Shown piece after piece: positions 1 through 49,279 of a DNA stretch of 49,279 bases. Both the position numbers and the translations under genes were made by a program. A model generated the notes under the pieces. The model worked only from the letters and a program-made list of their open reading frames with translations, was not told where the DNA came from and searched no databases. The DNA comes from a virus: positions 1-49,279 of IMG/VR virus record IMGVR_UViG_3300011013_000021. One strand, written 5' to 3'. The stretch's first letter is position 1. Every line of letters begins with the position of its first letter.

Positions 1-1230
1 ATCTTCATTACGCTGAACATCTTCCATAATGCGACCAAAGGTTTGGTCAGCACCAGTATCTACAGCCTCAATTGACTGCTCAGACACCAGAGGGCGTCTG
101 GCGTTTTGTTTTTGAACAAGAGTGGGGGCTGGAGCAGCGGAGCCGCCCAGTGAAGGTAAAGAATTCAAGTCTTGGTTTATTTCGCTTAAAACAGTAGGAT
201 CGTTTGCAAAAGTTTTTTGTGCCCAGTTTTTATAATCTTGAACTGTTTCTGTGGTTAGAGGTATATTTGGGTCTTGAATTTTATTGGCAAGATTAAGAAG
301 TGAAGAAGGGGCTTCTGTATTAATATAATCTTCGTCAATTACAGACTCAACAACGTCAGACATAGAAGAACGAATTCTATCTAAATCTTTTTGTTGATTT
401 CTTGCAGCGCGAGAAGCAAGGTCAGAAGAAGGAGCTGGGGCAACAGCGCCCGTGCTTTCTATGTAAGAACGAGGTGTAAAATCAATAGCTAATTGAGAAG
501 AAGTTGTTTTGTAAGAATCTTGAACAGGGAAGACAGCCTCCCGCTCCGAACCCTTAAGCAATTGTGAAAGATCTGACTTAAATTCAGGTCCTCTTAGTTC
601 TAACTGTCTATCACCAAGACTTGCTCTTAGATTCTCAAGATCTTGTCTTTGTTGTTGTGATTGATTTAAATAAACTTCTTTACGTTGTGATTTACCTTTA
701 ATATCAGGAACATAATCTTGCTCAGCAACAGAACCTAGCGGTCTACGTTCCACTGCAGCAGAATAAACTTCTTTTTTTGATTTACCTGAACGATCAAAAG
801 GAATAGCTTTTGCTAGCTCCTGTGATGTAGGTTCTGGTATTGCTTCTTCCAGGGATTTAAACAATTGCCCCATTCTTTCGTTGGGAGGATCAAAAGATTT
901 AGCTGGAACATTTAAGTCGGCAGTTTTAACACCGGTTGTTGCACCGGCCCCTTTGGGCCTCACCCTGCTAGCAAGTGCTTCTCGGAGCTTTCCAAACCTT
1001 CCACCAGTAGCGAGAGCTGCTGCACTGGCACCTAAGCCGGCAACCAAGGCTGTTTTACCTGTAGTGTCAATAAAATTACCCTGATCTAACTCTTCTTTCG
1101 TAGCTGAAAGCTGTCCTTGGCGAAATCCAACTACTTGAGGCGCAATTTCTGCCCTTTCTTGTGCATCTCTGGGTACAGGAGTGCCAGTAGCTCTGCTGTA
1201 TGCGTAAAAATCAGCTTCAGATAAAGGCAT
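1..1230 (-). CDS. Virion-type protein, C-terminus cut off by window edge
   Basis: A reading frame of 410 codons starts at an ATG at 1230 and stays open to the left edge, so the stop lies outside the window. The product is rich in Gln, Ser, Ala and charged residues. It has a short hydrophobic Gly/Ala-rich stretch near residues 57-75 and two related KEVY-containing segments around residues 145 and 180. No enzyme motif is visible. Long, low-complexity, hydrophilic minus-strand genes of this kind are typical of phage structural or internal virion proteins, and the 1248-aa gene at 44424 is similar in style. The function is inferred from composition and context only. Confidence 0.75.
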   Translation of the reverse strand, partial: MPLSEADFYAYSRATGTPVPRDAQERAEIAPQVVGFRQGQLSATKEELDQGNFIDTTGKTALVAGLGASAAALATGGRFGKLREALASRVRPKGAGATTGVKTADLNVPAKSFDPPNERMGQLFKSLEEAIPEPTSQELAKAIPFDRSGKSKKEVYSAAVERRPLGSVAEQDYVPDIKGKSQRKEVYLNQSQQQRQDLENLRASLGDRQLELRGPEFKSDLSQLLKGSEREAVFPVQDSYKTTSSQLAIDFTPRSYIESTGAVAPAPSSDLASRAARNQQKDLDRIRSSMSDVVESVIDEDYINTEAPSSLLNLANKIQDPNIPLTTETVQDYKNWAQKTFANDPTVLSEINQDLNSLPSLGGSAAPAPTLVQKQNARRPLVSEQSIEAVDTGADQTFGRIMEDVQRNED

Positions 1231-1318
1231 TTGAAATTATTTTTATTTTTAGACCTTTTTATATTCTATATCTTAGATATTTATGTTTTATAGTAGATAA
1301 GTACAAGAAAAGTTCCCC
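1231..1318. promoter_or_regulatory. AT-rich divergent intergenic region
   Basis: These 88 bases separate the minus-strand virion gene from the plus-strand 70-aa gene, so they should hold both promoters. A TATAGT -10-like hexamer lies about 30 bases before the plus-strand ATG. No convincing -35 box is visible and no experimental support is available. Confidence 0.35.
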
Positions 1319-1531
1319 ATGAACGCTGAAACACGTAAACAACGTGTGGAAGGACTAGAAGCCATTAAGGCGAGAGCCCTTAACATGGCCGTCCAGGGTG
1401 CAGATTCGCTGGAAGTAAGAGACTTTATTACTGACGCGAAAACATCACTGGCTTACGAACTTCCGGATCGTGAGGCGTTTGATAAAGCAGTCAAGGCAAC
1501 CTTGACTTATAAAAAGAAAAAGGGGAAATAA
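1319..1531 (+). CDS. Small conserved-looking protein, 70 aa
   Basis: The 70-aa product is helical and charged and ends in a Lys-rich tail (KKKKGK). I do not recognise a family. It is a monocistronic unit: it has its own upstream AT-rich region and is followed 26 bases later by a strong intrinsic terminator, which supports real expression. The basic tail would fit a nucleic-acid-associated or virion-packaged protein, but that is speculation. Confidence 0.6.
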   Translation: MNAETRKQRVEGLEAIKARALNMAVQGADSLEVRDFITDAKTSLAYELPDREAFDKAVKATLTYKKKKGK

Positions 1532-1557
1532 TTTTAAATTTATTTTTAAATTTAATC

Positions 1558-1583
1558 GCCGGGGGTAAAACCCCGGCTTTTTT
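1558..1583 (+). terminator. Rho-independent terminator
   Basis: GCCGGGG (1558-1564) pairs with CCCCGGC (1571-1577) across a six-base loop and is followed by six T. This is the strongest intrinsic terminator in the left part of the window. It closes the 70-aa gene and insulates the downstream gene-poor region. Confidence 0.9.
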
Positions 1584-1933
1584 GTGGAATTTTTTGGGGT
1601 AATTAGGGAAAAATAGTACTATTTTAGACGTAATTTTATTGTATTTAATAAAAAGGCCGTATATAACCCTAGACGGGGACTAAAATTTCCTGACCAATCT
1701 CACATACCCCCGCCGACTGCGATTGCGTATAGAAAAAAAGAAAGGGAGGGACTTATGTATGAGGGAGGGGAGCGATCGAGGAGGCACGTTATCCACAACC
1801 TGTGGAAAACTTCCAGGGGGCTGTGGAAAATGTGACTGAAATGTTACCAAACCCACACATTTCCCGCACTAATTGGCGCGCGCTCCTACACACCATGGCC
1901 GCGGTACAGAACAGTTTGGATTGAACAGTACAC
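1584..1933. other. Gene-poor region, candidate replication origin with DnaA-box-like sites
   Basis: About 350 bases hold no convincing ORF. TTATCCACA at 1789-1797 is a perfect match to the bacterial DnaA box consensus. TGTGGAAAA occurs at 1801-1809 and 1822-1830, which is TTTTCCACA on the minus strand, a form I recall from cyanobacterial DnaA boxes. The left side (about 1530-1670) is AT-rich and could serve as an unwinding element. Purine-rich G tracts lie at 1742-1784. Three sites in 42 bases is unlikely to be background, but origin function is inferred. Confidence 0.45.
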
Positions 1934-1980
1934 AGGGGGACGCGCATCCTTACCACGCGTAAACTCAACTCTACCAAAGG
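1934..1980 (+). promoter_or_regulatory. Family B structured leader, copy 1
   Basis: Inner stem ACGCG (1940-1944) pairs with CGCGT (1956-1960) around the 11-base loop CATCCTTACCA. An outer AGGG (1934-1937) can pair with CTCT (1969-1972, one G-U). Compared with copies 2 and 3 the inner stem has changed on both strands (CTGCG/CGCAG there), so pairing is kept while sequence changes. The loop CCTT is complementary to the AAGG (1977-1980) that precedes the ATG at 1988, so the leader could mask the ribosome site. Confidence 0.6.
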
Positions 1981-1987
1981 TTATCCC

Positions 1988-2176
1988 ATGTTCTTCGTCA
2001 TCCTCAACGGTCAACAGCACAGCGCACACTTCTCCAAGGAGGAGGCCGACTCGGTTGCGTTCGATCTTTCGGTCGATCTCAACTACGAAGGTCACCCAGA
2101 TGTGTGTGGCCACGCCAAGATATCCGTTCTCTCGTTCTCCGAGATGATGGAGTCTCCAGTTGAGATGGTCATCTGA
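1988..2176 (+). CDS. Small unknown protein, 62 aa
   Basis: The 62-aa product is acidic and soluble-looking. No family is recognised. Its ATG lies eight bases after an AAGG Shine-Dalgarno-like sequence and directly downstream of family B leader copy 1. It is the first gene of a chain of tiny cistrons separated by structured elements; family A copy 1 follows its stop. Confidence 0.65.
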   Translation: MFFVILNGQQHSAHFSKEEADSVAFDLSVDLNYEGHPDVCGHAKISVLSFSEMMESPVEMVI

Positions 2177-2190
2177 CCAGGCGTGATGCC

Positions 2191-2242
2191 GGGGGATCGA
2201 ATCCCCCACTCAATCATTGCCCAAAGCGGAGATGGGCACCGC
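2191..2242 (+). promoter_or_regulatory. Family A structured intercistronic element, copy 1
   Basis: A hairpin GGGGG/CCCCC (2191-2195, 2203-2207) carries a seven-base T-loop-like loop ATCGAAT. Ten bases later come two interleaved helices: TGCCCA (2218-2223) with TGGGCA (2233-2238), and GCGG (2226-2229) with CCGC (2239-2242). They may form a pseudoknot or be two mutually exclusive hairpins. An AGGAG ribosome site (2249-2253) and the ATG at 2261 follow. Copies 2 and 3 repeat this architecture. Confidence 0.7.
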
Positions 2243-2260
2243 ACTACCAGGAGTTACCCA

Positions 2261-2413
2261 ATGGGTATTCGTCAGAAGCTTGCAATTGGTTTGGCTATTG
2301 CTTCCAAAGCAATAGCTGAAGATCAAAGCAAGGAAAAGTTCCAGGTGCAAATGGACCAGGCTCGCCACAAGCTAGCGAACTGGATTGCACCCAAAGCCAA
2401 GCTGATCCGTTAA
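2261..2413 (+). CDS. Small unknown protein, 50 aa
   Basis: I chose the ATG at 2261 because AGGAG lies eight bases upstream; an earlier in-frame ATG at 2183 falls inside the structured element and would encode it. The 50-aa product is basic and helical. Residues 4-17 are an Ala/Ile-rich helix and the C-terminus is Lys-rich. No family is recognised. It sits between family A copies 1 and 2. Confidence 0.65.
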   Translation: MGIRQKLAIGLAIASKAIAEDQSKEKFQVQMDQARHKLANWIAPKAKLIR

Positions 2414-2420
2414 AGCGGGT

Positions 2421-2473
2421 TGGGAGGTGCAAACCCTCCCACAGTTATTGCCTACAGCGGAGATAGGCACCGC
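2421..2473 (+). promoter_or_regulatory. Family A structured intercistronic element, copy 2
   Basis: Hairpin GGGAGG/CCTCCC (2422-2427, 2435-2440, plus T2421-A2441) has the seven-base loop TGCAAAC. The interleaved helices are TGCCTA (2449-2454) with TAGGCA (2464-2469), and GCGG (2457-2460) with CCGC (2470-2473). Relative to copies 1 and 3, a C-G pair has become T-A (2453/2465), a compensatory change that supports pairing in RNA. AGGAG (2479-2483) and a GTG start (2491) follow. Confidence 0.7.
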
Positions 2474-2490
2474 ACAACAGGAGAACACCT

Positions 2491-2754
2491 GTGGCCGACT
2501 ACTACAACTCAGCTCTCTACGCTACATCTCCTGATGCCATGGCAGACATGGAGATGGGCCTTCCTACCAGGGGGATGCGAGGAGAGGAAGTCTTTCAACA
2601 GATCAAGTATCTGATGGAAGATGGTAATTCTCAAGTTCTTGGCAGAGACCAGGCTTTGCAACTTGCGGTCTGGGCTCTCAAAATTGCTGGGAAGTCTGAT
2701 CTCAAGCATTCAGTTCTTGCGGAGCTTGTAGAGCTTCCTGAGAATTACGGCTGA
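2491..2754 (+). CDS. Small unknown protein, 87 aa (GTG start)
   Basis: The GTG at 2491 is preceded by AGGAG at 2479-2483, the same spacing as in the gene after family A copy 1, so I prefer it to the overlapping frame at 2420. The 87-aa product is acidic and predicted helical, with Met-rich and Leu-rich segments. No domain is recognised. Family A copy 3 follows its stop. Confidence 0.65.
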   Translation: MADYYNSALYATSPDAMADMEMGLPTRGMRGEEVFQQIKYLMEDGNSQVLGRDQALQLAVWALKIAGKSDLKHSVLAELVELPENYG

Positions 2755-2770
2755 CCAGTAAAGGCTGGCA

Positions 2771-2823
2771 CCAGGGGTTCAATGCCCCTGGCAGTTATTG
2801 CCCAAAGCGGAGATGGGCACCGC
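2771..2823 (+). promoter_or_regulatory. Family A structured intercistronic element, copy 3
   Basis: Hairpin CCAGGGG/CCCCTGG (2771-2777, 2785-2791) carries loop TTCAATG, a perfect T-loop pattern. Interleaved helices TGCCCA/TGGGCA (2799-2804, 2814-2819) and GCGG/CCGC (2807-2810, 2820-2823) match copy 1. After the conserved GCACAAC tail this copy diverges and lacks the AGGAG; the next ATG is 40 bases on, at 2863. CCAG/CTGG (2755-2758, 2765-2768) could form an extra small hairpin. Confidence 0.7.
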
Positions 2824-2862
2824 ACAACTACTTTCTTCTGAAACACTTTGTAACATTTCCAC

Positions 2863-3069
2863 ATGAAATGGAGACTTAAGCGTGGCCCTGGTTCTCACAT
2901 CCAGGTTGACAGCTACACCCGATCGCATCCTCCCGCCACCACCAGAGCTGTCGATGCATTCTTGTTTGTCATGGCATCCTTTGCTATGACTATCGTTATC
3001 GGCGCTGCTTTCGGCGTTGATGTCCTTAATCCTAATCCTATTAACAATGTCCAACATTCAAACAGCTGA
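2863..3069 (+). CDS. Small membrane protein, 68 aa
   Basis: The 68-aa product has a basic N-terminal half (RLKRG near residue 4) and one clear transmembrane segment at about residues 31-52, so it is likely inserted in the host inner membrane. No family is recognised. Its 3' end overlaps the next gene by 23 bases in another frame. There is no good Shine-Dalgarno sequence upstream. A holin or antiholin role is possible but unsupported. Confidence 0.55.
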   Translation: MKWRLKRGPGSHIQVDSYTRSHPPATTRAVDAFLFVMASFAMTIVIGAAFGVDVLNPNPINNVQHSNS

Positions 3070-3241
3070 GTTTGACATCAATGAGCCAGTGCATGTAAAG
3101 ATTATGTTTCGCAATGGTCGTTTCATTGTCAATGTGCTGGATATGCATGGCATCTCTCATGAGTGGTGCGTGCCAGTATCTAGCCTGGCAACCACAACAT
3201 CAAACTTAAGTTCAGTACAGGAACTGATTGGTTCCAAGTAA
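3047..3241 (+). CDS. Small unknown protein, 64 aa
   Basis: I prefer the ATG at 3047 (product starts MSNIQTAEF) because the longer frame from 3017 adds a Leu/Ile-rich stretch that is an out-of-frame reading of the previous gene. The product looks beta-rich, with a HVKIMFRNGRF-like strand pattern. It overlaps the preceding membrane-protein gene by 23 bases, suggesting translational coupling. Family is unknown. Confidence 0.55.
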   Translation: MSNIQTAEFDINEPVHVKIMFRNGRFIVNVLDMHGISHEWCVPVSSLATTTSNLSSVQELIGSK

Positions 3242-3247
3242 ACTCAT

Positions 3248-3293
3248 AGGGGGCTGCGCATCCTATAAACGCAGACAACTCAACCCTACGGAG
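3248..3293 (+). promoter_or_regulatory. Family B structured leader, copy 2
   Basis: Inner stem CTGCG (3254-3258) pairs with CGCAG (3270-3274) around loop CATCCTATAAA. Outer AGGG (3248-3251) pairs with CCCT (3284-3287). A CGGAG ribosome site (3289-3293) ends the element and the ATG is at 3302. The loop TCC could pair with GGA of the ribosome site. It is nearly identical to copy 3, 735 bases downstream. Confidence 0.65.
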
Positions 3294-3301
3294 ACTCAAC
3301 C

Positions 3302-3493
3302 ATGTCCATGATCAAAGATTACCTGCATCACCAGATGGATCAGCTGGATGCAATGGCTGACATCGAGATGGATCGCAACGAATTATTGCAAGAGATTGCA
3401 GATACCCTAGCCGTTGACATCCTGAATGAGATCGCAGATCATCAGTATGAACAGGCTATGGATCAACCAGAGCCGAAGGAGTCTTTATTATGA
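3302..3493 (+). CDS. Small acidic helical protein, 63 aa
   Basis: The 63-aa product is strongly acidic and helical, with repeated D/E and M/Q residues, resembling small DNA-mimic or host-takeover proteins only in composition. GGAG in the family B leader lies eight bases before its ATG. Its stop overlaps the next ATG (ATGA), which implies coupled translation. No family is recognised. Confidence 0.6.
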   Translation: MSMIKDYLHHQMDQLDAMADIEMDRNELLQEIADTLAVDILNEIADHQYEQAMDQPEPKESLL

Positions 3494-3876
3494 ACTCCTT
3501 TGATCAAACCACAGATGATCTTATGGATCATCTTCTCACCATCATCACTATCATTATCACGGAACTCTTGTCATGCTTCACCCAACCGCAGCAGCAATCG
3601 CCAAATCACTCACCGGCTACGAAAGTGTCGCCGGCACCAAAGAAGGCGAAGAGCAGTACCAGCCGGAAGTCACGTACGACCCAAGCAAGTTCGTCAAAGA
3701 CGACAAAAGCACACATCCCAAAAACGGTAGCGTCAAGTGTGACTCCAAAGGGGTCTACTGGCTCTACTGGTACCCCAGCGAAGAAGCACCAGGGTGCTGC
3801 GCCATCGACGAAGAAGGCAAGAGCTACGCCTACCTCTACGAAGGATGGTACGAAGTCCCAAGTGTCGAAGACGTAG
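3490..3876 (+). CDS. Possible overlapping ORF, hydrophobic N-terminus and basic S/T/K-rich tail, 128 aa
   Basis: This frame begins with an ATGA overlap with the previous gene. It encodes a hydrophobic helix (residues 11-29) followed by a Ser/Thr/Lys/Pro-rich tail. From 3573 on it overlaps an ORF with a more ordinary composition in another frame, so the tail may be only a shadow. The start position favours at least the first 80 bases being translated. Dual coding is possible. Confidence 0.35.
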   Translation: MNSFDQTTDDLMDHLLTIITIIITELLSCFTQPQQQSPNHSPATKVSPAPKKAKSSTSRKSRTTQASSSKTTKAHIPKTVASSVTPKGSTGSTGTPAKKHQGAAPSTKKARATPTSTKDGTKSQVSKT

Positions 3877-3977
3877 AAGACTATTGTTTATCAGAGACTG
3901 CAATTACTCCTTGTGGAGAAAACGAGGTCGAACCAGATCATCCTGATGGCTGGCCCTGCTTACTTGGATTGATGTGA
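3573..3977 (+). CDS. Unknown protein, 134 aa, Cys/Trp/Tyr-rich acidic C-terminal half
   Basis: The 134-aa product has balanced composition. Its aromatic segment around residues 57-90 contains several Trp, Tyr and paired Cys, and the tail is acidic. Six Cys could bind metal. The more protein-like composition makes this the likelier gene of the two overlapping frames. No clear ribosome site precedes its ATG. It ends just upstream of family B copy 3. Confidence 0.55.
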   Translation: MLHPTAAAIAKSLTGYESVAGTKEGEEQYQPEVTYDPSKFVKDDKSTHPKNGSVKCDSKGVYWLYWYPSEEAPGCCAIDEEGKSYAYLYEGWYEVPSVEDVEDYCLSETAITPCGENEVEPDHPDGWPCLLGLM

Positions 3978-3982
3978 CTAGA

Positions 3983-4028
3983 AGGGGGCTGCGCATCCTA
4001 TAAACGCAGGCAACACAACCCTACGGAG
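3983..4028 (+). promoter_or_regulatory. Family B structured leader, copy 3
   Basis: Inner stem CTGCG/CGCAG (3989-3993, 4005-4009) has loop CATCCTATAAA. Outer AGGG (3983-3986) pairs with CCCT (4019-4022). CGGAG (4024-4028) serves the ATG at 4035. Sequence and spacing match copy 2 almost base for base, which points to recent duplication or strong constraint. Confidence 0.65.
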
Positions 4029-4034
4029 ACAACA

Positions 4035-4304
4035 ATGACCAAAGCAACTTCATTCCTTGGCATGGCACTTCAAAGGTTCATTGCCAATGCTCATCCAGAT
4101 ACATTGTCTTGGATTGAGGCTAACCTTCTTGATGACATGATCAAGATCGATAAGGATTATAAACTTCAAGAACAGTATGCAGAGGAAAGTCTCTTTGCAT
4201 CTAAAGTGTTAGACCTGTCGATGAAACATGATTGGCCAGCTAGTAAGATTGAGGCTAGAGCCCATGAGATCTTAGATGAGCAAACTAAACCTCGAAACAC
4301 TTGA
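4035..4304 (+). CDS. Small unknown helical protein, 89 aa
   Basis: The 89-aa product is helical and charged, without transmembrane segments or recognised motifs. GGAG seven bases before the ATG belongs to family B copy 3. Its last 29 bases overlap the next ORF. It is the last gene of the leader-punctuated cluster. Confidence 0.65.
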   Translation: MTKATSFLGMALQRFIANAHPDTLSWIEANLLDDMIKIDKDYKLQEQYAEESLFASKVLDLSMKHDWPASKIEARAHEILDEQTKPRNT

Positions 4305-4473
4305 CGATGGTCAGATCAAAGTATGTCTGACTGAGGACCAGGTAACTGCATGCTGCTACGTCAGTAGCATGCACCTGGTAGATGAGAAAGAGAAGCAATT
4401 GCAACAATCAATTGCTAGACAGAAGAACAAGATGGGGGCTGCGAGGATCGAACTCGCCTCAGCCGAATTATGA
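4276..4473 (+). CDS. Small ORF, 65 aa, runs into antisense tRNA
   Basis: The first 52 or so codons look like a real acidic protein (DDGQIKVCLTEDQ near the start). The last 13 codons, from about 4435, are simply the antisense of the tRNA-Met gene. That arrangement is often an annotation artefact, but no earlier stop exists, so if the gene is real its C-terminus is made from tRNA antisense. A near-palindrome around GCATGC lies inside it (about 4348-4373). Confidence 0.45.
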   Translation: MSKLNLETLDDGQIKVCLTEDQVTACCYVSSMHLVDEKEKQLQQSIARQKNKMGAARIELASAEL

Positions 4474-4505
4474 GTTCGGTGCATTCACCAGATTGCTAAG
4501 CCCCC
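4433..4505 (-). tRNA. tRNA-Met/Ile2 (anticodon CAT)
   Basis: On the minus strand the 73-base cloverleaf has acceptor GGGGGCT (4505-4499) pairing with AGCCCCC (4440-4434) and discriminator A at 4433. The anticodon stem is CCGAA/TTCGG with loop CTCATAA, and the T-arm is GCGAG/CTCGC with loop TTCGATC. The anticodon stem lacks the three G-C pairs of initiator tRNA, so it is an elongator tRNA-Met, or tRNA-Ile if the C34 is lysidinylated. It is the only minus-strand tRNA in a plus-strand region. Confidence 0.9.
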
Positions 4506-4513
4506 TGCATCGA

Positions 4514-4624
4514 TCAGATCATACCTCTTCGATGCGCTTGATACAATGCTCCGCAACAAAAGCACAGACTAAACCAAGTGTAAAGATTGATTGGACAATC
4601 TTCAATTGTGAGAAGTTCAATCAT
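4514..4624 (-). CDS. Possible 36-aa membrane peptide upstream of tRNA-Met
   Basis: An ATG at 4624 opens 36 codons ending in TGA at 4514-4516, only eight bases before the 5' end of the minus-strand tRNA. The peptide has a hydrophobic, Cys-rich centre (WFSLCFCC) and a basic tail. No ribosome site is evident. The close coupling to the tRNA suggests a short minus-strand transcript carrying both. It may also be chance. Confidence 0.3.
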   Translation of the reverse strand: MIELLTIEDCPINLYTWFSLCFCCGALYQAHRRGMI

Positions 4625-4802
4625 GATAGGAATGAATGCCTACTGATTCACTCTGATCATTGAAAATATATCTTGGTGTGTTCCAGGATACAACGTCAGG
4701 GTATTGGGATTGTTCCATAGACAGGAACCCCCAAGCCCCCAGGGAGAACCAGGGATACATCTTTATTTCATATAGATACCTACTTCTCTTCCACTTAACT
4801 TC
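4625..4802. other. Intergenic stretch, no convincing gene
   Basis: This stretch must hold the promoter for the minus-strand tRNA. It contains GTTCC/GGAAC and C-rich tracts around 4712-4745. A TTG-initiated frame runs through it (4660-4893) but overlaps the DUF4236-like gene and looks like noise. I see no family A, B or C element here. Confidence 0.4.
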
Positions 4803-5009
4803 ATGTCTAAACGTTCTCTTTTCAACTTTGACAAAGACATTAAAGGTTTCAACGTCACAGAACGTGGCGTCAAATCGTATTCCAGGCGACTGAAGCTTGG
4901 TCCCTTGTCCCTTACACTCAACGTGCGTGGTTCAGGTGTTCGTGCATCTGTCTCCGTACCAGGTACTGGGCTTTCCAAACAGAACATCCCTATCATCAAC
5001 TTCAAATGA
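4803..5009 (+). CDS. DUF4236-like small protein, 68 aa
   Basis: The C-terminal two thirds match the pattern I know from DUF4236: a KLGP turn, beta-rich alternating residues (LTLNVRGSGVRASVSV) and the PGTGLS signature near residues 53-58. The family is of unknown function and usually short. The leader before the ATG is pyrimidine-rich and lacks a Shine-Dalgarno sequence. The stop overlaps the next ATG (ATGA). Confidence 0.65.
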   Translation: MSKRSLFNFDKDIKGFNVTERGVKSYSRRLKLGPLSLTLNVRGSGVRASVSVPGTGLSKQNIPIINFK

Positions 5010-5257
5010 CCACTACTCCACTCATCAAGACTAGCGAGACTCAACGTAATAAACGTTTGACTCTCATCAAAACCATCGTGAACAATGCTGATGAACTTCA
5101 GATGATCTGTTCTCGCATGGAAACATTTGGTGGCAGCTGGATGCGTATTCAAGCGCAAGCCTTGCGTGCCGCCGATCCCAATATCAGGCTCCGTACTCTG
5201 ATTGCATTTCCTGAAATCATTCAGAAGTATGGACCATCTGGTCCCTTTGCTGACTGA
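5006..5257 (+). CDS. Unknown protein, 83 aa
   Basis: The 83-aa product is helical and basic in its first half and has no recognised motif. It starts inside the stop of the DUF4236-like gene (ATGA overlap), so translation is probably coupled. Confidence 0.6.
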   Translation: MTTTPLIKTSETQRNKRLTLIKTIVNNADELQMICSRMETFGGSWMRIQAQALRAADPNIRLRTLIAFPEIIQKYGPSGPFAD

Positions 5258-5262
5258 TCTTT

Positions 5263-5538
5263 ATGTCAAACTCTATCAACAAAATTCTTGAGGTTTTTAT
5301 CGATGGCAATCAATGCTTCGTTACTGCAGACATTGAAGACATGGTGCAAGTCCGTCCTGCCAGTAGTTGGAGTGATCCTCCTGAACCTGCTGAGTTCTGC
5401 TCTGCAACCTGCATGGGAAGATTTAGTATCGATGATCATGTCTTACCTTCCAACTTCTATGGCCCAGAAATGGAGCTGCTATGCGAGAGCATAGACATGG
5501 ACTGGGAGGTTGCATCGTATGCAACTATTGATGACTAA
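5263..5538 (+). CDS. Unknown acidic protein, 91 aa
   Basis: The 91-aa product is acidic, with Cys residues near positions 48, 51 and 75, and has no recognised family. It follows the previous stop by five bases, which suggests an operon from 4803. No Shine-Dalgarno sequence is seen; the leader reads TGATCTTT before the ATG. Confidence 0.6.
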   Translation: MSNSINKILEVFIDGNQCFVTADIEDMVQVRPASSWSDPPEPAEFCSATCMGRFSIDDHVLPSNFYGPEMELLCESIDMDWEVASYATIDD

Positions 5539-5552
5539 TCTTTGACTCACAT

Positions 5553-5584
5553 CACTGGGCATCCTTACGGTGTAAGTCCCAGTG
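5553..5584 (+). promoter_or_regulatory. Two-tier hairpin in the leader of the PcfJ-like gene
   Basis: CACTGGG (5553-5559) pairs with CCCAGTG (5578-5584). Inside, CTTAC (5564-5568) pairs with GTAAG (5572-5576) around a three-base loop. The hairpin ends 29 bases before the preferred ATG (5614). The unpaired CATC next to the inner stem resembles the start of the family B loop. It may control translation. If the TTG at 5542 were the start, the structure would lie in coding sequence. Confidence 0.5.
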
Positions 5585-5613
5585 CTTTTATTCACTTCAC
5601 CTTACTATCTCAA

Positions 5614-7347
5614 ATGCAATTCCAACTTCCTCAAAACCTACAGCAAGCTTTGATCGACTATGATCCAAATCTAAAGAAGCTTGCACAACAAGACAAAGCA
5701 AACAAGACTGCCAAGAAGAATACAAATTCTCTGGGTGTATTTGATCTTAAGATTCCTCATGATGTTATTTCACCATCAGCTCTTGAAGCTGTGATGAAAA
5801 ACATCAACACAAAACCTGCAGCAGAACGAGGATTTTATAGGTCTGATGATTCACCCTCTTTGTATAGACGTTTAGCTATTCAAAACATCTCTGGTATTTG
5901 GTATGCTGTCTGGACACCTCCAGAGGGTGCTGACTATCTTTATGGTTATGCTTTTGCATTCAATGCCAATGAATCAACCTACAAGAAGCTTGAAGGATAC
6001 CTCAGAACTTATGCAGATGAATATGAGCCGAACACTAAATGTGGTCGCAAGTTATTCTATGTCCACTCTCATTGTGTAACTGCTCAAGATATTTGTGATA
6101 ACAAACACTCGTGTCGTTCTCAATTTATTCACACACCTTATCTAACTTATCGAGATAATAATATTCACCATAAAGAAAGGATTCGAACTATTAAGCATGA
6201 CATCATGGGTGTTTTTGCAGAAAAGAATTTGCAATGGGATGATGAAAATGCCTGGTATTCCAAGATTGTTGCTATGTCTCAAACTCCTTTTGAGTTTACA
6301 CTAAAGCATCAAGGTATCGAAACACAATACCGCGATCATGTAATACAAACACTTGGTCAAGAGCATTACAATTCTCTTACCAAGGTTGATGTTGATAGTT
6401 TGTTATTCTCAATCAAAGAGGAACATAAATATAGTAATGAATCTTCACAGATCCATTGCATTTTGGATAAACCATTCATGAGGAAATGGTTGTTTGAAGT
6501 TGCAGATCATATCAATACCAATCTCTACTCATCAAAACGGATGCGTCATAACTTTGTTCCTTTGGAGAGATTGAAAAGGTTTGTATGGGCTTTTTCTTTC
6601 TTGGAAAAGGTATGGCCTAATTCTCCTATTGACTTCTACCAGAATAATAAAGAATTGCTTTATAGCTTGGAGCGTTCCTTTATCAGAAGTACTTATTTAA
6701 GACATGATCTTAAAAAGTCTGCTGAGTGGCTACGCAATAATATGTCGATCAAAACTTTTATTAGTTTGCTGAGCAAAGAGTATGACTTCCATTATGAACG
6801 AGCAAAAAGATCAAGTGGTTTGCGTTCATATTATCATTGCAGAGCTACAGATCATTTTGAGTTTAGTCCTGACTCTATCCAGGATGCAATAAAGATGACG
6901 CAAGATATTCTCGATGCTGGTAAAGAGTTAGATCCACCTAAGCGTTGGCGTGATTGGCATGATCATGTCATGTCAATTCACTGGAAACTAAAGCATCCTT
7001 GTATTTCATTGCCTCAGGATTTATTTCCTGAACCAGTCAAGCAAGATGGTTATTGTTTCTTCCAGCCAATCAATACTCATCAGCTTGCTGAATGGGGTCG
7101 TGCTGTTCGTAATTGTGTTGGCAACAGTAATTACTCAGATGCAATTAAGAAGAAGCAATGCTTTATTGTTCTTGCTATGCAGGACAATAAACCTATGTTT
7201 ACTGTTCAGCTTAAAGTTCGCAATGGTGTAATGCTTGTAGATCAGATTGTTGGTATTGCTAATTCTAGTTTGTCCACTGAAGAAAGAGAAGCTTATACAA
7301 AGACTTTTGCCTCTGCATTGCAGAAGCGTTCTGAGCAGCTAAGCTAA
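5614..7347 (+). CDS. PcfJ-like protein, 577 aa
   Basis: The C-terminal part carries the pattern I know from PcfJ-like proteins: a Leu/Trp-rich helix, then RNCVGN near residue 500, followed by beta strands with F-T-V-Q-L and a final Q-I-V-G-x-x-N segment. PcfJ was named from an enterococcal conjugative plasmid and its role is not well defined; homologues are common in phages. The N-terminal 480 residues are not recognised. I prefer the ATG at 5614 over the TTG at 5542 because the 72 bases between form a strong hairpin. A terminator follows the stop. Confidence 0.7.
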   Translation: MQFQLPQNLQQALIDYDPNLKKLAQQDKANKTAKKNTNSLGVFDLKIPHDVISPSALEAVMKNINTKPAAERGFYRSDDSPSLYRRLAIQNISGIWYAVWTPPEGADYLYGYAFAFNANESTYKKLEGYLRTYADEYEPNTKCGRKLFYVHSHCVTAQDICDNKHSCRSQFIHTPYLTYRDNNIHHKERIRTIKHDIMGVFAEKNLQWDDENAWYSKIVAMSQTPFEFTLKHQGIETQYRDHVIQTLGQEHYNSLTKVDVDSLLFSIKEEHKYSNESSQIHCILDKPFMRKWLFEVADHINTNLYSSKRMRHNFVPLERLKRFVWAFSFLEKVWPNSPIDFYQNNKELLYSLERSFIRSTYLRHDLKKSAEWLRNNMSIKTFISLLSKEYDFHYERAKRSSGLRSYYHCRATDHFEFSPDSIQDAIKMTQDILDAGKELDPPKRWRDWHDHVMSIHWKLKHPCISLPQDLFPEPVKQDGYCFFQPINTHQLAEWGRAVRNCVGNSNYSDAIKKKQCFIVLAMQDNKPMFTVQLKVRNGVMLVDQIVGIANSSLSTEEREAYTKTFASALQKRSEQLS

Positions 7348-7364
7348 GGCTGCACACGTCACCC

Positions 7365-7385
7365 ACCAGGTTCTACCTGGTTTTC
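7365..7385 (+). terminator. Intrinsic terminator after PcfJ-like gene
   Basis: ACCAGGT (7365-7371) and ACCTGGT (7375-7381) form a seven-pair stem with loop TCT and a short T tail. It is immediately before the tRNA-Leu gene, so it may also act as a processing barrier. The tail is short (four T), so efficiency is uncertain. Confidence 0.6.
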
Positions 7386-7386
7386 T

Positions 7387-7459
7387 CGGCCTGTAGTCCA
7401 ACGGTAGAGACAGAGGACTTAAAATCCTTCCAGTGTGAGTTCGAATCTCACCAGGCCGA
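7387..7459 (+). tRNA. tRNA-Leu (anticodon TAA) with short variable loop
   Basis: The acceptor CGGCCTG pairs perfectly with CAGGCCG (7452-7458) and the discriminator is A. The anticodon stem is GAGGA/TCCTT with loop CTTAAAA, giving anticodon TAA, which reads UUA. The T-arm is GTGAG/CTCAC with loop TTCGAAT. The variable region is only five bases (CCAGT), whereas bacterial tRNA-Leu is normally class II with a long variable arm. The D stem has three pairs. The structure is otherwise sound. Confidence 0.85.
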
Positions 7460-7478
7460 CCTCACTTTTCTTTTCATC

Positions 7479-7808
7479 ATGTCATTTAAACACACACTCC
7501 CATGCAAATGGTGTGGATCTAAATCTGTTTCACACTTATTTGCTGAACGAAAACCTAAATCAATTCTGCGTTATTGGAAATGCTCTGCATGTAAGAATCA
7601 GTTTGAAACGATTGAGCAGATTGCAACTTTAGGTTATGGTTCTCCAGGTAGTTCAAACCATCGTTCTATACTTACAGAACAAGATGTAATTATGATACGC
7701 ACCAAAAGTAAGGAAGGAGTGCCAACAAAAGATCTTGTGAAGTGGAGTGGTATGTCTCGTGCAACAATTCAAGATATTGTTGCTAAAAGAACATGGAAGC
7801 ACGTTTAG
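7479..7808 (+). CDS. Zinc-ribbon plus HTH DNA-binding protein, 109 aa
   Basis: Residues 9-12 (CKWC) and 34-37 (CSAC) form a CxxC-CxxC zinc ribbon. From about residue 65 the sequence follows the resolvase/HNH-associated HTH pattern: I-R-x-x-x-x-E-G-V-x-x-x-D-L, then G-M-S-R-A-T-I-Q-D-I-V, ending in TWKHV. It is likely a small phage regulator or the DNA-recognition part of an HNH-type protein without its nuclease. The leader before the ATG is pyrimidine-rich (TTTTCTTTTCATC), without a Shine-Dalgarno sequence. Confidence 0.65.
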   Translation: MSFKHTLPCKWCGSKSVSHLFAERKPKSILRYWKCSACKNQFETIEQIATLGYGSPGSSNHRSILTEQDVIMIRTKSKEGVPTKDLVKWSGMSRATIQDIVAKRTWKHV

Positions 7809-7831
7809 AATAGATATTAATTACTTTTCTA

Positions 7832-8092
7832 ATGGCAAAAGATCCAAACAAATACCTGCGCCCTTTATGGATTGAAATGTATTTAATCGATAAAGGAAAG
7901 TGGACTAATCCTGGTGTCAAGTATTCAAAGATACTTAATCTAATTGCAGACCGTATCCCAAAAGATTATGACGACAACTGGGATCGTCGCAACCACACAG
8001 CTAATGATGTTTGTGAATGGTTAAAAGAACAAGGAGAAAGGGCTGACAATCATGACCGATACAACTATCCTTGGCAAAAAGATTTGACCTGA
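7832..8092 (+). CDS. Unknown protein, 86 aa
   Basis: The 86-aa product is soluble and rich in Trp, Asn, Asp and Tyr, with no recognised motif. The stop overlaps the next ATG by one base (TGATG), so the two are probably translationally coupled. Confidence 0.6.
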   Translation: MAKDPNKYLRPLWIEMYLIDKGKWTNPGVKYSKILNLIADRIPKDYDDNWDRRNHTANDVCEWLKEQGERADNHDRYNYPWQKDLT

Positions 8093-8466
8093 TGAGCTCT
8101 TCCATCCGCATGAACTCTGCAATCTATCAAGACACACGTCAGAATCATAGTAAGAATCGTTTCAAGGGTCCCAAGTATTCTATTGGGACTCGTGTTGCAG
8201 AACGTCCCAAGCAACGCTTTGATGCTTGCGGTAGTCCTGAAGGGTACAAGCGAGCACAAGCTGCATCATCACAACGCTTTGGTACTGTTGTCGAAAACAG
8301 AATCAAAGAAGTTAAACGTAAGAATGGTGTGATCCATCGGCGTGTTTATGTCAGTGTTCAATGGGATCACCTGAAATCTCCAATAGAACATGATCAACAA
8401 AGGATCTGTGCTATTGAAGATTTCAAACAGATAACAGAAGTAACTCGCCTTATGATTGGCGGTTGA
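8092..8466 (+). CDS. Unknown basic protein, 124 aa
   Basis: The start at 8092 is chosen over 8071 because it gives the TGATG overlap with the upstream gene. The product has a basic, Gln/Arg-rich N-terminal half and a more regular C-terminal half with a beta-strand pattern around residues 72-90. No family is recognised. Its last 17 bases overlap the DUF4278-like gene on the other strand, and its terminator lies within that gene. Confidence 0.55.
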   Translation: MSSSIRMNSAIYQDTRQNHSKNRFKGPKYSIGTRVAERPKQRFDACGSPEGYKRAQAASSQRFGTVVENRIKEVKRKNGVIHRRVYVSVQWDHLKSPIEHDQQRICAIEDFKQITEVTRLMIGG

Positions 8467-8605
8467 TAAGATTGGCCAGTTCACGCTGGCCTTCTTTTTG
8501 CTTGCGTTCAAATTCTTTTTTCTGCTTCATTAAATATGTAATGAGAGCAGGATCCATTTTGTTTGTGCAACCATCGTATGCAATGCCGCGATAAACTAAT
8601 TTCAT
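8450..8605 (-). CDS. DUF4278-like small protein, 51 aa
   Basis: The protein begins MKLVYRGIAYD, closely matching the conserved opening of DUF4278 proteins, a small family I know almost only from cyanobacteria. The rest is a charged helix (KQKKEFERKQKEGQ). AAAGG upstream and TATAAA about 20 bases before the ATG form a plausible start and promoter. It is convergent with the plus-strand gene at 8092 and encodes that gene's terminator in antisense. It supports a cyanobacterial host. Confidence 0.6.
   Translation of the reverse strand: MKLVYRGIAYDGCTNKMDPALITYLMKQKKEFERKQKEGQRELANLINRQS
8474..8499 (+). terminator. Plus-strand terminator inside the antisense DUF4278-like gene
   Basis: GGCCAG (8474-8479) and CTGGCC (8486-8491) with a six-base loop are followed by TTCTTTTT. 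It sits eight bases after the stop of the plus-strand 124-aa gene. Confidence 0.75.
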
Positions 8606-8632
8606 TTTCTGTAGCCTTTGTTACGGATTTAT

Positions 8633-8660
8633 ACTACATCTTTTGATTTGTTGATGTAGT
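8633..8660. repeat. 8-bp inverted repeat in divergent promoter region
   Basis: ACTACATC (8633-8640) and GATGTAGT (8653-8660) are separated by 12 bases in the region between the minus DUF4278-like gene and the plus GP88-like gene. It overlaps the probable -10 region of the minus gene, so it could be an operator as well as a hairpin. Confidence 0.45.
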
Positions 8661-8679
8661 TCAGGTTGATACAGTAATA

Positions 8680-8705
8680 GTCCTAAGCATGACTTTAAAC
8701 TGCTT
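8680..8705 (+). promoter_or_regulatory. Family C leader, copy 1
   Basis: GTCCT is followed by stem AAGCA (8685-8689)/TGCTT (8701-8705) and the 11-base loop TGACTTTAAAC. Copies at 12.7 and 15.0 kb use GAGCA/TGCTC, so the first pair has changed in a compensatory way (A-T versus G-C). GTC of the flank is complementary to GAC in the loop. The ATG of the GP88-like gene is 26 bases downstream. An in-frame ATG at 8689 lies inside the element. Confidence 0.6.
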
Positions 8706-8730
8706 GTTGACCACACTGCACTTTACCTCC

Positions 8731-9489
8731 ATGTCTACCACTCAATTTCTCAAGTTTTCTACTGGTAATGGCAAGCTTAAAAATCGTTTGATCTTTTCAT
8801 TGCCAGCTGCATACAGTTGCCCCCATGCTGGTGTATGCAAAACATTTGCAAACAAATCTGATGGTAAGATCATTGATCTGCCCCAGGTTACTGGCACTGT
8901 TGCACAAGAGTTCCGTTGCTTTGCTGCAATGTCTGAGGTTCGTCCAACTGTAAGGAATGCACGCTGGCATAACTTTGATTTGTTGCGTGCTCTTCCTATC
9001 AGTGAGCCAGAAACAATTGCAGCTTTTATCTTGGAATCTATTCTTGCTTCTCCCAAGAAGGATTTGATTCGCATCCATGAATCAGGTGACTTCTGGACAG
9101 AAAACTATATGAAAGCATGGGCACTTGTTGCCAAGGAGTTACCTCACATTAAAATGTATGCTTATACCAAGTCTCTTGGTATGTGGCAATCACTTAATGA
9201 TATGATTCCAGATAATTTTTATCTTACTGCATCTTATGGTGGCACACTTGATTACATGATTCCTACAGCTCCTAAAGTATTTAAACGTTATGCTAAGGTT
9301 GTTTATACAGAACAAGAAGCAGCAGATCTTGGTCTTGAGATTGACCATGATGACTCTCACTGCTTGGGTGACAAGCCTTTTGCCTTGCTCGTTCATGGCA
9401 GCCAACGGGCTGGATCAGACGCAAGTAAGGCCTTGTCTCAACGCAAGAAGGAGGGAGGATTTGTTGGATACAACAAAGCAAAGCGATAA
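8731..9489 (+). CDS. GP88-family protein, 252 aa
   Basis: The N-terminal region has the pattern I recall for the Gene-product-88 family of actinophages: N-G-K-L, then a FSLPAAYSCPHAGVCKTFA Cys motif, and a central HESGDF segment. Biochemical function is unknown. The start at 8731 (MSTTQFL) is preferred over 8689, which would read through the family C leader. The leader before the ATG is pyrimidine-rich (CTTTACCTCC) with no Shine-Dalgarno sequence. A terminator follows at 9520. Confidence 0.7.
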   Translation: MSTTQFLKFSTGNGKLKNRLIFSLPAAYSCPHAGVCKTFANKSDGKIIDLPQVTGTVAQEFRCFAAMSEVRPTVRNARWHNFDLLRALPISEPETIAAFILESILASPKKDLIRIHESGDFWTENYMKAWALVAKELPHIKMYAYTKSLGMWQSLNDMIPDNFYLTASYGGTLDYMIPTAPKVFKRYAKVVYTEQEAADLGLEIDHDDSHCLGDKPFALLVHGSQRAGSDASKALSQRKKEGGFVGYNKAKR

Positions 9490-9519
9490 AAATATATAAA
9501 CCACTTGTTCTTTTATACA

Positions 9520-9551
9520 GGGCAGATACAATCTATCTGTCCTTTCTTTTT
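9520..9551 (+). terminator. Terminator four bases before the next start codon
   Basis: GGGCAGATA (9520-9528) pairs with TATCTGTCC (9534-9542, one G-U) and is followed by TTTCTTTTT. It would end the GP88 transcript, yet it lies directly against the ATG at 9556. It could therefore also work as an attenuator or as a structured leader. Confidence 0.7.
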
Positions 9552-9555
9552 CATC

Positions 9556-9789
9556 ATGTCTTACGTCATTGCCTGTTGGAAACAAGATAAACCTTTTGGT
9601 ATTTCTTGTTGTCCTGAAACGTCCAGCTTCAAACTAATTCCATTAGATTCAGATAGAGCATTCAATGATGTGTACTCTCATCCTTACAGGGCTGGTGCGC
9701 AACAGATTTTAAATTGGATAAATCAAAATGACAAAAAATTATCCAGTCAGAAACTCTCTATTCAAGATGAGTGCCGATTCAGAAAATGA
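9556..9789 (+). CDS. Unknown protein, 77 aa
   Basis: The ATG at 9556 (MSYVIACWK) is chosen because the earlier in-frame start at 9505 lies upstream of the terminator hairpin. The 77-aa product looks like a small alpha/beta protein. Its 3' end overlaps the exonuclease gene by about 60 bases. No family is recognised. Confidence 0.55.
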   Translation: MSYVIACWKQDKPFGISCCPETSSFKLIPLDSDRAFNDVYSHPYRAGAQQILNWINQNDKKLSSQKLSIQDECRFRK

Positions 9790-10411
9790 ATCGTGGTTGG
9801 TGTTTGACTTAGAGTCTGATGGTCTTTATGATAAAGTCACTGAAACATTCTGCATTGTTATACATGATATCTGCAGAAAACAAACTTTTAATTACGGGCC
9901 TGACAGCATTGACGATGCTCTTGGTCATCTGGCTAGAGGTGATGTTTTAATAGGGCACAACATAATTTTTTATGATTTACCTGTACTAAAAAAACTTTAT
10001 GGTTTTGAATTTTATGGACAAGTCATCGACACACTCGTCTGCACAAGACTCATCTGGCCCAAAGAAAAGTTATTCGATCTCGACTCTGAAATTTATTCCG
10101 ACAAGGTTCCCGCTGGTCTTAAGGGCGGTGCTAGTCTCAAAGCATGGGGTTACCGTTTATCCGATCATAAAATCGAATTCAAAGACTTTACTCATTACTC
10201 AGATGAGATGTTGGAATACTGCAAGCAAGACGTTGCAGTTACTACAAAATTATTTAAACTTATTCAAAGAGAAACTTATCCGCAATCCGCTCTTAAGTTG
10301 GAGCATGAGTTTGCTAATCAATCAATAAACAAATTGTTTCTGGTATTCCATTTGACATTGATCAATGCATTGATCTTGTGGATGTGCTTAGAACAAAACA
10401 AAAAGCGTTAG
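9728..10411 (+). CDS. DNA polymerase I-type 3'-5' exonuclease part, 227 aa
   Basis: This is the proofreading exonuclease domain of a T7-like family A DNA polymerase. Visible motifs are Exo I (VFDLESDGL), Exo II (GHNIIFYDLPVL) and Exo III (YCKQDVAVT). After about residue 198 the sequence stops resembling a polymerase, and the matching continuation is found one frame back in the next ORF. It is therefore the N-terminal half of a split polymerase. An internal ATG at 9767 is an alternative start. Confidence 0.85.
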   Translation: MTKNYPVRNSLFKMSADSENESWLVFDLESDGLYDKVTETFCIVIHDICRKQTFNYGPDSIDDALGHLARGDVLIGHNIIFYDLPVLKKLYGFEFYGQVIDTLVCTRLIWPKEKLFDLDSEIYSDKVPAGLKGGASLKAWGYRLSDHKIEFKDFTHYSDEMLEYCKQDVAVTTKLFKLIQRETYPQSALKLEHEFANQSINKLFLVFHLTLINALILWMCLEQNKKR

Positions 10412-11589
10412 AAACAAAACTCAAAGAAGTATTTCCACCTATTGAACATCGTGAATGGTTTACTCCCAAAGTAAACAATAAGAATCGTGGCTATGTAAAA
10501 GGTGTACCGTTTGAAAAGATAAGGATTGAACCATTCAATCCAGGTTCAAGACAGCAAGTTGTTCAACGATTGAAGGATAAATACAACTGGGAGCCACCAA
10601 AGAAAACAGATAAAGGTAATCCAATATTGAATGATGAAGTATTAGAACAACTTGATTTTCCAGAAGCGAAGGTCTTAGCTGAGTACATGTTAATCCAAAA
10701 ACGATTGGGTCAAATTGCAGATGGATCTAATGCTTGGCTTAAGCTTGTCAATAATGATGACGGTCGTATGCATGGTGATGTTATCACTAATGGTTGCATT
10801 ACTGGCCGTTGTGCTCACCGTAATCCCAACACGGGCCAGGTTCCAGCTGGTTATTCCCCTTATGGAAAAGAGTGTAGATCTTTATTCCATGCACCAGAAG
10901 GATGGGATTTGATTGGTATCGATGCCAAAGCACTTGAGCTGAGATGTCTTGCTGGTTATCTTGCAATTTGGGATGAAGGTGAATATGGAAGATTGGTTAC
11001 TGATCCTGACACAGATATTCATACTTATAACCAAGAACAGTTTGGTGTAGAAACCAGGGACATTTCTAAACGTTTGTTGTATGGAATGTTGTACGGGTGT
11101 GGCTATCTAAAAGCAGGAACCATCATTGATCCTAACTGTAAAGATGAAAATAAACTCAAAGAACTGGGTCGTAATGCAATCAATGGTTTTATGAAGGGCG
11201 TTCCAGCATTGAAGAAACTAAAAGATCAGATTGAAGAAACAATACTAGAACGAAACTATTTGATTGGATTAGACCGCAGGATTTTATATTGTCGTTCAGC
11301 GTTCAAAGGTTTAAATGTTTTGTTGCAATCAGCTGGTGCAATCTTAATGAAACAAGTGGTGATCAATACTCATCACAACATGAATAAGATTGGCTTGGAG
11401 TATGGAAAAGACTGGGAACAAATGCTAATGGTTCATGATGAAATACAAATTGCATGTGATCCCAAGCACACTGAAGTTGTAAGGGAACAAGCAATGCTTG
11501 CATTTCCAGAAGCTCAAGAATTTTTTGGATTTAGATGTTTGATTGAAGGTGATTCTCGTGTAGGATTCACCTGGCAAGAAACACACTAG
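10378..11589 (+). CDS. DNA polymerase I-type polymerase part, 403 aa
   Basis: This carries the palm and fingers of a T7-like family A polymerase. Motif A is GIDAKALELRCL, motif B is KRLLYGMLYG and motif C is MVHDEIQ, with the catalytic Asp residues present. The listed start is a GTG at 10378; the same frame is open from 10318 and encodes further polymerase-like residues (QIVSGIPFDID). Exonuclease and polymerase lie in frames offset by one base. Either the enzyme is genuinely in two chains, there is a programmed shift, or one base is missing in the A run near 10331. The stop codon's last base is the first base of tRNA-Arg. Confidence 0.9.
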   Translation: MDVLRTKQKALETKLKEVFPPIEHREWFTPKVNNKNRGYVKGVPFEKIRIEPFNPGSRQQVVQRLKDKYNWEPPKKTDKGNPILNDEVLEQLDFPEAKVLAEYMLIQKRLGQIADGSNAWLKLVNNDDGRMHGDVITNGCITGRCAHRNPNTGQVPAGYSPYGKECRSLFHAPEGWDLIGIDAKALELRCLAGYLAIWDEGEYGRLVTDPDTDIHTYNQEQFGVETRDISKRLLYGMLYGCGYLKAGTIIDPNCKDENKLKELGRNAINGFMKGVPALKKLKDQIEETILERNYLIGLDRRILYCRSAFKGLNVLLQSAGAILMKQVVINTHHNMNKIGLEYGKDWEQMLMVHDEIQIACDPKHTEVVREQAMLAFPEAQEFFGFRCLIEGDSRVGFTWQETH

Positions 11590-11662
11590 CTTCCGTAGCT
11601 CAGTGGAATAGAGCATCCGCCTTCTAAGCGGTTGGTCGCAGGTTCGAATCCTGCCGGAAGCG
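11589..11662 (+). tRNA. tRNA-Arg (anticodon TCT)
   Basis: The acceptor GCTTCCG pairs with CGGAAGC (11655-11661) and the discriminator is G. The anticodon stem is CCGC/GCGG with loop CTTCTAA (anticodon TCT, reads AGA). The T-arm is GCAGG/CCTGC with loop TTCGAAT. It begins on the last base of the polymerase stop codon, so it is probably processed from the polymerase mRNA. Confidence 0.93.
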
Positions 11663-11664
11663 TT

Positions 11665-11690
11665 GTCCTTGGCATGACAATAAACTGTCC
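11665..11690 (+). promoter_or_regulatory. Family C leader, copy 2
   Basis: GTCCT is followed by GGCA (11671-11674)/TGTC (11686-11689, one G-U) and loop TGACAATAAAC. Loop length and the GAC...AAAC pattern match the other copies. It lies three bases after tRNA-Arg and 20 bases before the SSB start codon. This is the most divergent copy. Confidence 0.5.
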
Positions 11691-11710
11691 TGTTCTTTAC
11701 TTCCAAGATT

Positions 11711-12484
11711 ATGAACGTCGTTTCTGTTTGCGCAAAACTCAAAGAGGATTTGCGGCAAGTTTATGTATCTTCTGATTCTGTTGCACATCGATGCATGATT
11801 CAGCTGCCACCTGTTGGCAACAAAGCACCTACATTAATTCAAATGAATTTGTATGGTAAAGCAGCTGAACGATTCGATGGTAAAGCTAATTCACTGATCT
11901 ATCTTAATGAAGCGAAGTTACGTTTTGATCTTGAGAGCCGTACCTTCTCTTTACATGGTGGTACTGTTGCATCAATCACTGATCAGTTTCCTATTTTTAA
12001 TAGTGTTATTCTTACTGGTCGCTGTGTTAAAGACATTGATCACACTGATCCAAGACAATTTAAAACAACGCCAAGTGGTTTGATGATCTGCAATCAAACT
12101 TTATCTGTTGTCACAGGAAAAGGTCAAGCTGATCTTTATAACTTCTATGCCATTAACAGCGTGGAAGATAAAATTAATTATGCAGAACTTCTCTGTAACT
12201 ACACAAGAAAAGGAACAGGTTTAACAATCAAAGGTAAGTTGGTTACTGATAGCTGGGTTGATAAACAATCCAATGAAAAGAAGAATCAAACTAAGATTCA
12301 AATGCAATCAATGACTCTGGCTCCCAGGCTTGATCTTGAAGCCAGGGCTCCTGCTGGTCCTTCAGAATCTTATAAGCCAGTTAGTGTTCCAGATAACAAG
12401 AAGAATGATCCTTACAGTGATAGCCTGCCGACATTGAGCGGCAAGTACAGCTCAAACCCCGACCTTGAGGAGGCTCCTTTCTGA
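11711..12484 (+). CDS. ssb: Single-stranded DNA-binding protein, tandem OB folds, 257 aa
   Basis: Two beta-rich OB-like halves (about residues 1-90 and 95-205) are followed by a disordered Pro/Ser/Lys segment. The acidic tip DLEEAPF is the hallmark of SSB C-termini that dock repair and replication enzymes. It should coat single strands during phage replication, and it lies beside the polymerase. The family C leader precedes it. Its stop overlaps the next ATG (TGATGG). The call rests mainly on the tail, the beta pattern and the context. Confidence 0.75.
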   Translation: MNVVSVCAKLKEDLRQVYVSSDSVAHRCMIQLPPVGNKAPTLIQMNLYGKAAERFDGKANSLIYLNEAKLRFDLESRTFSLHGGTVASITDQFPIFNSVILTGRCVKDIDHTDPRQFKTTPSGLMICNQTLSVVTGKGQADLYNFYAINSVEDKINYAELLCNYTRKGTGLTIKGKLVTDSWVDKQSNEKKNQTKIQMQSMTLAPRLDLEARAPAGPSESYKPVSVPDNKKNDPYSDSLPTLSGKYSSNPDLEEAPF

Positions 12485-12690
12485 TGGAAAACATTACCTA
12501 TGAACTTGATCCTCCTTTCAAACTTCTTTATGAAGATGAAGAATCACAAGTCTTAATCCAAATAAAGACTGCTGATCTTGGAGATGTCGTCGATAAGTGC
12601 ATTCACTTTTTAGAAGCATGTGGTTACGAAAGAGAAGACATTCTAGAAGAAATGCGTAGACCGTTTTACGCTCAACCTCTTCAAGAGTAA
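12484..12690 (+). CDS. Small acidic protein, 68 aa
   Basis: The 68-aa product is acidic and soluble with no recognised family. It starts within the stop of the SSB gene and so is translationally coupled to it, suggesting a replication-associated role. Family C copy 3 follows closely. Confidence 0.6.
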   Translation: MENITYELDPPFKLLYEDEESQVLIQIKTADLGDVVDKCIHFLEACGYEREDILEEMRRPFYAQPLQE

Positions 12691-12696
12691 TCTTCT

Positions 12697-12738
12697 AGGG
12701 TCCTGAGCATGACCTTAAACTGCTCATTCCCAAACCCT
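12697..12738 (+). promoter_or_regulatory. Family C leader, copy 3
   Basis: Inner stem GAGCA (12705-12709)/TGCTC (12721-12725) has loop TGACCTTAAAC. An outer stem AGGGT (12697-12701)/ACCCT (12734-12738) encloses it, reminiscent of family B. The ATG is ten bases after the outer stem. A spurious in-frame ATG at 12709 starts within the element. Confidence 0.6.
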
Positions 12739-12747
12739 GAACAAACC

Positions 12748-13776
12748 ATGAGTCAAACCATGATTGCTAAGAAAAATCCTGCTGCTATTACCACACGCAG
12801 CCTCGACTCTTTCATGATGTTTAAAGAGAAAGAGTTTGTGTCTGGTCTTCAGCCATTCGTTACTATTCAACCACTCAACAAATCTAAAACCAGGGGTTGG
12901 TTTATTCGCGGCACTGATCTATCTGCTTGTGGATGGGCTGCTACCGAAGAAGACTTCGATCCAGGTTCTGCAATCTTTGGATACAAGCAAACCTTTGGCA
13001 TGCCACCCAACACTAGCGTTGAAGAGGGAATCAACTTTGTGATTCCTCGTATTCAAATGCTTTTGGTTTCTCCACTCATGGTGGAAGAAACCATGGATAA
13101 GCGCCAGGTGATTGGTGTTTATGGTGGTGAGAATGAATGTGATGTTGCTGCTACAGCGGCGTTTGATAATGATCGTCTTGCTGCAGAGCTCGCCTCAAGT
13201 AAAGGTGAGATCTACAAACGTAAGTACGGTATTCGTACCAAGTATTTGATTTATATTCTTAACAAGTACAACAAGCGTGCTCACACTGCACCTGTTGTAT
13301 TGACTGTAAAAGGATTGAATGGAACAGATATGTCAGAGAAAAAGAAACTCTTTGACAAAGAAATGGGCAAGTGTTTATCCAAAGCGCTTGGCATGGAAGT
13401 TCCTCTTCAGTTCAACGAAAAGTTCAACAGCACTACTGTGTTCATGCCAACGCTTGCTTCTGACATGCGTGGCAGTAACAACGTTGAGATCTGTGGTATC
13501 GAATCATTTGAAGCACCGCAGTACGACACTGTAGAAGAAGCTGTTGAATCCCTGAGTCGGCTGACAATTCCTGATGAAGACCGGGAAGATACATGGTCCA
13601 AGGTTAGCGATCCTTGGTTCCAGGACTACATCAACCAGCATTCCAAGCAAGACGCCAAAAAACTTGGTGGTGCTTATGGAATCAAGGATGATGTAAAGAT
13701 TCTTCCCCATGGCGCTGCGGTAGAGACAAAGGCTCAGGTTGTCGATACAATGACGGGTGAAGACTCAGCTCTCTGA
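12748..13776 (+). CDS. Conserved-looking protein of unknown function, 342 aa
   Basis: The 342-aa product has well-balanced composition, a beta-rich N-terminal half (GWFIRG and WAATEEDFD segments), a helical Lys-rich middle (residues 160-220) and an acidic C-terminus. I do not recognise it with confidence. Its position beside SSB and polymerase suggests a replication or recombination role. The start at 12748 (MSQTMI) is preferred over 12709, which lies in the family C leader. Confidence 0.65.
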   Translation: MSQTMIAKKNPAAITTRSLDSFMMFKEKEFVSGLQPFVTIQPLNKSKTRGWFIRGTDLSACGWAATEEDFDPGSAIFGYKQTFGMPPNTSVEEGINFVIPRIQMLLVSPLMVEETMDKRQVIGVYGGENECDVAATAAFDNDRLAAELASSKGEIYKRKYGIRTKYLIYILNKYNKRAHTAPVVLTVKGLNGTDMSEKKKLFDKEMGKCLSKALGMEVPLQFNEKFNSTTVFMPTLASDMRGSNNVEICGIESFEAPQYDTVEEAVESLSRLTIPDEDREDTWSKVSDPWFQDYINQHSKQDAKKLGGAYGIKDDVKILPHGAAVETKAQVVDTMTGEDSAL

Positions 13777-14028
13777 TTCTTCTAACGGGGGATTGGTCAG
13801 GTCTTCGGGCCTGACCTTTAGTCCTCGTGTACTACACAATTCATGCACCAGTCCTCGGATGATTCCTTGTCTTTGTGTTGCAAGCTTGACCAGTAAAATG
13901 GCAAGCATCTGTAAGTCTTTGACGGAGGAGTTTTCTTGAATTGATCGTTTAACTTTTTCTTCCCAGAACTTATCTTGTAAAGATGGTTCTAACTCCAACA
14001 TTGCCAATGGGATAAATTCACTTTCCAT
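13765..14028 (-). CDS. Small helical protein, 87 aa
   Basis: The product is highly helical and amphipathic (KFWEEKVKRSIQENS, LAILLVKLATQRQG) with an acidic tail, which looks like real protein rather than shadow. It is convergent with the 342-aa gene and overlaps its end by 12 bases. It encodes that gene's terminator in antisense. Its ATG faces the SWIM gene start, so the 32 bases between them must be a compact divergent promoter region. Confidence 0.6.
   Translation of the reverse strand: MESEFIPLAMLELEPSLQDKFWEEKVKRSIQENSSVKDLQMLAILLVKLATQRQGIIRGLVHELCSTRGLKVRPEDLTNPPLEESES
13795..13819 (+). terminator. Hairpin terminator inside the antisense 87-aa gene
   Basis: GGTCAGG (13795-13801) and CCTGACC (13810-13816) flank an eight-base loop and are followed by TTTA. 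The T tail is short, so termination may be partial. It is 19 bases after the stop of the plus gene. Confidence 0.55.
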
Positions 14029-14060
14029 TGTGCATTTTCATTTCACTCAACTTTAACACA

Positions 14061-14993
14061 ATGACTACTTTCACTGAACTAACTGAAGTTCAATCCTTCA
14101 TTTACAACAGATCTAATCTTCGCCGTGCCTTTGAGGGATTTGATGACACTGACATCTCTGGCATCTATCTCAGTGGTGATGATGTTGTTGTTGTTCGTAA
14201 TGATGGCAATGAAGAGTCGTACAATAAAAAGAAAGTTCAAGAAGCGTTTACTTCGTTTACTCATCGGTTAACAGACTTCTTTTCTTATCTTGGACCCAAC
14301 TATCGGTCGCCTAGTATCTGGCACCGCAATAGTTACATTATGTTCAAAGGCTGGCATTACCAGCATCAGTTGGGCAAAGATACCTTTGATGCCAAGCTCC
14401 AGCGGGAGTGGGCAGACAAGTTCATTCGCATTACTAACATTGAAAAGATTCAAGCACTTCTTCAATCAGATCAAACAAACATTGGACATCTCATTGCACC
14501 GGACGGGTTGTGGGATGAGAATCAAACCGTACAACTTAATGATGAACTGGTGGAAGAACCCAGCGAGTCCAATCCAGTATCCAGTAGGCCTTACTGCTCA
14601 TGTGGGTCGTTTCAACGTCAGCTTAATAATCTTTCGGCGTTCTCCGATGAAATCGAAGGGTTTACGCCCTGGTGTAAGCATCTCACCTGGTTTCATAAAT
14701 GCAGAGAGTTCCAGGTCAAGCGTGCAGATTTGATCACTGCAGCTCGTGGTAATCAACCAGAGAAGTGTTGTGCATGGTGGTATGCTCCCCCATCTGATGG
14801 CAATAGTACTGGTCGGTTTGTAGTCTTCCATACCAAGTATGGTGCTCAAGCTCCAGAGAGCCACTGGCGTCCCTACAAACCTGATCAACTCTTTACCCAA
14901 CATGATGCATGGAGCTTATTTTTCAGTATGATGGAGGCCGGTTACACCCCTTATGCGGGCCACGCACTGCCTCAGTTCAGTCGTCGTAAGTGA
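14061..14993 (+). CDS. SWIM zinc-finger protein, 310 aa
   Basis: Residues about 176-215 show the SWIM pattern C-x-C (CSC) followed by C-x-H (WCKHLTWFH), a zinc finger seen in nucleic-acid- and protein-binding contexts. The rest is not recognised; a Trp/Tyr-rich C-terminal region contains CCAWWYAPP. The ATG at 14061 (MTTFTEL) is preferred to 14028 because the extra N-terminus is unlike protein. No Shine-Dalgarno sequence is present. Confidence 0.65.
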   Translation: MTTFTELTEVQSFIYNRSNLRRAFEGFDDTDISGIYLSGDDVVVVRNDGNEESYNKKKVQEAFTSFTHRLTDFFSYLGPNYRSPSIWHRNSYIMFKGWHYQHQLGKDTFDAKLQREWADKFIRITNIEKIQALLQSDQTNIGHLIAPDGLWDENQTVQLNDELVEEPSESNPVSSRPYCSCGSFQRQLNNLSAFSDEIEGFTPWCKHLTWFHKCREFQVKRADLITAARGNQPEKCCAWWYAPPSDGNSTGRFVVFHTKYGAQAPESHWRPYKPDQLFTQHDAWSLFFSMMEAGYTPYAGHALPQFSRRK

Positions 14994-14999
14994 TCAATC

Positions 15000-15025
15000 G
15001 TCCTGAGCACGACGCAAAACTGCTC
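15000..15025 (+). promoter_or_regulatory. Family C leader, copy 4
   Basis: GTCCT, stem GAGCA (15005-15009)/TGCTC (15021-15025) and loop CGACGCAAAAC fit the family consensus, with only the first loop base and the two variable positions changed. It is six bases past the SWIM gene stop and 23 bases before the 39-aa membrane ORF. Confidence 0.6.
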
Positions 15026-15048
15026 ATCCACAACACTCTTTTCTAATC

Positions 15049-15168
15049 ATGATTGAATCTATTCTTGCCACTGTTCTTCCAATTGCACAAGATCTTTTGA
15101 TAGCTGCAGCTGTTGCAGTTGCTAGCTATGCAATCAATATGATTCAACAAAATTTTCAAATGATTTGA
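15049..15168 (+). CDS. Membrane peptide, 39 aa
   Basis: The ORF encodes a single hydrophobic Ala/Val/Ile-rich helix (about residues 4-30) with few charges. It has a family C leader upstream and a good intrinsic terminator 11 bases after its stop, so it is a self-contained unit and very likely expressed. It may be a holin-like or host-membrane-targeting peptide; the function is unknown. Confidence 0.55.
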   Translation: MIESILATVLPIAQDLLIAAAVAVASYAINMIQQNFQMI

Positions 15169-15178
15169 TTGTGTATTT

Positions 15179-15208
15179 AAAGTGTAGTCTGCGGGCTACA
15201 CTTTTTAT
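15179..15208 (+). terminator. Intrinsic terminator
   Basis: AAAGTGTAG (15179-15187) and CTACACTTT (15196-15204) form a nine-pair stem with a G-rich loop and a T-rich tail. It closes the 39-aa membrane-peptide unit. Confidence 0.8.
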
Positions 15209-15232
15209 TTCAAACTATCATTCACTTTACCC

Positions 15233-15934
15233 ATGACTCAAATTACTTCAATTAAACTAAGTGAACTCAATGTCATTCAGCTCTACAAACATCATGCTGC
15301 CCTGGAGCACTCTCTTCCTTTGCTCACTGATGAATCTCGGCCAATGCTGCAGGCTGAATTGGAAGCTTGCTTGGAGCGACGATCAGACAAGATAGATGCT
15401 ATTCACTACTGCATCTCTAGTCATGAGCGTGATTTAGAACAGATTAAGAAAGAGAAGGAGATGCTGCAGGGTGCGCAGCGTCATGCAGAATCACAAATCA
15501 AACAGTGCAAAAGTCTGCTAAGTTATTTGAGATGCTTTCTGCCCAAAGATACTAACAAGATCACAGGCAGGAACTATCAGTTCACCTTAGTCCGTAAGCC
15601 TAACCTAACGATTGAAATCTCATCGGATCCGAACCTTTGGTCAGCTGAAGACCAAGCTAAGTACTGCCTCACAGAGGAAGTCACCACTGCTAAAAGAACC
15701 GTCATCAAATCAATGGACGGCACTATCATTCAAGATGGTGAAGCACCAGTCAAAACAACAACCAAGATCATCCCAAACCTCGATGCAATCACAGATTCCT
15801 ACAACTCAGGACAACCAATTCCCAATGGAGTTAAAGTCCGACAAGAATATTCAGTACGAACAAAACGTATCGTCTCAAAAAAGGTGGCACCTAAAGCATC
15901 CGAACTTACAGGAGAATTTCTTTCAGAAGATTGA
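15233..15934 (+). CDS. Siphovirus Gp157-like protein, 233 aa
   Basis: The layout matches Gp157: an N-terminal helical region, a long coiled coil (about residues 50-100, rich in E/K/Q), then a YLRCFLP segment followed by a beta-rich FTLVRKPNLTIEIS stretch. Gp157 was linked to phage resistance in Streptococcus thermophilus and is common in phage early regions, often near nuclease or SSB genes. Molecular function is unsettled. The leader lacks a Shine-Dalgarno sequence. Confidence 0.7.
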   Translation: MTQITSIKLSELNVIQLYKHHAALEHSLPLLTDESRPMLQAELEACLERRSDKIDAIHYCISSHERDLEQIKKEKEMLQGAQRHAESQIKQCKSLLSYLRCFLPKDTNKITGRNYQFTLVRKPNLTIEISSDPNLWSAEDQAKYCLTEEVTTAKRTVIKSMDGTIIQDGEAPVKTTTKIIPNLDAITDSYNSGQPIPNGVKVRQEYSVRTKRIVSKKVAPKASELTGEFLSED

Positions 15935-15968
15935 GCCTCCTTCTGATCCTGATGATGCACAAATTAAA

Positions 15969-16223
15969 ATGCATTGTCATGTTCAAACAGTTGAAGACAT
16001 TGATCTTCAACTAGAAATGAATGAGGTTGAGATGAGCATGTGCCATGAGGATGGTGAGCTTCTTCCTTATAACAAGGAAGATTATACAAAGCTAGAAGAG
16101 CATCGACTGCGTTTGTACTGGGGCAAAAAGTTCCATATGAATGCACGTAATGCCTACTGGTATTACCTCACCCAGATAAGTAGGGAGCAAAACAATTTAA
16201 ATCATCTAAACAAGATGGGTTAA
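15969..16223 (+). CDS. Unknown protein, 84 aa
   Basis: The frame is open from 15612 but overlaps the Gp157-like gene until 15934, so I start it at the first ATG after that (15969). The acidic product ends in a Tyr/Trp/Arg-rich region (WYYLTQISREQ). No family is recognised. An ATT start near 15930, after GGAG at 15910, cannot be excluded. Confidence 0.5.
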   Translation: MHCHVQTVEDIDLQLEMNEVEMSMCHEDGELLPYNKEDYTKLEEHRLRLYWGKKFHMNARNAYWYYLTQISREQNNLNHLNKMG

Positions 16224-16249
16224 AATAAAAATATCTTTAAAGGGGTATC

Positions 16250-16504
16250 ATGTCCGACGAAAAACTTGCTGATTTATTTAGTAGGTTTAGTGGAGATGGT
16301 ACCCCATTACCATCAACAATAGGCAGCAAGCTTGAGTGGGGAGTTACAATTCTTACTGCTGGTATGTTGTCTAATGAAAACCTGGCTGCGCAAATGACAG
16401 CTGAAGAAATGGTTGATGCTGCAATTAATTATTACAATGTCATCCAAGAACGCTTGGGGTACTATACTGAACATCAGGCACATTCCCTGGAAAAACTAAT
16501 CTGA
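16250..16504 (+). CDS. Unknown acidic protein, 84 aa
   Basis: AAGGGG lies four bases before the ATG, a strong ribosome site compared with the SD-less genes to the left. The product is acidic and helical with no recognised motif. It begins a series of short genes that runs to the Dps-like gene. Confidence 0.65.
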   Translation: MSDEKLADLFSRFSGDGTPLPSTIGSKLEWGVTILTAGMLSNENLAAQMTAEEMVDAAINYYNVIQERLGYYTEHQAHSLEKLI

Positions 16505-16507
16505 TTA

Positions 16508-16690
16508 ATGGAAAAGCTTACTGTTTCTTTTGCAGTCGATTTAGAAGTTGACTATAATTCATTTACAGGTAAAACACCAGATGACATTGCGGTCTCTCTT
16601 CAGGATGAGTTAGACGATTTGCTTTTTGAAGCAAGTCAAAATGTTACTGGTGTGTTCACATCTATTACCCACGTTGAAGAACATGTCTAA
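16508..16690 (+). CDS. Unknown acidic protein, 60 aa
   Basis: The product resembles a small alpha/beta fold (alternating strand TVSFAVDLEVDY, then an acidic helix). It starts three bases after the previous stop and overlaps the next gene by eight bases, which indicates a tightly coupled operon. Unknown family. Confidence 0.6.
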   Translation: MEKLTVSFAVDLEVDYNSFTGKTPDDIAVSLQDELDDLLFEASQNVTGVFTSITHVEEHV

Positions 16691-16910
16691 TAACCTTGAG
16701 GGCTGGGACGTTAAAGAACAGCAACGACGTGCTGATTTTATGCAACATATTTATGATTGCTATAAACCTGAAAGCAAAACATTTACTGGTCTTTGGAAAC
16801 GCTTTTGTTTAGAAGAGGCTGGTCCTTACTGTCGCAATATGTATTTTGAAAGGATTGAAGCAATTGAAAAGTTTCTTGAAGAACAACAGAACCCACAAGA
16901 AGACAACTAA
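16683..16910 (+). CDS. Unknown protein, 75 aa
   Basis: The ATG at 16683 (MSNNLEGW) is preferred to 16626, which lies deep in the previous gene. The product is helical, acidic, and has two Cys near the centre (FCLEEAGPYC). Unknown family. Confidence 0.6.
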   Translation: MSNNLEGWDVKEQQRRADFMQHIYDCYKPESKTFTGLWKRFCLEEAGPYCRNMYFERIEAIEKFLEEQQNPQEDN

Positions 16911-16934
16911 ACTTTATATAGTTACACTAAACCT

Positions 16935-17294
16935 ATGGAAGAGCAAAAGCATTATCAAGTTAGTAATGCATTTATGAATTCAGGTGAGACAGTAGCTTGG
17001 CAACAAAACTTTCCTCCTGCTATGGCAACCGCTGCTACTGGTCTTACAGTTGAAGATATTAATACGATTACTGCATTTACTACAAACTTTAAAGTAGAAA
17101 CAGAAGCAGAACAAAGAATAGAAAAAGCAAAGAAAAATTTAACTGAACAATTCTTAGATATAATTGATTCTTTTTCTGACGAGTTAACCGGAGAAGAAGT
17201 TTTAGACTGTCTGAAGGCAGGTATAAAATCAGCACATAATCATTCCAAAAAAGAATATAAAAAATTTAAATATCTTTTTGAAGAATTAGAATAG
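16935..17294 (+). CDS. Unknown protein, 119 aa
   Basis: The N-terminal 45 residues are polar; the C-terminal 70 form Glu/Lys-rich helices (ERIEKAKKNLTEQFLDII). No domain is recognised. Confidence 0.6.
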   Translation: MEEQKHYQVSNAFMNSGETVAWQQNFPPAMATAATGLTVEDINTITAFTTNFKVETEAEQRIEKAKKNLTEQFLDIIDSFSDELTGEEVLDCLKAGIKSAHNHSKKEYKKFKYLFEELE

Positions 17295-17299
17295 AATAA

Positions 17300-17389
17300 A
17301 TGAATACACAATTTAAAATCACCAATGCCAAAGAAACTGATACCGCTGGTGCTGATATACTAACTACAGTGACTTGGGAAGAAGTTTAA
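17300..17389 (+). CDS. Possible 29-aa ORF between two genes
   Basis: An ATG five bases after the 119-aa gene opens 29 codons that end in TAATG, so its stop overlaps the start of the Dps-like gene. The perfect packing suggests translation, perhaps as a coupling leader for the Dps-like gene. No function can be assigned. Confidence 0.4.
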   Translation: MNTQFKITNAKETDTAGADILTTVTWEEV

Positions 17390-17895
17390 TGTTTACACCT
17401 TTTACTGCACAGCCAGAAGAACAAAAGCCTGCACCTAAAAAGAAAGAAGCAAACGTTAATGATTTCATAAGAAATCTTATTAAGTTATCTGCTTATGTGC
17501 ATCAGCTCCAGGTACAATCTCATCTGATGCACTTTAATTATGAGGCAGGAAACTTCTTAGGTGTTCATGCGTTTCTTAAAGATCAATACGAAGCACACAC
17601 TGAACAATTTGATAAGCTAGGAGAATTTATTCGTTCCATGGATTACCTCATGCCCATGTGTCATGAAGGTTTGATGGATGCTTCTCCTGAATTTGATCAT
17701 GTAAAAAGTTATAAGCCCAACGATATGTTGGGCATTTACTATAAAAATCTAGAAGAACTTGGCATGATGACCAAGAAGTTAGAGCAGCAAGCAGCCAAGG
17801 TCAAAGCAATTGATATTCAGAACTATATGGCTGAGCTTTGTGGTGAAGCTTTCAAGGCTGCTTGGTTTATTAAAGCTACTCTTCGTAGTGAATAA
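17389..17895 (+). CDS. Dps-like ferritin, 168 aa
   Basis: The core matches Dps/ferritin-like miniferritins: HFNYEAGNFLGVHAF, then QFDKLGEFIR. By spacing with E. coli Dps (H51, H63, D78, E82), His48, His60, Asp75 and Glu79 would be the ferroxidase ligands, and all are present with identical spacing. Such proteins form 12-mers that oxidise and store iron and detoxify peroxide; some also coat DNA. The Lys-rich N-terminus (KPAPKKK) could bind DNA or virions. Length is normal for the family. Its 3' end overlaps a convergent HNH gene by 20 bases. Confidence 0.75.
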   Translation: MFTPFTAQPEEQKPAPKKKEANVNDFIRNLIKLSAYVHQLQVQSHLMHFNYEAGNFLGVHAFLKDQYEAHTEQFDKLGEFIRSMDYLMPMCHEGLMDASPEFDHVKSYKPNDMLGIYYKNLEELGMMTKKLEQQAAKVKAIDIQNYMAELCGEAFKAAWFIKATLRSE

Positions 17896-18124
17896 TCCTA
17901 TGGCAGTTACTGCATAATGGAATACACTTGTCAATTTCTTTCTTGATTGTTTCCCAGCAATAACCTTTACCTGGCATTTTAGCGATCACATATTTTTTAT
18001 CTTTTACATGGTGAAACTCCATAACCCTGTGATCATGGAGTCCACAATTATTGCAAGAAATATTTTTTTTATAATCAAGAAGTTTTTTCTTCGTTTTCTC
18101 TATCTTTTCTTTTGGGGAGCACAT
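17876..18124 (-). CDS. Small HNH endonuclease, 82 aa
   Basis: The zinc-binding CNNCG, the catalytic EFHHVKDKK motif and the final CSNCHRIIH form a complete HNH fold, preceded by a basic helix that probably binds DNA. It is a stand-alone HNH protein of the size used as homing-type nicking enzymes or packaging nucleases. It overlaps the upstream 58-aa ORF by 50 bases. Confidence 0.8.
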   Translation of the reverse strand: MCSPKEKIEKTKKKLLDYKKNISCNNCGLHDHRVMEFHHVKDKKYVIAKMPGKGYCWETIKKEIDKCIPLCSNCHRIIHYEE

Positions 18125-18251
18125 TGTTAATTGGATCTATTTTATCTTTTAAAATCGAACACGCTCTTATATAAAAGAAAGAATCTGTTTTACCCGATTC
18201 CTTCAATGCGTCTCTTACTTTCTTCCAGTTTTCGTACGTGATTTGATCCAT
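18075..18251 (-). CDS. Unknown basic protein, 58 aa
   Basis: The ATG at 18251 (MDQITYENW) gives a compact helical protein with a Lys/Arg/Glu-rich tail. It lies in the overlap between the 241-aa gene and the HNH gene, which use other frames. The helical composition at the start is reasonable; a longer start at 18314 is possible. Moderate doubt remains. Confidence 0.45.
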   Translation of the reverse strand: MDQITYENWKKVRDALKESGKTDSFFYIRACSILKDKIDPINNVLPKRKDRENEEKTS

Positions 18252-18915
18252 CTTCTTGTGGTGTCCTCCAAAAGTAATCATCAGTTTGTCCGAGTCTGCC
18301 CCACTTTGGAGCATGCTCTACATTAAAATAGCGCGTTGAAACTTTGAAGTCTGGTGTTTTTAATTCATCATTAGTTAATGATGGATCAACCATCCGACAT
18401 CTGTTGTTTGGATACGCTCCGATCTGACCATTCTCAAGCTCAACAATATTATGAGACTTGTGTTCATCAGGTACTTCAGAAAAATAATAATCAGCCTCAT
18501 TGCGATGAGGGTGATAGTTATCGATAGTAAATAAATAAGAGCCTTTCATGTTTCCGGACTCTCTTGTCATTACTTCGAACTCCATATTAAAAATTAAATT
18601 CTTTTCTACTACCGTAATTCCTGTATCAAAACCATTCCAGAACTGTAGATCTGTTAAAGGCAGATCAGGATTAGGAGCCACGGGACCATCGGGATTATCA
18701 CTATCCCAAGCAAGAAAAGCACTAATAGGAAGTTTGTCATACAATGCACCATACTCTGTTAAGTATGTTTCAAAATAAAGTGCGCGGCCACTGATTGATT
18801 TACATGTTACCCAATAGCCAGGTGTGTATTCTCCATAGCCATCACGTAAATCACGTAAGTATTCGCGTCGCACCCAGACTTTAACTGGAGGAATGTTTGC
18901 TACGAGGGTTGTCAT
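18190..18915 (-). CDS. Conserved-looking phage hypothetical protein, 241 aa
   Basis: The product is aromatic and acidic with segments such as GRALYFETYLTEYGALYDKLPI, YLFTIDNYH and PDFKVSTRYF. It resembles hypothetical proteins I have seen in large T4-like and environmental phages, but I know no function. No signal peptide or membrane helix is visible. Confidence 0.65.
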   Translation of the reverse strand: MTTLVANIPPVKVWVRREYLRDLRDGYGEYTPGYWVTCKSISGRALYFETYLTEYGALYDKLPISAFLAWDSDNPDGPVAPNPDLPLTDLQFWNGFDTGITVVEKNLIFNMEFEVMTRESGNMKGSYLFTIDNYHPHRNEADYYFSEVPDEHKSHNIVELENGQIGAYPNNRCRMVDPSLTNDELKTPDFKVSTRYFNVEHAPKWGRLGQTDDYFWRTPQEDGSNHVRKLEESKRRIEGIG

Positions 18916-19024
18916 ACTTAGACGGTTTAATTTTTTTCTCCCAATCTTTTGGTGGATTAGGAATTAATCTTTCAAGATTTCTAAAAAACTTTTCAAACCT
19001 TTGGGATTCTTCCTCTTGTTTCAT
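18881..19024 (-). CDS. Small basic/acidic helical protein, 47 aa
   Basis: An ATG at 19024 opens 47 codons (start MKQEEESQRFEK) and bridges the 31 bases between two larger genes, overlapping both (32 and 35 bases). The helix followed by a Pro-rich basic tail looks protein-like. Packing in the operon supports it. Confidence 0.45.
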   Translation of the reverse strand: MKQEEESQRFEKFFRNLERLIPNPPKDWEKKIKPSKYDNPRSKHSSS

Positions 19025-19196
19025 CTAAATAACTCATAAATTCGTCCATTGAATCCAACTGATCTAACTTAGTGACAACCTCAGATAAAGATACGAGAAC
19101 AACTGGGTGTTCAGATCTTGCGGCAAATGCAATTGCTTCGCGTAAAAGCTTTGAGGCTTCTGTTACTGACTCTTTAACTTGAGTTGATAAACTCAT
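18993..19196 (-). CDS. Small helical protein, 67 aa
   Basis: AAGGA eight bases before the ATG at 19196 supports this start over 19220. The product is helical, Ser/Leu/Glu-rich, and ends in DETRGRIPKV. Unknown family. Confidence 0.6.
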   Translation of the reverse strand: MSLSTQVKESVTEASKLLREAIAFAARSEHPVVLVSLSEVVTKLDQLDSMDEFMSYLDETRGRIPKV

Positions 19197-19259
19197 CTGA
19201 GATTCCTTGACAAGAAGCATGACTACATACTACACAATTATTTTGATTATTGCATGGTT

Positions 19260-20528
19260 TTAAAATTTAAACGATACCGAATAACCGTCTAAAGCTGTTA
19301 CATGCTCTACAAAAAATTTATATGTTTGTTCTTTAATAAACTGTAAGTTTTCTTTTGTAATCGTTGGTGAAGTTCCCAGGAAGAATACATGCTTCAATAC
19401 TTCATATGCATTGGGATAATCTTTTGCATTACCTAAACCCTTATATGCAGGGTGCAAAAGTAAATTACCAGCAAAATAGTTTCTTGTTTGAATGCCACTG
19501 TCTTCATACCACTGTTGTAGTTTTTCTTTTATGATCGGCATTTCAAAAACTAAGGGCACACCAAACCATGAAGTTTCAGCGTCAGATCTTTCAGTAACAA
19601 CTCGAACAGGAGGTTCTGATAGCATCTCCCACTTATTAAACATGTCATTAATTTCTTTATAGTTATCTCTTCTTCTTTGATGTATCTCATCAAATTTTTC
19701 TAATTGAATTAAACCAACTGATCCCTGTAGATCCAGGGGTTTTAAGTTGTAACCAATCTGGCTAAAGACATATTTGTGATCAACGGTTACATCATAGTCA
19801 TCTAACCATTTATCAAATCGTTTACCACATGTTCCTTTTGCAAGCATGTTGCATTCACCGATGCAATAACAATCTCTCCCCCACCAGGCAAACTGTCTGG
19901 CGAGTTGAATAATTTCAGGATTACTAGAAGAAACCATGCCACCTTCAAGGGTGGTAATGTGGTGTGCAGGATAAAAAGAACAGGAAGCAGCAACTGCGTG
20001 TTGAGTTAAATAATCATTCCGCCATTTTGAACCCAGTGAATCACAATTGTCTGCAATGTAATGAAGTCCATTTTTGTTGCAGATGTCTAACAGCTTATCC
20101 ATATCATAGACATTTCCAAGCACAGGGCTGCTAAATACAGCTTTTGTTTTGCTTGTAACTGCTTTTGCTACCTGATCTAAATCCCAATTAAGATCTTCCC
20201 AGGTAATGTCAACAAACACTGGAACTAAATTGTTTTGCAATATAGGATTAATTGTTGTTGGGAAACCAACAACACTCACAATAATTTCATCTCCATCTTG
20301 CCAGCCATAATATTTTTTCAAGGCTGCAATCATCACCAGGTTTGCGGAGCTGCCGCTATTGACCATTAGTGATTCTTTGAATCCAAATCGTTTAGAAAAT
20401 TCTTTTTCAAACTTGGTAACCTGTTTACCAGCTGGGTACCAGGCTCCTTCTTTTAATGTTTCAATTGCTGCGTCAATTTCTCTTCCATCAAAGTATGGTC
20501 CGGAGTACGGAATCTTTGATTTAGACAT
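19260..20528 (-). CDS. rfbH: RfbH-type CDP-4-keto-6-deoxyglucose 3-dehydrase, 422 aa
   Basis: The DegT/DnrJ/EryC1/StrS aminotransferase fold is clear, but the PLP-lysine position reads SFYPAHHITT, with His instead of Lys. This is the signature of the E1/RfbH dehydrase, which uses PMP and a [2Fe-2S] cluster to remove the C3 hydroxyl on the way to 3,6-dideoxyhexoses. Cysteines at residues 162, 220, 222 and 234 fit the unusual cluster spacing (57 residues, then one, then a longer gap than in E1). The partner reductase is not seen in this window. It overlaps the epimerase gene by 76 bases and is probably an acquired surface-sugar gene. Confidence 0.85.
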   Translation of the reverse strand: MSKSKIPYSGPYFDGREIDAAIETLKEGAWYPAGKQVTKFEKEFSKRFGFKESLMVNSGSSANLVMIAALKKYYGWQDGDEIIVSVVGFPTTINPILQNNLVPVFVDITWEDLNWDLDQVAKAVTSKTKAVFSSPVLGNVYDMDKLLDICNKNGLHYIADNCDSLGSKWRNDYLTQHAVAASCSFYPAHHITTLEGGMVSSSNPEIIQLARQFAWWGRDCYCIGECNMLAKGTCGKRFDKWLDDYDVTVDHKYVFSQIGYNLKPLDLQGSVGLIQLEKFDEIHQRRRDNYKEINDMFNKWEMLSEPPVRVVTERSDAETSWFGVPLVFEMPIIKEKLQQWYEDSGIQTRNYFAGNLLLHPAYKGLGNAKDYPNAYEVLKHVFFLGTSPTITKENLQFIKEQTYKFFVEHVTALDGYSVSFKF

Positions 20529-21319
20529 AAGTCTTCAATGCCTTCTTTGATTTGGATTAAAGGTTTGAATCCTAGTGATTCAATTTTTCTGCAGTCTAAA
20601 CTAAATTCAACAGCTTGTGGATATTGAAAAGGTAATTTTGTTGGAAAGATTTCACTCTTACTTTTTAGTAATAGCTTTGCTTCCTCAAGACATTTTTGTA
20701 GGGTGGTGGCTATACCGGTTCCGATATTATAGATATGATTGTATTCTCCTTTTTCTATAACAGTATTAATGCCACGGCATGTATCCATGATATGAATAAA
20801 ATCTCGTGAGAGATTTTTGTACACAATAATGTCTCTATTCTTTTTTAATCTTTCAATTAAAAAGTGTAATGAATTTCTTTTTTGTGAACCCTTGTCTGGT
20901 CCACCATAAACATTGCCAAGTCTTAAGATGCGCCAATTAATTCCAAATTCATTGCAATATTCTTTAACTAGTTTTTCAGCACAATGTTTTGTGGCTGAAT
21001 AAAAACCATTGGGATCACAGAAAGAATTTTCATTGGGATGCCTATGGTGGGGACCATAAACAAACCAACTACTAACAAAATTAAATTCAGTAATGCCCGC
21101 TGCTCGACACGCATCAAGTCGCTGTGCAAGTACAACAAGGTTAGTATCAATATCAAGAAAGCTATCAGTCTTAAGGTTTTGATTACTTGTTGTACTAATC
21201 AGATAAAGAACTCTTTTGGACTCTGGATCCAATTGATTTTTATCAACGGTAATGCCAGGGAACAAGGCACGATAGTATGTGCCAATAATTCCGGTGGCAC
21301 CATAAATACTTAGATCCAT
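20453..21319 (-). CDS. NAD-dependent sugar epimerase/dehydratase, 288 aa
   Basis: This is an extended short-chain dehydrogenase: nucleotide-binding GATGIIG at residues 8-14, SSWFVYG, then the catalytic YSATK (Tyr, Lys), and RLGNVYGG. The family acts on nucleotide-activated sugars. Lying between the RfbH-type enzyme and a glycosyltransferase, it likely completes a deoxysugar route. The substrate cannot be told from sequence. Confidence 0.85.
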   Translation of the reverse strand: MDLSIYGATGIIGTYYRALFPGITVDKNQLDPESKRVLYLISTTSNQNLKTDSFLDIDTNLVVLAQRLDACRAAGITEFNFVSSWFVYGPHHRHPNENSFCDPNGFYSATKHCAEKLVKEYCNEFGINWRILRLGNVYGGPDKGSQKRNSLHFLIERLKKNRDIIVYKNLSRDFIHIMDTCRGINTVIEKGEYNHIYNIGTGIATTLQKCLEEAKLLLKSKSEIFPTKLPFQYPQAVEFSLDCRKIESLGFKPLIQIKEGIEDLCLNQRFRTPDHTLMEEKLTQQLKH

Positions 21320-22071
21320 CGTTGCCTCTGACTTCTAGTTGGATCATACAACCAATAATCACATGTTAGATCCATATCAAATGGAGTCTCAAACTTTTCT
21401 TGACCTGGTAATCCTCCCCATTTTTCTAGATAATATTTTCTATTCTGTTGAAATGTATATTGGTTTTTAATTTTGAAGTTGTCATCTCTTTTTAATGTGC
21501 TGCTAACTTTATGACTATATTTCAAGGGAAAATATTCCCACTGTAGTCCTGCTAACTTCATGCGATAGCGATGATCATTATCTTCATAGTAAGCAGGAAA
21601 AAAGTTTTCATCCATTAATCCTACATTTTGAATAAGACCTGGACCAAAAACCATTGCTGAGTATCCGTTTTGTGTTTCATCACACAAGATTCCTGTAAAA
21701 GGTTTTTCCAAACGTTTAGCTAACTTGGCTAACTCGCCTGGCTTTAAATGCCAGTCAACTGAAAATACACACCAATAGGGGCAATCAGTGTTTTGTTTAA
21801 CAATTTGATTAACACTACCAGAAAAACCTTGGTTTAAATAATTTTTAACCACACAGATTTCTTTAATATTTTTATTCCTTGCAACAGGCAGGTTTGTAGA
21901 AAATAATTCTGTTAACTCTTTTAATATTTTTGTAACACTTGGGTCTTTGCCCATTGAGTTATCAATAACAAAGTATCGATTGACAGGGTAATCAATTGAG
22001 TTGTAATGATTCAATAAATCTTGGCCGCCATTGAGAATCATGGTGCCAATCATTTCAATTGGTTTTGTCAT
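21310..22071 (-). CDS. Family 2-like glycosyltransferase, 253 aa
   Basis: The fold resembles GT2 enzymes: N-terminal Rossmann-like strands, an FSVDW acidic motif in the DxD position (around residue 128), and YYEDNDHRYRMKLAG, the usual ED...R acceptor motif. It would transfer the sugar made by the neighbouring enzymes. It overlaps the epimerase gene by ten bases. The DxD motif is not canonical. Confidence 0.7.
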   Translation of the reverse strand: MTKPIEMIGTMILNGGQDLLNHYNSIDYPVNRYFVIDNSMGKDPSVTKILKELTELFSTNLPVARNKNIKEICVVKNYLNQGFSGSVNQIVKQNTDCPYWCVFSVDWHLKPGELAKLAKRLEKPFTGILCDETQNGYSAMVFGPGLIQNVGLMDENFFPAYYEDNDHRYRMKLAGLQWEYFPLKYSHKVSSTLKRDDNFKIKNQYTFQQNRKYYLEKWGGLPGQEKFETPFDMDLTCDYWLYDPTRSQRQRWI

Positions 22072-22174
22072 TTTTTTTGATATAAGAAAGCAATGCTTTA
22101 GGAAAAGAACAAAAGAAACTAGCTATGCAGTACCAAGTTGCGGCTAGCTTGTCTTGAAATTCTTTGAGGGTCAT
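22055..22174 (-). CDS. Small hydrophobic ORF, 39 aa
   Basis: The ORF encodes a hydrophobic Cys/Phe-rich helix (about residues 13-32) with a basic tail. It overlaps the preceding 30-aa ORF by four bases and the glycosyltransferase start by 17 bases, as expected for coupled translation. Function unknown. Confidence 0.45.
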   Translation of the reverse strand: MTLKEFQDKLAATWYCIASFFCSFPKALLSYIKKNDKTN

Positions 22175-22263
22175 TTATTTGCAAAATGACAATACAAATC
22201 AATTGTAGCAACAAATAAAATTGATCCAAGTAAAGCTACAACAAAGCTATTAAAACCTGTCAT
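22171..22263 (-). CDS. Membrane peptide, 30 aa
   Basis: The peptide starting MTGFNSFVVALLG is one transmembrane helix ending in CHFANK. It is the first ORF of the minus-strand sugar operon, with a four-base overlap to the next ORF. A longer frame to 22404 would extend into the divergent gene and is unlikely. It could be a small anchor or regulator of a membrane complex. Confidence 0.45.
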   Translation of the reverse strand: MTGFNSFVVALLGSILFVATIDLYCHFANK

Positions 22264-22307
22264 TTTTTTAAAAAATATACTACTATAAACATAATATAAG
22301 AAGTGTA
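22264..22307. promoter_or_regulatory. Compact divergent promoter
   Basis: Forty-four AT-rich bases separate the divergent sugar operon and the nuclease gene. TATACT and TATAAA-like hexamers occur for the plus strand and TATATT for the minus strand. The -35 assignment is unclear. Confidence 0.4.
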
Positions 22308-23111
22308 ATGCAAAAGTTAAACGACTTAAATAAAACAGCTGCACGAATAACTTTAAATGGCAAAAGGCATTACACCACTCCTTTACCCACTGGACCTGCA
22401 CCATCTGTTACAACGATTATTTCCGAAACTGCATCTGAAGCAAATAAAAAGAAACTAGAGATGTGGTCAAAGGCTAACCCAGGCCAAAAAGAAATTGCAG
22501 CAGAACGAGGGACGGCAATACACTATGGAATGGAACAGTATCTCAAAGGGGATAAGCAACCTGAAATCGAGGAAAGCTATAAAGATTTTTGGCAGGGGAT
22601 GCCGTCTGTTCTGGATCAATTCCAGGAGGTTCTATGGGCGGAAACGCCACTACTTGATAAGCATCAATTCACTGTCGGTAGTGATGACGTTGCTCGTGTT
22701 TGGGGTAGTGATCCTGAGGGACGTGCGTGGGCTGGTGCTCCTGACATTATTGCAGTTGCTAATAATAAACTTACTCTTGCTGACCTCAAGACCTCAGTAA
22801 AGCCTTACTCACGCAAGTGGCCCTCTAAAAATTTGGAGAAAGGTTGCCAAGAGTGGCGGGACCTACTCGGTGGTCACATGAAGTTTAAAAAAACCTGTAA
22901 ACAACTTGCAGCATATGACATTGCTATTCAACAAACACTCGGTATTACTGTCCAACAAGCTGCGATACTCGTCTCCACTCCTGTCCGCACGCAAATATTT
23001 AAGATTTCCAGGCGCTTTCTTGATATCCTTCATGATGATTGGTACAAAATTGTAGAGGAGTACTATAAACAGATAGAGAATTGTAACGTTTATGATGCAG
23101 ACCTTATTTAA
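22308..23111 (+). CDS. PD-(D/E)XK (RecB/Cas4-like) nuclease, 267 aa
   Basis: The order of motifs fits a RecB-family nuclease: ERGTAIHYGM (motif with catalytic His/Glu), WAGAPDIIA followed by LTLADLKTS (the D...DxK core), then QLAAYDIAI (the Q-x-x-x-Y motif). Such phage enzymes act as exonucleases in recombination or host DNA degradation. Length is typical for stand-alone phage versions. It leads the operon with the primase-helicase. Confidence 0.8.
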   Translation: MQKLNDLNKTAARITLNGKRHYTTPLPTGPAPSVTTIISETASEANKKKLEMWSKANPGQKEIAAERGTAIHYGMEQYLKGDKQPEIEESYKDFWQGMPSVLDQFQEVLWAETPLLDKHQFTVGSDDVARVWGSDPEGRAWAGAPDIIAVANNKLTLADLKTSVKPYSRKWPSKNLEKGCQEWRDLLGGHMKFKKTCKQLAAYDIAIQQTLGITVQQAAILVSTPVRTQIFKISRRFLDILHDDWYKIVEEYYKQIENCNVYDADLI

Positions 23112-23352
23112 AGATATTCTAAAAGAAATTATTATTTGGCTTAAGAAGCTTTGGTTTGAATCCAAGCTTAAAGCCAGGTTAAAGATGATTGAAATTCAAA
23201 ATGAGATTGAATACGAAGAAGAATTGGAGGAATCTTTTAAACCAATTCTAACTGAACATAAGGTTGACAAAACAATTCAGACAGGAGAATCAGCTAAATT
23301 AGGGGGTGCCCTACAGCTTTCTGCCCCATGGAAAAAAGAAAAACAACAATAA
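23092..23352 (+). CDS. Unknown protein with amphipathic helix, 86 aa
   Basis: A hydrophobic/basic helix (FKDILKEIIIWLKKLW) at the N-terminus is followed by an acidic helix and a polar tail. The N-terminal helix could lie on a membrane. It overlaps the nuclease gene by 20 bases. Unknown family. Confidence 0.5.
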   Translation: MMQTLFKDILKEIIIWLKKLWFESKLKARLKMIEIQNEIEYEEELEESFKPILTEHKVDKTIQTGESAKLGGALQLSAPWKKEKQQ

Positions 23353-23394
23353 ATACTTATAAAAACTTTGGTTAGTTCATCTTAGGATATACAA

Positions 23395-23634
23395 ATGATC
23401 GCAACATTTCCCGTGGAAATTCAAATTTCTAATGGGGAATGGATTCACTCCATGTTAAAAAAATTGGATGATGCAGAAGATGGATCTACTTTTGTGGTTC
23501 CAACTGAAATGCATCTTCATGCTTTTTATATTGCAGTAGAATCATTAGCAACTAACAAAAAAATAAAAGTTTTTCTCAAGTCTCCCAACGAGTTTCATGA
23601 CAAATCAAAATCAACAAACTCTCAAGTCGGGTGA
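23395..23634 (+). CDS. Unknown protein, 79 aa
   Basis: This is a small alpha/beta protein with no recognised motif. Its 3' end overlaps the primase-helicase start by 38 bases, suggesting coupled expression. Confidence 0.55.
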   Translation: MIATFPVEIQISNGEWIHSMLKKLDDAEDGSTFVVPTEMHLHAFYIAVESLATNKKIKVFLKSPNEFHDKSKSTNSQVG

Positions 23635-26209
23635 AATTAGACTTGATTACATTCCCATTGACTGGCCTCTTACTCCACTAGGTGGTAGAAAAGATCCCTA
23701 TATAACTGGTTGGCAAAACAAACCATTTACAAAAACTGAAATTGAAAATGAAATATTAACAGGTCGTTGTAAAGCGGTTGGCTTGTTAGCTGGTCCTGTC
23801 TACAACGAGCCGTATGGATTGGTTTGGGTTGATATTGATGGTACTAGTATTTATCCTTTAATCTCAGAATTATCTCAAAAGTCTGACTTTGATCAAGCAC
23901 TTCCTCCTACTCTGACTATCTGTAGTGGCAAGCTTGGTCGTGAACGAAAGCTATATAAAATTTCAAGAGAAAATCAAAAACACTTTATTAGAAATAAATA
24001 CACTTGGCATGGTGCTGGTAATAAAGAAAAATTGGAAATCCTTTGGTCTAGGCACCAAGGTGTTCTGATGGGTCTTCATCCAGAAACGGATGGATACTTT
24101 ACTGCTGAAGGAATGGGTTTTGAGATGGTTGAGTCTCTTCCTGAGTTTCCTGGCTGGCTTTTAAATCTGATCATTAACAAGAATGTAAAGCAGGGCGTTC
24201 CATCAAAAGAAACCATCCGAATGGTTGGTCCTAGCTTTGCAATCAATAGTGAAATTAGTCTCGAACGAGACATGAAACTTGCTGTTGAAGCAATGTGGGC
24301 TGTGCCTCCTGAGGCTGCTGATGATTATGATATATGGATCATGACTGGCCAGGTGCTTCATGATCTAGATGATTCTTTATTAGACGCTTGGGATGAGTGG
24401 TCCAAGCAATCCGATAAATATAAAGAGGGAGAATGTCATCGTCGTTGGCTTTCTTTTAATAAAGATGGTGGTCGTACTCTTGGATCTTTAATTCATGTTG
24501 CAAAAGAACATGGCTGGAAACCTTCTCAGGATTACAAGGCAATGTCTGTAGACGATCAAACACTGGATCATGCTTCAAATCTGTTAATGGAAATTGAAAA
24601 AGATTTAAAAATTAAACAGGCCTCTAATGGTTCTGTTCAGCAAACTTCAACAGTTATTAAATCACAAGGTAAGGGTAGGGAGCAGCGTCCTAGAAATTCA
24701 TCTTCTGATGTTGTAACTGATCTTATGATTCAAATGTATAAAGGAGACTTATTATACAGCCAACAACAAGGTTGTTTCTTTATGTATGAATATAGAAGTA
24801 AGGGCTTGTGGTGCCAGCTGTTTGATTCTGAGATTAAAGGAGACATAAAAGATAAATTTAATCTTATTAAGAAAGATGCTTTACCTAATGGTTACAGCAT
24901 GAATCTGATTAATGATGTTGTTGAGCAATTAAAAATTAGTCTTATCTTTGATGATTGGTATGACCAAAAAGATTTATTGCTTTTTACAAATGGCATTTTA
25001 AATGTTGAGACAAAAGAATTTTCTGCGTTTAAAAAAGAATTGTATATGACTCAACAGTTACCTTATGATTATGACCCTCATGTAGACTGTGAGCCTATTA
25101 TCAAGTGGTTGAAAAATACTCAAGATAATAACTGGGGTCGTACACAAGTTCTTCGTGCATGGTTGCGTGCTGTTCTGTTAAGTCACTCTGAAGTTCAGAA
25201 GTTTGTTGAGATTGTTGGTCCAGGTAAGTCAGGTAAATCTACTTATGCCAACCTTGCACATGCTTTGGTCGGTGATGAAAATGCAATGATTTCAAGTCTT
25301 GAACACCTAGAAAAAAATCGTTTTGAAACTGCTAATCTATACAAGAAAAAACTTTTACTTTTCAATGACGTTGAACGCTATGGTGGTTCGGTTTCCATCT
25401 TAAAAGCAATCACTGGACGTGACCTAATCCGTAACGAACGCAAGTTCCAAAGCAACTCTCAAAAACCGTTCAAGTTTAATGGACTTGTTATCATCACAGC
25501 CAACGAACCAATCCAAACCACAGATCCCACCTCAGGATTGGCACGTCGTCGCCTTACTCTTCCATTCGACAAACCTTTTAAAGGAGCAGCTTCAGAACAA
25601 AAAACTCTTATTGATATGGATGATAAGGGTCGTCCATTCGGTGAGTTTGCATGTATGTTACCAGGTCTGGTGAACTGGTTGCTTGATATGAGCGCAGATG
25701 AAATGCGTGAATATCTAATGGAAACAAATAAAAAAGTTCCTTTCTTTGCTAAACATCATCGTGAACAGATCTTAAAATCTAATCAGATAATGGATTGGAT
25801 AAGCCATTGTTTGATCTTTGATCCAGGGGTTGCTTGTTCTATTGGCTTGGCAAAGTTTGCTCCAGGAGGTACATCCTATGTGTATACCAATTGGGATAAA
25901 TGGTTGTATGCCAGCTATTGTGAATTTTCTCGTGGTAGCAATGTAAATATTCTGGGCCGTAGTCGTTTTGAATCTCTTTTGCTTGATATCTGTGTTCATC
26001 AATTAAATCTAAATGTTTACAAGATGGCTACTGTAAGGGGTGCAAAAATTATAAACATTGCTCCCAGGGCATCCAACCCCGCTAAGTATGAAAAATTTCC
26101 TTCTGTTGTAGAGGTTGGTTTAAATAAAGATAAATGGATGGATATGTATGGAGAGTCTCTTTTAAGTAAAGGGGATGTCAAAATAGAAGTACATGAGGAA
26201 GAATTTTGA
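23597..26209 (+). CDS. Bifunctional primase-polymerase / D5-like helicase, 870 aa
   Basis: The N-terminal 170 residues fit a prim-pol (bifunctional primase/polymerase) domain, with the VWVDIDG acidic motif near residue 75. A PriCT-like segment follows (about residues 215-310, with WIMTGQ and WDEWSKQS). The C-terminal half is a D5/SF3-type helicase with Walker A GPGKSGKST (about residue 540) and a Walker B-like LFNDVE. It primes and unwinds DNA at the phage fork, working with the split polymerase and SSB. Ribosome site and start are plausible. Confidence 0.85.
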   Translation: MTNQNQQTLKSGEIRLDYIPIDWPLTPLGGRKDPYITGWQNKPFTKTEIENEILTGRCKAVGLLAGPVYNEPYGLVWVDIDGTSIYPLISELSQKSDFDQALPPTLTICSGKLGRERKLYKISRENQKHFIRNKYTWHGAGNKEKLEILWSRHQGVLMGLHPETDGYFTAEGMGFEMVESLPEFPGWLLNLIINKNVKQGVPSKETIRMVGPSFAINSEISLERDMKLAVEAMWAVPPEAADDYDIWIMTGQVLHDLDDSLLDAWDEWSKQSDKYKEGECHRRWLSFNKDGGRTLGSLIHVAKEHGWKPSQDYKAMSVDDQTLDHASNLLMEIEKDLKIKQASNGSVQQTSTVIKSQGKGREQRPRNSSSDVVTDLMIQMYKGDLLYSQQQGCFFMYEYRSKGLWCQLFDSEIKGDIKDKFNLIKKDALPNGYSMNLINDVVEQLKISLIFDDWYDQKDLLLFTNGILNVETKEFSAFKKELYMTQQLPYDYDPHVDCEPIIKWLKNTQDNNWGRTQVLRAWLRAVLLSHSEVQKFVEIVGPGKSGKSTYANLAHALVGDENAMISSLEHLEKNRFETANLYKKKLLLFNDVERYGGSVSILKAITGRDLIRNERKFQSNSQKPFKFNGLVIITANEPIQTTDPTSGLARRRLTLPFDKPFKGAASEQKTLIDMDDKGRPFGEFACMLPGLVNWLLDMSADEMREYLMETNKKVPFFAKHHREQILKSNQIMDWISHCLIFDPGVACSIGLAKFAPGGTSYVYTNWDKWLYASYCEFSRGSNVNILGRSRFESLLLDICVHQLNLNVYKMATVRGAKIINIAPRASNPAKYEKFPSVVEVGLNKDKWMDMYGESLLSKGDVKIEVHEEEF

Positions 26210-26565
26210 CTAGCAGTAAGCACTTGTTATTAGATGCCCATGATTGTGATCATGAGATTTTAAATGACTATGAAAAATTAGAATGCATTATGTATGAAGC
26301 ATTACATCTTGCTAACGCAAAACTTCTAAGGATGATCGGGGAAAAATTTGAACCTCAAGGTGTAACCTTGTTAGCGTTACTTGCCGAGTCCCACTGTTCT
26401 ATTCATACCTGGCCCGAGTTAGGGTTTGCTGCTATTGATTTCTATACTTGTGGCAAAGAGTTTGATACTTTCAAACTTACCAACATGTTTAGAGATAAAT
26501 TAAAATCAAAAACAATAATCAAAAAAGACATTAACAGGCCCACAACTCTTCAAAATTATGTATAG
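26206..26565 (+). CDS. speD: S-adenosylmethionine decarboxylase, 119 aa
   Basis: The self-cleavage motif ESHCSIHTW places the pyruvoyl-forming serine at residue 62. His67 and Cys82 match the catalytic His and Cys of class 1b enzymes such as that of Thermotoga, offset by one residue. It makes decarboxylated SAM for spermidine synthesis. SpeD is a known auxiliary metabolic gene of cyanophages. It starts with TTG overlapping the primase-helicase stop, after GAGGAAG. Confidence 0.9.
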   Translation: MTSSKHLLLDAHDCDHEILNDYEKLECIMYEALHLANAKLLRMIGEKFEPQGVTLLALLAESHCSIHTWPELGFAAIDFYTCGKEFDTFKLTNMFRDKLKSKTIIKKDINRPTTLQNYV

Positions 26566-26587
26566 TATTTAAAGCTAATCATTTAAT

Positions 26588-27847
26588 ATGGCTGATACCA
26601 AGATTAAACTTCTTTGGGTTGGTGACATTGTTGCTACTACGGGTTTTGCAAGGGTAACCGAAAACGTTCTTAAACGTTTAAAAGCAACTGGTAATTATGA
26701 AATCCATGTGCTTGGTTGTAATTGGCATGGTGATACAACTCCTCTTCAGCAAGAATATTTTTTATATCCTGCTTCTAATCGTTTTCAAACTGCTCCTTTT
26801 GGTGAAGATCGTATTCGTGGCCTTGTTGAACAAATCAAACCTGATGTCATCTGTACGATCAATGATAGTTGGATTATCAATGAACAATTTAATCGTATCA
26901 AAGATCTAAGAGAAACTCTTGGTTTTAAATTCGTGGGTTATTATCCCATGGATTCCTATGAGTGGTATGGCGGCTTGCTTGATACTCTTAACGAATGGGA
27001 TGCTGCTGTTTGCTATACCGAATTTGGTGCTCAAGAAACTATTAATGCAGGTGCCACAAAGCCTATTACTGTTATTCCTCATGGCTTAACAGAAAAACAA
27101 TTCTATCCTATGGATAAAGTAGAGGCTAGAAAACAACTTGGCTTAAATCCGGATGATTTTATTGTCTTTAATGGCAATCGAAATCAATTTAGAAAACGCA
27201 TCGATATTACAGTAAGTGCCTTTGCAAAATTTGCTGTTGATCGCCCTGACACTAAGCTTTATCTCCATATGGGATTAAAGGATATGGGTTGGGATATCAT
27301 GCCTTTGTTTGCAAGAGAAATGAATCGTCAAGGGCTGGATCCTAATAACAGAATCATTATGACTTCGCCCAGTCCTCATGCGCCCGCTGTCCCTTTTGAA
27401 CTGTTAAACGTCATCTATAACGCATGTGACGTTGGTGTCAATACCTGCAAAGGGGAAGGTTGGGGTCTTGTCAACTTTGAGCACGCATCTTGCAAAGTTG
27501 CTCAAGTCGTACCAAACCACACTTCTTGTAAAGAAATTTTTGAAGGTACAGGTGAGATGATTAGATCTCTTCATAACGATGTAGACCATAATCTTGGTCG
27601 CATCATGCCTTGTCCCGAAGACGATCACTTGACTGAAATTTTAGGTAAGTATTATGAAGACCGTGAATTTTTGGACCAGGTTGCTCAGTCTTGTTACGAT
27701 CGTGTAACCCATCCTCAATTTAAATGGGAAACTGTTGCGTCTAAATTCAATGATGTTTTCCAGGAGGTTGTCCGAGTGGAGGATGAAGTAAAACCTGAAA
27801 TTGTAAAGCCCAAAAAAACTAAAAAGAAAGCTGCCGTTAAAGTTTAA
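26588..27847 (+). CDS. Family 4-type glycosyltransferase, 419 aa
   Basis: This is a GT-B fold enzyme: an N-terminal domain with WVGDIVATTGFARVTENV, then a C-terminal domain with FNGNRNQFRKR (phosphate-binding Arg/Lys) and GEGWGLVNFEHA (the E-x7-E type motif). It transfers sugars from activated donors. The Lys-rich tail is unusual. It stands apart from the sugar cassette, in an operon with the primase and speD, and is closed by a terminator. It may modify virion proteins, DNA or host glycans. Confidence 0.8.
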   Translation: MADTKIKLLWVGDIVATTGFARVTENVLKRLKATGNYEIHVLGCNWHGDTTPLQQEYFLYPASNRFQTAPFGEDRIRGLVEQIKPDVICTINDSWIINEQFNRIKDLRETLGFKFVGYYPMDSYEWYGGLLDTLNEWDAAVCYTEFGAQETINAGATKPITVIPHGLTEKQFYPMDKVEARKQLGLNPDDFIVFNGNRNQFRKRIDITVSAFAKFAVDRPDTKLYLHMGLKDMGWDIMPLFAREMNRQGLDPNNRIIMTSPSPHAPAVPFELLNVIYNACDVGVNTCKGEGWGLVNFEHASCKVAQVVPNHTSCKEIFEGTGEMIRSLHNDVDHNLGRIMPCPEDDHLTEILGKYYEDREFLDQVAQSCYDRVTHPQFKWETVASKFNDVFQEVVRVEDEVKPEIVKPKKTKKKAAVKV

Positions 27848-27870
27848 TTTTTTTAAAATTTGAATGCTTG

Positions 27871-27900
27871 GACCGGCGGCTTTTGCTCCGGTCTTTTTTT
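27871..27900 (+). terminator. Intrinsic terminator after GT4 gene
   Basis: GACCGG (27871-27876) and CCGGTC (27888-27893) enclose an 11-base loop that can pair further inside, followed by seven T. It ends the operon that starts at 22308. Confidence 0.85.
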
Positions 27901-27903
27901 GTG

Positions 27904-28050
27904 CAGACTTTCAGACTTTCAGACCTTTTATACTTTACCCCTATCTACAGTACATAAACAAAATATTGTACTGATGAAAAGTTTTAACAGTACAATACTC
28001 CGATAATGTACTGTGGGTTATACTAAAGAAAAAATAACCCAAAAGTCTGA
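27904..28050. repeat. Array of inverted and direct repeats (possible operator or origin)
   Basis: CAGACTTT occurs twice in direct repeat at 27904-27920. CAGTACA half-sites alternate in orientation at 27948-27954, 27966-27973 (reverse), 27988-27995 and 28007-28013 (reverse), forming two dyads 40 bases apart. GGGTTAT (28015-28021) and ATAACCC (28034-28040) form a third dyad. AAAAGTCTGA (28041-28050) mirrors the first repeat. All three dyads have 11-12-base spacers. The region precedes the HNH gene and holds no ORF. Confidence 0.7.
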
Positions 28051-28058
28051 TTCTCTGC

Positions 28059-28724
28059 ATGGCCAACCTCAATCGGATGTATCATGAAGTGTCTCATGCG
28101 ACTCAATTCAGTTATGATCCAGGGATTGCTTCTCGTTCTGATCAAGAGCTAGATGAAATTGGGTTCTATAAAGGCTTTCCTTGCCCTCATGGTCACATCA
28201 TTCGTCATAAAGAAAAACATTGGTGTTATTTCTGTGTTCAAAAAATCCTTTCTAATGCCTGTGGTTTTGATATAAACTATCTTGATTCTGCCTATAAAAT
28301 CAAATATCAAAAGCTATGGAAACAAATTAATATTGGAGATCCGAAAGAATGCTGGGAAATAAAAACAAAAACTATCTATAGTCCTGAAAGAATTAAGATG
28401 CCTTCATATCGCAGTGAATATAGCAACAATTTATCTGAAAACGTTTCTATTCATAAGGCCATATACCAGTGCTCCTGGGGAGATGTTGGTAAATTTCGAG
28501 TTACAAGAACTTGTCAAAACCCTAAGTGCGCCAATCCCTTGCATCTTGTGTCTTCTTGGAATAGATCTTTGCCTCCAAAAACAATTAATCAAATGATCTT
28601 AGAGTTTGATGTTGAAAAACTTATGTTGTACAGCAACAATAAAGGCAATAATCAACTCTGCTTGCAAGGAATGAAAATGAATATTTCAAATCCTTTGGAA
28701 AACCAGAATATTTTAAAAGAGTAA
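28059..28724 (+). CDS. HNH-type (HNH_3-like) endonuclease, 221 aa
   Basis: The C-terminal part has the CxNPxHL signature (CQNPKCANPLHLVSSWNR, about residues 160-177) of HNH_3 homing-type nucleases. The N-terminal CPHGHIIRHKEKHWCYFC looks like an extra metal-binding finger. The protein resembles stand-alone homing endonucleases. Its upstream repeat array may be its regulator, but the ATG is in open sequence after it. Confidence 0.65.
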   Translation: MANLNRMYHEVSHATQFSYDPGIASRSDQELDEIGFYKGFPCPHGHIIRHKEKHWCYFCVQKILSNACGFDINYLDSAYKIKYQKLWKQINIGDPKECWEIKTKTIYSPERIKMPSYRSEYSNNLSENVSIHKAIYQCSWGDVGKFRVTRTCQNPKCANPLHLVSSWNRSLPPKTINQMILEFDVEKLMLYSNNKGNNQLCLQGMKMNISNPLENQNILKE

Positions 28725-28753
28725 AATAGAAATATTGATTATAAACTAAATAA

Positions 28754-29470
28754 ATGCCTCGCGTTTCTGCTACTCAAAGACAAAGAACTCAAAATAATCC
28801 ACTGCCATTAGGTCCATTTGGTCAACTATCCATACGAAATTTACTAGGTTCTCTTGGTCCTAAAAATAAACTTGGTTCTAATGGTTATGGCGGTGGTACT
28901 TTTAATCATTGGTTTAGTATTGAAATAAGTTCACCTGCTTGGATTATTCTTGCAAAAGGAGGAGAACGTAAAGAATATATTCAGCTTTCTGTTTATGATT
29001 TAAATTTAAACCCTATCTTAGGCAGAGGTATTTTTGATAGAGATAGTATTAAAGAAATAGAAAATGGTGAAGTTTATTATCCTTATGAAGGTCATGTAAT
29101 GTCTGCCGGGTCGGATCTTTATAATACTTTTAATCCAAATCGTTTTGATAAAGGAGACGATCGTTATTTTCCCTTGGAGACGGGTAAATATTTATTATGT
29201 GTTTCTTCTACCAGGAATGAAGATATAAATTATGAAGTTGGAATGGTGATTGAATTTCCAACCTCTTCTGATGATGATTTATTGGCAGAAAATTTTGAGT
29301 ACATTTTATGGGAAAATGCTGATTTAATAGCACTGGAAGTAGAATCTGATTTTGTTGAAAATGCTTCACATGTACATTCTCTTGTTGAATGGAAAACAGC
29401 TTGGGCTCGTGAACAACAACTAACCAAGCCCTTTCCTGCTATCTTGGTACCATATGCAACCAGGCCGTGA
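28754..29470 (+). CDS. Beta-rich protein, 238 aa, possibly virion-associated
   Basis: The sequence has a Gly/Pro-rich N-terminus and then alternating strands (SPAWIILAKGG, YIQLSVYDL, GKYLLCVSS), resembling a pre-peptidase C-terminal-like beta sandwich. It is acidic near the C-terminus. It could be a virion decoration or secreted protein; no signal peptide is visible. Family not certain. Confidence 0.6.
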   Translation: MPRVSATQRQRTQNNPLPLGPFGQLSIRNLLGSLGPKNKLGSNGYGGGTFNHWFSIEISSPAWIILAKGGERKEYIQLSVYDLNLNPILGRGIFDRDSIKEIENGEVYYPYEGHVMSAGSDLYNTFNPNRFDKGDDRYFPLETGKYLLCVSSTRNEDINYEVGMVIEFPTSSDDDLLAENFEYILWENADLIALEVESDFVENASHVHSLVEWKTAWAREQQLTKPFPAILVPYATRP

Positions 29471-29691
29471 CAGATGACTTATCGAATGAAAAGAAAAAGG
29501 ATAACAAAAACCATAAAACTAAACAAGAAACACTTTATAAAGCTATGGTTAAAACCTTGGATAATGACGACGAGTGGTTGCGTGTGGTCAGTGAGCATGG
29601 TCGTATGCCAATCAAAACGTCAAGCAAACGATTGGATGACAAAAAAAAGAAATCAAAGAAACAGAAAAATAATTATCAATTTGACAGGTAA
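29467..29691 (+). CDS. Lys-rich small protein, 74 aa (GTG start)
   Basis: The GTG overlaps the preceding stop. The product is extremely Lys/Asp/Asn-rich (KKKKSKKQK near the end) and has a short ordered middle (WLRVVSEHGRMP). It overlaps the next ORF, and an A8 run occurs in the overlap at 29640. Unknown family; it may be a nucleic-acid-binding tail protein. Confidence 0.45.
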   Translation: MTDDLSNEKKKDNKNHKTKQETLYKAMVKTLDNDDEWLRVVSEHGRMPIKTSSKRLDDKKKKSKKQKNNYQFDR

Positions 29692-29911
29692 GGTTGCTAA
29701 TAAAGCACAGGCTATTGGTGTACGTGTATTGCGTCAATGGACTTCTGTGATACCCCCTGGTGATTCTTTAGCATTTGATTGTTCTTGTGCAAACAAAGAA
29801 AAACAATTTCGTGTATGGAAAAAATGGTTTACAAAACATGAAAGTAGTAAGTGGATTATCAATGATGATTTAAAAACATTCTTTTTTTATAGATCTTTAC
29901 ACTTAGAATAA
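29636..29911 (+). CDS. Unknown basic protein, 91 aa
   Basis: I place the start at the ATG at 29636; the frame is open from 29474 but the upstream part is a shadow of the Lys-rich gene. The product is basic and has a C-terminal WKKWFTKHE segment. No ribosome site is obvious. A frameshift fusion with the preceding ORF across the A8 run is an alternative. Confidence 0.5.
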   Translation: MTKKRNQRNRKIIINLTGKVANKAQAIGVRVLRQWTSVIPPGDSLAFDCSCANKEKQFRVWKKWFTKHESSKWIINDDLKTFFFYRSLHLE

Positions 29912-29932
29912 AAAGGTGTTCATTTATTACTC

Positions 29933-30094
29933 ATGGATTTCGCTAAATACATTGAAGCTGCATTAGCCGTTCATGCTGCAGCTAGTGTTATCACTGCTAT
30001 GACTCCTACCCCAAAGGATGACAACTTCCTCAAAGGTATTTACAAAGTTTTAGAGACTGTTGCATTGGTTATCGGTAAAGCAAAACAGCGCTGA
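29933..30094 (+). CDS. Holin-like small membrane protein, 53 aa
   Basis: The product has two short hydrophobic helices separated by a TPTPKDD turn and ends in GKAKQR. I recall this pattern from small proteins near lysis genes in tailed phages. The convergent endolysin at 30244 makes a holin role plausible, although it is on the other strand. A strong terminator follows within the antisense 50-aa gene. Confidence 0.5.
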   Translation: MDFAKYIEAALAVHAAASVITAMTPTPKDDNFLKGIYKVLETVALVIGKAKQR

Positions 30095-30247
30095 TTATTC
30101 AACAGGTTGGAACCAAAATACAACTCCTCCCTGTTCGTCAACCCATTTTTTAGTTGCGTAAGCCTCATTTTTATTGAGGGTTACGCATTTTTTTTCTTTT
30201 CCTAATTCCCAACAAATATTAACTTTAATTTCTTTTTTATTCTTCAT
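30095..30247 (-). CDS. Small unknown protein, 50 aa
   Basis: The ATG at 30247 overlaps the stop of the endolysin gene by four bases. The product is basic at the start and Trp-rich at the end (KKWVDEQGGVVFWF). It is directly abutted by the convergent 53-aa gene and carries that gene's terminator in antisense. Confidence 0.5.
   Translation of the reverse strand: MKNKKEIKVNICWELGKEKKCVTLNKNEAYATKKWVDEQGGVVFWFQPVE
30155..30195 (+). terminator. Strong plus-strand terminator inside antisense CDS
   Basis: TGCGTAA-g-CCTCA (30155-30167) pairs with TGAGG-g-TTACGCA (30075 bases into the 30 kb segment, 30175-30187) around TTTTTAT and is followed by eight T. It is the longest intrinsic-terminator stem I found. 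Confidence 0.85.
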
Positions 30248-31359
30248 TTGGTAACAAGTAAAGCCCAGCCTGTTCCGTTGCCATCACACTCCCAGCGCTT
30301 AAGCCAATTTTTTCTACTGTAACAAATACTGCATCCTGCTGTTGATTCGTTGTTGATGTAACCACCATTCACCATGTCTGCATCACCATTAGGATCATGG
30401 TGAACAAAATTGTCTTTATCAAAACCGATTACACAAGTCCAGTGGCCGCCCCCCTCTGGTCTAGCAATAGAACCATGATGCAGCCAACCCACCGCAACTG
30501 GTCTGCCATGCCTAATTTCATTTTCTAATATTGCTGAATTACCGTCTGTAATAAATTTTGCTTTTAGACCGAGTGATTGCAGTGTTTGTACTTGTGCTAC
30601 GGCTTCTGTTGAATCACCAAATTTTCTACGAATAGAATTATATTCATCATCACTTTGAACTGCTCCATAATATTTTGCTATCATTGCACAGCTACTAGAA
30701 AAACATTCTCTGTAACCAGTACCTGATTTATTATCAAGCTGATATTCATAGGGAACATCAAGAACAATGTCATTGATAATTAAATCTTCGTTGCAACCAG
30801 GAGTTCCTGTTTGTTGATCCATTATTTGAATCAATTTTTTGGTGTAGTCTGGATCGGTTGCATAACCTTCGCTAACTAATAGTTCAGCGCATTCATTACG
30901 GCTTGAGGCTCTATTGACTCCCTGGTAGCCCTTAAAATCCTTATACCAACGGTTAACAAGATATTTTACGCAATCATCAATAGAATCAAAATCAATAAAA
31001 CCGTCTGTAATAGTAATCCATTTGTTATCAATAAATTCAGATGTTTCACAGTCTGAACCACCGGCTCCCTTTAGCCCGAAGTAATTATGTTTACCTGATA
31101 CATGTTTACCCCAGCTGGATTCCAATGCCCATTGTGCTGCTACACATTCAGGATATTTTGCGCCTGCTTGTTTGGCCGAATTATAAATTCCGTCCCAGGT
31201 ATTATTACCTACATTCTTTTTATTTGTTACTTCTCTATATTTAGAAGCAAAAATATTTAAGATTTCAGGAGATACTTTGGTTTGAAGCCAGTTCCAGGCA
31301 TCAATCTGATGCTCTAAAGCATCGTAATATTTTGCTGCGTCTGTAAATTTAATCGTCAT
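30244..31359 (-). CDS. Two-domain endolysin: GH73 glucosaminidase plus C39-like peptidase, 371 aa
   Basis: The N-terminal 190 residues match FlgJ/GH73 muramidase-glucosaminidase (AAQWALESSWGKHVSGKHNYFGLKG with the catalytic Glu). From about residue 200 a C39-like papain fold follows: the ECFSSSCAM Cys region, then GGHWTCVIGFD (His) and VHHDPNG (Asp). It would cleave both glycan strands and peptide cross-links. No signal peptide is seen, so it depends on a holin. The combination is unusual. A second, GH24, lysozyme is encoded at 43194. Confidence 0.8.
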   Translation of the reverse strand: MTIKFTDAAKYYDALEHQIDAWNWLQTKVSPEILNIFASKYREVTNKKNVGNNTWDGIYNSAKQAGAKYPECVAAQWALESSWGKHVSGKHNYFGLKGAGGSDCETSEFIDNKWITITDGFIDFDSIDDCVKYLVNRWYKDFKGYQGVNRASSRNECAELLVSEGYATDPDYTKKLIQIMDQQTGTPGCNEDLIINDIVLDVPYEYQLDNKSGTGYRECFSSSCAMIAKYYGAVQSDDEYNSIRRKFGDSTEAVAQVQTLQSLGLKAKFITDGNSAILENEIRHGRPVAVGWLHHGSIARPEGGGHWTCVIGFDKDNFVHHDPNGDADMVNGGYINNESTAGCSICYSRKNWLKRWECDGNGTGWALLVTK

Positions 31360-32062
31360 TTTTGTTAAGGACTGTTTTTTTGTAATTACCTTTATACACT
31401 TTAGGACCTATATGCATACAAGTGCTTGAAAAATCAATCCAGATTTCAAAACCCAAATCATGTAATTTTTCACAAAGAAAAACATCTTCTCCCATAAAAC
31501 CTTCTCCATTAAAATCATATTGACAAATATTTTTTATTTTGTTTCCTCTAAAATAAATATCTACACTATTTTTGCTTAATGTCTGTAAACTTTTTTTGCT
31601 TAATTTTAAACAACTTGTACTAACAATATTAACTGCCTGTAAATTACCTTCGATTGTTTCAAATTGTTCTTCATCTTCAAACCAAAAATCATAAACTTCT
31701 TCTCCTTCAATTTTTTTAACTGTTGGTATCGCAATAACATCTTTTGGATTTTTAATTATGTTAATTAAAGTATTTGGATTACAACAAACGTCTGCGTCAA
31801 TAAAAATCATACAATCGTAATCTTGTTCAACAGCAAGAGACATTAATTGATTTCTTGCCATGGGCAAAATACTTTCATAAGAAAGCATGCAGACATCAAT
31901 ATTAATATTATTGGCGGCTCCTAATTTAGAAATTTCATTTATTGTAGACGCATAATAAGCATCTACTTGCCCATGCAAGGCAGGTGTAGCAATTAATACG
32001 TTGGTTGGTTTTTTCTGATCTGTTCTAAAACTTTTTGCCATTGAGGAATTCTTTTTTGCCAT
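31349..32062 (-). CDS. GT-A glycosyltransferase-like protein, 237 aa
   Basis: A FIDADV motif (DxD, about residue 91) and downstream GEGFMGEDVFLCEKL fit GT-A enzymes that read out nucleotide-sugars. A later ATG at 32041 reduces the 70-base overlap with the neighbouring gene and is equally plausible. It is adjacent to fibre genes and so may glycosylate virion proteins. Confidence 0.75.
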   Translation of the reverse strand: MAKKNSSMAKSFRTDQKKPTNVLIATPALHGQVDAYYASTINEISKLGAANNINIDVCMLSYESILPMARNQLMSLAVEQDYDCMIFIDADVCCNPNTLINIIKNPKDVIAIPTVKKIEGEEVYDFWFEDEEQFETIEGNLQAVNIVSTSCLKLSKKSLQTLSKNSVDIYFRGNKIKNICQYDFNGEGFMGEDVFLCEKLHDLGFEIWIDFSSTCMHIGPKVYKGNYKKTVLNKNDD

Positions 32063-32919
32063 GTCCAGTTTTCGTTATAGAACTCAGTTTGTTTTTTAAG
32101 TTTTAATTGATTTTCTGGTGTCCAATAAGAATCAATTACTTCGTTCAATACGGTAGCATATTTTTCAGCCAATCGAAGATAATCGGAATCATAACAAACA
32201 AAATCAGCGTATTCTCCGCATGTCTCTGATAGTGCTCCATAATTAGTAACCACTGCTTGACATCCAGCGCACATGGCTTCTATTGCTGCAATGCAAGATG
32301 TTTCTTCAAAAATACTTGGATATGCAAAAATATGTGCTTCTTGCAAGGCATCTCTTATTTCTTGATTTGTTGCGTATCCTTTATAGTTAATACCAGGGGT
32401 ATTTTTTAATTCATCAAACAAAGGTTCAAACTTATTTCCTAGCATTTTTTCAAATACAGGGCCATAAATTTTAGTAGAGGAATACACATCTAATTCAATA
32501 TCGTTGCGATTTAAAATTTGAAATGCTTTTAATAATACGTGTAACCCTCGCCAAGGGGTTGAAGTGTGTATTAATTTTAATTTTTTCCCCTTAGATTTTG
32601 GTTTAGGTAAAAATTTTGTTGTTGCATTTTTTATGACTATTGATTTCCATGGGGGTGTATTAAATTTTTCTCTAAATTTTTGATGGCACCAATGCGAATT
32701 GTAAATAAAACAATCAATTTTATTTACAAAGCTACCACTTTTCATTCCTTGTACATTATCCTGGTCATAACTTAATTGTTGCAAAAGAATATTTTTTACA
32801 CCCGGAACAATTAAATTTTTATCACAATTACAAACAATTAAATTAATCCCTTCAAAATCAAGATAACTCTGAAGGGACTCAACTAAAATCTCAGTTCCAC
32901 CTTTGGGTGTACTTGGCAT
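31993..32919 (-). CDS. GT4-type glycosyltransferase, 308 aa
   Basis: The C-terminal half has the GT4 hallmarks: STPWRGLHVLL, then YPSIFEETSCIAAIEAMCAG (E-x7-E) and the following VVTNYGALSE. The N-terminal half is a Rossmann-like acceptor domain beginning PKGGTEILVE. It neighbours another glycosyltransferase and two tail-fibre genes, so fibre or host-envelope glycosylation is plausible. Confidence 0.85.
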   Translation of the reverse strand: MPSTPKGGTEILVESLQSYLDFEGINLIVCNCDKNLIVPGVKNILLQQLSYDQDNVQGMKSGSFVNKIDCFIYNSHWCHQKFREKFNTPPWKSIVIKNATTKFLPKPKSKGKKLKLIHTSTPWRGLHVLLKAFQILNRNDIELDVYSSTKIYGPVFEKMLGNKFEPLFDELKNTPGINYKGYATNQEIRDALQEAHIFAYPSIFEETSCIAAIEAMCAGCQAVVTNYGALSETCGEYADFVCYDSDYLRLAEKYATVLNEVIDSYWTPENQLKLKKQTEFYNENWTWQKRIPQWQKVLEQIRKNQPTY

Positions 32920-32953
32920 TCAAAAAACTAATCTATATTGATTATAGATAATT

Positions 32954-35900
32954 TTAAGCGCCTTGCAATTGAGCAATGGTTTGTTCGGCTGCTTCTAAAC
33001 GATCAATTAATTGTTTAACGGCTTGAACAAGAATTGGATACGTTTTAAGTGGGGCTGCTTCTAGTTTCTCAGGATTTGAATCAAGAACTAAACTTGTATA
33101 TTCAGTAGTATTTAATTCAGTTTCTACTGTCTGTAGTTCCTGAGCAATAAAACCATAATCTTTTTTACCATTAAACTCACTGGGAGAATAGACACGTTCT
33201 CCAGAGACCATGGTTACTTGAGGGTCTCTACGTGCCCACTCAAACTTAACGGGTCTCAATCGTTTAATAAAATCAATACCATGATCGAGATCCGCAATAT
33301 TTGTTTTATCTCTTTCATCAGAAAGACTAGTAATACTTGTTTGATTACATCTTAATGTTGTAATCAAATTATTACCTAGTGTAATTTCATTGTTAACACC
33401 TCCGGCCGAAGGTTCAGAATTATGACCAATAAATGTACAATTTGATCCGGTAACAAGACCAAGGCCAGCGTACCCTGCACTATTTCCTATTGCTGTATTG
33501 AATCCTCCGGTTGTCAATGAAAATAGCGCAGCATTTCCTACGGCTGTATTTCCGATATTTAAGTTGCTAGAAAGAGAAGCGTATCCTACAGCGGTATTAT
33601 AGTATCCAACTTGTGTGCTAATAAGAGCATCGTATCCTACAGCGGTGTTTTGAAAGCCATCTTGAACGCTCCTGCCCGCTCGATATCCTATTAGTGTATT
33701 GCCGTCGCCTGTTGTTATACTTTGACCTGCTCTATATCCAACAAGAACTGAACCAACTGTATGTCCATTTGATGCATTGTCAATACCAATAGAAACATTT
33801 TTGGATACCTGTGAGTTACCGAAATGATTAAACATATTACTACCGATTAATATATTGTCTCCACCTGTATGTGTTACACCTGTTGGCGAACATATATTCT
33901 TTCCAATCAGTACATTGTTGGGGCCAGAAATAGTGCTGCCGCAGAATGAGCCTACATAAACATTGCTGTCTTGAGGTTTATCATCCTTGGCCAGATCGCT
34001 GCCAACTGCAACTGTATATGTCCAAGAATTAGTCCAAGCTGTAACAAAATGATTACTAGCTATATAACTGCCTATTGCAACATTTCTGGTTCCAGAATAT
34101 ATTCCCTTCGCACAGTTATTACCTCCTATCATAACGGTCGATGTTAAAAATCCTGAAGATTCACTGGCAACTCTATAACCAATAGCAACATTCTCGCTGG
34201 TGTTGTTATCGGGTGAAGGATAAGCTTCCTCTCCAATAACTATATGATTATTTGTACCACTGTGAGAAATACCTGCACGATGTCCAATATAAACACCACC
34301 GCTAACAGTGTTACCACTTTCTAATGCATAATTGCCAACAACAGTAGTGTTAAATAGACTTCCTCCTGCGTTCTTCGATGAGTAATTACCTATGCTTATA
34401 TTTCCAGTGGCATCATAAATTGAATTAAGAGCTTCATGGCCAACAATTACGTTATTTTGAGCTTCAAATGATGCCAGAGTAAATCCGCTGTCTATTCCTG
34501 CATTATTGCCTATAGCTATAATGTTTGTCTGGGTAGCCTTAAATGTTCCCGGATTAGATGAAGTGGCTGTTCTATAACCAATAAGTATTGTTCCTGATGG
34601 ATTCCTGGTATTTGCACCTGCACCCCATCCAATAACTGTATTTTGGTTGCCGCTTGTGCCAGTTACACCTGATAAAGCAAAGGCACCAATAATGACACCG
34701 CTTGTTAAGGGCTTAGGTACTGTTCCTGTTGGTTGAAGACCTGCTCCCGCTTCAAAACCCAAAATAGTAGAGCCACTTGCTCCAAAAGATCCTGTAACAA
34801 CAGCTGTACCAACACCTAATGTGGTTGTGCCTGGGGAACCAAGTGTTGAGCCACTTAAATTGGGTACAGGTGCCCAGCTTAAATTTGTAGCTCCATCACT
34901 AACTAAAGCGTAACCAGATACAGATGCATCACTAGATGGTAATCTCCATCTTATGTTTGTAAATGCTGCCATGCCAGTAGGTGGGTTAAAACCGACTGAA
35001 TTGGCTGTTCCACTTTCGTAAAAATCTACTCCTGCTCCATCTGTAAATTGAATAAGACCAAGCCCAGCAAACGGTGATCTAGTATTGCTAATGGTCATGT
35101 ATCCATAGCCACCAGCTGCAAAATTACCTGTACCGCCAGTTATGAATCCTCCACTTAAACCAGCTGCATTTAAATAGTTGTTTGCAGTGTTGTAAGATAA
35201 ACTAGATGTTGCACGAGCAAGTCCACTTCCAGTGGTATTGTCTTTTAAAACAGGATAAATAAGCCCTGCTCCTGGAATTGAGCTTGCATTAATACCTGTT
35301 GAGTAAAGCTGTCCACCTCCTACAGGTGCCCAGCTTAAATTTGTAGCTCCATCACTAACTAAAGCATAGCCAGATACAGATGCATCACTAGATGGTAATC
35401 TCCACCTTATGTTTGCTAGTCCCATCCCAGTAGGTGCGTTAAAACCGACTGAATTGGCTGTTCCACTTTCATAAAAATCTACTCCTGCTCCATCTGTAAA
35501 TTGAATAAGACCAAGCCCAGCAAATGGTGATCTATTATTGCTAATAGTGAGGTATCCATAGCCACCATTTGCAAAATTACCTGTACCGCCAGTAATAGTT
35601 GTTCCACTTAAACCAACTGCATTTAAATAGTTGTTTGCAGTGTTGTAAGATAAACTAGATGTTGCACGAGCAAGTCCACTTCCGGTGGTATTGTCTTTTA
35701 AAACAGGATAAATAAGCCCTGCTCCTGGAATTGAGCTTGCATTAATACCTGTTGAGTAAAGCTGTTCACTTCCTACAGGTCCCCAGCTTAAAGTTCCAGA
35801 TGCATCACTAACTAAAGCGTAACCAGATACAGATGCATCACTAGATGGTAATGCCCATCTTATATTTCCTGCAATGCCAGTAGGTGCGTCAAAACCGACT

Positions 35901-36610
35901 GAATTAGCTGTTCCACTTTCATAAAAATCTACTCCTGCTCCGTCTGTAAATTGAATAAGACCAATAGAAAATGGTGATCTATTATTGCTAATGGTGAGGT
36001 ATCCATAGCCACCAAGTGCAAAATTACCTGTACCGCCAGTTACTGTACTACCTGTAATATTTGTGAAGTCCCCTGTACCTGCTTGTACGGTAATACCAGA
36101 AATAACACCGCCTGTAGAATAAACACCTGATCCAAAAATACCAGATCCGGTTACAAAAATATCTTCAACAAAAAAAGCGTCACCAGTAACTGTTAATCGT
36201 TCTTTCGTAACGCCTGTTACAAAAGTAGCTGTATTTGCGTTTAATACATCAAAATTACCAGTTTGGCCGGTGATTGTATTACCTGAAATGGTACCGGTAG
36301 AGGTGTGACCACCGACGTTTAATACATCAAAATTACCAGTTTGACCAGTAATAGTAGTGCCTGACAATAAAGTCAGTGCATGGATTTCAACACCAGTAAT
36401 ATAAGTAAAATCACCCGTAGAAACAGCTAATCCACTAAAGTTACCAGAGGGTGCGAGAACAGTTTGAAATTCGCCGGTAACACCTGAAATAGTTCCTGAA
36501 ATAACAAGGTTTTCTGCATTAACATCTATTAGACCGGAAACGTTTAAGGTTGCTTCGCCACCACCACTGGTGTAAATAATTTGATCAACTTTTACTTTAC
36601 CGAATGCCAT
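32954..36610 (-). CDS. Tail fibre with repeats and C-terminal S74 chaperone, 1218 aa
   Basis: Order: an N-terminal attachment part, GTTITGQTGNF-type repeats (to about residue 190), three copies of a roughly 152-residue module (about 190-600), many NTAVGYxAL / VIGYRAG head-like repeats (about 620-1080), and a C-terminal S74 intramolecular chaperone starting at SLSDERDKTNI. S74 domains trimerise the fibre and then cut themselves off. It would bind the host surface. The repeats predict a long beta-helical trimer. It forms a pair with the adjacent 762-aa gene. Confidence 0.85.
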   Translation of the reverse strand: MAFGKVKVDQIIYTSGGGEATLNVSGLIDVNAENLVISGTISGVTGEFQTVLAPSGNFSGLAVSTGDFTYITGVEIHALTLLSGTTITGQTGNFDVLNVGGHTSTGTISGNTITGQTGNFDVLNANTATFVTGVTKERLTVTGDAFFVEDIFVTGSGIFGSGVYSTGGVISGITVQAGTGDFTNITGSTVTGGTGNFALGGYGYLTISNNRSPFSIGLIQFTDGAGVDFYESGTANSVGFDAPTGIAGNIRWALPSSDASVSGYALVSDASGTLSWGPVGSEQLYSTGINASSIPGAGLIYPVLKDNTTGSGLARATSSLSYNTANNYLNAVGLSGTTITGGTGNFANGGYGYLTISNNRSPFAGLGLIQFTDGAGVDFYESGTANSVGFNAPTGMGLANIRWRLPSSDASVSGYALVSDGATNLSWAPVGGGQLYSTGINASSIPGAGLIYPVLKDNTTGSGLARATSSLSYNTANNYLNAAGLSGGFITGGTGNFAAGGYGYMTISNTRSPFAGLGLIQFTDGAGVDFYESGTANSVGFNPPTGMAAFTNIRWRLPSSDASVSGYALVSDGATNLSWAPVPNLSGSTLGSPGTTTLGVGTAVVTGSFGASGSTILGFEAGAGLQPTGTVPKPLTSGVIIGAFALSGVTGTSGNQNTVIGWGAGANTRNPSGTILIGYRTATSSNPGTFKATQTNIIAIGNNAGIDSGFTLASFEAQNNVIVGHEALNSIYDATGNISIGNYSSKNAGGSLFNTTVVGNYALESGNTVSGGVYIGHRAGISHSGTNNHIVIGEEAYPSPDNNTSENVAIGYRVASESSGFLTSTVMIGGNNCAKGIYSGTRNVAIGSYIASNHFVTAWTNSWTYTVAVGSDLAKDDKPQDSNVYVGSFCGSTISGPNNVLIGKNICSPTGVTHTGGDNILIGSNMFNHFGNSQVSKNVSIGIDNASNGHTVGSVLVGYRAGQSITTGDGNTLIGYRAGRSVQDGFQNTAVGYDALISTQVGYYNTAVGYASLSSNLNIGNTAVGNAALFSLTTGGFNTAIGNSAGYAGLGLVTGSNCTFIGHNSEPSAGGVNNEITLGNNLITTLRCNQTSITSLSDERDKTNIADLDHGIDFIKRLRPVKFEWARRDPQVTMVSGERVYSPSEFNGKKDYGFIAQELQTVETELNTTEYTSLVLDSNPEKLEAAPLKTYPILVQAVKQLIDRLEAAEQTIAQLQGA
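34840..36060 (-). repeat. About 455-bp tandem module repeated three times in the fibre gene
   Basis: The shared 30-base core containing CCAGATACAGATGCATC appears at 34914, 35370 and 35823, giving periods of 456 and 453 bases. Each module encodes about 151-152 residues. Copies differ by scattered substitutions and two to four codon-length indels, which shows in-frame duplication followed by divergence. Confidence 0.85.
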
Positions 36611-36650
36611 GTCTTTGTTTTATTTTTAATTATAATCGCTTTAAATCTAT

Positions 36651-38939
36651 TTATACTGTCAGCCAAATTGAGCCAGTTGGTACTGTAACAGTAACTCCAC
36701 TTGATAATGTAAGTGGTGTAATTGAAAATCCATTAAAACCACTTTCAATTATTTGATCTTCTTCGTAAACTATTTTAGTTTCAATCATTGCGCCTCTGAT
36801 CATTCTTTCTGTTCTTAGACCAGAAGCTCCTGAAATATAACCGCTAGAAATAATATTTCCCGTTGTTGTGGTAACAAAGTTTGCAACAGTAAAATTACCG
36901 GTCGTAGCTGTAACAGTTACTGATTCAATTAAGGTGCCACCAGTAATAAAATCTCCGGAAATAAGATCTGTAAAAATTCCTGTGGAGCCGGAAACAAAGT
37001 GAATGCTGCCCGTGGTGCCTGTCATTGTGGTACCACTTAATAAAGCAGTAACAACTCTGGTACTGCCTGTAATTCTGCTTACAGATAAATCTTGACCCGC
37101 AATAATTTCACCAGATAAGGTATCTGTAAAAGTACCCGATACACCACTTACAGTTGTAAAATTACCTGTTTCAACATCAAGAGTTCCAAATCCAATTGTA
37201 TTTCCGGTTAAGTTATCAAATAAACCTGTTGTTCCTGTAACAGTAATACCTTTTACTGTTGTTCCGGTAATTGTTGTGCCTGTGATTACAGTTGCTGTAA
37301 TGGATTCAAAATTACCAGTTGTACCGGTAATGGTTGTACCGGTAATCGAAATGGCATTAAAGCCACTAATTGTTGCTGTTTTAAATTGTCCGGTTTGACC
37401 AGTGATTGTTAAACCAGAAATTTTTGTTGTGGCATCTAATCTTGAAACATTAATAATTTCAAAATTACCTGTAGTACCCGTAACGGTTATTCCTTGAACA
37501 TTGGTACCGCTAATGCTTGAGAATTTACCGGTTTGACCGGTAATGTTCACACCAGTAATATTTGTTCCTGTTATTGACGTAAATTTACCCGTAACACCGG
37601 TAATTGTTGTACCGGTAATATTGTTTGCATTTATTGTTTCACCTGTAATTAAAGTTGAACCTGTAATTGTGTTTGAAGTAATGTCACCAAAGGTGCCAGT
37701 AATTCCGGAAAGAGTAGTGCCACTTACTGTTCCGGTAATAGATATATTGCTTTGAAAGAAACCACTACCTGTAACAGTTAAATCTCCACCAATTTCAACA
37801 TCACCTGTTGTTGAAATACTGGGAATGTTTACTTGATTTATAAATGTACCAGTTAAAGCTGTTAAAGAGGTAAATTGTCCAGTAACGCCAGTAATTGTTT
37901 GACCACTTAGTTTAGTTGTAAAAATACCGGAAACAGCTTGCTGCGTAGTAAATAAACCTGTATTACCAGTAACCGTGTTTCCGCTTAGTTTTGTTGTAAA
38001 TGTTCCTGTTTCTCCTGTGATTTGATTAAAATCACCTGTTGGGGATTTAATTGTTAAGCCGGATATCTCTGTAGATCCCGTAATAAATTGGCTTGTTAAA
38101 GAAACAAAATTACCAGTTGTTCCGCTAAAGCTTATAAACTTACCGGTTTGTCCTGTAATTGTTGTTCCCGTTAAAGAAGTAAATGTTCCAGTATTTCCGG
38201 TAATTGTTGTTCCTTTTATGGTTGTACCGGTAATGGTTAAACCAGTAATATTAGTTCCACTAATATTTGAAAACTTACCTGTAATCCCGGTAATTGTTGT
38301 GCCGGTAATGTTTGTTGATTGAATGTTTGTAAATTTACCTGTTTCACCGGTAATAGTGGTACCAGATAACGTACCGGTTGTATTAATTGCTGCGCCAGTA
38401 ATAGCAGCGCCACTAACTAAACTAAATAAACCACTAACACCTGCAATTTCTTGGCCTGTAACTTGTGTGAATTTACCTGTTGATCCTGTTACAGTGGTCC
38501 CCGTAACGACTGTAAAACCTGCAGATGTACCTGTAATTGTTACACAAATAATTTCTGTAATATTTCCTGTTGTGATGTTAGCATTGGTACCCCTTAAGTC
38601 CGAACCAGTAATTGTGTTGCCGCTGAGTAAGTTTCTAAACTCTCCGGTTCCCGTGCAAACTAATTGGTTAAAGGTACCAGTGCCCGATATTTGAACGTTT
38701 AGGGGGGCAAACGTTCCACCAATAGTAAGATCGTTATCAACTGTTAAGCTACCGGCAATAATGCCACCAGTTAACTGTAAATAATAAATATTATAATATT
38801 CCCTGGATGCAAGGAAAGTAAATTTTCTATTTTTAAGTCCCGGATCTATTTCAGAAACATCAACAACCGTATATAAATCGTCGTTTGCAATATCTGCACC
38901 CGCGATTGCTGATAATTCTGAGATCTTCCTATCTGCCAC
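36651..38939 (-). CDS. Repetitive tail or baseplate fibre protein, 762 aa
   Basis: After an N-terminal MADRKISEL attachment-like segment, almost the whole protein is a series of imperfect 10-15-residue repeats of the form ITGTTITGxTGxF, rich in Thr, Gly and Ile. That is typical of phage fibres with beta-helical stems. The last 80 residues lack the repeat and lack an S74 domain. It is probably the proximal partner of the 1218-aa fibre. Confidence 0.8.
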   Translation of the reverse strand: MADRKISELSAIAGADIANDDLYTVVDVSEIDPGLKNRKFTFLASREYYNIYYLQLTGGIIAGSLTVDNDLTIGGTFAPLNVQISGTGTFNQLVCTGTGEFRNLLSGNTITGSDLRGTNANITTGNITEIICVTITGTSAGFTVVTGTTVTGSTGKFTQVTGQEIAGVSGLFSLVSGAAITGAAINTTGTLSGTTITGETGKFTNIQSTNITGTTITGITGKFSNISGTNITGLTITGTTIKGTTITGNTGTFTSLTGTTITGQTGKFISFSGTTGNFVSLTSQFITGSTEISGLTIKSPTGDFNQITGETGTFTTKLSGNTVTGNTGLFTTQQAVSGIFTTKLSGQTITGVTGQFTSLTALTGTFINQVNIPSISTTGDVEIGGDLTVTGSGFFQSNISITGTVSGTTLSGITGTFGDITSNTITGSTLITGETINANNITGTTITGVTGKFTSITGTNITGVNITGQTGKFSSISGTNVQGITVTGTTGNFEIINVSRLDATTKISGLTITGQTGQFKTATISGFNAISITGTTITGTTGNFESITATVITGTTITGTTVKGITVTGTTGLFDNLTGNTIGFGTLDVETGNFTTVSGVSGTFTDTLSGEIIAGQDLSVSRITGSTRVVTALLSGTTMTGTTGSIHFVSGSTGIFTDLISGDFITGGTLIESVTVTATTGNFTVANFVTTTTGNIISSGYISGASGLRTERMIRGAMIETKIVYEEDQIIESGFNGFSITPLTLSSGVTVTVPTGSIWLTV

Positions 38940-38986
38940 TTAACATATTCATGCCTACTCGTAATTATAATTCCACTGCATCTCTA

Positions 38987-39307
38987 TTATTTTTGCATTT
39001 TAATTTCAATTCGAGGTAAATATTCTGATGTTGCATTCCAGCAGGATTGCAATCCAAAAACCAAGCCGCATGAAAGCGTGAACATCAATAAAATTTCTGC
39101 TAGTGTTAAGCTTCGTCTTACCACTCTAGTTTGAATATTTTGATTTCTTTGTTGATTGGGTAGTGGTTGTGGAATAGATGGCTGAGGCGTATTTCGGCGT
39201 TCTAAAACCTGTCTGACGGCTAATTCTTTTGCCTGCCTTTTCATTTCCGCAATCATTTCCGGAGAAAATTGGGGAGTATTTTCAACCTGTGGTTCTTGGT
39301 TTTCCAT
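38987..39307 (-). CDS. Membrane-anchored small protein, 106 aa
   Basis: The ATG at 39307 (MENQEPQ) leaves room for a divergent promoter; a longer start at 39337 exists. The cytoplasmic part is Pro/Gln/Arg-rich and one transmembrane helix lies around residues 72-92. It may be a holin, spanin-like or anchor protein beside the fibres. Unknown family. Confidence 0.6.
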   Translation of the reverse strand: MENQEPQVENTPQFSPEMIAEMKRQAKELAVRQVLERRNTPQPSIPQPLPNQQRNQNIQTRVVRRSLTLAEILLMFTLSCGLVFGLQSCWNATSEYLPRIEIKMQK

Positions 39308-39357
39308 GATCGGTTTAATTTTTTTATAGACTAGCATTAAATTAAATGTATTGCGTT
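39308..39357. promoter_or_regulatory. Fifty-base divergent promoter
   Basis: The short AT-rich region between divergent genes contains TATAGA and TTTAAT-like elements. It would be the natural operator site for the HTH protein encoded on the right. Confidence 0.4.
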
Positions 39358-39765
39358 ATGAATGGCATTAAAAAAGCAATAGAAGATGTAGCCCATGAAC
39401 TTAAAAGTATAAAAAATGTACTTAATTCAATGTGGTATGACAATCACCCCGATAAAACCTCCTCGTCCCTTTGCCCCGATGCCTATGCAGATGAATATAT
39501 TTCCACTGAAGAATGCGGCAGAAGATTAAATATTTCTGATCAAACAATTAGAAACTGGATTGCGCTTGGCAGAAGCAAGCCAGATGCTGGCTGGAAAGAA
39601 GGCGTCCACTATATCAATATAGTTCCCGATGGTCAAAGAAAAGCAATTATAAGAATCCCATGGAATCAGGTCATACAATCATTTATCAAAAATAAAAAAA
39701 TTGAGTCTTCCGATCTTTATAAAAAAAAGCCTTTATATAAAACATCTCATAAGGACTTAATTTAA
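39358..39765 (+). CDS. HTH regulator or excisionase-like protein, 135 aa
   Basis: The middle (YISTEECGRRLNISDQTIRNW, given here in part) fits a MerR/excisionase winged-helix start, followed by WIALGR and a beta wing (RKAIIRIPW). The tail is Lys-rich. It heads a plus operon through dcd and is divergent to a membrane-protein gene, so autoregulation is plausible. Confidence 0.65.
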   Translation: MNGIKKAIEDVAHELKSIKNVLNSMWYDNHPDKTSSSLCPDAYADEYISTEECGRRLNISDQTIRNWIALGRSKPDAGWKEGVHYINIVPDGQRKAIIRIPWNQVIQSFIKNKKIESSDLYKKKPLYKTSHKDLI

Positions 39766-39766
39766 A

Positions 39767-40225
39767 ATGGCTAATCGTTTTGATAATTTGGATCTAGAAT
39801 CCATAACATTAGATAATTTCAAAGAAAAGCTACCGGTTTCTTTGGTCAAGCAGGTGTCTTGTTTTTTGCCTCCAGAGGGATCCTTTGATTCAAAGTGCCT
39901 TCAAAGGTATCTTGAAAATTTAAAAAACTATGAGCAGGAGGATGAAGGATTTCAAATGACTCTGGCAAATAGATTGAGAATGGCTTTTAGAGATATGAAG
40001 CCGGATACAATCTGCGGTAAGTTTCCCTTGGCGGAACTTCCCTTAAAACGTCGATTAAGGTGTGTAGCAGAATATTTAATTAGGTCTGGTGAATTTGATA
40101 AATTAAAAGACGAGAATGGCAAGTTGATTAAAAAAAGAGGCAATCTTGGTAAATTAGTTGTAATATACAGGCCTCTTCCAAAACTATTAGAATCTTTATC
40201 TAAACAAGGATTGTTTAAAAAATGA
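39767..40225 (+). CDS. Unknown protein, 152 aa
   Basis: The helical, Leu/Lys-rich soluble protein starts one base after the HTH gene and overlaps the next gene by four bases (ATGA). No family is recognised. Confidence 0.6.
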   Translation: MANRFDNLDLESITLDNFKEKLPVSLVKQVSCFLPPEGSFDSKCLQRYLENLKNYEQEDEGFQMTLANRLRMAFRDMKPDTICGKFPLAELPLKRRLRCVAEYLIRSGEFDKLKDENGKLIKKRGNLGKLVVIYRPLPKLLESLSKQGLFKK

Positions 40226-40602
40226 ACAACAGAGAAAAGTTAATTCGAGCAACCCTTGGAAAAGACATTGATGAAGAAAAAGTAAAGATGCTTGAAACAA
40301 CATCTAAATTTATTTTAGGTGATATGTGTAAAATGTATAGAAAGTTTTGGATGCACGAGGGTCCTGGGGTACTTTGTTTTCAGCCAGATGGTGAGCGTAC
40401 TGTTTTCTTTTTAACACTAAAAGAAATTCATGCAGCCGAAGAAGAGTGTGAATCTCAAAACAATGGTGATTTAGCTGAAACCTTTAGAAGGATTCTGGCG
40501 GCCGCTCAAAAAATAAATCCAGAAGAAAAAGCAGCGTACATCATCAATGATGATAGTGGAATACGTTATTTTGAAGTTGAGTATGAAAAAGATAAACAAT
40601 AA
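40222..40602 (+). CDS. Unknown protein, 126 aa
   Basis: The sequence is acidic and alpha/beta, with no recognised motif. It is tightly coupled on both sides (ATGA upstream, TAATG with the methyltransferase-like gene downstream). Confidence 0.6.
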   Translation: MNNREKLIRATLGKDIDEEKVKMLETTSKFILGDMCKMYRKFWMHEGPGVLCFQPDGERTVFFLTLKEIHAAEEECESQNNGDLAETFRRILAAAQKINPEEKAAYIINDDSGIRYFEVEYEKDKQ

Positions 40603-41192
40603 TGGCAATACCCAATATTCGTTATGGTCTAGATGAAGACCGAGAATATATAACAAACTATGATTTAACCTCTGCTGCGCACGAACTACTGGGAGGCATT
40701 GAGTTAGATGTTGCTAGTTCAAATTTTGCTAATGAGCATATAGAGGCTGAAAATTATTTTACCCCAACCGACGATGGGTTAAACTTACAGGATTGGTTTG
40801 GTCGTGTGTATTTATTTCCTCCGGCGGGGGCTTACTTTTGGCATAAAAAAGAAGATCGCTGGAAGATGACCAGGGCTTCTTCTCCTAGTCTGGTTTCATC
40901 ACATGCTGTTTGGTTTAGAAAACTTTATAAATCTTGGTGGAATGGTGACATTGAACAAGGTTTATATTTTACAAATTGTCCTGATATGATTCGATATGAA
41001 CAAAAAATTTTTGATTTTCCTGTGTGCATTTTAAAAACCGCACCTACTTTAATTAAAAAGACGAGTAAAGGTGTAACAGAGCAGCGCACTTGTACTTCTC
41101 TTTTGGTTTATCTTCAGCCAAAACAGGATCCCACTTCTAGTACTGAAAAATTTATTGAAATTTACTCCCCAAAAGGGAGGATTATTGTTTAA
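40602..41192 (+). CDS. Phage Dam-like methyltransferase fold, 196 aa, altered catalytic motif
   Basis: The opening LTSAAHELLGGIELDVASS, then AENYFTPTDDGL and W-F-G-R-V-Y-L-F-P-P-A match phage N6-adenine methyltransferases (Dam family). The catalytic D/N-P-P-Y/F has become F-P-P-A. The later TNCPDM and tail fit weakly. Either the catalytic motif is unusual or the enzyme has lost activity and serves another role. It lies in a coupled operon with dcd. Confidence 0.6.
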   Translation: MAIPNIRYGLDEDREYITNYDLTSAAHELLGGIELDVASSNFANEHIEAENYFTPTDDGLNLQDWFGRVYLFPPAGAYFWHKKEDRWKMTRASSPSLVSSHAVWFRKLYKSWWNGDIEQGLYFTNCPDMIRYEQKIFDFPVCILKTAPTLIKKTSKGVTEQRTCTSLLVYLQPKQDPTSSTEKFIEIYSPKGRIIV

Positions 41193-41219
41193 TGTAGTTA
41201 TACAAGGAAAGTACACTTC

Positions 41220-41807
41220 ATGTCAGTGTTGTCAGATTGGGAAATTAAAGAGCTTGCTGAACAGCATGAAATGATTTCTCCTTTTATTGATTATTCTTGT
41301 AAAGAAAAAAATGGCAAACGTATTCTCAGCTACGGTCTTGGTTCTTATGGCTATGATATTCGTTTATCTCCTAGCCAATGCTTAATCTTTGGCGGTACTC
41401 AAAGAGGAGATTGTGATCCTAAAAATTTTGATACGGATATTTTAAAGCCAGCTGAGTTATTAGAAGATGAAAACGGTCAATATTTTATCCTGCCTCCCTA
41501 TGGTTATTGCCTTGGCGTTGCGCAAGAACACTTAAAGCTTCCCAGGAATGTAACAGTAGTTGCTGTCGGAAAATCTACTTACGCTAGATCGGGAATTCTT
41601 GTTAACATTACTCCAGCTGAAGCTGGCTGGGAAGGATACCTTACTCTAGAAATTAGTAATTGTACTGGTTTGTTTAACAGGATTTATGCTGACGAAGGAA
41701 TTACACAGTTAATATTTCATCGCGGTAAACCTTGTGCTGTTAGTTACCAGGACAGAAAAGGTAAGTATCAAAGCCAAAAGAAAGAGGTAGTTTTTTCAAA
41801 GGTTTAA
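41220..41807 (+). CDS. dcd: dCTP deaminase, 195 aa
   Basis: The signature GKSTYARSG and then EAGWEGYLTLEISN are the conserved core of dCTP deaminases, with the catalytic Glu in the VNITPAEAGWEG segment. It converts dCTP to dUTP for dTTP synthesis or for altered pools. No dUTPase domain is seen. It is convergent with the next gene with a four-base overlap. Confidence 0.85.
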   Translation: MSVLSDWEIKELAEQHEMISPFIDYSCKEKNGKRILSYGLGSYGYDIRLSPSQCLIFGGTQRGDCDPKNFDTDILKPAELLEDENGQYFILPPYGYCLGVAQEHLKLPRNVTVVAVGKSTYARSGILVNITPAEAGWEGYLTLEISNCTGLFNRIYADEGITQLIFHRGKPCAVSYQDRKGKYQSQKKEVVFSKV

Positions 41808-42142
41808 CCGTAAGGTTTACCTGAAAATCGTTTTGGTTTTTCTGCGTAGTTTGTTCCGCCTCCGCGACCAAATCGATCTCCATCAAAATAACCGGGTACA
41901 TCTCCCCCTTCACCAAGGGGGTAATCTATTTCTGCTTTTTGTCTAAATTTATTTGCTGATTTAACTGCTCGCATGAATTTAGCTACGCGTTTTTGTTTAT
42001 CATTTGTTCGACGAACAATACCTGCATCTCTTTCGTCTACTCTTCTTAAGTCTGTATCGTAAATTCTTTCCGGATTTAAATCAGTTACTTCACTACCAGA
42101 ACTTGCGGAATCTTTTAAAGGATCGTAATTTAGGTCGAACAA
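41804..42142 (-). CDS. Unknown protein, 112 aa (TTG start)
   Basis: The Asp/Arg/Gly-rich product, with a Lys/Arg-rich middle, could be a virion or scaffolding protein. The TTG start at 42142 follows no strong ribosome site. A short ATG frame from 42164 (23 codons) overlaps in another phase, so the true start is uncertain. Confidence 0.5.
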   Translation of the reverse strand: MFDLNYDPLKDSASSGSEVTDLNPERIYDTDLRRVDERDAGIVRRTNDKQKRVAKFMRAVKSANKFRQKAEIDYPLGEGGDVPGYFDGDRFGRGGGTNYAEKPKRFSGKPYG

Positions 42143-42198
42143 TTTCTTTATCTGATTTTGCCATAGTATTATTGTAAGAGAAGTAAATCAAACTAAAA

Positions 42199-42555
42199 AT
42201 GTTAATGAATGCTGCGGGATTTTTGGATAGCTTTGTTCAAGATGAAGTTAGTTGTCGTTGTTTGACTGAAGCCGATTTTGGTCAACCTCTTGATAACACA
42301 GATAACGATGTGCCTCTGTATGATATGTATAATCGTGGTCTTGTAGCATGCGAAACGGGGATGGAAAGGAAAAATCTAGCATTAGAGGGGATGAGCAGGC
42401 CGGGGAAGACTGGTTACATTCCAGCAGTCGAAGAGGCACACATGTATCCGGGGACTCTTCCTATGTCGAGCGAGAGGGTGGGAATGAACCTTCCATCAGC
42501 GGATGTGACGATGGAGGGCATCAGATCCCTTCAGCGCCGTGGTTTGGTGATGTAG
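42199..42555 (+). CDS. Unknown protein, 118 aa
   Basis: The product is Met/Gly/Pro-rich and acidic with no recognised motif. It overlaps the start of the DUF3310 frame by about 200 bases in another phase. Composition is ordinary, so I regard it as the real gene in that overlap. Confidence 0.5.
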   Translation: MLMNAAGFLDSFVQDEVSCRCLTEADFGQPLDNTDNDVPLYDMYNRGLVACETGMERKNLALEGMSRPGKTGYIPAVEEAHMYPGTLPMSSERVGMNLPSADVTMEGIRSLQRRGLVM

Positions 42556-42881
42556 TAAATAAGCAACTGGAATCAGTTGTTTTCGAGGTTTCAGGTGACG
42601 CTGATACCGAAATCCATAAACTTAGTCGCTATCCAAGTCATATTGTTAATACATATGACTACGACAACAATATTGAAAATATGATTAATCATCCACCTCA
42701 TTATTCTTCTGGTGGATTTGAATGCATTGAAGCAATCGAAGCGCAGCTAACCAAAGAAGAATATAGAGGGTACCTAAAAGGTAACGTTGCCAAATATATC
42801 TGGAGAGAAAAGCATAAAGGGGGTGTTGAGTCTTTAAAAAAAGCTCAGTGGTACTTGACACGTTTAATTGATACTAATTAA
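42348..42881 (+). CDS. DUF3310 (SaV-like) protein, up to 177 aa
   Basis: The C-terminal 66 residues match DUF3310: NHPPHY, CIEAIEAQL, GNVAKYIWR and LKKAQWYLTRLI. The domain is widespread in phages and has been described as nucleotide-kinase-related. The domain proper begins at the in-frame ATG 42681, so the first 111 codons may be untranslated or belong to another phase. The N-terminal part overlaps the 118-aa gene. Confidence 0.7.
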   Translation: MRNGDGKEKSSIRGDEQAGEDWLHSSSRRGTHVSGDSSYVEREGGNEPSISGCDDGGHQIPSAPWFGDVVNKQLESVVFEVSGDADTEIHKLSRYPSHIVNTYDYDNNIENMINHPPHYSSGGFECIEAIEAQLTKEEYRGYLKGNVAKYIWREKHKGGVESLKKAQWYLTRLIDTN

Positions 42882-43168
42882 ACAATTTCAAAGGGATCAT
42901 CTTCTTCGTCGTCATCATCTTGTATCATGCAAGCTGCAAGTTCAGCTAGCTCTAATTCAGTGGGGACATCAAAGTCTATTTTAATGTTCTCACTATCCAT
43001 GATTTCTTTTATAGCTTGCCACTCTAGCAGTCGTTGATGATAGAGATTCAAGAGAGCAGAATGCAGTTCTTCCCAAGTCATATCTTGGGCTTGAATCTCC
43101 GCCTTGCGCATCGAAAACTGCAGCTCTAATGGAAGAATAAACTCTTGAGCTTCGGGAATACTATCCAT
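42878..43168 (-). CDS. nblA: NblA-like phycobilisome-degradation protein, 96 aa
   Basis: Residues about 12-56 follow the NblA pattern: LxLELQFSxR, xxQAQDM, LxxALLNLYHQRL, then a charged helix. NblA docks phycobilisome subunits onto the Clp protease so that antenna pigments are degraded. Phage nblA genes occur in freshwater cyanophages. Here the usual 55-65 residues are extended by an acidic tail (DDDDEEDD), which is unusual. It is convergent with the DUF3310 gene (four-base overlap). Confidence 0.6.
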   Translation of the reverse strand: MDSIPEAQEFILPLELQFSMRKAEIQAQDMTWEELHSALLNLYHQRLLEWQAIKEIMDSENIKIDFDVPTELELAELAACMIQDDDDEEDDPFEIV

Positions 43169-43193
43169 TAGTTTTGGTTTTCTTTTCTCTATT

Positions 43194-43817
43194 CTAATCT
43201 AACCAGAATCCTTTATTAACATCGAATTCATTGCCAAAATCCGCCAGGATTTGGGGAGCAATGTTTTCTTCTAACTTTCGAATTGCTCTAACTTGATTTG
43301 GTGTTGCCACATAATTACGAAAAGCATGTAATAAAATTTCAGTTGACCCCCATGCTGAATCATTTAATTCACTAAAAAATAATTTAATTTCTTCTCTTCT
43401 TCTGTCTACTAAATTACCAATAACATTATGATCACAATCAAAGATCCATCTAGAAAATTGTGTGGCAACCTCAAGCCAATCTTCGTTTTCAATGTGCTCT
43501 GAAATACAAGTAAATAAAAATGGCGACCATCCAATTGAATGTATAAAAGAAACTAGCGCCTCACGCATTGATTCATCAATATTTAAATTTAATTTATCTA
43601 AATCCTTGTTAATTAAATTAATTTCACTATTTAAATATTCCAGTGCCTTTTCTTCGGTGCAACGGTGCTCACCGCTTACTGCTTCACCATCAGGATAGTA
43701 TTGTGTTCCATAGCCAATGGTAAAGGGGGCGTCACCAGTGCATGGATCTGGATATGCCTTTTCATTGAATCCTTCATATTTACATATCAAATCTATCGCA
43801 TTTGAAAAATTCAACAT
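43194..43817 (-). CDS. GH24 phage lysozyme, 207 aa
   Basis: The N-terminal 140 residues follow T4-type lysozyme: KYEGF (catalytic Glu15), YPD (Asp24) and TIGYGT (Thr33), with the expected Glu-to-Asp spacing. A C-terminal extension of about 60 residues (WGSTEILLHAFRNY) is not part of the catalytic fold and may bind cell wall. It is a second, separate lytic enzyme besides the GH73-C39 protein. Confidence 0.85.
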   Translation of the reverse strand: MLNFSNAIDLICKYEGFNEKAYPDPCTGDAPFTIGYGTQYYPDGEAVSGEHRCTEEKALEYLNSEINLINKDLDKLNLNIDESMREALVSFIHSIGWSPFLFTCISEHIENEDWLEVATQFSRWIFDCDHNVIGNLVDRRREEIKLFFSELNDSAWGSTEILLHAFRNYVATPNQVRAIRKLEENIAPQILADFGNEFDVNKGFWLD

Positions 43818-43851
43818 GTTAATGATAAATCATTATCAATAATATAACAAT

Positions 43852-43962
43852 TTATTTGCCTTGTCCACGTAATTTTTTTCTTCCGTGATTGCTTTTTGAG
43901 TGCTTACCCTGTCCTTGGCTCGTTTTTTTGGGAGATCCTTGAATGTAGCTTTGATTTTTCAT
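43852..43962 (-). CDS. Small basic peptide, 36 aa
   Basis: The strongly basic, Ser/Gly/Lys-rich peptide (GKHSKSNHGRKK) starts with a four-base overlap after the preceding ORF. It resembles a DNA- or RNA-binding tail. Function unknown. Confidence 0.5.
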   Translation of the reverse strand: MKNQSYIQGSPKKTSQGQGKHSKSNHGRKKLRGQGK

Positions 43963-44138
43963 TCGTCTTTCAAAGAGGCTTCACATAGCATACTAAATAA
44001 AAATGTTTTCAGTTGCAAGTAATCTTCTTGTTGTTCAGCGGGTCTTGCTGGAGAGCCAGGCCAATTTTTAATTGCATCGCAAACGGCATCGTATAATGTA
44101 CGAATGCTTAACAAATCCAGTTCACATTTAATTACCAT
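43959..44138 (-). CDS. Unknown small protein, 59 aa
   Basis: The helical acidic protein (MVIKCELDLLSIRTL start) overlaps the neighbouring gene's stop by seven bases and the next ORF by four. The overlaps indicate real coupling. No family is recognised. Confidence 0.55.
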   Translation of the reverse strand: MVIKCELDLLSIRTLYDAVCDAIKNWPGSPARPAEQQEDYLQLKTFLFSMLCEASLKDE

Positions 44139-44431
44139 TTTACTTTATGCGACCAGTAACGTGCGGAAAATTTATCAGGATTAGAGTCTTGTGCATTATG
44201 TCTTGCGTAATATGATTTTTTTCTTGCTTTATCTTTGGCTGTTTTAGGGTTCTTACCTGCACCCTTTACGCCTTGCTGACCGAAGCGTATAATTTTTTCC
44301 TTCCCATCTTTGCATGCCTTCACTACATGCGACTTGGTGGCGTGGCCGGGTGTCTTACGTGGCTTGTTGCAGGCCATGTCTTCTTTTGCTAGCTTTGCAG
44401 CTTTAGCTGCTTTTTTTCTTTTATTAGACAT
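44132..44431 (-). CDS. Basic virion or DNA-associated protein, 99 aa
   Basis: The Lys-rich N-terminus is followed by CNKPRKTPGHATKSHVVKAC, RFGQQGVKGAG and a C-terminal YWSHKVKW. This ordering recurs in hypothetical proteins of marine and aquatic phages that I recall, but I know no function. It is a likely DNA-binding or virion component. It overlaps the 1248-aa gene by eight bases. Confidence 0.65.
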   Translation of the reverse strand: MSNKRKKAAKAAKLAKEDMACNKPRKTPGHATKSHVVKACKDGKEKIIRFGQQGVKGAGKNPKTAKDKARKKSYYARHNAQDSNPDKFSARYWSHKVKW

Positions 44432-47400
44432 TAGGCTTAATAAATGAAGTGAATTCTGCTAAGAAACCTTTGGCTGTATCAGACATATCTTCTTCTTCAT
44501 CATAACTCCCAAATATATCAAAAAACCCTTCTTCTCTTTCTCTTGTTTCAGAGCTATCTTCTTCTTCATCAAAATCTTCAAGAAAAGTATTAAAAGTTCC
44601 CAGGGCGGTAAATGGGTCACTCATCTCTTCTGAATCAAAGGCAAACTTAAATCCCTTTGGGTCTGAGATCGTTGCAATTAATTCAAGGTCTTCTCGGTTT
44701 TGATCTGGTGCAAACGTCTCAAAAAATTCACTTTCAGATCCTTGATACCCCGCATCTTGAAAAAATTTATATAATTGTGTGTCTGCAACTCCCCCTGTTT
44801 CTTTAAAGTCTTCTGGTCTTTGAATATAAGTAATACCTAAAACTTCTTGAGTTGGTTCTTTTCTTCTTTCGTTTAGATATTTAATCTGTTCCCGAATGGC
44901 TTGGGCTGTACCAGTTCTAATGTTTTGAACAATATATTCTTTTAATTCATCCAATGTTCCTTTGAATCCTTCCAGGCCAACTTCTTTCAGGGCTTTTTCG
45001 TATTCTTCAGCATTAGCTGGATCTAAGCCTATTAAAAATTCATCAGCAAACTCTTCAGGTGTTATAAAGCGACCGAAGACACTGTTGACCTGAGTTGCTC
45101 TATCTGTTAATACTTGAACTAATTTTCCATCTAAAAAATCTTGAATGCTTGTTGCATTAAAGTAATCTTCTGCTGGGTCAAAATTATAGTTTCCGTCGCC
45201 AGTCTTATAGCCTAAGAGATCAAAGTGTAATTTTGCAAAATCTTCTGCATTATTAAGATCATAGCCATAGCGATATGCTTGTTGTGCCCACGTACCATAA
45301 TTTGGTGTTCCTTCAGGGGCATTTGCATTTACCAGTGAATCAGGGTTATTTTTTGCTATTTCCCAATCCCTATTAATAATTTCTGCTTGATTTATATATT
45401 TTTCGGGAGGGTTTTCAGTATCAATGGTACTTGTTCCCCTTTCTTTTATTGTTTCAATTGGATTCATGTAGTACTCATAATCAAAACTTCTTTGTTGCCC
45501 CTCCAATGGTTGCAGTACATCTTTGAGATATTCTTCTGATGCTGCTCTACCGGCATCACGTATAGCACTTGCAAAGTCTTCTGTTTGAAATGGATTTTTT
45601 TCTTTTTGTCTAACATCCATATATTCAACAAATTCATCCATTGAGCGAGATGTATTAAACCTAGGTTTTAAATAATCGTTTAAAAAAGAACGTAAAAATC
45701 TGCCATTAATGGCTTGCTCTTCATCATTTATTGTTACAACAAAGGCCTCTTCTCCTGTTTCTTCCTGCAAAGTTCTATCAAGTTCATCGATATCATCTTT
45801 ATGTGTTTGCAGTAGTTCTTCTAGTTCTTTATTGTTATCAGCTTTGGAAATCGTTTCATTGGAAACATGTTGAATAATATTTTTTATTTCATTTAGATAT
45901 GCGCTTTCTTCTGTTTCAGTATTTAGAAAATCATTTAATTCCTGAGAGCTTGAGAAGCCTGCTTCATTTAAAAAGTCTTGATTATATTTGTCAACTTGTT
46001 CTATGGTAATTTCACCTGTTTCTGGATTTTCCACCTCAACTTCTTCTGTTTCATACATATCAAAAAGAGGATAACGGTGTTGTGTTTTTTTATATGCTTC
46101 TAATATGTCTTGTCCTTTTTCTAAAGGTTCAAATTTTTCAATATTATCCAGATAGTATTGAGTGTTGTAGTTTCTAGATAAATTATTTTCAAACCAATTT
46201 TCCCAGTTATATTCAACACTGTTATTAACACCGACCAGGTCTTTAACGTTTTTTTCTAAATCTGCTCTGTATTTAGATGCATTACTACTTGTTAAGGGAA
46301 GTAATCCGCCTATTCCCGTATCATTTAATAAAGAATCCGTAATGGTAGATGCAGCATTAAATACTTCATCAAAGCTGCCAAAACCCTTTAAAAAGGCTAG
46401 ATTTGCTTCTTCGGCTCTTTGTTTTTCAATTTCTGAAAGTGTTCTTTTTAATGCATCTTCTGTTAATGCACCAAATTTTCTGATTTCTTTTTTACTTTCA
46501 TCACTAACAAAAGAATTTATAACATCTTCGGCATCTGTAATCCTAAGCTCTGCATCATAATTTTCATCTTCATTTCTAATATCTTCTAGTATTTTTGCGT
46601 GTCTTTTTGCTGTTTCATTGTCTGGATCGTTTAATGCATCTGAAGCGGATATTCTTAATAGGTTTAAAAAATGTAATGGCTTTTCTTGATTAAGTTCAAA
46701 TAAAGGAATGCCATCTTCCCAGGTATATTGGTTCTGTAAATTCTTCCATTCTTCGCTTTCGCCTCCCATTGCTAGTTGATATTCCTCTCGCAACCTATTG
46801 AAAACTTCTCCCTCTTGTTCGAGAAGTTCACGAATCAAAGCGTCTTCATCGTCTCTTCCGACACCCAGTTGAATATTTCGAACGTTTTGTAGATCGCTAT
46901 CAGTAACAAAATCAACACCTTTGTCAACAAGCTGTTCTGGTTTAATAAAATTACCTTCTTCATCTTTAGCACCATAGGCTAATATTTCATATGGACTATT
47001 GCCTCTGACTTGTTCGCCATTTTGAGTTCTAATTCTGTAATCATTACGATAAAAATTATCAGGAAGATATGTTTCGAAGGGAGTTTCTGCTCTTCTGGTG
47101 GTTGTGTCTACTCCATATAAATGCAACATATCAACATCATCTGTTTTGACAATCTTCTCCCATTGTTGTTTCGGTCCGTATTCTAGGTTTATTAAAGCTT
47201 CTTGGTTCTCATAGTATTGACTATCAAATTTATCTCTTGCATCGCCTAATCTTTCGTAAGGAGTTTCTTGATATAATTCCTCGGAAAGCTCTGACGGCGT
47301 TAAATCGGCACTTACATAAAACTCTCTAAAGGCATTTTCTAAACCCCTTGGATCACTAATACCTTCCCTTTGCAATTCTTCTAATAATTTATCTCTATTT

Positions 47401-48170
47401 TTTGTATAATCACCACTATATTCATTTTGACTTTTATCTAAAGTTGCTTGGGCAGCTGCTTTTGCCAGGGCATTAACACCTTTTTGGATTTTTAAATCAT
47501 TTTGATAATTCGTAAGTTTTTCATCGTATATGTTTTTTGATACACTATATACTTCGTTATCGGCGTCAAACTTTTTTTTAATTTCTCCAGCTCTCTTTAT
47601 TAAAAGATTACCAACCTCTCTTGCTCTGTCACTCGGACCTTGAGGAGTAACGTAACGTCCATCAGGATAGGCGTAACCAATTGCTCTATGGTTGCCAGGT
47701 ATGGGTCTGCCTTCCTCCGCATATTGAACACGTGCGTCTTTTATCTGTTGATCGTTTGGTATATAAGCTGTTACTACATAATTATTAAATTGAGGTTGAA
47801 CGGGCGCTGCGCCAGGGGGTACCGGGGTGGTATTAGTAGCTTCTAGGGGTACTTCTATCGTAATTCCATTACTTAAAGTAACAGGAAATTTTGCATCTTT
47901 TTTGAATCGAACGTAAGCCAATGGATACGATGTATCTCTATTGTCTAAAGTTGTTTCTTTGATTTCTGTAGATGTTGGATAAAAGTTTTCTGCTGGGATT
48001 TGATTTTGTGGAACTGTATTAGTCGGCGCTGATGTAGCCGGCGGTGATGTAGCTGGTGATGTAGCTGGTGGTGATGTGGTTGGAGCAACTGTAATGTTGG
48101 GATTATTTTGTACTTGAGGCGTATTTATTGCACCACCAAACGGACCGGGATTAAGAATAGTAAAGGTCAT
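44424..48170 (-). CDS. Large virion protein, 1248 aa
   Basis: The N-terminal 60 residues hold TSPPATS repeats, then a long acidic, Asn/Glu/Asp-rich series of helices without recognised domains. Size, composition and position among structural genes suggest a tail, tape-measure-like or internal virion protein. No transmembrane segment typical of tape measures is obvious. The C-terminus is very acidic. Confidence 0.75.
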   Translation of the reverse strand: MTFTILNPGPFGGAINTPQVQNNPNITVAPTTSPPATSPATSPPATSAPTNTVPQNQIPAENFYPTSTEIKETTLDNRDTSYPLAYVRFKKDAKFPVTLSNGITIEVPLEATNTTPVPPGAAPVQPQFNNYVVTAYIPNDQQIKDARVQYAEEGRPIPGNHRAIGYAYPDGRYVTPQGPSDRAREVGNLLIKRAGEIKKKFDADNEVYSVSKNIYDEKLTNYQNDLKIQKGVNALAKAAAQATLDKSQNEYSGDYTKNRDKLLEELQREGISDPRGLENAFREFYVSADLTPSELSEELYQETPYERLGDARDKFDSQYYENQEALINLEYGPKQQWEKIVKTDDVDMLHLYGVDTTTRRAETPFETYLPDNFYRNDYRIRTQNGEQVRGNSPYEILAYGAKDEEGNFIKPEQLVDKGVDFVTDSDLQNVRNIQLGVGRDDEDALIRELLEQEGEVFNRLREEYQLAMGGESEEWKNLQNQYTWEDGIPLFELNQEKPLHFLNLLRISASDALNDPDNETAKRHAKILEDIRNEDENYDAELRITDAEDVINSFVSDESKKEIRKFGALTEDALKRTLSEIEKQRAEEANLAFLKGFGSFDEVFNAASTITDSLLNDTGIGGLLPLTSSNASKYRADLEKNVKDLVGVNNSVEYNWENWFENNLSRNYNTQYYLDNIEKFEPLEKGQDILEAYKKTQHRYPLFDMYETEEVEVENPETGEITIEQVDKYNQDFLNEAGFSSSQELNDFLNTETEESAYLNEIKNIIQHVSNETISKADNNKELEELLQTHKDDIDELDRTLQEETGEEAFVVTINDEEQAINGRFLRSFLNDYLKPRFNTSRSMDEFVEYMDVRQKEKNPFQTEDFASAIRDAGRAASEEYLKDVLQPLEGQQRSFDYEYYMNPIETIKERGTSTIDTENPPEKYINQAEIINRDWEIAKNNPDSLVNANAPEGTPNYGTWAQQAYRYGYDLNNAEDFAKLHFDLLGYKTGDGNYNFDPAEDYFNATSIQDFLDGKLVQVLTDRATQVNSVFGRFITPEEFADEFLIGLDPANAEEYEKALKEVGLEGFKGTLDELKEYIVQNIRTGTAQAIREQIKYLNERRKEPTQEVLGITYIQRPEDFKETGGVADTQLYKFFQDAGYQGSESEFFETFAPDQNREDLELIATISDPKGFKFAFDSEEMSDPFTALGTFNTFLEDFDEEEDSSETREREEGFFDIFGSYDEEEDMSDTAKGFLAEFTSFIKPNV

Positions 48171-48174
48171 TTAT

Positions 48175-48552
48175 TTACGCAGCTTCTGGATCTGGTGGTA
48201 AGTTATTTATATTATAAATATGTATATTGCAAGATATATACTCATCGGTTGTCCATGCTTTAATTCTTTCTAGTTTTACTTCACAAAAGTAATCCTGTTT
48301 GCGATACCATTCTTCCATATCCATACTACCTTTATTGTTATTACATCGCTGACAAGCTGGAATTAGATTGTTTCGGTTGCTAGAACCAGATTTAAATCTT
48401 GGAATGATGTGATCAAGTGAGGTTGCTGGTTTGCCACAATAACCACAGCTGTGGTTCCAGGCTTCGTAGATTGATTGACGATAACGCCTTTTCGCCATCC
48501 GAGGAGTTATCTCAATGAGCAAGGAGAGGGGCTCCGTCTCGTCATTGAACAT
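48175..48552 (-). CDS. HNH endonuclease, 125 aa
   Basis: The order CGYCGKPATSLDHIIP, then FKSGSSNRNNLIPACQRCN is a complete cyanobacterial-style HNH domain (residues about 36-80). It may be a homing-type nuclease or the nicking partner of the terminase; no terminase is seen in this window. It follows the 1248-aa gene's start by four bases. Confidence 0.8.
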   Translation of the reverse strand: MFNDETEPLSLLIEITPRMAKRRYRQSIYEAWNHSCGYCGKPATSLDHIIPRFKSGSSNRNNLIPACQRCNNNKGSMDMEEWYRKQDYFCEVKLERIKAWTTDEYISCNIHIYNINNLPPDPEAA

Positions 48553-48674
48553 CTCTTCAGTTGCGGTTACTTTATTTTAAGATTGGTAAATTTTTCTAAA
48601 ATTAAAAGGCTTTATAAAATTACTTGATAAAACTTGATTTCTGTGTATGTTGAATATGTACGCCACTTTTTTCC
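48553..48674. promoter_or_regulatory. Divergent intergenic region
   Basis: The AT-rich 122 bases lie between the HNH gene and the plus HTH gene. TTGATA (about 48625) and TATGTT-like elements make a fair plus-strand promoter. No repeats are seen. Confidence 0.3.
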
Positions 48675-48905
48675 ATGGCAAACATGACGGGTTGGTCTTC
48701 CATCAACAAGACAGAAGAAGCGCTAGGGATTGATAGGAAGATTTTATTCCGCCTGCGGGATGACGGGACCCTCAAGCTTGGAAAACACTATAGCGCGTTT
48801 CCTGGAAAGACGTGGTCCCGTGACAGCTATTACTGGAACGTCAATGCCGTTAAGAAGCATTTGCAAGAGCAACAGTCTTCAGAGAATCAGATGATGGCTG
48901 GGTAG
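48675..48905 (+). CDS. Excisionase-like HTH protein, 76 aa
   Basis: A compact winged-helix pattern (KTEEALGIDRKILFRLRDDG, then WSRDSYYWNVNAVKKHL) fits small Xis- or MerR-like proteins. It is convergent with an integrase-like fragment and overlaps it by 56 bases, a setting that suits a recombination-directionality factor, but the specificity is unknown. Confidence 0.6.
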   Translation: MANMTGWSSINKTEEALGIDRKILFRLRDDGTLKLGKHYSAFPGKTWSRDSYYWNVNAVKKHLQEQQSSENQMMAG

Positions 48906-49279
48906 ATCCAGAATAATACTTGCGTCTAATTTTATGCGCAAGTAATAGATCTGTAATGTTAAGATCTATTTTTTGGTTTGCCATTTCTTGATACAAACCG
49001 TAGCACAAGCTTTTGATACGACCCCACAATTGTTGGGGTCTTTTTTGTTTCAGTCCAAACAAAATAACCCACTGCGGATGCAGCGGGTAAATTGGTTTCT
49101 TTCTACTTTTTACTATAATACTGTTTTCTGGTCCCCAATTAAAATCCCATAACTTGTCTGGCTTGATGCCGTAAGTGGCAATCATTCCATAAAGCCATGC
49201 AACGTTTTTTAATTTACGGGAAGCTAAAAGACTAAAATAATCATTTACAATACGTTGGTCCGTAGGAGGCTTGGGTTCC
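48850..49279 (-). CDS. Tyrosine-recombinase-like protein, partial (5' end outside window)
   Basis: The frame is open through the right edge and ends at 48850. It encodes an integrase-like segment: WLYGMIATYGIKPDKLWDF, SRKKPIYPLHPQWV and FGLKQKRPQ, as in cyanobacterial phage integrases. The usual C-terminal His-x-x-Arg and Tyr box is not evident. The 141 codons seen may be a divergent or shortened C-terminus. The start is outside the window. Confidence 0.5.
   Translation of the reverse strand, partial: EPKPPTDQRIVNDYFSLLASRKLKNVAWLYGMIATYGIKPDKLWDFNWGPENSIIVKSRKKPIYPLHPQWVILFGLKQKRPQQLWGRIKSLCYGLYQEMANQKIDLNITDLLLAHKIRRKYYSGSTQPSSDSLKTVALANAS
49020..49046 (+). terminator. Intrinsic terminator downstream of HTH gene
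   Basis: GACCCCA (49020-49026) and TGGGGTC (49034-49040) with a seven-base loop are followed by six T. It lies in the antisense of the integrase-like gene and would end the plus-strand HTH transcript. Confidence 0.8.

Follow-up and report, generated by a model that had tools for sequence, protein, structure and literature searches.

The window analysed here comprises an entire IMG/VR virus record (49,279 bases). The primase it encodes shares 60% identity, over 98% of the length, with that of Synechococcus phage S-EIV1, so we regard the virus as an S-EIV1-like cyanophage. Three tiny genes of 50 to 87 codons, which match no PHROG or Pfam family, surround three copies of an RNA element (2159-2242, 2400-2473 and 2749-2823). 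These copies belong to one RNA family that is absent from Rfam and whose other members occur in IMG/VR contigs and in the isolate S-EIV1.

Read from 5' to 3', each unit has the upstream gene's stop codon, then an outer stem and a D-like arm, and next a T arm whose loop has seven bases (NNCRA) and the 3' strand of the outer stem, which abuts the T stem. A linker (AUU or AU in most copies) leads to a 3' module, and a spacer separates this from the start codon. Some copies have a pseudoknot as their 3' module and others a plain hairpin. The initial annotation had recognised three T-loop hairpins followed by TGCCY/RGGCA stems interleaved with GCGG/CCGC, and all of this is found in each of the three copies, whose cores start at 2217, 2448 and 2798, with zero bases between the two 3' strands. 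Its coordinates begin too late: the outer stem and the D-like arm lie 5' of each hairpin, and the true 5' end of copy 1 is near 2159 instead of 2191. Two features lay beyond its view, namely the upstream stop codon inside the element and the status of the pseudoknot as one among several interchangeable 3' modules. The parts of the three copies and the genes around them are listed in Table 1.

Table 1. Genes and parts of the three element copies in the window (S1, S2, pseudoknot helices; L1, L2, loops).
Feature	Position	Strand	Remarks
Gene 1	1988..2176	+	62 aa; stop in copy 1
Copy 1, tRNA-like domain	2159..2214	+	from sequence; identical layout in related locus L026, 6+7 bp
Copy 1, outer stem	2159-2164 / 2209-2214	+	GTTGAG / CTCAAT
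Copy 1, extra hairpin	2166-2179	+	contains gene 1 stop TGA, 2174-2176
Copy 1, D-like hairpin	2180-2190	+	GGC-GTGAT-GCC
Copy 1, T arm	2191-2207	+	GGGGG-ATCGAAT-CCCCC
Copy 1, covariance model R1 match	2164-2242	+	E 3.2e-6
Copy 1, pseudoknot	2218..2242	+	from sequence; S1 and S2 covariation
Copy 1, S1	2218-2222 / 2234-2238	+	TGCCC / GGGCA; L1 AAA
Copy 1, S2	2226-2229 / 2239-2242	+	GCGG / CCGC; L2 AGAT
Gene 2	2261..2413	+	50 aa; stop in copy 2
Copy 2, tRNA-like domain	2400..2446	+	commonest type
Copy 2, outer stem	2400-2404 / 2442-2446	+	AGCTG / CAGTT; 5 bp
Copy 2, D-like arm	within 2405-2420	+	CCG-TTAAAG-CGG; gene 2 stop TAA, 2411-2413, in D loop
Copy 2, T arm	2421-2427 / 2435-2441	+	TGGGAGG / CCTCCCA, 7 bp; T-loop TGCAAAC, 2428-2434
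Copy 2, covariance model R1 match	2400-2473	+	E 9.1e-20
Copy 2, pseudoknot	2449..2473	+	S1 TGCCT/AGGCA, L1 ACA, S2 GCGG/CCGC, L2 AGAT
Gene 3	2491..2754	+	87 aa; stop in copy 3
Copy 3, tRNA-like domain	2749..2796	+	from sequence and covariance model
Copy 3, outer stem	2749-2753 / 2792-2796	+	GGCTG / CAGTT; contains gene 3 stop TGA, 2752-2754
Copy 3, D-like arm		+	CCAG..CTGG
Copy 3, T arm	2771-2777 / 2785-2791	+	CCAGGGG / CCCCTGG; T-loop TTCAATG, 2778-2784
Copy 3, covariance model R1 match	2749-2823	+	E 2.6e-13
Copy 3, pseudoknot	2799..2823	+	S1 TGCCC/GGGCA, L1 AAA, S2 GCGG/CCGC

The ATG of gene 2 (at 2261) lies 18 nt past the end of copy 1, and the GTG of gene 3 (at 2491) 17 nt past that of copy 2. 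Copy 3 is atypical, as a start codon is missing at the normal distance and the next ATG, at 2863, is 39 nt on. Behind the pseudoknot of copy 2 the Shine-Dalgarno (SD) sequence and the start codon form a small hairpin (2475-2493), which is also present in most SD-bearing relatives with varying sequence (CACGG..CCGTG, CATGG..CCATG, ACAGG..CCTGT); it is a possible second translation control.

Searching the window against Rfam 15 at the gathering score and at E up to 5 produced no match to the element, in agreement with the initial annotation, which could place it in no known family. A tRNA cloverleaf (RF00005) is found at none of the copies by Rfam, even at E up to 5, or by ARAGORN; the window holds three real tRNAs, at 4433, 7387 and 11589. 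The resemblance to tRNA that had been noticed is nevertheless stronger than first described: besides the seven-base NNCRA T-loop there is a D-like arm, and the T stem and the acceptor-like outer stem are contiguous on their 3' side and make up about 12 bp together. The common type of the domain has neither an anticodon arm nor CCA, and its outer stem opens mostly with A-U, where G-C is usual in tRNA. Among 155 copies with a 12-bp helix, 120 have ATT directly after it, A first and then U. What did not stand is the comparison with the position of viral tRNA-like ends, since the element is intercistronic and followed by a start codon at a fixed distance.

A strict pattern of the pseudoknot core was found in 33 IMG/VR stretches and a looser one in at least 119. 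In 1.25 Mb of DNA from related phages, a geometric search for a T-loop with an 11-13 bp helix gave 269 unique matches, while block-shuffled DNA gave 9 and 12; 110 loci of related virus DNA have at least one such match, and T[GA]CC comes after 238 of the 269. The covariance model detects one to six copies per record in 24 phage records, in one short cluster each. The T-loop reads NNCNA in 152 of 172 non-redundant pseudoknot copies, and the loops listed are nearly all NNC[AG]A. The T stem and the outer stem sum to 12 bp in 86 of 152 copies and to 11-13 bp in 133, while the split between them varies (7+5, 6+6, 5+7, 4+8).

The initial annotation had also argued for selection on RNA structure, and the alignments bear this out strongly. 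In 58 gap-free copies of the commonest type, which belong to the pseudoknot class, 98.8% of the cells form standard pairs (mean of 84.3% after shuffling, 34-48% when the partners are slid) and 15 of the 24 pairs change on both sides; for 38 copies of the plain-hairpin class the figures are 99.0% of cells paired and 15 of 22 pairs changed on both sides. Slid partners pair in 34-51% across both alignments, and the D-like arm covaries in both. As judged from these alignments, the helices covary far beyond both controls. The folding energy of single copies is weak evidence (z about -1.8 per window copy, copy 1 having been folded without its outer 5' strand).

The exact core occurs at only two sites in 84,980 species genomes, both chance-like and without a tRNA-like domain upstream, so that a host origin was rejected; as far as searched, the element is phage-restricted. 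We found no description of such an element in the open-access papers searched.

Both helices of the pseudoknot are conserved. In the 58 copies S1 pairs in 99.7% and S2 in 100% of the cells, and two pairs of each have changed on both sides. S2 was tested by patterns that left it open except that the common base was excluded, and by a script blind to S2; the types found were GCGG/CCGC, GCAG/CTGC, GTGG/CCAC, GAGG/CCTC and GGGG/CCCC. One copy in context (locus L126) pairs three of the four S2 positions, and the other unpaired matches were only partly inspected singly. The two interleaved, covarying helices of a classical H-type pseudoknot are thus present, but the loop L3 that should cross S1 has zero length, which makes the classical stack impossible, and simultaneous helices need another stacking order. 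On an A-form estimate, the 3-nt L1 would span about 27 Angstrom if the 9 bp stack with the 3' strands continuous; in such a model, a simultaneous fold of S1 and S2 is tight and strained, yet conceivable. A two-state switch had been preferred in the initial annotation for this junction. Essentially all copies keep both helices, with L2 = AGAT and L3 = 0 in the standard form, and a single compact fold accounts for such strict conservation of helices and L2 more readily than a pair of alternative states would. Two further pairings were rejected. The CCGC strand of the pseudoknot shows no covariation with the D-like arm, and the ACTGA loop of the hairpins fails to track changes in its supposed partner, the outer-stem strand CAGT.

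The element is modular. Several types of its tRNA-like domain can be told apart by their D region, and only some have a second arm. The 3' module is a pseudoknot in 141 cases and a hairpin in 97, the hairpins being TGCCAC-AATCCC-GTGGCA (38 IMG/VR stretches for this type alone), GCCACNC-ACTGA-GNGTGGC and variants of these. A T arm lies directly upstream of the 3' modules in 61 of 65, 148 of 158 and 33 of 36 cases, and AUU is kept, unpaired, in the hairpin class. The hairpins are not intrinsic terminators, as the U run is missing on their 3' side, and GGAG of the core was rejected as a hidden Shine-Dalgarno sequence, because GCAG variants destroy it and yet keep the pairing.

The fold is anchored to the reading frames on both sides. 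Of the copies with an open upstream ORF of at least 30 codons, 106 of 121 with a pseudoknot have the upstream stop no more than 8 nt away from the 5' end of the outer helix, as do 195 of 232 tRNA-like domains overall. A TAA stop in place of TGA tends to be accompanied by a C to T change in the partner of its middle base (columns 5-43); this G-C to A-U change is found in six rows, counted in the fixed-geometry columns of both alignments. The start codon is 14-18 nt past the pseudoknot in 145 of 152 copies, alike with SD (100) and without SD (52); hairpins are followed at a more variable distance, about 10-21 nt, and in their class 87 of the 91 starts have no SD. The tRNA-like domain is essentially confined to internal junctions of the tiny-gene cluster.

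A separate small pseudoknot, family B, is found in the window at 1934-1960, 3248-3274 and 3983-4009 and has 68 copies across the loci analysed, with the pattern [C/A]GG-GGG-CTGCG-CAT-CC[G/T]-NNNNA-CGCAG. Its two flanking bases, one ahead of the G run and the other behind CATCC, co-vary perfectly (C,G in 44 copies; A,T in 24; no mixed ones). Its start codon is mostly 20-30 nt downstream, and it often stands behind a promoter-like sequence with no close upstream gene; judging from this placement, primary 5' ends may also begin with structure. The promoter-like stretch (class C, about 1726-1775 in the window and upstream of family B in many loci) reads GTATAGAAAAAAAGAAAGG; in relatives GGGTNNATAAGTNTAN comes after it, immediately ahead of the family B G run, and its A-tract in the window is about 200 bases upstream of the first family B copy. 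A tRNA-Met on the minus strand (4433-4505) has a 3' end that reads GGGGGCTGCG on the plus strand, the same ten bases that open family B, which may be a coincidence.

Other loci combine or replace these parts. At L001, about 455-525, family B stands in place of the tRNA-like domain directly before the pseudoknot of the present element. At L057, about 650-753, and at a matching site of L089, a large structured-looking module replaces the domain before the pseudoknot; its ends in L057 are complementary (ACCACCCCT / AGGGTGGGG), and this module has no Rfam match. Elsewhere in the window, DNA polymerase I (9728-11589) seems to be divided between two overlapping reading frames of 227 and 403 aa, of which the second matches the polymerase domain; the apparent split is either real or a sequencing error.

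Structure, anatomy and selection of the element are well supported, and from the sequences we infer a mechanism. The reading that we favour, tentatively and at somewhat under even chances, is that of a modular gene-boundary element in the mRNA, which would split the polycistronic transcript. An enzyme would treat the tRNA-like fold as it does the T-arm/acceptor half of a pre-tRNA, and the cut would fall in the AUU linker, made either by RNase Z after the A at the discriminator place or by RNase E in the exposed AUU. The upstream mRNA would keep its stop codon and a compact tRNA-like 3' end, the stop being near the 5' end of the helix and the cut on its 3' side; the downstream mRNA would receive the pseudoknot or hairpin at its extreme 5' end, just before the start codon. 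A ribosome that terminates at a stop within the fold must melt that fold, so processing would compete with upstream translation.

Several observations point to this splitting of the transcript. RNase P measures a T/acceptor stack of 12 bp and cleaves other RNAs that present it (PMC4919913), and the sum of T and outer stem is constant here despite the varying split. RNase Z cleaves behind the discriminator, and CC at that place inhibits it (PMC7479834); A and then UU after the helix, without CC, would suit it. AUU is conserved though unpaired in the hairpin class, the 3' module nearly always has a T arm directly upstream, and it is interchangeable, as expected if it merely provides a stable 5' end. 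Family B, often placed behind promoter-like sequence, would fit as well, if primary 5' ends too begin with a structure. On the other hand, some RNase Z enzymes (archaeal) require a mature 5' end (PMC7479834) and here the upstream gene is attached, the outer stem opens mostly with A-U, and the tight spacing of the start codon is explained as well or better by a role in translation. RNase P was rejected as the main cutter, as a cut on the 5' side would strip the upstream stop codon. The more specific proposal, that host tRNA-processing enzymes cut a tRNA mimic with a built-in stop at each junction, so that every gene would obtain a separate mRNA, tRNA-like at the 3' end and headed by a pseudoknot or hairpin, is a bolder one and somewhat less likely.

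The main rival, nearly as likely as the splitting of the transcript and itself held at about one chance in three, is a translation element, in which the tRNA-like fold and the pseudoknot or hairpin recruit or hold ribosomes for the downstream gene (as an enhancer, IRES-like, or in termination-reinitiation). It stands so high because tRNA-like leaders have a shown ability to raise translation: tRNA-like domains placed in cis before a gene do so 2-6.3 fold, and the yjdF fold binds ribosomes (PMC9142559). The start distance after the pseudoknot, the same with and without SD, the SD-less starts of the hairpin class and the stop codon built into the element all agree with this role. SD-less starts are, however, common in these phages anyway (SD in about 22% of long ORFs, a crude control), a terminating ribosome would unfold the tRNA-like domain, the 3' module varies freely and the distance from domain to start differs between the classes; moreover, first genes would benefit too, yet the domain is restricted to internal junctions. 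Interchangeable 3' modules and this restriction fit a boundary at which the transcript is split better than a precise ribosome-docking fold.

An operator role, in which a protein of phage or host origin, or a ligand, would bind the element and repress or time translation of the tiny genes with the interleaved helices as a switch, seems improbable. Conserved hairpin loops (ACTGA/ACCGA; AATCCC) on varying stems, the SD present in over half of the pseudoknot copies and often held in a small hairpin with the start codon, and the several copies per genome, which could be co-regulated, would suit such a binder; but three different 3' modules in one niche would demand several binders, the start is clear of the pseudoknot and hence unmasked, and both interleaved helices are always kept. 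Least probable by far is a DNA-level repeat whose shared boundary sequences serve homologous recombination that shuffles the tiny genes, RNA structure being incidental: the same modules before different genes and different modules before similar genes do give a mosaic look, and recombination may be a side effect, but as the sole explanation it is already contradicted by the covariation in the alignments, with slid partners pairing so poorly, and the fixed places of stop and start codons in the fold also speak against it.

Tiny-gene junctions of DNA phages carry a widespread, strongly conserved RNA family with T-arm/acceptor-half geometry and without an Rfam entry. In mitochondrial transcripts tRNAs serve as punctuation, a tRNA-like stack within a longer RNA; if the element is a processing signal, bacterial phages would use tRNA mimicry for mRNA punctuation in the same way, and should it act in translation instead, it would represent a natural cis-tRNA enhancer whose variants number in the hundreds. 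Both readings are directly testable, because the isolate S-EIV1 and its host, Synechococcus PCCC-A2c, exist. The intercistronic RNase III sites of T7 are structures between early phage genes that give the mRNAs defined, folded ends; those are long hairpins, whereas here a T-loop domain is joined to a pseudoknot or hairpin. Plant virus tRNA-like structures and the dicistrovirus IGR IRES share with the element tRNA mimicry with pseudoknots in viral RNA, but here the acceptor-like helix is an ordinary nested stem with the pseudoknot 3' of it, and the setting is gene junctions of a DNA phage before AUG or GUG starts.

Structured cis elements precede genes in cyanophages, namely wcaG (RF01761), manA (RF01745) and PhotoRC-II (RF01717) (PMC2864571). 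The window has no Rfam match to any of them, and manA and wcaG were described for T4-like phages and metabolic genes, not for tiny-gene junctions. Substrates of RNase P and RNase Z of the MALAT1/mascRNA type likewise contain a T-arm/acceptor-like stack in a long transcript (PMC4919913); in comparison, the present element, a candidate substrate only, is an incomplete tRNA without CCA and has a stop codon in its helix. The yjdF riboswitch of Firmicutes (RF01764) shares a tRNA-like fold in an mRNA leader, with equivalents of T-loop and D-loop, upstream of the start codon (PMC9142559). In contrast to yjdF, the common type here is without an anticodon arm and matches no Rfam family, and the element is intercistronic, holds the upstream stop within it, continues into a pseudoknot or hairpin and occurs several times per genome, in phages.
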